Positions 1 to 35,524 of a stretch of DNA of 35,524 nucleotides are shown here, piece by piece. Position numbers and translations under genes: made by a program. Location: assembly GCA_002787235.1 (NCBI GenBank), contig PCWG01000026.1:29729-65252 (forward strand), in the 5' to 3' direction. Position 1 is the stretch's first letter; every line of letters begins with the position of its first letter. Origin of the DNA: Nitrospinae bacterium CG11_big_fil_rev_8_21_14_0_20_45_15. Its GTDB lineage: Bacteria > Nitrospinota > Nitrospinia > Nitrospinales > VA-1. The notes beneath the pieces are model-generated. The model worked only from the letters and a program-made list of their open reading frames with translations. It did no database searches and had not been told where the DNA came from.

Positions 1-88
1 GCTTGAGCCTGTCGGCAACGGCAGGCCTAGATTGATGATCGCCGCCTCGTTTTGAGGTACAGAACCCGGCTTACAGTTTACTTCGGTG
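1..88 (+). ncRNA. rnpB: RNase P RNA (M1), 3' end, cut by window edge
   Basis: This is the 3' part of the catalytic RNA of RNase P, which removes 5' leaders from tRNA precursors. Seen directly: CTTGAGCC at 2-9, a hairpin with arms 7-13 and 20-26 around the loop GGCAAC (P18-like), GGCCTAGAT at 24-32, a short CCTC/GAGG hairpin at 45-57 (P19-like), and the near-universal block ACAGAACCCGGCTTA at 59-73. The order and spacing match the end of type A bacterial RNase P RNA as I know it from E. coli. The exact 3' end is uncertain because the 5' strand of helix P1 lies outside the window; I place it near 80-90. No obvious intrinsic terminator follows. Confidence 0.88.
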
Positions 89-277
89 TTCACTCTCTGC
101 ATTTTTATCCGCAAGAACTTTCACCCCATTCACATTATCCGCTTTTCCCCGCACCCCGGCATGACGATTTTTCATGTGCAGAGTGATCGCATTGCCCAGC
201 GGATCATTGCCACGCGAACTGATAGCCCCCGCGATGATTCCCGCAACAATCAATAATGTTAAGACTGGTTTCCACAT
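71..277 (-). CDS. Small predicted membrane protein, unknown function
   Basis: A 68-residue ORF of unrecognised family. I start it at the ATG at 275-277 because GGAGAAAGCC (281-290, minus strand) makes a good ribosome site about nine bases upstream; a longer reading from 328 has no such site. Residues 1-22 form one hydrophobic segment (WKPVLTLLIVAGIIAGAISS), which would act as a membrane anchor or uncleaved signal. The rest is hydrophilic and basic. Its stop codon lies on the 3' end of rnpB, so the two transcripts would overlap antisense. The good start and hydrophobic segment argue for a gene; the short length and overlap argue against. Confidence 0.4.
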   Translation of the reverse strand: MWKPVLTLLIVAGIIAGAISSRGNDPLGNAITLHMKNRHAGVRGKADNVNGVKVLADKNAESEHRSKL

Positions 278-442
278 ACAGGCTTTCTCCTTCCATGGAT
301 TGCCGTTGACATCTTCCCTGAACGACATCCCATCGCTGGAGCATTAGCCCCGCCCGTATTTTTACACTTTATCCCGCCTTTTCAATCGATTTGAAATTTG
401 GGCATATTATATAGTCCTTGTTTCGATATAGAAACAGACCAG

Positions 443-482
443 CAAATAAAAAGGACTTACGCTGGGTTTGCGTAAGTCCTTT
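443..482 (-). terminator. Intrinsic terminator of the SEC-C protein gene
   Basis: A perfect 13-base inverted repeat, AAAGGACTTACGC at 450-462 and its complement at 470-482, encloses a seven-base loop. Read on the minus strand the stem is followed by TTTTTATTTG, a U-rich tail. It lies about 135 bases downstream of the minus-strand gene ending at 617, so it most likely terminates that transcript. Confidence 0.8.
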
Positions 483-616
483 GGGAAGATAAGCAATGTG
501 TTGTTAAATGAATATGGAAAGAATTGAATTAAACTAGCGATATAATTTCTTTATAGTCATCCTATAAATAGTCTTGAAGTTCAAGTGAAGCGACCTTCAA
601 TATTGAGGTTTTGTTT

Positions 617-1747
617 TTATAATTCTCTACAATTTGTAACTCTTTCCGTAATAGTCCAATTAACATATTCTTGACAATTACCAATAAAGCGATTGTCCTC
701 AATTGGCCTGTTGGGATGGACTCCTACCAATATCATCTCATTTAGAGTTAACTGTTTTTCTTTTGAAAGGTTGTCCCACCAATCAGGATTAAAAAAAATG
801 TTTTCGCATGAATTGAAAAAAAAGTTGACGACGTGATTAGGGAGATCAGAATTTGAAATCTTATGTAGACTCTGAATAAATTTATAACAACTTTCACTAC
901 TATCCTTATGCCATGTGAAAATTATTGCCCCACCCTTATCGGTGGCGATTGAAGAGAACGTCAATATATCCATCTTGGATTCCAAATCCATCAAATCCTG
1001 AATTTGATTCCCGTTGAAATCATAATCAGGAGTAAAGCCACCACACCCCATTATTTCTGGTGGAATCTGGGTTTTTAAAATATAAAACTTGACCGACTCA
1101 TAATCTTTTTTTATAAGAATCTCATCGAATCTTTTTTTTTCACTGAATATATCTCGTAATCCAGCCTCTACACCTAGACCAAGGGATGAAGTTATTTCTT
1201 GAATATATTGTTGTGTAGATATATTTCTCCCTCTATCTGTTTGGTGATAAAGAGGCAGGGTTTCAGCTAGGGAGGTTTTTGTGAAACACTCCCTAGAAAT
1301 TGCTCGATAAGCTAATAAAAAACACTGCTTTGATGTTCCTATAAAAGGGTGATTGTCAACTGAAAGAAAAATTTCCTTATCATGTTTGGAACAAAACCCA
1401 GTGAATGTTGAGGCCAAATTAATCCCAGTTAATTGAGGTCTCAGTGTGCCTTGATTTTCATTTAAACTTTTGAAATTTACTTTATAGGAATAGACATGTC
1501 CATCCCTTGTTATTTTGGATAGAGAGCCACTTTTCCCCACAGTGTGTGCACGGATAATATTCCCTTCACATTCGTGTTTAAGTTGCGTAGGGACACTACA
1601 ATATTTTTTGGAAAAGTTTCTTTTTAAAATCGTTTCAGCTTCCCAAGGGTTTAATGGCTCATCTTTATCTCTATCGAGATGACATTTTTTGAATTTAACT
1701 CCTGAACCACACCAGCATGGTTTATTGCGGCCTAGTTTTGAATTCAT
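617..1747 (-). CDS. SEC-C zinc-motif protein, function unknown
   Basis: A 376-residue protein starting with a SEC-C motif: C11-W-C13, then C22-H23, the metal-binding knuckle also found at the C-terminus of SecA and in many otherwise unrelated proteins. A second candidate metal site follows, with C50, H58, C60 and H67 in a CEGNIIRAHT context, and a further C/H pair in the segment GFCSKHD near residue 120. This spacing resembles a treble-clef or HNH-like fold, but I cannot show nuclease residues. The remaining 250 residues are unrecognised. The gene is clearly more AT-rich than its neighbours, has its own terminator, lacks an obvious ribosome site and stands alone, which suggests horizontal acquisition. 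SEC-C proteins of this layout often occur in accessory or defence regions; that role is inference only. Confidence 0.75.
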   Translation of the reverse strand: MNSKLGRNKPCWCGSGVKFKKCHLDRDKDEPLNPWEAETILKRNFSKKYCSVPTQLKHECEGNIIRAHTVGKSGSLSKITRDGHVYSYKVNFKSLNENQGTLRPQLTGINLASTFTGFCSKHDKEIFLSVDNHPFIGTSKQCFLLAYRAISRECFTKTSLAETLPLYHQTDRGRNISTQQYIQEITSSLGLGVEAGLRDIFSEKKRFDEILIKKDYESVKFYILKTQIPPEIMGCGGFTPDYDFNGNQIQDLMDLESKMDILTFSSIATDKGGAIIFTWHKDSSESCYKFIQSLHKISNSDLPNHVVNFFFNSCENIFFNPDWWDNLSKEKQLTLNEMILVGVHPNRPIEDNRFIGNCQEYVNWTITERVTNCREL

Positions 1748-2147
1748 CAGGAAGTGCCTAAATGTTTAATGATTTACTTTTTCCCAGCAGAGCGATCATA
1801 TAAAATAGCTCGTTTAGATTTTTAAGGTTTGTTGGGGAAATTTTGGCTAAGGAGATAAAGTTTTACTCTTAGCAGGATTGACGCATCCGGTATGTAATTT
1901 TGAAAAGATTTTTATTGAATTTTTTATAGACGGATAGGAGTTGATGGGGAACGAGGAATAGTATGTACAGAGATTGCAATAAAACGATTAATTTACCAAT
2001 AAAATTCATCGTTCAAACCTATAAAGTAAAGGGGTCAAGTCCATTCTTGACTGCTAGTCGAGGTATTCCTAATGTCTAAAGGAACGCCAATGGGTCGAGT
2101 CCTCCCGCAGGCCTCATTTGCTACCAGAGCAAGAGGGGCTCTCTTAT
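1748..2147. other. 400-base AT-rich intergenic region
   Basis: No convincing ORF on either strand. The left part is AT-rich like the SEC-C gene and probably holds its promoter. The right part (2031-2147) contains the possible transposon scar listed separately, and a short inverted repeat AGAGC/GCTCT at 2126-2142 just downstream of the aspS stop that is too weak to call a terminator. Confidence 0.5.
2031..2085 (+). mobile_element. Possible end fragment of an IS200/REP-type element
   Basis: The string GGGGTCAAGTCCATTCTTGA at 2031-2050 resembles the non-coding left end that I associate with single-copy Y1-type (IS200/REP-associated) transposase genes. There such a segment is followed within about 40 bases by the transposase start. 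Here a short reading (ATG near 2071) shows no transposase motif, so at most an end remains. A similar string, GGGGTCAAATC, occurs at 10822. This rests on remembered resemblance, with no terminal repeat seen. Confidence 0.25.
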
Positions 2148-3926
2148 TCAGGACAAGTCTAGTTTTAGCTTCAGTTCTTTGAGCTGTTTGGCGTCCACTG
2201 CTGAAGGGGCCTCGGTCATGGGACAGGAAGCTTTTTGTGTTTTTGGGAAGGCAATCACGTCTCTTATGGAGTCAGAATCGGTCAACAGCATGGCGATGCG
2301 ATCGAGCCCAAAGGCGAGTCCGCCATGCGGCGGGGCTCCGTATTGCAGGGCATCGAGCAGGAAGCCGAATTTCTCCCGGGCTTCTTCATGTCCGATCCCC
2401 ATGAGGGCGAATGTTTTTTCTTGCAGGTCTTCTCGGTGAATACGAATGCTTCCGCCGCCGATTTCGTTGCCATTCAATACCAGGTCGTAGGCACGGGCGA
2501 GTAGTTTTTCTGGCGGTGTGTTCTCAAATTCAGTGAGATCAGACTGCATGGGTGCGGTGAAGGGATGATGTTTGGCGGCCAGACGTTTTTCCACTTCGTC
2601 GTACTCGAACATGGGGAACTCGGTGACCCACAGGAAATTGCTTTTTTCAGGATCGATGAGGTTGAGCTTATCGGCCGCGGAAAGCCGGATATGCGCCAGC
2701 GAGTCCGCAACGATATTGGCGGTGTCGGCGGCGAAAACGAGGACATCTCCGGTTTCACCCCCCATTTTGCTAACAATATTAGCGATGGTATCGGGATCAA
2801 AAAATTTGATGATGGGGGATTGCAGTCCGTCTTCCTGAATTTTTATCCAGGCCATCCCTTTTGCTCCGTAGGTCTTCGCTACTTCGGTCAAATCGTCCAG
2901 GGCTTTGCGGGACAAGGCGGTTGCGGAGCCTTTGATGTTGATGGCTTTGACTTGTCCGCCCGATTTCAGGGCTTCGTTGAAAACTTTGAATCCGCAGTTG
3001 GCAACGGTTTCGCTCAAATCGACCAGTTCCAAACCAAATCGGGTGTCGGGCTTATCGGAACCGTAACGACTCATAGCCTCTTCGTATGTGAGGACGGGGA
3101 AGGGCGTCTCCAGAGTTTTGTTCACGGTCTTCTGGAAGATTTCCTTGATAAGTTTTTCAGCAATGTCGTAGACCTGTTGTTCTTCGACAAAGGACATTTC
3201 GATATCGATCTGGGTGAATTCGGGTTGCCGGTCCTGCCGCAAATCTTCGTCACGGAAACATTTGACGATCTGAAAATATTTGTCCATGCCTGCGGCCATG
3301 AGAATCTGTTTGAACAGTTGTGGCGATTGCGGGAGCGCGTAAAAATGATGCGGTTGCACTCGGCTCGGTGTCAAATAATCGCGCGCGCCTTCTGGCGTGC
3401 TTTTGGTGAGCATGGGGGTTTCGATTTCAATGAATCCGTTGGCATCGAGTACGTCTCGTGTTGTTTTTGTGATCTGGTATCGAAGATGAAGATTTTTTTG
3501 CAATCGGTCACTTCGCAGGTCGAGATAGCGGTATTTGAGGCGAACGGATTCAGAAACATCCTGTCCTTCCCAGGGGGAAAAGGGCGGTGTTTTTGAGGGG
3601 TTGAAAATTTCAAGGTTATCAATGTAAACCTCAACTTTTCCCGTCTTCAAGTTTTTGTTGACCATCCCCTCAGGACGTTCTCGCACGACTCCACGAACGC
3701 CGATCACATAGTTGCCACGAAGTGACTGGGCCTGTTGATGGGAAAGTTCGTCGATTTGCGGATTGAGCACGACCTGCGCGATGCCTTTTTTGTCCCATAG
3801 ATCGATAAAAATGAGCCCACCATGGTCCCTTCGTGTATGAACCCAGCCGCAGAGTGTAACGGTTTGGTCAATGTGGGTTTCGTTGATATCACCGCAATAA
3901 TGAGTTCGGGTAAACGTTTCGGGCAT
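2148..3926 (-). CDS. aspS: Aspartate--tRNA ligase (predicted non-discriminating)
   Basis: A class II aminoacyl-tRNA synthetase of 592 residues, normal for the bacterial type with its inserted GAD domain. An N-terminal OB-fold (about 1-110) binds the anticodon. The catalytic domain shows QSPQLFKQ, FRDEDLRQDRQPEFTQ (motif 2) and GLAFGLDRIAMLL (motif 3). The GAD insertion lies between motifs 2 and 3. In the OB-fold, H35 (RRDHGG) and G87 (RPEGMV) match the histidine and glycine that in Pseudomonas aeruginosa AspRS (His31, Gly83) permit charging of tRNA-Asn; E. coli has Leu and Lys there. The enzyme may therefore make Asp-tRNA-Asn for a GatCAB amidotransferase. Transcribed alone, divergent from the Mrp-like gene across about 300 bases without an ORF. 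Confidence 0.97.
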   Translation of the reverse strand: MPETFTRTHYCGDINETHIDQTVTLCGWVHTRRDHGGLIFIDLWDKKGIAQVVLNPQIDELSHQQAQSLRGNYVIGVRGVVRERPEGMVNKNLKTGKVEVYIDNLEIFNPSKTPPFSPWEGQDVSESVRLKYRYLDLRSDRLQKNLHLRYQITKTTRDVLDANGFIEIETPMLTKSTPEGARDYLTPSRVQPHHFYALPQSPQLFKQILMAAGMDKYFQIVKCFRDEDLRQDRQPEFTQIDIEMSFVEEQQVYDIAEKLIKEIFQKTVNKTLETPFPVLTYEEAMSRYGSDKPDTRFGLELVDLSETVANCGFKVFNEALKSGGQVKAINIKGSATALSRKALDDLTEVAKTYGAKGMAWIKIQEDGLQSPIIKFFDPDTIANIVSKMGGETGDVLVFAADTANIVADSLAHIRLSAADKLNLIDPEKSNFLWVTEFPMFEYDEVEKRLAAKHHPFTAPMQSDLTEFENTPPEKLLARAYDLVLNGNEIGGGSIRIHREDLQEKTFALMGIGHEEAREKFGFLLDALQYGAPPHGGLAFGLDRIAMLLTDSDSIRDVIAFPKTQKASCPMTEAPSAVDAKQLKELKLKLDLS

Positions 3927-4223
3927 GGTCGATCGATTGCTTTAATTTTAAAGGGTTTGCATTATGGGATTTTGTCTTGCAGGCAAAGACTCACAAGAAT
4001 AAATAAATGACCCTCAACTTGCAAGTGTAAAATAGCTTTGAGCCGTTGTTGTCTGAATTACATCTTTTAGAATAGATTTCTTACGCGTGCCCTCTAGCAA
4101 GAATTGCTTTTAATAGAGAAGTTTTTTCTATATGATATTATACTTACCGCCTTCATTTTCTCATGAAAACTGTGGAAATGCGGGGTACTTGTTTGTCTGA
4201 ACAAATTTTATCAAGTGAGAGTC

Positions 4224-5105
4224 ATGAAAACATACGAAGATTTGGCTGGAGACGGTGGTTCCAATATTGTGGAACAGGTCCAGAACTTGGGCGTCAAACT
4301 CCGTTCACGGCTGGACAAAATCAAATACAAAATTTGCCTGATGAGCGGCAAGGGCGGTGTCGGCAAAAGTTCGGTTACGGCAAACATCGCGGCTTGTCTT
4401 GTTGACAAAGGTTACACCGTCGGTATTTTGGATGCCGATTTGAATGGCCCCAGCATTGCCCATCTTTTGGGCATTTCTCCTGATGACAAACTGGTGATTG
4501 ATGAGTCGGGCATTCAACCGGGTAATGGGGTGCATGGTATTCGTATCATGTCGATGGATATGTTGCTTTCGAGTCCCGATCAACCCGTGATGTGGACGGA
4601 AAATGCTGAAGCCAGCGCGGTTTGGGTCAGTACCATGGAATCGACCGCATTACGAGAGCTGGTTGCGGACACGTGTTGGGGTGAGTTGGATTTTCTATTG
4701 ATTGATATGCCTCCGGGGAGTGACCGCATCGATAATATTCGGGGTCTCATTCCCGAGCTTTCGGGTGTTGTTGAAATCACGATTCCTTCTCCGTTATCTC
4801 AGCATATCGTCAGCAAGTCGATCACCAAGAACAGCAAGATGGGTGTTCCTGTGATTGGTCTGGTTGAAAATATGGCGAGCTATGTTTGCCCGCATTGTGA
4901 TAAAGAGGGCGAATTGTTTGAAGGGGATGATGTTGAAACCTTGTCTACCCGCAAGGGAATTCCTTTTATCGGGAAAATACCTTTTGATACACGTGTTTCA
5001 CGAAAAACAGACTCTGGCGGATTGTTCTATATGGAACATCAGGAGTCGCCTACTGGCAAAGCGATTTGTACGGTCGCAGATGCCATTCTTAATTTTATAA
5101 AATAA
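4224..5105 (+). CDS. Mrp/NBP35-family P-loop ATPase
   Basis: A 293-residue soluble ATPase of the Mrp (ApbC/NBP35) branch of the SIMIBI P-loop class, whose members carry or insert Fe-S clusters. The deviant Walker A is GKGGVGKS at residues 42-49, followed by LDADLNGPS (switch I) and LLIDMPPGSD (Walker B region). A CPHC pair at C222/C225 matches the cluster-bridging cysteines of the family. There is no N-terminal DUF59 domain; a 38-residue lead occupies that place. The usual DLPPGTGD is DMPPGSDRID here. I chose the ATG at 4224 because GTGAGAG lies just upstream; an in-frame GTG at 4215 is possible. It is followed after 22 bases by the PCP-reductase-domain gene and probably acts with it. The substrate is unknown. 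Confidence 0.9.
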   Translation: MKTYEDLAGDGGSNIVEQVQNLGVKLRSRLDKIKYKICLMSGKGGVGKSSVTANIAACLVDKGYTVGILDADLNGPSIAHLLGISPDDKLVIDESGIQPGNGVHGIRIMSMDMLLSSPDQPVMWTENAEASAVWVSTMESTALRELVADTCWGELDFLLIDMPPGSDRIDNIRGLIPELSGVVEITIPSPLSQHIVSKSITKNSKMGVPVIGLVENMASYVCPHCDKEGELFEGDDVETLSTRKGIPFIGKIPFDTRVSRKTDSGGLFYMEHQESPTGKAICTVADAILNFIK

Positions 5106-5127
5106 TTTTTCAGATATAGGAGGAGTA

Positions 5128-5565
5128 ATGAAATTTCTTTGTATCCCTTGCGACACGCAAATGGAGACCCAGGTTGACGGTATCATGCCAGAAGAAAATA
5201 AAAATCTGGCCATGAAGTTCAAATGTAAAAAATGCGGCTATTCTATCGCCATGCTCACCAACAAATTTGAAACCGAGTTTGTGAGCAAACTGGGTGTTGA
5301 AATGGGTGGTGCCTCGGCGGAAGGCAAGGCCCCGTTGGGTGTGGTGTCTTCTGCTTTGGCAGAGGGTAAAGAAGAATTGAAAAAGGCCGCACCGCAGGCA
5401 GATGATTTGATCTGGACGGAAGAAGCTCAGGAACGTATTAAAAAGGTTCCTTTCTTTGTTCGCAATATGGCCAAGAAAACGGTGATCAATTTTGCACTCG
5501 AAAGAGGCATCACGACCATCGACGCCAAGCTGATGGACGAGGTTCGTGAAAAAGTAGGTATGTAG
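5128..5565 (+). CDS. Zinc-ribbon protein with PCP-reductase (PCP_red) domain
   Basis: A 145-residue protein with two parts. The N-terminus has two CxxC pairs (C5/C8 and C33/C36) that would form a zinc ribbon or hold an iron centre. The C-terminus (about 95-145) begins WTEEAQERIKKVPFFVR and continues through FALERGITTIDAKLMDE. This is the pattern of the small PCP_red domain at the C-terminus of the BchB/ChlB subunit of light-independent protochlorophyllide reductase. An Ala/Lys/Glu-rich linker joins the two. A strong ribosome site (AGGAGG) precedes the ATG. The partner upstream is an Mrp-type ATPase, a distant relative of the BchL/NifH reductase class, so the pair mirrors that enzyme's reductase-plus-catalytic logic. 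No chlorophyll genes are present; the real role is unknown. Confidence 0.85.
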   Translation: MKFLCIPCDTQMETQVDGIMPEENKNLAMKFKCKKCGYSIAMLTNKFETEFVSKLGVEMGGASAEGKAPLGVVSSALAEGKEELKKAAPQADDLIWTEEAQERIKKVPFFVRNMAKKTVINFALERGITTIDAKLMDEVREKVGM

Positions 5566-5606
5566 TCGAGCGGTTCATTTCGCGAAGAGGCCGTTTTTAC
5601 AGTTTT

Positions 5607-5647
5607 AAAAGACTCACGTTATTTCGATAATGTGGGTCTTTTTTTTT
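5607..5647 (+). terminator. Intrinsic terminator with UUCG tetraloop
   Basis: A 16-pair stem (5607-5622 with 5627-5642, two G-U pairs) closes on the very stable tetraloop TTCG at 5623-5626 and runs into a long T tract to about 5647. It follows the PCP-reductase-domain gene by about 40 bases and ends that two-gene transcript before the convergent nnr gene. Confidence 0.9.
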
Positions 5648-5684
5648 GTATTTTGCGGGAGGGCTACAGGAACAAAAAACGGGT

Positions 5685-7250
5685 TCAGGTGTTGGTGAAT
5701 TTCGGAAACACCTGCTGAAAAGCGGTTGGTAGATTTGCGATCAATTCAGAGGCGATCAGGCTGGCTTGACCGCATTTTTTTTCCGCAAAGTCACCTGTCA
5801 GGCCGTGAATATAAACTCCGGCTGAAGCCGCACGGTCGGGAGGCAGACCTTGCGAAATCAAACTGGCTACGATGCCCGTCAACACATCCCCCGAACCGGC
5901 GGTGGCCATGCCTGCGTTGCCGGTGGGATTGATGAAGCAGCGTCCGTCGGGGCAGGCGGTGAGGCTGTCGGCTCCTTTCAATATCAAATAGACATTGTGA
6001 TTCCGGGCAAATTCGAGCGCGACCTCGATTTTGTTACTCAATATATCATTGACAGTTTTTCCGGTCAGTCGAGACATTTCTTTGGGGTGGGGACTCAGTA
6101 TTTTTATGGAATTGTTGGCGTTGAGGACTTGGGTTTTTCCTGCAAGCGCGTTGAGGGCGTCGGCATCCAGAACGATGGGCAATTGCAATTCTGCCAGAAG
6201 CTGAGCGACCAGTTCGACTGTTTCAGGATCATTGCCCAGTCCCGGTCCCAGTGCCAGAGCAGATTTGTTTTCACAAAGTTTCAGAATCTGATCTTTTGCT
6301 GAAAGGGCAATGCCACCGCTTGATGTTTGAGGGAGAGCGACAGACATGACTTCGAGCGGATTGAACTCGACAGCTTTCTGGCATTGCTCTGGCAAGGCCA
6401 GAGTTGCAAGCCCGCATCCCGAGCGTAAGGCAGAAAGAGCGGTCAGTGCTCCCGCCCCCGCTTTGCCCGGCGATCCTGCGACAACGAGAACATGCCCATA
6501 ACTGCCCTTGTGGCTGTCTGCCGGGCGGATGGGAGTCCAAAGATTGAGATCCTTTTCTTCAAGTTGATGAACCTGAATTTTTTCTGCCGTGACAGCTTGT
6601 GGAGGAATGCTGATATCGACGATGCGTACTTCTCCCATAGCCGATGCGGCTGGATAGAGAAAATGACTGCGTTTTGGCAGTGCAAGTGCAACCGTCAGAT
6701 GGGCCTTGATGTGTGCTCCGATCAAACTACCGCTGTCGGCATCGATGCCTGAGGGGATGTCGAGCGCGACAATGTATTTTCCCGTTTGATTCAAAGACTC
6801 GATCACGGTTTTATAAAATCCATCGACCGCTTTGTTCAGACCCACGCCAAAAATAGCATCGACGATCACATCGGCATGACGCAGATGATGTTTGAGCGAA
6901 GACCAGTTGTCGGGAGAAACCGAATGAATATCCAGTCCCATATTCTTGGCAATGTTTGCGTTGACGGCAGGGTCTGCTTTAATTTGTTCAACAGTGCCGA
7001 GTAAAATGATTCGGACATGAGCCCCTTTATTGGCGAGATGTCTTGCGACGACAAAACCGTCGCCCCCGTTATTCCCTTTACCGCAGACGACGATGATTTT
7101 TTTGTCGTGCAATAGCGGAAATTTTTCCTCAATAATGCGGGCAGATTCGCGTCCCGCATTTTCCATGAGCGCAATACCGGGGATACCGATTTCTTCAATG
7201 GCACGCCGGTCAATGGCCTGCATCTCTTTTGCAAGGGCAACGTTTATCAT
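5685..7250 (-). CDS. nnr: Bifunctional NAD(P)H-hydrate epimerase / ADP-dependent dehydratase
   Basis: A 521-residue metabolite-repair enzyme. The N-terminal YjeF domain (about 1-215) epimerises damaged R-NAD(P)HX; it shows GKGNNGGDGFVVARHL and the substrate loop ALDIPSGIDADSG. The C-terminal ribokinase-like domain (about 225-510) dehydrates S-NAD(P)HX using ADP; it shows HVLVVAGSPGKAGAGALTA and the catalytic GNAGMATAGSGDVLTGI. Length and order match the fused E. coli-type Nnr. The start at 7250 has no clear ribosome site. It lies 18 bases downstream of the stop of the unknown gene at 7269-7880, so the two are probably cotranscribed and perhaps translationally linked. Confidence 0.96.
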   Translation of the reverse strand: MINVALAKEMQAIDRRAIEEIGIPGIALMENAGRESARIIEEKFPLLHDKKIIVVCGKGNNGGDGFVVARHLANKGAHVRIILLGTVEQIKADPAVNANIAKNMGLDIHSVSPDNWSSLKHHLRHADVIVDAIFGVGLNKAVDGFYKTVIESLNQTGKYIVALDIPSGIDADSGSLIGAHIKAHLTVALALPKRSHFLYPAASAMGEVRIVDISIPPQAVTAEKIQVHQLEEKDLNLWTPIRPADSHKGSYGHVLVVAGSPGKAGAGALTALSALRSGCGLATLALPEQCQKAVEFNPLEVMSVALPQTSSGGIALSAKDQILKLCENKSALALGPGLGNDPETVELVAQLLAELQLPIVLDADALNALAGKTQVLNANNSIKILSPHPKEMSRLTGKTVNDILSNKIEVALEFARNHNVYLILKGADSLTACPDGRCFINPTGNAGMATAGSGDVLTGIVASLISQGLPPDRAASAGVYIHGLTGDFAEKKCGQASLIASELIANLPTAFQQVFPKFTNT

Positions 7251-7268
7251 GGCAGGCAGGCTAAAACT

Positions 7269-7880
7269 TCAGACGTAGATGGAATAGGGGTAGTCCTCGG
7301 ACAGTATCAAATCCGTTTCCTCTCGGGTGGGTGCCAGACCATTGATCACTGCAAATTGTGTGGGGCAGTCGTAGCCTTTTTCAAGTTTTTCCTCTCCCGT
7401 CATGGCATTGTACTGGTCGGGAGTCAGGAGGAAGACGGTATTTTTGAAATACTCATGAATAAATAATTTAATGCGGAGTGGCTTGCCTTCCAGTTGAGGA
7501 AGTGTATTATTTCTCTCTTCGTTGTTATCATGGTTATAATTGAAGGCGAAGCGTATTAAAACGTCGTATATAAAACAATAGTGATAAGTGTTCATGTGGT
7601 GCCAACCACTTTTCGAGATCAAACCCTCCCATAGTTTATCGAGAAGGGTTTTCATGGTCTGGGCGGTACCCACAGGATACAAATGAGGATAAAATTTTCT
7701 GCCGTCTTCCAGCCAGAATTCGGGGAGTTGGCGTACCAGAAAATCGATGGTTTCTTTTTCCTCTTCGAGTGCCGCTTTTAGCAATTCAAAAGGATCTATT
7801 TCCAGACGTAAAGCAGAATGGGGCGCAGGATCTTCAATCTGCGAAGTTGAAGTGTAGATGTTTTTTTTGAATGCCAGCAT
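7269..7880 (-). CDS. Uncharacterised protein, paralogue A
   Basis: A 203-residue soluble protein that I do not recognise. No signal peptide or membrane segment is apparent. It is clearly homologous to the protein at 8667-9272. Shared blocks include the N-terminus MLxFKKNIY, a central W-x-HMNxYHxCxxxD segment, E-x-F-x-x-T-x-FL followed by P and NA, then EEK, and near the end VINxLxPTxxE and a PY close to the C-terminus. The conserved H, N, H, C and D suggest a metal or active site, but nothing more can be said. Its stop is 18 bases before nnr, implying an operon. The upstream region carries an inverted repeat AAGGACG/CGTCCTT at 7902-7939 just before the start codon. Confidence 0.8.
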   Translation of the reverse strand: MLAFKKNIYTSTSQIEDPAPHSALRLEIDPFELLKAALEEEKETIDFLVRQLPEFWLEDGRKFYPHLYPVGTAQTMKTLLDKLWEGLISKSGWHHMNTYHYCFIYDVLIRFAFNYNHDNNEERNNTLPQLEGKPLRIKLFIHEYFKNTVFLLTPDQYNAMTGEEKLEKGYDCPTQFAVINGLAPTREETDLILSEDYPYSIYV

Positions 7881-7901
7881 AACAAAATATTGAAGTTGTT
7901 T

Positions 7902-7939
7902 AAGGACGACTTTGTGAATTACTAGAAGGCAACGTCCTT
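7902..7939. repeat. Inverted repeat upstream of paralogue A
   Basis: AAGGACG at 7902-7908 and its exact complement CGTCCTT at 7933-7939 are separated by 24 bases, in the divergent control region between paralogue A and the peroxidase gene. A further GTCCTTAATTTG echoes the right arm about 80 bases on. It could be a regulator site or the base of a weak leader hairpin; seven-base arms may also arise by chance. Confidence 0.3.
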
Positions 7940-8096
7940 ATTTGTTAAGGGTTGTTCGTGATTAAAAGTAAAAAACAAGGTGAAAGTGATGAAAAGCTCT
8001 CACCTGATTATATAAAATGTCCTTAATTTGTTTCAGTTTAAGACTACCGCAAAATTCAATAGATTGCCAGTCTCATAAATATTTGTGGAGGATACT

Positions 8097-8672
8097 TTGA
8101 AATCCATTTATGAAATAACGTTAAAACGTATCGACGGTCAAGAGACGAGTTTGTCGGATTATAAAGGGAACACTCTTTTGATCGTGAACGGAGCATCTAA
8201 ATGTGGTTACACTCCGCAATATGCGGACTTGCAAAAACTACACACTACCTATAAGGACAGAGGATTAAAAATTTTATTGTTCCCCTGCAATGATTTTTTA
8301 AATCAGGAAGAAGGGGCGGAAAAGGAGATAGAAAATTTCTGTCAAACAAGATTTAAAGTTGAATTCGATTTGTTTGAAAAGGTCAAAATTTTGGGGAGCA
8401 GTCCACATCCCCTGTATCAATATTTGCAGGATTTCAATCAGCCTGCAATTTCACCCGGAGGCATTAAGTCTTTCTTGTTCAGAGGTTTCAAAAAACTGGC
8501 TTATTTTATGATGGGGAAACAACCGAAAACACCGGGTGGGGTTCAGTGGAATTTTCATAAATATCTGATAGGTCCAGACGGTGAGTTGAAGGCTCATTTC
8601 TTGAGCGAAATGGAACCTTTTGACCCTGCGTTGATTGCGAGAATTGAAGAGCAATTGAGCAAAAACTCATAA
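8097..8672 (+). CDS. Glutathione peroxidase-family thiol peroxidase
   Basis: A 191-residue thioredoxin-fold peroxidase that reduces hydrogen or organic peroxides. All four catalytic residues of the family are visible: peroxidatic C36 in NGASKCGYTP, Gln in FPCNDFLNQEEG, and Trp-Asn in QWNFHKYL. A further cysteine in IENFCQTRF sits where the resolving cysteine of thioredoxin-dependent peroxidases (yeast Gpx3) lies, so thioredoxin is the likelier reductant; trxB is in this window. It is longer than usual because of a segment before the Trp, with GGIKSFLFRGFKKLAYFMMG. I start it at TTG 8097 because GGAGG lies five bases upstream; the GTG at 8085 has no ribosome site. The 3' end overlaps the convergent unknown gene by six bases. 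Confidence 0.93.
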   Translation: MKSIYEITLKRIDGQETSLSDYKGNTLLIVNGASKCGYTPQYADLQKLHTTYKDRGLKILLFPCNDFLNQEEGAEKEIENFCQTRFKVEFDLFEKVKILGSSPHPLYQYLQDFNQPAISPGGIKSFLFRGFKKLAYFMMGKQPKTPGGVQWNFHKYLIGPDGELKAHFLSEMEPFDPALIARIEEQLSKNS

Positions 8673-9272
8673 GGTCAATTGCCCCGTTGTGTCGTAGGGG
8701 TCTTTTTCGCAAGGCAAAAGTCGAATTTCATTGGGAGTGGGAATGAGTTTGTTGATGACTCCAAACAAGCAGGGAATTTGAAACAAAGGGCTTTCTTTTT
8801 CTTCAGGTGACAGTGCGTTGAAGCCTTCAGGAGAAATAAGGAATGCGGTCGATATAAAGGTTTCTTCCAAAAATCGGTCAAAATCAATAATTTCGCCGTC
8901 CATTTCGGGAAACATTTCCATGCGTTGGTCAAAGTCTCCATAGCTGTATTCTTCTATCATTCCGTAAAGTGTATCGAAGAGATAACAAAGGTGATAGGCG
9001 TTCATATGCAACCAGGTGTTTGTTGTGACCAATCCTTCAAGCAAATTTTTGGAAATGGCGTTGAGAGTTTGCACTCCACCAAATCGAGAGGCGTGAGGAA
9101 ATAATTTCTGGAGATGATCCTGTTGTTCTTCCTCTTGCGCCAGACCTATGAAGACACGGCGGTCAGATACCAAAGCGTTTAAAAGAAAATCATAATGAGA
9201 CAAGGGTATGGGTGGATTTTCTGGATGGGACTCTTGTTGAGGGGCATATATATTTTTTTTAAAAATCAACAT
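8667..9272 (-). CDS. Uncharacterised protein, paralogue B
   Basis: A 201-residue protein homologous to the one at 7269-7880 and otherwise unrecognised. I begin it at the internal ATG (9270-9272) because the product then starts MLIFKKNIY, aligned with MLAFKKNIY of its paralogue; a reading from 9329 adds 19 residues with no counterpart and no ribosome site. Shared features are WLHMNAYHLCYLFD, ETFISTAFLISPEGFNA, EEK, GVINKLIPTPNE and DPY. The two copies have diverged to perhaps a third identity by eye, so the duplication is old. The peroxidase gene sits between them on the other strand. No signal peptide or membrane segment is seen. Confidence 0.8.
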   Translation of the reverse strand: MLIFKKNIYAPQQESHPENPPIPLSHYDFLLNALVSDRRVFIGLAQEEEQQDHLQKLFPHASRFGGVQTLNAISKNLLEGLVTTNTWLHMNAYHLCYLFDTLYGMIEEYSYGDFDQRMEMFPEMDGEIIDFDRFLEETFISTAFLISPEGFNALSPEEKESPLFQIPCLFGVINKLIPTPNEIRLLPCEKDPYDTTGQLTL

Positions 9273-9359
9273 GGCATTATCTATCAGGGGATGGGTGAAC
9301 ATAGGTTTAATGTATTTTGATACTAGCATAAGCGTGCCGGGAGGGAAGAATCATTCGCT

Positions 9360-10700
9360 ATGAATATTGAAAATTGGAAATCAGAAGGCCCTGATACGAT
9401 GTTGATGGGAAAACAGAGAGACGAATTTCTGCGCCTTTACCAACGATTTTTGGCCGAGAAAACAAAACTTGAATGGGGCAGAATCCAATCTCCTCCGGCA
9501 AGCCGATTGGCGGATTATCAAACTCTTGCAGAGCCCTCAAAAAACACCGCGACGGAAAACTATTCACGTTTGGTCGTTTGCAAGTTAAATGGAGGATTGG
9601 GAACGACGATGGGATGTGGTCAAACCAAATCCTTGTTGGAGGTACGTGAGGGGAAATCCTTTCTGGATTTGATTTTTGATCAATTGAAAACGGTAAACCA
9701 GAAATTTTGCGCCGATATCCCACTGCTTCTGATGAACAGTTTTTATACAGATCTAGAAACTCGGTCGGTGTTGAAGAACTATTCAGGAAAAGTACGCTGG
9801 CAAACTTTTTTGCAAAATAAGTTTCCGCGATTGCATGCAGACACAGGAAACCCATTGAGTGAAGACGAGTATGGAGAGGAAGCTTGTTATCCTCCGGGGC
9901 ACGGGGATCTTTTCTTTTGTCTGGAAGAACAAGGGATTTGGGATTCCCTGGTGTCAGAAGGGCGCGACATTCTTTTTGTTTCCAATTCCGATAACCTGGG
10001 AGCATTGCCCGACGATAAAATTTTGAATCATATTGTTGAAAATAATATTCCCTTTTTAATCGAAATGACTCCCAAAACCATAGCGGATGTCAAAGGGGGT
10101 ACGCTCTATGTTGATAACGACCGCTTGAATCTTCTTGAAATAGGTGCGGTTCCCGAAGAACATTTGTCCGAATTTTGCAGTCAGCAAAAATTTAAAATAT
10201 TCAACACTAACAATATCTGGATCAATCTCGTGGCATTGCGAGAACAGATGGTAAGGGGTGGTTTTGATTTGGAGGTTATAGGCAATAGAAAAATGGTTGG
10301 AGATACTCCCATCATCCAACTGGAAACCGCGCTCGGATCAGCAATCAATCGCATTGAGGGAGCTTGCGGGATAGTTGTCCCTCGGGATCGGTTTTTACCC
10401 GTGAAAAAGACGAGCGATCTTTTGCTACTTCGTTCGGATTTGTTCATTTTTAAAAACGGCGTGCCCGAAAAAAATCCTATCAGAAAACTAGAAGGATTGC
10501 CTGAAATCCGCCTAGGGGCGCAGTTCGACAGCCTTGAAGACTTTCAAGCAAGGATTCCCATTCCCTTAAATATTATTGATTTGCGATCCCTTGTTATAGA
10601 GGGAGATGTCCGATTTGAAGGGGAGTGTACTTTGACTGAGGATGTGGAAGTAATTGCGGATCAAAAGGCGATAGTGATTCCCAATAAAGCTGTTATTTAA
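9360..10700 (+). CDS. UTP--glucose-1-phosphate uridylyltransferase, UGP2 (eukaryotic) type
   Basis: A 446-residue UDP-glucose pyrophosphorylase that makes UDP-glucose for glycan and polysaccharide synthesis. It belongs to the UGP2 family and not the GalU family of most bacteria. Signatures: nucleotide-binding KLNGGLGTTMG (75-85), NSFYTD, YPPGHGDLF, the metal/sugar site NSDNLGA, EMTPKTIADVKGG, FNTNNIWINL, and LPVKKTSDLLLLRSDLF. The usual G-P-K-S after the first motif reads GQTKS. The C-terminal tail forms the expected beta-helix (IDLRSLVIEGDVRFEG). The start at 9360 has GGGAGGG about 12 bases upstream, a loose spacing. The divergent neighbour starts 87 bases away. Confidence 0.95.
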   Translation: MNIENWKSEGPDTMLMGKQRDEFLRLYQRFLAEKTKLEWGRIQSPPASRLADYQTLAEPSKNTATENYSRLVVCKLNGGLGTTMGCGQTKSLLEVREGKSFLDLIFDQLKTVNQKFCADIPLLLMNSFYTDLETRSVLKNYSGKVRWQTFLQNKFPRLHADTGNPLSEDEYGEEACYPPGHGDLFFCLEEQGIWDSLVSEGRDILFVSNSDNLGALPDDKILNHIVENNIPFLIEMTPKTIADVKGGTLYVDNDRLNLLEIGAVPEEHLSEFCSQQKFKIFNTNNIWINLVALREQMVRGGFDLEVIGNRKMVGDTPIIQLETALGSAINRIEGACGIVVPRDRFLPVKKTSDLLLLRSDLFIFKNGVPEKNPIRKLEGLPEIRLGAQFDSLEDFQARIPIPLNIIDLRSLVIEGDVRFEGECTLTEDVEVIADQKAIVIPNKAVI

Positions 10701-11307
10701 TATAGGAAAAGAAGAAGTAGGTTTGTAGGCATTGAATTCCACCGTGGCAATTCATCCGAAATAATACAGGTTTGAGAAAACGATGAAGCCGGAGGTTTAT
10801 TGAATCAGATATCCTGTCTATGGGGTCAAATCTTTATTTAATATATTATAGATACTTAGCGTTTCAAACGATGCTGTATGGAATTGTCTGCTCAGGGAAT
10901 ATTGCTGATGCCTTTATCAATGGTATTGCCATTTGGGAGCGTTGAATGGACCGACTTGCTGGTAATTCTTTTAATCTATTCATTACGCTGATTACGATGG
11001 TAAATTATCACTGGTGTCTCCAACTCATAATATTCAAAAAACTTTGATTCAAGAGTGTATAGAAGGCATTTATTTTGTTAAAAAATGTATGGTAAAAAGG
11101 GTTGACATATTGCGCTATGTAGGTGTAAATTGCACCTATATTAGGAAATAAGACTACATGAATCGGTGTTTAATTGCTTAGTCTATGGTTTCTTTAACGT
11201 TTAACATTGTATTGCTATAAAGATTAATAATTCGGTTTGTTTTTCTGAAACGGCTTAGGGGAATAAAAGTAGAACCTTCTTGTTAACTAGAATAAGGGAG
11301 ATTGAAA
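10701..11307. other. 600-base intergenic region with promoter and possible mobile scar
   Basis: No convincing coding ORF on either strand. At 10822 the string GGGGTCAAATCTTTATTTA resembles the one at 2031 and may be another worn transposon end. The right part contains the promoter and inverted repeat at 11102-11138 and an untranslated leader of roughly 170 bases before the secreted-protein gene. No terminator for the upstream UDP-glucose enzyme is visible. Confidence 0.5.
11102..11138 (+). promoter_or_regulatory. Promoter with overlapping inverted repeat for the secreted protein
   Basis: A perfect -35 box TTGACA at 11102-11107 is followed after 18 bases by TAAATT (11126-11131), a moderate -10. 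An exact inverted repeat, TAGGTG at 11120-11125 and CACCTA at 11133-11138, brackets that -10, a position suited to a repressor. The start would give a leader of about 170 bases before the ATG at 11308. The -35 is seen clearly; the operator role is inferred. Confidence 0.5.
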
Positions 11308-11724
11308 ATGAAAAAAATTGTAATGATGGTTGCAGTTGCATCAGTTTGTTTTGCCAGCTCGGCTTTTGCAGGTAGTTTGAATCCGGGTGACTCTGTTTCT
11401 TGTAATAATGCCAACAGCATTACCTTGGAATCAGCTGGAACTCCTGGTGATGATCGTGGTGCTGCAAATGCGGCTGTTTGGAAATCTTCAAATTTCACAA
11501 CAGTTGCTATTTCATTGAGCCCAAATGATGATCAAGGCTTTCCTGGAGAAGGTGCTGCCGGGGCCCATAAAACAGGTGTTGATCCTCGATATACGATGGG
11601 TCGAAAACAGGTTGTTTTAACAAAGCAAACCGAGTTCAGCCGCGGTGATTCCATTGGCGACATCAGTGGCGAAGTTCGAATCACGAACATTGGCACGGTA
11701 GGTCTTTCTGTAACCTGCGGTTAA
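11308..11724 (+). CDS. Small secreted protein, unknown function
   Basis: A 138-residue exported protein. The first 20 or so residues are a classical Sec signal peptide: MKKIV, a hydrophobic core, then ASSAFA before GSLNPG. The mature part of about 118 residues has only two cysteines, one near the start (SVSCNN) and one two residues from the end (VTCG), suggesting a disulfide that ties the chain ends. It is rich in Gly, Asp, Asn and Thr and looks like a beta-rich domain. I chose ATG 11308 because AGGGAG sits seven bases upstream; the TTG six bases earlier is too close to that site. It has its own promoter and strong terminator. The family is not recognised. Confidence 0.8.
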   Translation: MKKIVMMVAVASVCFASSAFAGSLNPGDSVSCNNANSITLESAGTPGDDRGAANAAVWKSSNFTTVAISLSPNDDQGFPGEGAAGAHKTGVDPRYTMGRKQVVLTKQTEFSRGDSIGDISGEVRITNIGTVGLSVTCG

Positions 11725-11741
11725 TCCATTAGGAATTGACG

Positions 11742-11781
11742 GAGCCCGGAGGGAATTCATTCCCCTCCGGGCTCTTTTTTT
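11742..11781 (+). terminator. Strong intrinsic terminator
   Basis: GAGCCCGGAGGG at 11742-11753 pairs perfectly with CCCTCCGGGCTC at 11763-11774 around a nine-base loop, followed by seven T residues. It ends the secreted-protein transcript, about 18 bases after its stop codon. Confidence 0.95.
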
Positions 11782-11901
11782 GTCTGAACCTTGTCGTGTT
11801 GTGTGTGTTTGAGGGCTTAGCGGGCTGTGTTGCTGGATGTGGATGCGAACTGAAAAGCAACTTGATATAAAGAATACGGTATTTTTTATAAATAAGCAGG
11901 A

Positions 11902-12702
11902 TTAGATATAAAATAGTAAAATTATTGCGGCAAGCAGGCATCGGTAGAGGACAAAAGGGGTCAATCCAAACCTTTTGACTACCCCCAATAGCAGGTGTAT
12001 TGAGCCCAGTCCAACCAGAAATGCTACGGTGCATCCCAGGCCGATCACAAAATATTCATTTCCCTGTAAATTTAGTGAAAGTGAGAGCAATTCGTAGACA
12101 CCAGCCGCAAAGATTATGGGGCTTCCCAGAAGGAATGAAAATCTTGCCGCTCCAGCCCCGGACAAGCCACAGAGCAATCCGGCACAAATGGTGATTCCTG
12201 AACGAGAAGTTCCTGGAATAAGTGCCACTGATTGGGCTATTCCTATAAATAAAACAGCGTATAAACTTAATTTTCTGATGTCATGCACCGTCTCCGTGCT
12301 TTTCTTGCTTTTTTGGTCTGCCCAATAAAAGATGATCGACCAGAAGATCAGATTGCAGGCAACGAATTGTGGGGAGCGTAAATTAGTTTCAATCCACTCT
12401 TGACCGAAAAGGCCAGCGATTCCTGCTGGAAAAGAAGCGAGAATGATATTTCGAGAGAGTTGGTGCATTTCCTCATCATGTTGAGGTCTGAAAGCACTTA
12501 TCGCCAGCTGTGTCAGGTCCTTCCTGAAATACACAAGGATAGCAAGGAGCGTTCCAAGGTGGAGAATTGCATCGATTTCTAACCCCTGATCTTTATATCC
12601 AAGAATTTTGGGGACAAGGATCAAATGACCGGAACTCGATACCGGTAGAAACTCCGTCAATCCCTGAATGATTGCCAGGACGATGATTTGAAAGTAGTCC
12701 AT
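11902..12702 (-). CDS. uppP: Undecaprenyl-diphosphate phosphatase
   Basis: A 266-residue polytopic membrane enzyme of the BacA/UppP family that dephosphorylates undecaprenyl diphosphate so the lipid carrier can be reused in peptidoglycan and other envelope-polymer synthesis. Both family signatures are present: GLTEFLPVSSSGHLILV (E17 and the serine/histidine cluster at 22-26) and PGTSRSGIT with R167. The length and the seven or eight hydrophobic segments are typical. It is monocistronic, convergent with the small secreted-protein gene. Overproduction of this family gives bacitracin tolerance, hence the older name bacA. Confidence 0.97.
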   Translation of the reverse strand: MDYFQIIVLAIIQGLTEFLPVSSSGHLILVPKILGYKDQGLEIDAILHLGTLLAILVYFRKDLTQLAISAFRPQHDEEMHQLSRNIILASFPAGIAGLFGQEWIETNLRSPQFVACNLIFWSIIFYWADQKSKKSTETVHDIRKLSLYAVLFIGIAQSVALIPGTSRSGITICAGLLCGLSGAGAARFSFLLGSPIIFAAGVYELLSLSLNLQGNEYFVIGLGCTVAFLVGLGSIHLLLGVVKRFGLTPFVLYRCLLAAIILLFYI

Positions 12703-12850
12703 TTTTTATATATGCTTTTCGAAAGAATAGGTGTAAAGAGTAACTAAATTTGAGAGTGTCAAATCATTTGGGAAGAATAGTCAATGGTGCTTATTCAGGT
12801 GGAGTGTAGCTTTCTCTTATTAACTGATAAAACATCCTGATGTAGAGTAA

Positions 12851-12856
12851 TATAAT
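12851..12856 (+). promoter_or_regulatory. Candidate -10 box for the alaC-hom-thrC run
   Basis: A perfect TATAAT lies about 95 bases before the aminotransferase start. No good -35 box stands at 16-18 bases, so the assignment is weak; an activator-dependent promoter or chance in AT-rich DNA are both possible. Confidence 0.3.
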
Positions 12857-12950
12857 AGCATGACTCCGGTCGAATCTGTTGCCGGGTTTATGGATTTATG
12901 CTATGTTTCGTGCGTTTGCTTTCATACACTGAATAAAATATTGGAAAATT

Positions 12951-14123
12951 ATGTCATTTAAGGAATTTCCCCGGATTCAAAGACTCCCTCCCTACGTTAT
13001 TGGCATTGTCAACGAGCTGAAAATTGAGGCGAGAAGGAGGGGGGAGGATATTATTGATTTTGGCATGGGAAATCCCGATATGCCAACACCCCCTCATATT
13101 GTTGACAAACTGTGTGAAGCGGCTCGTAAAGAAACAAATCACAGATACTCTCAGTCCAAGGGAATTTATAAGCTCCGTCTGGCAATCGCAGACTGGTACA
13201 AAAGAAATTTTCAGGTTGAATTGGATCCCGATTCGGAGACCATCGCTACCATAGGGTCGAAAGAAGGAATATCGCACCTTGCTTTGGCAATCATGAGTCC
13301 CGGAGACACAATTCTGGCACCCACCCCAACTTATCCCATTCATACTTACGCGTTTATTTTGGCTGGTGGTGATGTTCGTCACGTCCCAATAGGCGACGGT
13401 GAAGAGTTTTTTGAATCCTTACTTTCAACCTTCAAGAGTACGTGGCCGAGACCAAAAGCAATCATCATAAATTTCCCTCACAATCCTACTACGGCAGTTG
13501 TGGATCTGGATTTTTTTGAAAAAATTGTAGAATTTGCAAAAGAACATGACCTGATTGTCATCCATGATTTCGCTTATGGTGATATTGTTTTTGATGATTA
13601 CAAAGCACCCAGTTTTCTGCAAGCCAAGGGCGCAAAAGATGTCGGTGTGGAATTTTTTACCCTGTCCAAAAGTTATAACATGGCGGGGTGGCGCGTTGGA
13701 TTTTGCGTCGGAAACCGTGAAATCATACATGCTTTAGCTCGTATTAAAAGTTATCAGGATTACGGTATGTTTCAGCCCATTCAAATTGCGGCGACCGTTG
13801 CCCTGAATGGCCCACGGGATTGCGTTGAAGAGGTGCGACGGGTTTATAAGAGTCGTCGAGACGTTTTTTGTGACGGTTTGAATCGAATTGGCTGGAAAGT
13901 AGAGCCGCCCAAAGCGAGTATGATGGTGTGGGTCAAAATTCCCGACAAATACAAATCCATGGGATCGCTTGAATTTTCCAAATTATTATTGAAAAAGGCA
14001 AAGGTTGCCGTAGCTCCTGGTGCAGGTTTTGGTGAGGGTGGCGACCAACATCTGCGCTTTTCGCTGGTGGAAAACGAACAGCGAATACGGCAGGCAATTC
14101 GAGGCATGCGAGAGCTTTTTTAA
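12951..14123 (+). CDS. alaC: Class I/II aminotransferase, alanine transaminase (AlaC) type
   Basis: A 390-residue fold-type I PLP enzyme. Seen: [12 protein letters not shown] near the N-terminus, HNPT with N178, D206 in IHDFAYGD, and the Schiff-base lysine K240 in [14 protein letters not shown]. The overall pattern, including the opening [10 protein letters not shown] and the MAGWRVGF block, matches the AlaC (YfdZ) branch, which makes alanine from pyruvate and glutamate. Relatives can act on other amino acids, and its position 27 bases before hom leaves room for another role in the aspartate-derived pathway. The start has TGGAAA upstream. It is the first gene of a plus-strand run with hom and thrC. 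Confidence 0.9.
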
Positions 14124-14150
14124 ATCCCCGTTAGAAATAGGAAATATTGA

Positions 14151-15455
14151 ATGAAAACGATTCATGCCGGGCTGATCGGTTTTGGAGTCATTGGCTCTGG
14201 AGTTGTGCGTATACTGGAAGAGAGCAGAGAGTTGATTGCACGCCGTCTGGGTGCAGAACTGCGTCTAAAAAAAATTGCTGATCTGGATATCGAGACAGAC
14301 CGGGGTGTGCCTGTCAGCCGGGAGCAATTGACCACAAACGTAAATGATATTCTTGAAGATCCCGAAATTGACATCGTGATCGAATTGATAGGTGGCTACG
14401 AACCTGCACGATCTTTCGTTTTAAAAGCACTGGAGAATGGCAAGCACGTAGTTTCTGCAAACAAGGCCCTTCTGTCCAAACACGGGGATGAAGTATTCGC
14501 ATCGGCTGAAGAGAAAAATCTTACGGTGGGTTTTGAAGCCTCTGTGGGAGGCGCAATCCCCATCATCCGTTCCATTCGAGAAGCATTTGCCGCCAACCCC
14601 ATCACTCTCATTGAAGGTATTGTCAATGGCACTGCCAATTACATCCTGAGCCGGATGTCCGATGGCTCCTGCGATTTTGATTCAGCACTACGCGAAGCGC
14701 AAGAAAAGGGTTTTGCCGAAGCGGATCCTACGTTTGATATAGAAGGCATAGATTCAGCTCATAAAATAGCTATCTTGACCAGTCTGGCCTTTGGAACTTC
14801 GGTAGATGTTGATAGAATACTTGTAGAGGGAATTTCAACGATAGGATTGGAAGATATACAAAGTGCCGCTGACCTTGGTTTCAGGATCAAGCTGTTGGCG
14901 ATTTCAAAATTTGATGGTGAAAGTGTAGATGTTCGTGTGCATCCCGCAATGCTACCCAACGATCACCCTATGGCATCTATCAATGGAGTTTTGAATGCAG
15001 TGAGAATCTGCGATCCGTGGATGCAAGAAAATGTTCTTGTCGGTCATGGTGCAGGATCATTGCCTACGGGAAGTGCTGTTGTAGGGGATGTTATTGAGAT
15101 TGCACGAGGAATACTTTCTGGAAGTTCAGGGCGTGTAGCACCTCGGTCGTTCCCTCAAAAGTTTCGCCGTGATATTCCGCTTCGTGATCGAGACGACATC
15201 ACTTCCGCTTATTTTTTGCGAGTCAAAGTGAATGACCAGCCGGGAGTGCTTTCCACACTTTCCGGAATATTGGGTTCCCATGCAATCAGTATAGAATCTG
15301 TCCTGCAAAAAGAGCGATGCGCCAAAGGTCGAGGCGTACCTTTAATGATAATGACGCATACTGCTAAAGAAAGAGACATGCGACATGCACTCCAGAAAAT
15401 AAGTGAACTTGAGTGTGTTGATGAAAACCCCGTATTGATTCGAGTTGAAAAATGA
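14151..15455 (+). CDS. hom: Homoserine dehydrogenase with C-terminal ACT domain
   Basis: A 434-residue enzyme that reduces aspartate semialdehyde to homoserine, the branch point to threonine and methionine. The N-terminal Rossmann fold shows [13 protein letters not shown], then [13 protein letters not shown] with the conserved lysine. The catalytic domain contains [14 protein letters not shown] and [20 protein letters not shown]. The last 80 residues are an ACT domain ([20 protein letters not shown]), the usual site of threonine feedback inhibition. The stop overlaps the start of thrC by four bases (ATGA at 15452), so the two are translationally coupled. No aspartate kinase or homoserine kinase gene lies nearby. 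Confidence 0.97.
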
Positions 15456-16783
15456 GTAACGAGTTTTCCGCAAAATTCCAATGTATCAACGGTTGCTCCC
15501 AGCAATTTGAGTTAAGCGAGATCCTTTACCGTTGTCCAACGTGTGGAGATTTGTTTGAAGTTCAGCATGATATGGACAAGCTCAAGAAGAAATCCTCCGA
15601 AGAGTGGAAGGCTTTGTTTGAGAGTCGATATCGAAAACATGAGTGGCCTTACGGGAGTTCCGTCTGGGGTAAGAAAGAGCTGGTTTGCCCCAATGTGGAA
15701 AGTGAAAATATTGTTTCCACCTACGAAGGTGGCACCAATTTGTTCTGGGCCGAGCGTCTTGGAAAACAGATTGGACTGAATGATTTGTGGGTCAAACAGT
15801 GTGGCATGGCGCATACCGGTTCTTTTAAAGACCTGGGTATGACGGTACTTGTCTCCATGGTCAAACAGATGATTGCAGACGGCAAGAACATCCGCGCCGT
15901 AGCCTGTGCTTCTACCGGAGATACCTCAGCCGCATTGGCGGCCTACTGCGCCGTTGCAGGAATACCCGCAATCGTATTTCTGCCCAAAGATAAAGTCTCT
16001 CTGTCTCAACTCGTTCAGCCCATCACCCACGGAATCACAACGCTGTCACTCGATACCGATTTTGACGGATGTATGAAACTGGTTCAGGAAATTTGTTCCA
16101 AAGAGAATATTTATTTGGCAAATTCGATGAACTCATTGCGGATTGAAGGACAAAAAACAATCAGCTTTGAATTGGCGCAACAATTTGACTGGGGTACTCC
16201 CGATTTCGTGGTGGTGCCAGGAGGCAATTTGGGCAACGTGAGTGCCATTGGAAAAGGCTTTAAAATGATGTACGATTTGGGAATCATTCAGAAATTGCCC
16301 CGATTGGTATGTGCTCAAGCCGCTAACGCTGATCCTTTGTACCAGAGTTATAAAGATGGCTTCAACAGTTTCAAGCCGCAACGCGCTCAAAAAACACTGG
16401 CATCGGCCATTCAGATCGGCGACCCGGTCAGCGTGAAGAAAGCCATTCGTGCTTTGCAAGCCTTTGACGGTATTGTCGAACATGCTACTGAAAATGAATT
16501 GGCCAACGCCGTGGGTCGTGCCAATCGAACCGGATTATTTTGTTGTCCGCATACGGGAGTTGCGCTTGCGGCATTAGAAAAGCTGATCCAGCGTGGAGAG
16601 ATCAAGTCGAGCGATCGGGTTGTCGTCATTTCCACCGCGAATGCTCTGAAGTTCACTGATTTTTTATATAATTATCATAACAATTCCCTGCCAGGGGTTG
16701 AGTCTGAGTGTGCATTTTCATCCATTGACTTGCCCGCAGACTATAATCAGGTTCGAGATGCTATTTTCAAGGCGATTGATTGA
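15452..16783 (+). CDS. thrC: Threonine synthase
   Basis: A 443-residue PLP enzyme that converts O-phosphohomoserine to threonine. The N-terminus carries a zinc-ribbon-like set (C11, C15, C28, C31), common in the longer thrC class. The cofactor lysine is K126 in [10 protein letters not shown], the phosphate-binding part is [17 protein letters not shown], and [16 protein letters not shown] binds the PLP phosphate. The C-terminal [14 protein letters not shown] is typical. It starts inside the last codon of hom and probably depends on that gene's translation. No clear terminator follows it. Confidence 0.97.
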
Positions 16784-16883
16784 AGTAGCGAATTTTTTTA
16801 AATGAAGAAGTTAGTCGGCAATTCAAATAAAGTTCAATAGCCGAAAAATTTTAATAAAATCACTATGGGAAGGTTAGTCCACC

Positions 16884-17834
16884 ATGTCTGATATAAAAAA
16901 TGTTGTAATCATAGGTTCTGGCCCGGCAGGCCATACCGCTGCTATATACTCGGCTCGTGCTGATCTTAGTCCGTTCATGTTTGAAGGTTACCTGCTGGGA
17001 GGGTCCGCAGGAGGGCAATTGACAACGACAACGGATGTTGAAAATTATCCGGGTTTTCCCGAAGGTATTCAAGGACCCGAGTTGATGCAATTGTTCCGCA
17101 AGCAAGCGGAACGCTTTGGCACAGAGATGGTTGGCGAAGATGTGACTGAAGTTGATCTGAATCAAAGACCTTTTGTGATCAAGAACGAAAATCGCGAGAT
17201 CAAGGCGCATTCCATCATTATTTCGACCGGGGCCACCGCAAAGAGGATGGGAGTTCCCAGTGAAGAGCGATTGTTTAATAATGGAATGTCGGCTTGTGCT
17301 GTGTGCGATGGCGCATTGCCATTTTTCCGCAATCAACCTCTCATGGTGATTGGCGGCGGGGACACCGCAGTGGAAGAGGCAAATTATTTGGCCAAGTTTG
17401 GTTCCATCGTTTATCTGGTACATCGTCGGGATGAATTGAGAGCTTCCAAAATCATGCAGGAACGCGCGAAAAATAATCCTAAAATAAAGATTATCTGGAA
17501 CAGTGAACTGGTAGACGCCATTGGCGATCAGTTTGTCACCGGAGCGCAGATCAAAGATGTTAAAACGGGTGAAACTCGAGAGATAGAGTTGGCAGGTATT
17601 TTCTATGCGATTGGCCACACCCCGAATACCTCCATCTTCAAGGACTTTATTGAGCTGGATGAAACGGGATACATCAAGGTCAAACCAGGGACTCAGGAAA
17701 CAAATATTGAAGGCGTATTTGCCGCGGGCGATGTCCACGATCACAAATACCGGCAGGCCATTACTGCGGCGGGTACAGGTTGTGCCGCCGCCCTGGAATG
17801 CGAACGTTGGCTTGGAGATAAAGGCCTCATCTGA
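16884..17834 (+). CDS. trxB: Thioredoxin-disulfide reductase
   Basis: A 316-residue FAD/NADPH enzyme that reduces thioredoxin. It shows the FAD motif GSGPAGHTAA at 11-20, GGQLTTTTDVENYPGF, the redox-active pair C138-A-V-C141 in SACAVCDGA, the NADPH fold GGGDTAVEEA, HRRDELRAS, and the second FAD motif GVFAAGDVHD. Length and order are those of low-molecular-weight bacterial TrxB. The ribosome site is weak. It could supply electrons, through thioredoxin, to the peroxidase at 8097. The histidine kinase starts 22 bases after its stop, so they may share a transcript. Confidence 0.97.
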   Translation: MSDIKNVVIIGSGPAGHTAAIYSARADLSPFMFEGYLLGGSAGGQLTTTTDVENYPGFPEGIQGPELMQLFRKQAERFGTEMVGEDVTEVDLNQRPFVIKNENREIKAHSIIISTGATAKRMGVPSEERLFNNGMSACAVCDGALPFFRNQPLMVIGGGDTAVEEANYLAKFGSIVYLVHRRDELRASKIMQERAKNNPKIKIIWNSELVDAIGDQFVTGAQIKDVKTGETREIELAGIFYAIGHTPNTSIFKDFIELDETGYIKVKPGTQETNIEGVFAAGDVHDHKYRQAITAAGTGCAAALECERWLGDKGLI

Positions 17835-17856
17835 AAGAGTTTTTGGGAAAGACAAA

Positions 17857-18906
17857 ATGGATTCTAGCGCGCCCTTAGACCCTTCCCTTTCTGAGATTAC
17901 CAGAGCACTCGAAAATGTTCTGGCAAACAACGATCCAAAGGCAAGGCTGGAAAATTCTGTAAAAGGTGGCGGTGAGCTGGTGACTCTCATCAACATCCTT
18001 TTAGACCGAGCCGAAGCAAGCTCGGTCCGAAACGAACAACTCAAAGACTCCCTCAAATCTCAAATAGCGGTAAGGACGCAGGAATTACAAGATCGCGTTG
18101 CTATGTTAGAAACCGCGCTTCGTGAAGCTGAAGTGGCTAGCAAAAGTAAGTCGATTTTTCTCGCCAACCTGAGTCATGAATTGAGGACGCCACTCAATCA
18201 CATCATTGGATACAGCGAATTATTGAGCTATTCGGCCGAGGATGAAGGGCTCGAAAAGTGGGTTCGGGATTTGGGGACCATTCAAAATTCCGGCCAGGAA
18301 ATGTTGACATGGGTCGAAGAAATTATAGATCTTGCCACCATTGAATCGGGGCGTGGAGAGATCGAAATTTCCAATGTTCCCGTTTCATTGTTACTCGATA
18401 GTATCGTCACCTGCTTTCGCATCAAAGCCGAAGCTCGTAATATTGAGTTTGAGGTCAATTTAAAAGAACCTCTGGGTGAAATTCTTTCAGATCATAAACG
18501 TCTCCATAGAATTTTGAATCACCTCATAGGCAATGCCTTCAAAGCCGCAGAAAGAGGAAAAGTGATTTTTGATGTCTATAGAGAATGGGTCGGCGATGTA
18601 GAATGGATAGAATTTAAAGTCGTTGATACCGGAGCCGGAATCAACCCGCGTATTCTGGAAAATCTGTTCAAGGTTTATCACGACACAGACTCCAGTCTTT
18701 CCAGCAGTTTTGGTGCAGAAGCATTGAACTTGGCAATATGCCATCGCCTGACCTTGGTGATGGGAGGGCACATATTTGCTGAAAGCGAGCTTGGCAAAGG
18801 CTCGACATTTACCCTTCGTTTCCCAGTAGATATCAAATCTCACCTTGAAAAACCTCATGTAATTCGTGCTACGAATCGTTTGATGGACGATATTCTCAAG
18901 CATTGA
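17857..18906 (+). CDS. Cytoplasmic sensor histidine kinase with degenerate G2 box
   Basis: A 349-residue soluble kinase without membrane segments. Residues 1-50 are a helical domain of unknown kind, 50-98 a probable coiled coil, and 98-165 the dimerisation domain with phosphoacceptor H107 in NLSHELRTPLNHIIGYSE. The ATPase domain has an N box (LIGNAFKAAERG, N226), a G1 box (VVDTGAGIN, D257) and an F-like segment. The G2 box, normally GxGLGL, reads GAEALNLAI at 286-294, so the glycines of the ATP lid are lost. It may be a weak kinase, a phosphatase or a scaffold. The ATG at 17857 has GGGAAAG upstream; the open frame continues into trxB, but that part is a shadow. No response regulator is adjacent. 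Confidence 0.9.
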   Translation: MDSSAPLDPSLSEITRALENVLANNDPKARLENSVKGGGELVTLINILLDRAEASSVRNEQLKDSLKSQIAVRTQELQDRVAMLETALREAEVASKSKSIFLANLSHELRTPLNHIIGYSELLSYSAEDEGLEKWVRDLGTIQNSGQEMLTWVEEIIDLATIESGRGEIEISNVPVSLLLDSIVTCFRIKAEARNIEFEVNLKEPLGEILSDHKRLHRILNHLIGNAFKAAERGKVIFDVYREWVGDVEWIEFKVVDTGAGINPRILENLFKVYHDTDSSLSSSFGAEALNLAICHRLTLVMGGHIFAESELGKGSTFTLRFPVDIKSHLEKPHVIRATNRLMDDILKH

Positions 18907-19185
18907 ACCCAAGTTCGTAAAAAATACCTCCCAGCTTGACAGTTCGGTAATTGGATTTTATTTGAATAGTACCGGAAGAGATTTTTATGCCGGCTGGATT
19001 CCGCTCCAAATTTGCATCCGATTTATTAACGGGCAACAAATGTTTGAGGATTGGCTTATGTTCGCATGAGTTTTTATATTCATCAAAAATCTCGCAAATT
19101 TATATTCAATAAAATTAAGCGATGAGTGAGCGGACACTACTGGTTTTATTAAAAAATCAGAGAAACAATTTTTTCGAGGTTACTT

Positions 19186-21840
19186 ATGCGATTCGAACAA
19201 ATGACAATCAAACTTCAAGATGCCCTGCAATCCGCACAAAAATTATGTGAAGATAAAAACATTCAGGCCATCGAAAGTGAAGCCTTGATATTGGCTTTGC
19301 TGGAAGATGCTGAAGGTGTAGGAGCGGCTCTTATCAAAAATATTGGCGTTGAACCCGGTGTGTTGAAAAACAAGTTGCTTGAAAAGATCGGGAAATACCC
19401 AACCGTTTCAGGTGTCTCAGGGCAAAGTTACATCTCTGCGACTTTGAAGGAAGTTCTGGATCAGGCCTTCGATGAATCGAAGAAGATGAAAGACGAGTTC
19501 CTTAGCGGCGAGCATATTTTCCTGGCCTTTGCGCAACACAAAAAATGCAATGCCGATTTTAAGGCCCTCGGTATCACCTATCCGTCTTTGCTGAAAGCAC
19601 TGCAATCCATTCGCGGCAGTCAGAGGATAACCGATCAGAATCCAGAATCAAAATATCAGGCACTGGATAAATTTTGTATCGACCTGACCGAACGAGCGCG
19701 TTCTGGCAAGCTTGATCCGGTCATCGGGAGAGACTCTGAAATTCGTCGTACCATTCAAGTGCTCAGCCGAAGGACCAAAAACAATCCTGTCTTGATCGGT
19801 GAACCGGGCGTTGGAAAAACAGCAATCGTAGAAGGACTGGCTCAACGGATCAATCATAAAGATGTGCCCGAGGGTTTGAAAGATAAACGCATTCTCATGC
19901 TCGATCTGGCGCAAATGGTTGCGGGTACGAAGTATCGAGGAGAGTTTGAAGATCGACTTAAAGCCGTCCTCAAAGGGATTGAAGACCAGAATGGACAAAT
20001 CATTCTTTTCATTGATGAGTTACACACTCTGGTGGGAGCAGGTTCTGCTGAAGGCTCAATGGATGCCTCCAATATGCTCAAACCCGCGCTGGCCCGGGGT
20101 GAATTAAGGTGTCTGGGCGCAACGACCTTGAATGAATACCGTAAATACATTGAAAAAGATGCCGCTCTTGAGCGACGTTTCCAGCCCATTCCCGTTTGCG
20201 AACCTTCAATCGAAGACACAGTGTCCATCTTGCGCGGACTGAAAGAACGTTACGAATTGCATCATGGTGTGCGCATTCAGGATGCGGCGATCATTGCCGC
20301 AGTGCGTTTGTCACATCGTTACATCGCCGATCGTCAATTGCCGGATAAAGCGATAGACTTGATCGATGAAGCGGCGTCGAGTTTGCGAATGCAGATCGAT
20401 TCCATGCCTGCAGAAATAGATCGTCTGCAACGGCGGACCACTCAATTGGAAATTGAAAGGGAAGCCCTTAAAAAAGAAAAAGATCCAGAGTCCGAAAATC
20501 GGCTGATCGTCATTGAAAAGGAAATCAAAAAACTTAAAGATGAAAACGATGCAATGCGTCAGCAATGGCTCGACGAGAAAAAAATCATCAACGAAAAACG
20601 AGCACTGAAAGAAAAAATCGAACAGGCGAAGCAGAGTTGTGAAAATGCCGAACGTGAAGGACGGTTGGAAGAAGCCGCTGAATTGAAATATGGAACGCTT
20701 CCGCGTTTGCAGGAAGAATCTGAAGGGTTGATTTCCCGGCGTGCAGACATTCAGCAAGAACGACGAATTCTCAATGAAGAAGTGGGCGAGGAAGAGATAT
20801 CAACCGTCGTTTCCAAATGGACAGGTATCCCCGTTGAGCGCATGCTCCAGTCTGAAAAAAACAGATTGCTGAACATGGAGAGTACGCTTCACAAGAAAGT
20901 GGTGGGGCAAGATGAAGCGGTTGGTTTGATATCGAATGCCATCCGTCGTTCGCGATCTGGTTTGCAGGATCCGAATCGTCCCATTGGTAACTTTTTATTT
21001 TTGGGGCCGACGGGTGTCGGAAAAACGCAACTTGCAAAAACACTTGCCGAGTTTTTGTTTGACGACGAGCAGGCAATGGCCCGGATCGATATGTCAGAGT
21101 TTATGGAGAAACATTCTGTCGCTCGTTTGATAGGCGCACCTCCAGGATATGTCGGTTATGAAGAAGGTGGTTACCTGACCGAACATGTCCGCAGAAAACC
21201 CTACAGCGTCGTTTTGTTTGACGAAATAGAAAAAGCGCACCCGGATGTCTTCAACGTTTTTCTGCAAATTCTGGACGAAGGTCGTTTGACCGATGGACAA
21301 GGTAAAACGGTTGATTTTCGCAATACCGTCATTCTCATGACCTCAAACATCGGGGGTCGTATGATCCATGAATTTGGGCAGAAGGTGGCCGATCAAGAAG
21401 AGCGAGAGGGTGAAGTCCGTCAGGATTTGTGGGATGCGGAGTTTGAATCGGTACGAACAGCGATTGGGGAGGAATTACGAGAACGGTTCCGCCCTGAATT
21501 TCTGAACCGGATCGATGATATCGTGATCTTCAGAAACTTGAGTCGAAAACAGATCAAGGAAATCGTTGAAGTTCAATTGGTCGAATTGCGCAAACGTTTG
21601 GATGAAAAAAGGATGACGATTACATTTACGGAAAAGGCTTTAGAGAAATTAGCCGAGAAAGGTTACGATCCGGTTTTTGGAGCGCGTCCGCTCAAGAGGG
21701 CGATCCAGAAATACATTCAAAATCCACTTTCCACCAAGTTACTGGAAGAAACCTTTTGCGAAGGCGATGGCATCACAGTCGATTGCAATGGTGAAAGCGA
21801 TGTCTTTCAGTTTGATAAAGTGAAAATTGATAAAAAATGA
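19186..21840 (+). CDS. clpB: ATP-dependent disaggregase ClpB
   Basis: An 884-residue Hsp100 chaperone that, with DnaK, extracts proteins from aggregates by threading them through a hexameric ring. The order is a ClpN domain (1-145), a first AAA+ domain with Walker A GEPGVGKT at 205-212, the long coiled-coil middle domain (about 405-525) that marks ClpB and separates it from ClpA and ClpC, and a second AAA+ domain with GPTGVGKT at 607-614 and the pore loop GYVGYEEGG. The C-terminus is a small D2 domain ([10 protein letters not shown]). The ATG follows a leader of about 280 bases in which I see neither a CIRCE element nor a clear sigma-32 promoter. The gene is monocistronic. Confidence 0.98.
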
Positions 21841-21934
21841 TTCTCTGACCTTGACGAAAGTTGAAGGGGATTTTATTAAAACGAAGAAGGCAATTCTCCT
21901 TTGATGCAATTTCAGTGATAACTAGCACAGACAA

Positions 21935-21960
21935 AAACGTCGAATCCAGCGACGACGTTT
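21935..21960 (+). other. Hairpin after clpB
   Basis: AAACGTCG at 21935-21942 and CGACGTTT at 21953-21960 form an eight-pair stem with a ten-base loop, six bases before the clpB terminator hairpin. It has no T tract of its own and may protect the transcript's 3' end. Confidence 0.5.
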
Positions 21961-21965
21961 CCACT

Positions 21966-21999
21966 GGCGGAGGGCGCAAGCTCTCCGCCTTTCCTTTTT
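21966..21999 (+). terminator. clpB terminator with GNRA tetraloop
   Basis: A ten-pair GC-rich stem (21966-21975 with 21980-21989, one G-U pair) closes on the stable loop GCAA and is followed by TTTCCTTTTT. It lies about 125 bases after the clpB stop codon and would end that transcript. Confidence 0.88.
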
Positions 22000-22134
22000 C
22001 AGGATTGCAAACAGGAAAAAGGAAGGTGTGCAATTAAAGGAATGTTGTCTAGAAAAGGCTGAGGAGGGGGTGATAATTTTTATTTGCCAGATGGGAGGAT
22101 CAGCGGCTGGCAAGGCCCAATGAATCTGAAGAGT

Positions 22135-22169
22135 CCTCTACCCCGTGCGGGGTAGAGGCTTATTTTTTT
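22135..22169 (+). terminator. Second strong hairpin between clpB and sucD
   Basis: CCTCTACCCC at 22135-22144 pairs perfectly with GGGGTAGAGG at 22149-22158 around GTGC. On the plus strand it is followed by CTTATTTTTTT, so it works as a back-up terminator against clpB read-through. On the minus strand it lies 19 bases after sucD but lacks a U tract in that direction, so for sucCD it is at best a 3'-end stabiliser. Confidence 0.8.
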
Positions 22170-22177
22170 CTAAGTGT

Positions 22178-23047
22178 TTAGAGAGCTTTGGCGATGGTTT
22201 TACCAAGGTCGGCGGGGCTTTTCACTACTTTGATGCCACACTTTTTCATGATTTTCATCTTTTCTTCAGCGGTTCCTTGACCGCCGGAGATAATAGCTCC
22301 AGCATGTCCCATACGCCGACCGGGAGGTGCGGTTTGTCCCGCGATAAAACCGATCACAGGTTTAGTGACGTGTTTTTTGATATAGTATGCGGCTTCGTCT
22401 TCCGCCGTTCCACCGATCTCACCAATCATGCAGATGGCTTTGGTGCCACGATCTTTTTGAAACAATTCCAAAGTATCAATATAGCGCGTGCCGATGATGG
22501 GGTCTCCACCGATGCCGACACAGGTGGATTGACCGATTCCAAGTTTGGTCAACTGACCCACAGCTTCATAGGTGAGGGTTCCACTGCGTGAGATGATTCC
22601 TACAGATCCTTTTTTGTGGATATGCGCTGGCATGATGCCGATTTTGCATTTGCCGGGGGAGATGACACCGGGGCAGTTCGGGCCGACCAGTCTGGAATTG
22701 CTGTTTTGAACGTATTTATAGACTTCGACCATGTCGTAAACGGGAATGCCTTCGGTGATACAGATAATGAGTGCCACACCTGCATCCGCCGCTTCGAGTA
22801 TTGCGTCAGCCGCAAAAGGGGGTGGTACAAAAATCATCGTGGCGTTTGCTTTGGTCGAAAGTACGGCATCTTTAACAGTGTCGAATACGGGGACATTTCC
22901 TAAAACTTTTTGTCCACCCTTGCCGGGAGTGACCCCGCCTACCAGGTTGGTGCCATATTTTTGGCATTGCTCCGCGTGGAACATACCTTCGCGTCCGGTG
23001 ATTCCCTGGACAATCAGTCGAGTTTTTTCGTCTACAAGAATGCTCAT
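22178..23047 (-). CDS. sucD: Succinate--CoA ligase, alpha subunit
   Basis: A 289-residue subunit that binds CoA and carries the phosphorylated histidine. The CoA-binding Rossmann part opens with [12 protein letters not shown] and includes [10 protein letters not shown]. The active-site histidine is H248 in [30 protein letters not shown] and [15 protein letters not shown] are further family marks. The enzyme interconverts succinyl-CoA and succinate with ATP or GTP and works in either direction, so it fits an oxidative or a reductive citric acid cycle. The start overlaps the end of sucC by four bases, the usual beta-then-alpha order with coupled translation. Confidence 0.98.
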
Positions 23048-24204
23048 TGGATTGCTTTCACCACTTTTTGAGCGGCGTCTTTCATACCGTCGCCGACGAT
23101 AAAGTTCATTTGAGAGGATTTAAGAATTTCGTGACCTTCTTCCATGTTGGTTCCTTCCATTCGCACTACGATCGGAACCTTCACGTTCAACTTTTTAGCG
23201 GCAGATACAACGCCTCGTGCGAGTATGTCGCAACGTAGAATTCCACCAAAAATATTGATGAAAATGGCTTTGACATTAGGATCAGACAAAAGAATACGAA
23301 AGCCGTTTTCGATCATTTCTTCATTGGCTCCACCACCGACATCCAGAAAGTTTGCGGGCTGTCCGCCGGAAAGCTTGATGATGTCCATTGTGGCCATGGC
23401 AAGTCCTGCGCCGTTGACCATGCATCCAATATTGCCTTCCAGCTTGATGTAGTTGAGTTTGAAAGAGCTGGCATCGACTTCCATGGGATCTTCTTCATCC
23501 AGATCACGGTAGGCGACAGTGTCTTTATGACGATGCAACGCGTTGTCGTCGATATCAAATTTTGCATCGAGGCAAAGAACCCGGTGATCTTTGGTGACCA
23601 CAAGAGGGTTGATTTCCAGCATCGAGCAATCTTCTTTTTTGAAGCATTCGTAAAGGTTAATGATCAAAGGAATCATGACCTTCATTGCTTCGGGGGATAT
23701 ATTGAGTTTGAAAGCAATCTTTCGCGCCAGATAGGGTTTTACGCCAATGATGGGATCGACTGTTTCTTTGATAATTTTTTCGGGGGTCGCTTCCGCAACT
23801 TCCTCAATTTCCATACCGCCAGCTTCGCTGGCCATAATCAGGGGAAGACTGGATTCACGGTCTATGACAATGCCAAGATAAAGCTCTTTGGCAATTTCCA
23901 TTCCCTCTTCAATGAGAACTTTTTTGACAAGTCTACCTTCGGGGCCTGTTTGTGGTGTGACAAGTGTCATACCCAATATGTCACCGGCAAATTTCTCAGC
24001 GTCTTTGGGGCTCTTGGCAAGTTTTACGCCGCCACCCTTGCCGCGTCCACCCGCATGAATTTGGGCTTTGACTACGGTTACCGGAGTGCCTATATCCTTA
24101 GCCGCTTTTGCGGCAGAAGATTTGTTGTCTATGACGATACCGTTTGGAACTGGCACCTTATATTTTCTTAGAACTTCCTTGGCCTGATATTCGTGTATCT
24201 TCAT
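23044..24204 (-). CDS. sucC: Succinate--CoA ligase, beta subunit
   Basis: A 386-residue ATP-grasp subunit that binds nucleotide and succinate. The N-terminus [20 protein letters not shown] is a family hallmark, followed by [18 protein letters not shown] in the nucleotide-binding region and MLEINPLVV with the metal-binding residues. The C-terminal ligase domain shows [15 protein letters not shown] and [10 protein letters not shown]. The length is normal. The start at 24204 opens after a 427-base region without ORFs that must contain the promoter; a TTGACA-like element is visible on the minus strand around 24270-24275 but without a well-spaced -10. Confidence 0.98.
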
Positions 24205-24608
24205 AATGGCTGATTGAGGTTAACTGGCAGATTTAAGATTCACCGTTTCTATCATAACGTTTATCGTTTTGTCAAAAAAAAGTTCTTCTTTTAATTACAA
24301 TTGTACAGCAAGTTTTAAACCGAACAAGGTTCTTATGACTACTGTATTTACTGGCATGTAGCTGGCTCTGTAAATATACTGAAGGCAATCATTATGAATT
24401 CCTTTATTTCCTTAAAGGATACCAATTTGTATATGACGTTATTATGAATCTGATGGTATGAAATTATTTTTAGTTGGCCTGAATTTTTCAAATTCTTTTG
24501 ATAGCTCCGGTTGATCGTGAACAGTATGAAACAATATTGGGTACAATTGCTGGTAACATAAGATTTTTTAAATTCGATGTCTTAAAGATCAAAAAACAGA
24601 GGTTTGAA
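24205..24608. other. AT-rich intergenic region, no gene seen
   Basis: This divergent region between sucC and the small membrane protein has no ORF longer than about 17 codons that carries a ribosome site. It should hold the promoters for sucCD (minus) and for the small membrane protein (plus). I see no riboswitch-like or repeated structure. Confidence 0.5.
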
Positions 24609-24635
24609 ATGACAATTGTCGTGATGGCAATATGA
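24609..24635 (+). CDS. Eight-codon leader ORF coupled to the small membrane protein
   Basis: ATG at 24609 with AGAGG upstream opens an eight-residue peptide (MTIVVMAI) whose TGA stop at 24633-24635 overlaps the ATG of the next gene (24632) as ATGA. The downstream start has only a poor ribosome site of its own, so a ribosome ending here could re-initiate there. Eight codons can easily arise by chance; conservation would decide. Confidence 0.3.
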   Translation: MTIVVMAI

Positions 24636-24949
24636 ATGCATCGCCGGAAAAAAAAGAAATTCTTTGGGGCGTTTTATTGATGGGGCTGACGGGTTTATTG
24701 ATTGGACTTGCAGTTCATAGCCCAATGTTGATGGTTGTTGCAGGCGTTTTAGGAAGTGTGATTGGTGGATTCGTGGGTTGGTTGGGTGGTCATCGGTTCA
24801 TGCTCATTGTCTGCGCGGGGGCTGTTGTCGGAGCATTGTTGGGATATTCATCCGGGGACAGGGATATTTTGATCATTTCTGCCGGAAGCGGTGCGGCGAT
24901 CTCGGGATTTTTGGGAGCTCAAATTGATCTGTTTTTTGGGAAACGCTAG
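24632..24949 (+). CDS. Small four-helix membrane protein, unknown function
   Basis: A 105-residue, very hydrophobic, glycine-rich protein. After a short charged N-terminus (MNASPEKKE) it shows about four membrane segments: roughly 10-29, 30-49, 54-72 and 78-98. Recurring GxxxG-like spacings (VIGGFVGWLGG, GAVVGALLGY, ISGFLGA) suggest tight helix packing or oligomerisation. It resembles glycine-zipper membrane proteins in style, but I do not recognise the family. The start codon overlaps the stop of the eight-codon leader ORF. Confidence 0.65.
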   Translation: MNASPEKKEILWGVLLMGLTGLLIGLAVHSPMLMVVAGVLGSVIGGFVGWLGGHRFMLIVCAGAVVGALLGYSSGDRDILIISAGSGAAISGFLGAQIDLFFGKR

Positions 24950-24968
24950 GGAATCAATATGTACTTCA

Positions 24969-25004
24969 GAAGATTCCCCCACAACCTTTTGTGAGGGAAT
25001 CTTC
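24969..25004. other. Long hairpin between convergent genes
   Basis: GAAGATTCCCCCACAA at 24969-24984 pairs with 24989-25004 at 15 of 16 positions around a CCTT loop. It lies 20 bases after the plus-strand membrane protein and 15 bases after the minus-strand small peptide. No T tract follows in either direction, so it may serve both genes as a bidirectional transcript end or roadblock. Confidence 0.65.
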
Positions 25005-25018
25005 AATCCGGTGCAATC

Positions 25019-25180
25019 TTACTTGGCATCTCCCGTTTCGTGAACGCCAATTCTTTTGTAATCTGCATCTGTGAGCATTTTGGAACCTGAAGTATCTGCC
25101 GTAGCACCTTGACCTGTTATGCAAGCCGAGCAAAAAGCAAGCATAGCGAGAGCAATGATTAACTTTGGAAGATTTCTCAT
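25019..25180 (-). CDS. Exported 53-residue peptide, unknown function
   Basis: A small gene of 53 codons with all the marks of a real one. The ATG at 25178-25180 is preceded by AAGGAG at a six-base spacing, and a promoter lies about 70 bases upstream. The product begins MRNLPK, a hydrophobic core LIIALAMLAF, then CSACITGQGATA, a Sec-type signal with a likely signal peptidase I site after ATA. A lipoprotein reading at the second cysteine (CSAC) is possible but lacks the usual leucine at -3. The mature peptide would be only about 25 residues, starting DTSGSK, with mixed charge and a short LTDADYKRIG motif. The family is not recognised. Confidence 0.72.
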   Translation of the reverse strand: MRNLPKLIIALAMLAFCSACITGQGATADTSGSKMLTDADYKRIGVHETGDAK

Positions 25181-25246
25181 GAATGTCTCCTTATTAATTG
25201 TTGAGAATGGTTAGACTTTACATTAATTATGGATTATCGGCGTGTC

Positions 25247-25275
25247 ATTATACTGTTTTTTTTTGAAGATGTCGC
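25247..25275 (-). promoter_or_regulatory. Sigma-70 promoter of the 53-residue peptide gene
   Basis: Read on the minus strand, GCGACA (25270-25275, four of six matches to TTGACA) is followed at exactly 17 bases by a perfect TATAAT (25247-25252). Transcription would begin near 25240, about 60 bases before the start codon. Confidence 0.55.
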
Positions 25276-25329
25276 CTCAAAGTCGATTTTTTATCGGTAG
25301 GGAGGTGTAAAAAATCTGTTTTCTGGCCT

Positions 25330-26184
25330 CTATTGCACTAAGGCAGGGGAAATGTTTATTTTTTCTTTTATGTTTGCAGATTGAAAGGTGTCTTCTATTG
25401 TTTCCAGCACAAAATCTACGGGATGTATTACGGCCAGCCCGGAGTTTTCCTCAAAGACGATCCTGGCCTGACCGGTTTGCTGACTGATGGCGGTGTCGGA
25501 ATAGGTCAGATAACCTGCAACAATTCCGATCAATCCCGGTTTGGTCACAGAAGAGGTTCCTCCGATGCTTATGATTTCAGGTTTATAGATCACAGGTCCT
25601 CCGCTGTTGCCGGGGAAGATCATGGCATCGATCAAGAAGTCGTTATCGTCTCGAGTCAAGGCAGGCTGAATGCGTGCGATGCAACCTGAACGAGCGATCA
25701 CATAATGTCGCAACTTGGATGCAATGCCCATGGGAAAGCCCAGGACGTATACGAAATCTCCTTCTGACACGCCCAAAGTGGACATTTCCTGAGTGGGCAT
25801 GAAGTGCTCGTCGGATTGAAAAAAATTATAGGGAGCCCCGCGTTCTTCCAAAAAATCTGCATCAATGCCAATGGCGGCAATATCAATTTCAGGATTGGAA
25901 TGCCCTTTCCATAAGGGATCTCCATTTTTGCGATAAAGTGGGATATCGTAGTTTTGGGCGGTCGATCCATTCGATGGATTGAAGCGAACCACAAGGTCAC
26001 CTTGATTGACCAGAACATGGCGGTTGGTAATTATGAAAATATGGTATCGTTTTTGACCGTTGGATTCGGTTTGGAACAAACGACCGACGAGTGTGCCAGT
26101 GCCAATCCAGGAGACTTCTCCTTTTGGGGAACGGGCACCAAGGGTAACAACACAGTTTAAATAGGATCTGGGTATGAGGGCCAT
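25330..26184 (-). CDS. Trypsin-fold serine protease without signal peptide
   Basis: A 284-residue protease of the chymotrypsin/HtrA type. The catalytic triad is visible: H56 in IITNRHVL, D101 in PEIDIAAI, and S194 in FPGNSGGPV. The first residues (MALIPRSYLNCVVTLG) enter the protease fold directly, with no signal peptide or membrane anchor, and there is no PDZ domain. It is therefore not a normal DegP/DegQ; a cytoplasmic, stand-alone peptidase is likelier. Similar short trypsin-like proteins occur as stand-alone genes and as effectors in defence or signalling modules, but no partner gene is seen here. The start lacks a clear ribosome site, and the neighbouring pst operon is divergent. Confidence 0.85.
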   Translation of the reverse strand: MALIPRSYLNCVVTLGARSPKGEVSWIGTGTLVGRLFQTESNGQKRYHIFIITNRHVLVNQGDLVVRFNPSNGSTAQNYDIPLYRKNGDPLWKGHSNPEIDIAAIGIDADFLEERGAPYNFFQSDEHFMPTQEMSTLGVSEGDFVYVLGFPMGIASKLRHYVIARSGCIARIQPALTRDDNDFLIDAMIFPGNSGGPVIYKPEIISIGGTSSVTKPGLIGIVAGYLTYSDTAISQQTGQARIVFEENSGLAVIHPVDFVLETIEDTFQSANIKEKINISPALVQ

Positions 26185-26417
26185 ACTGTTTATTCGGTTT
26201 TTTTTCTGTAAAAGTTAATAAAATCATTCAAATTGGGTGGGTTGTCGGGATTTTCAAAACTATTTATCGAAATAGTAATGTTTGTTGTAGGGTTTGATAC
26301 TTTGGAACGACATAAGCCAATGTTGTTTGCAGGACGAAAAAACATTTTCTTACTTCAGTTTTTATCCATTTATAAAGCGGATGGATTTCGATAACCAATC
26401 TTAATGAAAAGTGTCCA

Positions 26418-27311
26418 ATGAATAAAAAACAAGTCAACGGTTTCAACTGGATTAAAATGATGAACCGAGTGCTTTTTCTTGCATTCTTTTGTTTGGGGTT
26501 TTGGAGCGTAGGTATTGGATTTTCGTCGGCAGATGAAATTAAAACGGTTCGTGTCGTGGGGTCCACAACAGTGGCTCCGATTGCCGCACGGGCGGCTGAA
26601 GCCTTCAGCAAAAAACATCCCGGGATTCGGATTGTTGTCAATGGTGGAGGCTCTGGGGTCGGCATCAATGCGGTGGGTCGAGGTTTGGCTGAAATCGGAA
26701 TGGCATCAAGGCAGGTGACGGATAAAGAGAAAAAAAACTTTGCGAGTGTTCATCTCACAGATCATATTGTGGGGCGAGACGGGGTTGCTTGTGCGATTTC
26801 TTCTGAGATTTTCAATGCCGGTGTCACTCAGCTCACTCGGGAGCAGATCGCAGATATTTATTCTGGAAAAATTAAATCTTGGAAAGCTGTGGGTGGACCC
26901 GATCGTCCTATTCTGGTCATTGACAAAGAAAAACATCGAGGCACTCGCCATGTTTTTATGGAGTACGTGTTCAACGATGTCAACGCCCGAGCAAAAGGTG
27001 CCAAACTGATTACGGGTTCTAATAACGAGGAAAGATCCAAAATTGCTCAAAGTGATTCTGCAGTGGGCATGCTTTCTGCCGCATGGCTCAATGCCGATGT
27101 GGAAGGGGTTGCTCTTAAAAAAGGAGATACATTTATTGCTCCTACCGTGGAAAATATACAGAGTGGAATGTACCCTGTTATAAGAGATCTGTTATTCATA
27201 ACAGCGGGTGAGCCGAAAGGCATTTTAAAAGATTTTATTGATTTTGTGCGCGGCGAAGAAGGTCGCTCCATTGTGACGGAAAGTGGATATGTTTTCGTTC
27301 CTGGTTCCTGA
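26418..27311 (+). CDS. pstS: Phosphate ABC transporter, periplasmic binding protein
   Basis: A 297-residue exported binding protein that captures phosphate and delivers it to PstCA. A hydrophobic stretch at about 18-35 followed by SSADE gives a Sec signal; two in-frame ATGs at residues 14-15 could be the true start and would give a more normal-length signal. The mature part opens VRVVGSTTVAPIA and has the ligand loop NGGGSGVGINAV and the block SRQVTDKE of the PstS-like family. The first of four overlapping genes. I could not find a convincing Pho box in the 230 bases upstream. Confidence 0.92.
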   Translation: MNKKQVNGFNWIKMMNRVLFLAFFCLGFWSVGIGFSSADEIKTVRVVGSTTVAPIAARAAEAFSKKHPGIRIVVNGGGSGVGINAVGRGLAEIGMASRQVTDKEKKNFASVHLTDHIVGRDGVACAISSEIFNAGVTQLTREQIADIYSGKIKSWKAVGGPDRPILVIDKEKHRGTRHVFMEYVFNDVNARAKGAKLITGSNNEERSKIAQSDSAVGMLSAAWLNADVEGVALKKGDTFIAPTVENIQSGMYPVIRDLLFITAGEPKGILKDFIDFVRGEEGRSIVTESGYVFVPGS

Positions 27312-28173
27312 TCGTCGATGCCATGCCGATCCTATGTTCTGGATCACTGTGTTTTTTGCAGGATTGGTATTGCTGGTGGCGATTATTTTTTTCAGCTACT
27401 TGATATTTGAAAGCATGCCTATTTGGGAGCAGGGGGTGTGGGCATTTTTGACCTCGGTGGAATGGGAGCCTGCAGAAGATATTTACGGCGCGGGTGCGAT
27501 GATTTACGGCTCTTTCATAGTCACGACACTGGCTCTTCTATTTGCCTTGCCGTTTGCGCTTTGTGGTGCGGTAACCGCTTCAGAGTTTCTATCACCCAGA
27601 ACACGATTGGTATTCAAGGGGGCGATGGAGATCATGGCGGGTGCTCCCGGAGTGGTTTATGGGTTACTGGGTGCGGCTTTGCTCTCTCTTTGGATAAAAG
27701 ATTTTTTTGGATTGATCGATGGCGCAACCTTATTCACTGCTGGAATCCTATTGGGAATCATGATTCTACCGACCATCATGACATTGGCCGAGGATGCGAT
27801 TCACTCAGTTCCAGGAGAATATAGAGACACCGCTTTGAGTTTGGGACTCACTCCCCTGCAAGCCTTTTTAAAGGCCGTCGCTCCGAGAGCGTTACCGGGG
27901 GTCATTGGTGCTGTTTTATTGGGATTGGGCAGGGCTTTGGGGGAAACGATCGCCGTTATGCTGGTCATCGGAGGGTTGGACATCGTCCCATCGGGATTCG
28001 ACTTGTTTTCCCCGGGACAAAATATTCCTTCCAAGCTGGGGCGCGAGGCGGCCGAGGCGATTGGTTCGGGCTTGCACTGGAACGCTTTGCTCGCGCTCGG
28101 TGCGGTCTTGTTTTTCGGAACCATGCTGTTGACGGGAGCGGGCTCTTGGTTATTGAGAAGAAATAAAGTATGA
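27289..28173 (+). CDS. pstC: Phosphate ABC transporter permease PstC
   Basis: A membrane permease of about 294 residues with six predicted segments; the first is FWITVFFAGLVLLVAIIFF. The transport-domain loop shows EDAIHSVPGEYRDTALSLGLTPLQAF, the EAA-type motif contacting the ATPase, and GLGRALGETIAVMLV. I place the start at ATG 27289, inside the end of pstS, with GGAAAG just upstream. GTG 27283 and ATG 27334 are alternatives; the last would avoid the overlap but has no ribosome site. The stop overlaps the pstA start (ATGA). Confidence 0.93.
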   Translation: MFSFLVPDRRCHADPMFWITVFFAGLVLLVAIIFFSYLIFESMPIWEQGVWAFLTSVEWEPAEDIYGAGAMIYGSFIVTTLALLFALPFALCGAVTASEFLSPRTRLVFKGAMEIMAGAPGVVYGLLGAALLSLWIKDFFGLIDGATLFTAGILLGIMILPTIMTLAEDAIHSVPGEYRDTALSLGLTPLQAFLKAVAPRALPGVIGAVLLGLGRALGETIAVMLVIGGLDIVPSGFDLFSPGQNIPSKLGREAAEAIGSGLHWNALLALGAVLFFGTMLLTGAGSWLLRRNKV

Positions 28174-29018
28174 ACAGAAAAATGAGAGATAACATTCTGC
28201 GCGGAATCATCTATTTGACCGCTTTTGCGGGGATGTTTATGATGGTAGCCGTTTTGTGGGAAGTGATTCAAAGAGGATGGCCTGCTCTGTCGCTGGAATT
28301 TTTGTTGCAACCTTCAAGTAATTTCGGAGCCGAAGGTGGTCTGCTCTATCAAACGCTTGGAACGATCATCCTGATGGCGGGCGCGGTATTGATTGGTTTT
28401 CCTGTTGCCTTAGGTTCGGCTTTATTTCAGACTGAATACGTTCGTTCCGAACAGGTCAAAACATTTTTTAGAGCGATCATATTCTCTCTGAATGCAGTGC
28501 CAACGATATTATTTGGACTCGCAGGCTATCTATTTTTTGGAGTGTATCTTGCGACCGGTGTTTCGTGGTTGACCGGGGCGTTGATTTTGGCAATCATGAT
28601 ATTGCCGACGATACAGGCCAGCATTCAATCGGCCATAGAATGCCTTCCTGAAAAATATCGCGAAGTGGGGATGGCTTTGGGCCTGACGCCCTGGGCATTG
28701 GCAAGGCGTGTTGTTTTGCCACAGTGCTGGTATGGTGCCGTGACGGGTGCATTGCTGGGTTTGGCACGTGCGGCGGGAGAAACGGCGGCGATCATGTTCA
28801 CCGCGGCCGCTTTTTCGGGGGCGACCTGGCCGCGTTCGTTTGCCGATCCGGTGCCTACGTTGCAAACACATATCTTGGTGCTTGCGCAGGATTCAGCCGA
28901 TGCGGTTTCCCAGACAAATGCCTGGGGTGCGGCATTGGTTTTACTCATGATCGTATTTATTTTGATTCTAACATCTCTTGTAGTGCGTAGCCGGTTTTCA
29001 ATGGAAGCTCAACGATGA
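28170..29018 (+). CDS. pstA: Phosphate ABC transporter permease PstA
   Basis: The second permease, 282 residues, pairing with PstC to form the membrane channel. It shows about six membrane segments and the coupling-loop sequence ESCL-type block CLPEKYREVGMALGLTPWALA, then GLARAAGETAAIMFTAA. The N-terminal half has a periplasmic stretch (LEFLLQPSSNFGAEGG) typical of PstA. It overlaps pstC at its start and pstB at its end by four bases each, so stoichiometry is kept by coupled translation. Confidence 0.95.
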   Translation: MNRKMRDNILRGIIYLTAFAGMFMMVAVLWEVIQRGWPALSLEFLLQPSSNFGAEGGLLYQTLGTIILMAGAVLIGFPVALGSALFQTEYVRSEQVKTFFRAIIFSLNAVPTILFGLAGYLFFGVYLATGVSWLTGALILAIMILPTIQASIQSAIECLPEKYREVGMALGLTPWALARRVVLPQCWYGAVTGALLGLARAAGETAAIMFTAAAFSGATWPRSFADPVPTLQTHILVLAQDSADAVSQTNAWGAALVLLMIVFILILTSLVVRSRFSMEAQR

Positions 29019-29788
29019 AAAAAAGCGAAGAAAACCTGGAATTCATCAACGTCGAAATCACCTATAATGGCAAGCCAGTTCTAAGAGATTTGTCTTACAA
29101 TTTTTGCAAATCGGCAGTGACTTGTATCCTTGGACCCTCGGGATCAGGCAAAACCACTTTGCTCCGTTCTCTGAGTCGCTTGAACGATCGTATTCGTGGT
29201 TTTAAAGTGCGCGGTGAAGTGTGGGTTGCTGGAGAAGAAATTTACTTCAATGGTGTCGATGTTTATCACCTGCGCCGCAAAGTGGGAATGATATTTCAAA
29301 GTCCCTGCATCTTCCCGGCGAGTGTGTATGAAAATGTTATCTTTGGTTTCAAATACCACCACCCCGAACGAAAAAAAGAATATCCAAAAATTGCTGAGCG
29401 GTATTTGAAAGAGGCGTATCTTTGGGATGAAGTTAAGGATCGATTGCACAAACCTGCGCAGAACCTTTCCCAGGGGCAACAGCAAAGGTTGTCCATAGCA
29501 AGGACATTGGCCGTGGAGCCGGAAGTGCTTTTGATGGACGAACCGACAGCCTCTCTGGACCCGGTCTCCAGTGATGCGATCGAAAAGCTCATCTTTTCCT
29601 TAAAGGAAAAACGCACCATCCTTCTGGCGACACATAATATCGCTCAGGCTAGAAGGATTGCCGATGATATTATTTTCCTTTATGATGGGTCGATATGGGA
29701 AAAGGGGAAAGCCTCGGATTTTTTTGAACGTCCTGTGAAAGAAGAAACCCGAATATTTTTGGAAGGTGGCGGTTCCTCTCCTACCTGA
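29015..29788 (+). CDS. pstB: Phosphate ABC transporter ATPase PstB
   Basis: The 257-residue ATPase of the phosphate importer. Walker A is GPSGSGKTT, the Q loop MIFQSPCIFP, Walker B LLMDEPTASLDP and the switch ATHNIAQA. The block LWDEVKDRLHKPAQNL is diagnostic for PstB within ABC ATPases. The signature motif reads LSQGQQQR, with Gln replacing the first Gly of LSGGQ; this occurs in some ABC ATPases and need not abolish activity. No phoU, phoB or phoR follows; the next gene is a TPR protein after a 130-base gap. Confidence 0.94.
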   Translation: MKKSEENLEFINVEITYNGKPVLRDLSYNFCKSAVTCILGPSGSGKTTLLRSLSRLNDRIRGFKVRGEVWVAGEEIYFNGVDVYHLRRKVGMIFQSPCIFPASVYENVIFGFKYHHPERKKEYPKIAERYLKEAYLWDEVKDRLHKPAQNLSQGQQQRLSIARTLAVEPEVLLMDEPTASLDPVSSDAIEKLIFSLKEKRTILLATHNIAQARRIADDIIFLYDGSIWEKGKASDFFERPVKEETRIFLEGGGSSPT

Positions 29789-29920
29789 ATTCAGGATATC
29801 CACTGTAATTTTGAAGTCACCACTTTGTATTCTCGATACACTAGAAAACGAAACAGTGTGTTTGTATAATCCAAAAATATTTTTGGATAGAGGCTGAAAT
29901 TTTTTCCTCAGGAAATTTGT

Positions 29921-31486
29921 ATGTCTCAATCAGAATCCCGACGTTCAACAGGCCGTTCGAGCCCAAAAGAATCTCTGTCCACTCTCGGAGACGCATTGCG
30001 CCAGCAAGACCCTCAGCTTGCAAGGCGTTTTGAAGTGTTTCAGGAACTGGCAGAACCTGCGGCGCGTCTTGTTCAGGTCACCCACGATCTTCTTCCCTAC
30101 AATTGGGAGGACCCTGAATTGTTTGAAAAAGGCATCGAAATCACTTCACAAGGACGTTACGCTGAGGCCATCGCTGTCTTTCAGCAAGTATTGGATGCGC
30201 AACCCGAAGCTTATCCTGCGCTCCATATGTTGGGCCATGTTTTTGGATGCTTGCAGAATTTCAGAAACGAGGCAGAGTCGTATCGAAGAATCATTAAAAC
30301 GGGAGGCAATTATCCGCAAGTGTATTTGAGTCTGGGTCTGGCGTATTGGGAGCAAGGCAAGGATAAAAAAGCTTTGGAAGCTTTCATTAATGCCATCCCT
30401 CTGGCAACGGAATTTGCTGTGGTGGATTACTGGTTTACCTTCAGTATTGACCGCTTGCACCGGTTTTCGAACGACCGGAAAGCGGGCAAAAAAGATGTCG
30501 TCAATCGAGACAGATTGTTTGCAGATGTTTGTTATCTGACAGGCTTGGCCTATGTCGAGTATGGACTCCATGCATCGGCGCGACAGGCATTCAAAAAAGC
30601 CGCCGGCATTGATCCCCGGTTTGCAGATGCCTATTACGAACTGGGGCTTTTGCACATAAAAAAATTAAGGAATCCCAAACGTTCCGCAAAATATCTTGAA
30701 CAGGCTGAAAGTTTATATATAGAGCAGAATGATTTGCACAGGGCCGCTCTGGCTCAGCATCTTCGTAAACCGAAGGATGCGGCAAGGAAGGAAACAAACG
30801 CTGAAGCCTGGCTGAAAGAAGGTTTGCGATTGCAGAAACGTGGGCAACACCAGTCTGCTATTGATGCTTACAGGACGGCTGTCAACTTGCAACCGGAATT
30901 TGCAGACGCGCATTATAATTTGGGAATCGCGTACGGCTGTCAGGTCGATGAAGGTTTCGCCGTTCATCACAAGGCGATTTGGGAATTCGAGTATGTCATC
31001 CAATTGAAGCCCGAGTTCATTCATGCGTACATTGCTCTGGGAGCCGCTTTTATAAAAAAAGAAGAGTTCGAATCTGCTATCAGGGTATTGGAAATGGGCA
31101 TGAATATTGATGCAACCGATCCTAACCTCTACTACTATTTAGGGATTGCTCATAAATTCTGCGGTCAATTGACGGCTTCGGTCGATGCCTTGAAACGTGC
31201 GGTTGAATTAAAACCGCAATCGATTCCCATGCGGTTTTATTTGGGAGTTGTCCTGACTGAAGTGGAAAATTTTCACGAAGCCTGCGAAATGTTTCTTGAA
31301 ACGGTTCGATTGAAACCCGACTTTGCTGATGGGCATTATTTGTTAGGCAACATTTTTTCTAATTCAATTAAAGATCAAGAAAAAGCAGTTTTCCATTTAA
31401 AAAAAGCAGAAAAACTATTTTTCAAACAAGAAGACTTTTCTCGATCAGAGCAAATTCGCGAACGGCTTGCTGGGTTAGACGGATGA
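29921..31486 (+). CDS. TPR-repeat protein (cytoplasmic)
   Basis: A 521-residue protein made largely of tetratricopeptide repeats, helical pairs that bind other proteins. After a polar N-terminus rich in Ser and Arg come about ten repeats with the usual W/LG/Y/A/P pattern, for example GRYAEAIAVFQQVLDAQPEAYPAL split over adjoining helices, and DAHYNLGIAYG. A less regular region near 160-200 interrupts the array. No signal peptide or enzymatic domain is seen. AGGAAA precedes the ATG. Function cannot be assigned; a scaffold role is inferred. A secreted TPR-like protein follows 34 bases later. Confidence 0.85.
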   Translation: MSQSESRRSTGRSSPKESLSTLGDALRQQDPQLARRFEVFQELAEPAARLVQVTHDLLPYNWEDPELFEKGIEITSQGRYAEAIAVFQQVLDAQPEAYPALHMLGHVFGCLQNFRNEAESYRRIIKTGGNYPQVYLSLGLAYWEQGKDKKALEAFINAIPLATEFAVVDYWFTFSIDRLHRFSNDRKAGKKDVVNRDRLFADVCYLTGLAYVEYGLHASARQAFKKAAGIDPRFADAYYELGLLHIKKLRNPKRSAKYLEQAESLYIEQNDLHRAALAQHLRKPKDAARKETNAEAWLKEGLRLQKRGQHQSAIDAYRTAVNLQPEFADAHYNLGIAYGCQVDEGFAVHHKAIWEFEYVIQLKPEFIHAYIALGAAFIKKEEFESAIRVLEMGMNIDATDPNLYYYLGIAHKFCGQLTASVDALKRAVELKPQSIPMRFYLGVVLTEVENFHEACEMFLETVRLKPDFADGHYLLGNIFSNSIKDQEKAVFHLKKAEKLFFKQEDFSRSEQIRERLAGLDG

Positions 31487-31520
31487 TCTTTTGCTTCCGT
31501 TTTAATAAAATGATCACTCT

Positions 31521-32801
31521 ATGAAAGTATCCGGACAAATTATCAGCAAGAAGACGCTGGCAAGCATGCTGTTATTTTTTCTTGTATCTTTTTTTTTCAC
31601 CTCCCATGCAGGATCATCCAGTATTGAAACCTTGAAAAAGGGGCACCTGCCTGCACAATCAGTGGCACGTAAGGCACTGGAAGACTCTTTGTACTACCGC
31701 TTCGATCCCTGGTTTGAAGTATTTGAAAATAGAATTCAATCGCTGACAAAAGCCCCGGAAACAGTGGAAAATCTTCTGGAGTTGATGACATTTTATTTTG
31801 CTTATGCGGGCATGCTGGGAGAAGTTTCTCACACTCTGGCATTCACCAGTCGCTATAAGCTGGATTCTGTTGCAAAGCCGTTTTCCTACTACAGTCAAAA
31901 AGCCAAGGAAACTGCAAATATTCTTTTAGACAAAGATGGATTGACCGACTCGCAAAGAGCAAAAGCATATCTGTACCTGGGGGGAGCCGAGGGATACATT
32001 GCCATTTTTGATTACGGGCAGGGCGATCTTTTATCGGCCATCGTGAACGGATTTCAGGCTGACGGGCATTTGGAGCAAGCCTTGCAATTGAATCCAGATC
32101 AGATTGAGGCGCATTTTGGTCTTGGCATGTACCGCTATGGGAACAGTCGCATTGGAGGCGTCAGTAATTTCCTCATGCAAGGAGGACGTGACTTGCGGTT
32201 GAAGGGGTTGAATCATATCGAAGAGGCCATTCGTTTGAATTCATCCTCGAGCCCTTTGGCTTATAAAACACTCATCTGGTTCAATATTGCAGAACAAATC
32301 AATCCTGATAATGCGGATCTGGAGCCAGGCGATCCGCTGTCTCCTGTACGGCGACGAGAGAGGGCCATCGAATTGCTGGCACAATTCAAGGCGCGCTATT
32401 TTTCAGATACTGCGCGGGAAAATTTCATTGGCAATAAAGAGTTTTACATGATGAGTGCTTTGCAGGCAACCTTGGATGGTCGTTATGAAGAAGGAAAAAA
32501 AGGATTTGAAAAAGTTTTGGAAATTTGTAAATTTCTGAAAAATGAAAAGAAAATGGCGATCAATCCACAATTGACAACTTCAGTTCAAGCAGGAATAAGG
32601 TTTTGTGATTTGATGTTATTGAACCCCTCTTTAAAGGATGAAATCAGTATTCGTTCTGCTTGTCTTAAGATTGACGAACAATTGGATTTTCTGGAAGGCG
32701 GTGGTGCCATGCTCGAATACGATGCAAGAAAAATCCGACATGAATTGCAAAATATTTTTTTCGAAGCTCTTAAAAAAACTTCTAAAAGACTTGATTGCTG
32801 A
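31521..32801 (+). CDS. Exported TPR-like protein, unknown function
   Basis: A 426-residue protein with a Sec signal: a basic start (KVSGQIISKKT), the core LASMLLFFLVSFFF and a likely cleavage after SHA. The mature part is alpha-helical with weak TPR-type pairs: a clear one spans ADGHLEQALQLNPDQIEAHF, and others flank it. The helical unit with the segment YLYLGGAEGYIAIFDYGQGD resembles periplasmic proteins that count or hold envelope components, but no family can be named. It follows the cytoplasmic TPR gene closely and may be cotranscribed with it. Confidence 0.75.
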   Translation: MKVSGQIISKKTLASMLLFFLVSFFFTSHAGSSSIETLKKGHLPAQSVARKALEDSLYYRFDPWFEVFENRIQSLTKAPETVENLLELMTFYFAYAGMLGEVSHTLAFTSRYKLDSVAKPFSYYSQKAKETANILLDKDGLTDSQRAKAYLYLGGAEGYIAIFDYGQGDLLSAIVNGFQADGHLEQALQLNPDQIEAHFGLGMYRYGNSRIGGVSNFLMQGGRDLRLKGLNHIEEAIRLNSSSSPLAYKTLIWFNIAEQINPDNADLEPGDPLSPVRRRERAIELLAQFKARYFSDTARENFIGNKEFYMMSALQATLDGRYEEGKKGFEKVLEICKFLKNEKKMAINPQLTTSVQAGIRFCDLMLLNPSLKDEISIRSACLKIDEQLDFLEGGGAMLEYDARKIRHELQNIFFEALKKTSKRLDC

Positions 32802-32885
32802 ACGATGTTTCCCGATTTCTGTTTTCCTCCTTTTAAAACGGTAAGTTTCTTTCTTTATACGCGACTTTCTGAAAGCAGGTTTGAT

Positions 32886-32933
32886 ATGTTTTCAATTGGA
32901 GAAAAATATTCCTCTGGAGAAAGCTGTGAATAA
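32886..32933 (+). CDS. 15-residue leader ORF overlapping the VTT protein start
   Basis: ATG at 32886 with AGCAGG six bases upstream opens a 15-residue peptide that ends at TAA 32931-32933, eight bases inside the next gene. The ribosome site of the next gene (GGAG at 32916-32919) lies inside it. Translation of the leader would control access to that site. Whether it is expressed cannot be told from sequence alone. Confidence 0.3.
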   Translation: MFSIGEKYSSGESCE

Positions 32934-33630
32934 AAAGTTCGTATTGCTGGCGGTTATCGCTATGGCCGTTGGATCATTTTTCTATTTTGATTTGAATCAA
33001 TACCTTTCATTAGAGGGATTGAAGAATAACAGAGACCAGCTCCATGATTATTATGCCGTGAATGCATGGGGCATGATATTGGGATTCATTGGTGTCTATA
33101 TAGTTGTTGTCGCCTTGTCACTTCCCGGTGCGACGATCTTGACCCTGAGTGGTGGCGCGATATTCGGGGCTGTTGCAGGAACTGCCGTTGTGAATGTAGG
33201 TGCGACTATTGGCGCAACGCTGGCCTTTTTGGCGGCACGTTTTGTTTTACGTGATTGGGTGGAGAAAAAGTTTGGCGAACGTCTTGCTCCCTTCAATGAA
33301 GGGTTTTCAAAAAACGCGATCAACTATATTTTGTTTCTGCGCCTGGTACCGCTGTTTCCTTTTTTTCTGGTCAACTTGTTATCTGGCGTTACGAAGGCTC
33401 CATTGAAGGTCTATTTTTTTGGAACGATGTTTGGTACATTGCCCGGCACTTTTGTTTATGCCAATGCCGGTAGCCGTCTGGCATCCATCAATTCACTGTC
33501 GGATATAGCCAGCCCCGGAGTATTGGGAGCCTTTGTTTTGCTGGGGTTATTCTCACTGATACCAGCTCTTTACCAACGTTGGAAAAGTCGAAACTCTAAT
33601 TTACCGGCTCCTTCAACAGAGCAAAAGTAA
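32926..33630 (+). CDS. TVP38/TMEM64 (VTT/DedA-like) membrane protein
   Basis: A polytopic membrane protein of about 234 residues in the VTT superfamily (SNARE-associated Golgi domain; relatives of DedA). Members move or scramble lipids. Seen: the re-entrant-loop region LPGATILTLSGGAIFGAVAG, then GATIGATLAFLAARFVLRDW, and the second conserved region FLRLVPLFPFFLVNLLSG with GTLPGTFVYANAG. About six hydrophobic segments are present. I start it at GTG 32926, six bases after GGAG; the frame is open back to TTG 32881, where there is no good ribosome site. The C-terminal tail is short and basic. Confidence 0.9.
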   Translation: MNKKFVLLAVIAMAVGSFFYFDLNQYLSLEGLKNNRDQLHDYYAVNAWGMILGFIGVYIVVVALSLPGATILTLSGGAIFGAVAGTAVVNVGATIGATLAFLAARFVLRDWVEKKFGERLAPFNEGFSKNAINYILFLRLVPLFPFFLVNLLSGVTKAPLKVYFFGTMFGTLPGTFVYANAGSRLASINSLSDIASPGVLGAFVLLGLFSLIPALYQRWKSRNSNLPAPSTEQK

Positions 33631-33767
33631 ACACAGGGTAAAGTACTAAGAGCTTTTTAGATTTCAGACGCGGTGGAGAAAATCTATTTAACCTCCACAA
33701 AAATACCAACAATCCTGTAATATATGCGTGAACAGATTTCTTTTTACCTTGCGAGGGAGTTTTTCGA

Positions 33768-34520
33768 ATGGTGGATGAATTGGCCGCTGAAAAGCGGAGA
33801 GTAGAGGCTAATAAAAAGTATTTGGGAAAAGCCAGTCTGCGCGAAGCGGGCTTGTCAGAAGCGCGTTTGAATGGAGCTTTGATGAAGGAAGCCGATCTGG
33901 TACGCGCTGATCTTGCAGGTGCTAATCTTCAGGAGGCTGATCTGTCTCGTGCGGATTTGTTTCAAGCAGATTTGAGAAACGCCAACTTGCGTGGTGCTAA
34001 TTTGAGCAAGGCTAATTTGAGCGAAGCCAATCTCAGCGGTGCTAATTTGACAGGAGCTATTTTAGGGAAAACGGATTTAACGGCCGCTATTTTAGAAAAT
34101 ACCGTTTGTGATATTGCCGATTTCAGGCAGGCAATTTTATATGAGGCTGAATTTGATTCGGCAAGTCTGCGTGGTGCAAATTTGAGAAAGGTTGATTTTT
34201 CTAAATCAAATTTGCGGAATTCACATTTGGAAGGAGCCGATTTGAGGCGTGCAAATTTTGATGGTGCGCATCTGGAAGGGATCAATTTGAGCAAGGCTGA
34301 TCTCAGCGGTGCTACGTTTCATGGCGCAAATTTGACGGGCGCGTATTTGAGCGGAGCGAATCTGAACAAAACAGTTTTTACAGAAGCGAATCTCGCCGGT
34401 GCGGTTTTTCGTTACGCGCTGAATATGACTCCAGAGCAAATGCAGTCCGCGCACATGGATGAAACCACAAAAATTCCTCAGCATATCAAAGATAAGCCAA
34501 TCCTGGGGACCGAGTGCTAA
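33768..34520 (+). CDS. Pentapeptide-repeat protein
   Basis: A 250-residue protein built from about 40 tandem five-residue repeats of the form A(D/N)Lxx, from about residue 22 to 222. Such proteins fold as a right-handed quadrilateral beta-helix. A charged helical lead (MVDELAAEKRRVEANKKYL) precedes them, and a non-repeat tail ends in MTPEQMQSAHMDETT. A good ribosome site (GAGGGAG) lies upstream. Some pentapeptide proteins mimic DNA and protect gyrase (Qnr, MfpA), but this one lacks visible Qnr loops, so no function is assigned. The repeats are echoed in the DNA by GGTGCTAATTTG-like units. It ends one base before the convergent molybdoenzyme gene. Confidence 0.92.
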   Translation: MVDELAAEKRRVEANKKYLGKASLREAGLSEARLNGALMKEADLVRADLAGANLQEADLSRADLFQADLRNANLRGANLSKANLSEANLSGANLTGAILGKTDLTAAILENTVCDIADFRQAILYEAEFDSASLRGANLRKVDFSKSNLRNSHLEGADLRRANFDGAHLEGINLSKADLSGATFHGANLTGAYLSGANLNKTVFTEANLAGAVFRYALNMTPEQMQSAHMDETTKIPQHIKDKPILGTEC

Positions 34521-34521
34521 C

Positions 34522-35505
34522 CTACGCGATGTATACCTGAATGCGATGGATGCCTGCGACTCCCGAAGGAAAGGCATCGCGCAAACCATCTTCTTGCCTG
34601 CCGCTGTACAAGTCCGTTGCTTTGACCGCCAGGTTGAAGGGGCCTCTGCGATAGGGTTTCCATTTAAAACTCCAGAAGACCCAACTGTATGGCGAGAGAG
34701 GTTTCTCCAACCGGGCGAGAGCCCAGGATTTCTCCCCATCGGTGGATACTTGCACGTACTGAATGCCACGGTCTCCTGAAAATGCGATTCCCTTGATTAC
34801 TTGAGTTCGGAAGGGAAGCGTTTCCGCATTTTGGGGTGTATCGATTCGCGAGCAGATTTTTACCTGAGCTTTTTGAGTCCAGCCGCGCTCTTGCCAATAG
34901 CCCTTAAAAGATCCGCGTGATATTTCTATTTCGTTTAGCCATTTGACTTGTTTGATGCCATACAATCCGGGCAGGATGAGGCGCAATGGATAACCATGAT
35001 CGCGAGTCAAAGGTTGGTCGTTCATCTGATAAGCCAGCAAGGCTCCCGGATGATAACCTTTTTTCAAAGGAATGCTTTCATAATAGCCGTCCCCGGCGCG
35101 CAGGATCAAACGATTGGCGAGAAATTCCGGGTCTGCTTTTTTAAGAAGTGATTTCAATGGCACGCCTGTCCAGCGTGCGTTTCCCATAGCGCGGCCGCCG
35201 ACGGGATTGCCGATGCAGGTAAGGGTTGCTATTTGCTGGATGGATGGAAGTGCGCGGATTTGTGCCAGACTCAAGTCAAGTGAGTTAGCGACTTGACCGC
35301 TGATCTTCAAATGCCAGGGATCAATCGGATTGTCCGGCGGACCAGAAATGTCTTCAATGTAAAATTCTGTAACCGAGGTAATGGGCAAGGTTTCTTTTCT
35401 CTTGCTGATCACTCTGGGAACCATGTCGCCAAGGACTTTGAGCGGAAAAAGAATTAACAGAAAAAAACTTTGCAGGAGGAGTCCTAAAAAACGAAGACGG
35501 GTCAT
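34522..35505 (-). CDS. Sulfite-oxidase-family molybdopterin oxidoreductase
   Basis: A 327-residue molybdenum enzyme of the sulfite oxidase fold, with a hydrophobic N-terminal segment (FLGLLLQSFFLLILFPLKVL) that is a signal or anchor. There is no twin-arginine before it in this reading. The Mo domain shows LKISGQV, the metal-ligand cysteine C97 in TLTCIGNPVGG, ARWTGVPLKSLL, and DHGYPLRLILPGLYGIKQVKW. The last 100 residues (GIAFSGDRGIQYVQVSTDGE onward) match the dimerisation domain. No heme domain is attached. Substrate is unknown; sulfite is only one possibility. The frame stays open from 35505 to the window edge, so the true start could lie outside; AAGGA about a dozen bases before the ATG gives modest support. 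Confidence 0.88.
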   Translation of the reverse strand: MTRLRFLGLLLQSFFLLILFPLKVLGDMVPRVISKRKETLPITSVTEFYIEDISGPPDNPIDPWHLKISGQVANSLDLSLAQIRALPSIQQIATLTCIGNPVGGRAMGNARWTGVPLKSLLKKADPEFLANRLILRAGDGYYESIPLKKGYHPGALLAYQMNDQPLTRDHGYPLRLILPGLYGIKQVKWLNEIEISRGSFKGYWQERGWTQKAQVKICSRIDTPQNAETLPFRTQVIKGIAFSGDRGIQYVQVSTDGEKSWALARLEKPLSPYSWVFWSFKWKPYRRGPFNLAVKATDLYSGRQEDGLRDAFPSGVAGIHRIQVYIA

Positions 35506-35524
35506 GGTAGCGGCGGTTCCTTTT

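What the first reader, a model, noticed from the sequence alone, without database searches (positions are those of the whole stretch)
4224..5565. Mrp-type ATPase paired with a zinc-ribbon PCP-reductase-domain protein outside any chlorophyll pathway
Seen: the two genes are 22 bases apart and share one terminator. Known: PCP_red domains occur at the C-terminus of BchB/ChlB, which works with the BchL ATPase, a P-loop Fe-S protein. Here a P-loop Fe-S-type ATPase (CPHC) neighbours a separate PCP_red domain fused to a CxxC zinc ribbon, and no photosynthesis gene is in view. Inference: the pair may be a repurposed or ancestral reductase/maturation module, perhaps for Fe-S or tetrapyrrole proteins.
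Basis: partly seen in the sequence, partly recalled or inferred. Interest (0 to 1): 0.62.

Follow-up and report, generated by a model that had tools for sequence, protein, structure and literature searches.

The report
Dedicated Mrp ATPase with PCP_red adaptor
A two-gene unit found in nitrite-oxidising marine bacteria and several unrelated lineages pairs a special iron-sulfur-type ATPase with a small protein carrying a domain known from chlorophyll synthesis; because the same domain is also attached to haem-synthesis-type enzymes in these non-photosynthetic bacteria, the pair probably serves haem or other tetrapyrrole proteins.

Summary
Mrp/NBP35-type ATPase (4224-5105) and zinc-ribbon PCP_red protein (5128-5565; PF08369, 58 bits, cut-off 32.5) form a two-gene operon in a Nitrospinota genome. 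In the order, both genes are found in 50 genomes and adjacent in all 50. The pair recurs in 9 genomes of other phyla, four with overlapping genes. The ATPases form one clade (99/97) apart from ApbC and other Mrps, with a conserved N-terminal DGGS motif and an insert. The host has no nitrogenase-like/DPOR subunit, yet carries nine PCP_red domains in five proteins. Partners include the genome's only chlorite-dismutase/HemQ-family protein and its best AhbD/NirJ2-like radical SAM protein, both relatives of enzymes that finish haem, plus Usp proteins. In other phyla the pair often sits with Usp-PCP_red, radical-SAM-PCP_red, cytochrome or oxidase genes. Best reading: PCP_red is a docking/tetrapyrrole-handling domain, and the pair is an ATP-driven assistant (Fe-S loading or haem hand-over) for PCP_red-bearing tetrapyrrole enzymes. 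A BchL-like reductase role is not supported. Two lineages lost the ATPase CxxC, so Fe-S transfer cannot be its universal role. Biochemistry untested.

The parts
4224..5105 (+). Mrp/NBP35-type P-loop ATPase, 293 aa from ATG 4224 (GTG 4215 possible); Walker A GKGGVGKS, CPHC, subfamily N-terminus MKTYEDLAGDGGSN and about 10-aa insert
   Evidence: PF10609 E 6.8e-68; orthologue alignments; separate clade 99/97
5106..5127 (+). 22-nt intergenic stretch with AGGAGG ribosome-binding site
   Evidence: sequence; gap 19-91 nt in 50 relatives
5128..5565 (+). zinc-ribbon (C5-x2-C8 ... C33-x2-C36) plus PCP_red protein, 145 aa; PCP_red at residues 96-140
   Evidence: PF08369 E 8.3e-16; invariant cysteines; PCP_red fold matches 2kru, 1.4 A over 53 columns
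5607..5642 (+). intrinsic-terminator-like hairpin (16 pairs) followed by a T run, shared by the two genes
   Evidence: 5566-5660 folds with z -4.7

Best explanation
The two genes encode one working unit: a dedicated Mrp-type ATPase and a small zinc-ribbon adaptor ending in a PCP_red domain. PCP_red acts as a common docking and tetrapyrrole-handling tag in these non-phototrophs. Through the adaptor, the ATPase is brought to PCP_red-bearing enzymes of late haem synthesis (HemQ-PCP_red, AhbD/NirJ2-like radical SAM-PCP_red) and helps them by ATP-driven loading or repair of their [4Fe-4S] clusters or by driving hand-over of coproheme/haem. Shown: the operon, its conservation, the separate ATPase clade, the domain fusions, the cytochrome-rich neighbourhoods, absence of nitrogenase-like partners. 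Inferred: physical contact, what PCP_red binds, and the ATP-driven step.
For: Adjacency 50/50 in the order and in 9 genomes of other phyla, four overlapping by 4 nt. Among 214 genomes outside the phylum, all seven with a Mrp hit below 1e-60 carry PCP_red, while the best hit in a PCP_red-free genome is 5e-58 and falls outside the clade. The same genome fuses PCP_red to its only chlorite-dismutase/HemQ-family protein and to its best AhbD/NirJ2-like radical SAM protein; ferrochelatase is present. HemQ and AhbD both turn coproheme into haem (PMC7242693). In other phyla the pair's neighbours include Usp-PCP_red (7 of 9), radical-SAM-PCP_red, multihaem cytochrome c, COX3 and UbiA; elsewhere Usp-PCP_red lies beside bd-like oxidase genes. 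Adaptors of 8 of 10 genomes outside the phylum carry a CPF/CPI motif like haem-regulatory motifs (the likeness is own knowledge). The host and nine of the ten outside genomes with this ATPase were shown to keep a second, ordinary Mrp, so this copy is specialised.
Against: PCP_red is also fused to Usp proteins and occurs as a triple repeat with no evident tetrapyrrole link. Two ATPases (G160, G136) lack CxxC. Class relatives outside the order have PCP_red fusions but no such ATPase. The radical SAM and HemQ proteins score below the NCBIfam equivalog cut-offs. The read-through prediction of both proteins in one chain gave pTM 0.61 and no evidence of an interface. Nitrospinota adaptors lack the CPF motif. 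In the host genome the pair is not beside the haem genes.
Confidence: 0.42

Rival explanations
1. Dedicated Fe-S cluster carrier: the ATPase is a client-specific ApbC/NBP35 paralogue and the zinc-ribbon PCP_red protein is its targeting subunit; the clients are Fe-S proteins (radical SAM-PCP_red first), with no tetrapyrrole handling.
For: PF10609 membership, closest solved relatives are Fe-S carriers; CxxC invariant in 50 orthologues and kept in 8 of 10 other-phylum copies; radical SAM-PCP_red in the same genomes and often the same cluster.
Against: CxxC deleted in G160 and G136; does not explain PCP_red on HemQ-family and Usp proteins, for which no Fe-S domain was found.
Confidence: 0.25
2. 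BchL-like ATP-driven reductase: the ATPase passes electrons to a tetrapyrrole held by PCP_red, as an ancestral or stripped-down DPOR.
For: Parallel layout of P-loop Fe-S ATPase plus PCP_red; BchL has a conserved flexible N-terminus DGEGSVQVH (PMC7948495) and this subfamily a conserved, low-confidence (probably flexible) N-terminus with DGGS, a short likeness that may be chance.
Against: No PF00148 subunit in the genome; the ATPase is Mrp-type, NifH match below cut-off; the adaptor's metal site resembles a structural zinc ribbon; CxxC lost in two lineages.
Confidence: 0.08
3. General stress or energy-state module: PCP_red is a plain protein-protein docking domain, and the ATPase plus adaptor and Usp-PCP_red form a switch controlling respiratory enzymes, with haem enzymes as only some of the clients.
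For: Usp-PCP_red proteins with 1-3 PCP_red copies recur in most clusters and beside bd-like oxidase and cytochrome genes; triple PCP_red protein in the host; MinD/FleN-type ATPases are relatives that act as switches.
Against: Two different haem-finishing enzyme families carry the domain, and its founding member acts on protochlorophyllide; a purely generic tag would not be expected to concentrate there.
Confidence: 0.22

Closest known systems
Mrp/ApbC/NBP35 Fe-S carrier ATPases (PF10609; e.g. Archaeoglobus 3kb1/2ph1)
   Same: P-loop domain, Walker A GKGGVGKS, CxxC before the C-terminal part, overall fold by sequence
   Different: No PF01883 domain; PPGSDR where the others have PPGTG(D/N/A); insert after PVMW; conserved MKxYxDxxGDGGSN N-terminus; separate clade; coupled to a PCP_red gene
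PCP_red domain of BchB/ChlB (2kru, 2ynm) and solo PCP_red Asr4154 (2l09)
   Same: PF08369 above cut-off; fold match 1.2-1.9 A
   Different: Not fused to a nitrogenase-like subunit; attached to a four-cysteine zinc ribbon; genome has no PF00148 protein
DPOR (BchL with BchN-BchB)
   Same: A P-loop ATPase works with a PCP_red-bearing partner
   Different: ATPase is Mrp-type and not NifH-type; no catalytic NB subunits; no chlorophyll pathway
AhbD (TIGR04545) and HemQ/ChdC (PF06778) haem-finishing enzymes
   Same: Host and other-phylum PCP_red fusions belong to or lie near these families
   Different: Carry an extra PCP_red domain and score below the NCBIfam equivalog cut-offs

Membership tests
PF08369 PCP_red | profile match above gathering score | tested here: met
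   58.2 bits against 32.5
PF08369 PCP_red | PCP_red fold | tested here: met
   Foldseek best hits 2kru, 2l09 and 2ynm_D, rmsd 1.2-1.9 A; E only 1.8e-3 to 0.13 and a low-confidence model overall (pLDDT near 78 in the domain)
Mrp/NBP35 (PF10609) | profile match and Walker A GKGGVGKS | tested here: met
   229 bits against 27.1; motif invariant in orthologues
Mrp/NBP35 (PF10609) | CxxC ligand motif for the bridging [4Fe-4S] cluster | tested here: met
   CPHC in the window and 50 orthologues; absent in G160 and G136
Mrp/NBP35 (PF10609) | binds and transfers a [4Fe-4S] cluster | not testable with these tools
   needs purified protein
ApbC (NF008669) / MrpORP (NF041136) equivalogs | score above curated cut-off | tested here: not met
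   148.7 against 348; 229.4 against 450
ApbC | N-terminal PF01883 domain | tested here: not met
   no PF01883 in the window protein; present in the genome's 368-aa Mrp
NifH/BchL (PF00142) | profile match above gathering score | tested here: not met
   20.4 bits against 25
DPOR | BchN/BchB nitrogenase-like subunits (PF00148) in the genome | tested here: not met
   no match in G000, 97% complete; controls rang
Zinc ribbon | two invariant CxxC knuckles | tested here: met
   C5, C8, C33, C36 invariant within the order and in 14 sequences across phyla
Zinc ribbon | binds zinc (and not iron) | not testable with these tools
   needs metal analysis

The most novel reading that the evidence does not exclude
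PCP_red is a general coproheme/haem-handling domain, and the Mrp plus zinc-ribbon PCP_red pair is an ATP-driven tetrapyrrole chaperone that feeds or empties PCP_red-tagged haem enzymes in non-phototrophic bacteria, a system not described in the papers searched; the chlorophyll enzyme BchB would then hold one specialised copy of a wider haem-related domain.
Probability: 0.22. Interest if true: 0.82.

Novelty: new variant of a known kind. Interest (0 to 1): 0.62.

Why it matters
The PCP_red domain is named after, and structurally known from, chlorophyll synthesis. Here it is a multi-copy tag in non-phototrophs, fused to two unrelated families of haem-finishing enzymes and tied to its own ATPase over wide evolutionary distance. 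If the tetrapyrrole link holds, it gives the domain a general function, points to an unrecognised ATP-driven step in haem synthesis or delivery in nitrite oxidisers and other respiring bacteria, and bears on where the BchB C-terminal domain came from.

Tried and rejected
A Mrp-PCP_red gene fusion was looked for in all fetched loci: none. The 390-431 aa PCP_red ORFs of class relatives turned out to be Usp or radical SAM fusions and not Mrp fusions. Reading both genes in one frame through the stop (code TAA/TAG=G, 16 Nitrospinota pairs) for a complex prediction gave pTM 0.61, with the adaptor's middle and the linker under pLDDT 50: no interface evidence. The adaptor alone gave pLDDT 58.7 with only the PCP_red part reliable. 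The greedy gene caller picked false long ORFs in GC-rich contigs, so neighbourhoods outside the phylum were read from direct ORF searches. A HemJ reading of the CopD-like neighbour was dropped: UPF0093 20.2 bits against 34.2. Plasmids gave only bchB, phages nothing. Paper searches for PCP_red, PF08369, PCP reductase and Nitrospina plus protochlorophyllide reductase gave nothing on the module.

Full report
Observation. The window holds a Mrp-type ATPase gene (likely start ATG 4224, stop to 5105) and, 22 nt on, a 145-codon gene (5128-5565) behind AGGAGG. Pfam places the first in PF10609 (E 6.8e-68) and the second in PF08369 PCP_red (E 8.3e-16, 58.2 bits, cut-off 32.5). A 16-pair hairpin plus T run follows at 5607-5642, and the stretch 5566-5660 folds with z -4.7. 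The flanking aspS and nnr genes (named here from their translations, not from a family search) are on the opposite strand and look unrelated.

Host and conservation. The window lies in a 3.37 Mb genome; the named relatives found are Nitrospina and other Nitrospinaceae, so the phylum is Nitrospinota. Of 64 genomes in the order, 54 have the adaptor, 52 the ATPase, 50 both. In all 50 the genes are adjacent on one strand, ATPase first, 19-91 nt apart. Six genomes have only one of the two. Five of these genes lie at or near a contig end or on a truncated gene; in G055 the partner ATPase is cut by the contig end. Eight genomes, mostly incomplete drafts, have neither. Outside the order but in the phylum the full-length pair was not seen; one class relative has a zinc-ribbon PCP_red gene broken by an in-frame TGA, set among cytochrome genes and without the ATPase.

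Beyond the phylum. A sample of 291 genomes included 214 from other phyla; 24 of those have PCP_red. In nine (G173, G170, G114, G123, G265, G138, G226, G158, G136) a Mrp homologue lies directly upstream of a zinc-ribbon PCP_red gene on the same strand, four times with a 4-nt overlap; in a tenth (G160) the ATPase neighbours a radical SAM-PCP_red gene and the zinc-ribbon protein is elsewhere. All seven outside genomes with a Mrp hit below 1e-60 carry PCP_red; the best hit in a genome without it is 5e-58.

The ATPase. In a tree of 46 Mrp proteins the PCP_red-linked ones are one side of a single branch (99/97), apart from ApbC-type and NBP35-like proteins from the same and other genomes. The tree has a few long branches (G158, G136, G138, G226), whose exact places are unsure. 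The subfamily carries an N-terminus MKxYxDxxGDGGSN in most members, an insert after PVMW and PPGSDR or similar where the others have PPGTG(D/N/A). CxxC is kept in 50 Nitrospinales orthologues and 8 of 10 others, but G160 and G136 have lost it. The host also has an ApbC (368 aa, with PF01883) and an NBP35-like protein (299 aa), so this copy is not the housekeeping carrier. The likeness of DGGS to the conserved flexible N-terminus DGEGSVQVH of BchL (PMC7948495) is a lead only.

The adaptor. Seventeen positions are identical in 14 sequences from the order and ten outside genomes, among them the four cysteines and W96, R103, P108, R112 of the PCP_red part. The prediction is poor overall (pLDDT 58.7), but the PCP_red part matches the NMR structures 2kru and 2l09 and ChlB of DPOR (2ynm) at 1.2-1.9 A; E-values are 1.8e-3 to 0.13, so this backs up the sequence match and does not stand alone. 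Eight of the ten outside sequences have a CPF/CPI motif in the linker that resembles haem-regulatory motifs (the resemblance is own knowledge); Nitrospinota sequences lack it.

A PCP_red network without chlorophyll. The genome has nine PCP_red domains in five proteins: the window protein; the N-terminus of the only chlorite-dismutase/HemQ-family protein; the C-terminus of the best AhbD/NirJ2-like radical SAM protein; a 691-aa protein with two Usp domains, three PCP_red and its own zinc ribbon; and a triple-PCP_red protein. It has ferrochelatase and no PF00148 nitrogenase-like subunit. HemQ and AhbD are the two alternative enzymes that turn coproheme into haem (PMC7242693), so in this genome the recognisable relatives of both carry PCP_red. 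Reservation: both score below the NCBIfam equivalog cut-offs, so their reactions are inferred. In other phyla the pair often shares its cluster with Usp-PCP_red (7 of 9), radical SAM-PCP_red (4 of 9), a CopD-like membrane protein (3), cytochrome c, COX3 or UbiA genes; separate Usp-PCP_red genes sit beside bd-like oxidase and cytochrome c genes. The labels Usp and radical SAM in these clusters rest on homology searches with the host proteins and, for radical SAM, on NCBIfam for part of them.

Interpretation. Shown by sequence: a conserved operon, a separate ATPase clade, a zinc-ribbon PCP_red partner, and a wider set of PCP_red proteins centred on haem-type enzymes and respiratory loci. Inferred: that PCP_red docks proteins or tetrapyrroles, and that the ATPase drives a loading or hand-over step. 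A DPOR-like reductase is unlikely, because there is no catalytic subunit and the ATPase is not NifH-type. A pure Fe-S carrier role fits most members but not the two without CxxC. A generic stress/docking role remains open because of the Usp fusions. The haem-linked assistant is put at 0.42.

Limits. Sampling outside the phylum is roughly one or two genomes per family in an unnamed set; the named genome scan used patterns fitted to Nitrospinota and cannot show absence elsewhere. No interface evidence was obtained. The literature library is open-access only, so novelty is provisional.

Noticed in passing
G000:C30:12376-13239 (L002): HemQ/chlorite-dismutase-family protein with an N-terminal PCP_red domain, the only PF06778 protein in the genome.
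   Followed up: partly
G000:C37:208086-209288 (L004): AhbD/NirJ2-like radical SAM/SPASM protein with C-terminal PCP_red; similar fusions recur across the class and in other phyla.
   Followed up: partly
G000:C37:413.5-417 kb (L003), G000:C38:5.6-6.4 kb (L005): 691-aa Usp-Usp protein with three PCP_red and an internal zinc ribbon, and a 276-aa protein made of three PCP_red domains; roles unknown.
   Followed up: partly
L175:8769-9626 and L180:9519-10268: PCP_red-linked Mrp ATPases from two outside lineages have lost the CxxC stretch that would hold the Fe-S cluster.
   Followed up: partly
L056:2300-2764 (minus strand): Zinc-ribbon PCP_red gene in a class relative interrupted by an in-frame TGA, between cytochrome c genes and without the ATPase.
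   Followed up: partly
L047, L048, L051: In one family of the class, Usp-PCP_red and AhbD-like radical SAM-PCP_red genes lie next to each other.
   Followed up: partly
window 7269-7880 (-) and 8667-9329 (-): Two related ORFs (203 and 220 aa) without a Pfam match flank a glutathione peroxidase gene (8085-8672 +).
   Followed up: no
L178, L179, L180, L185: Usp-PCP_red genes in several outside genomes sit beside a conserved set of bd-like oxidase subunit I and multihaem cytochrome c genes.
   Followed up: no
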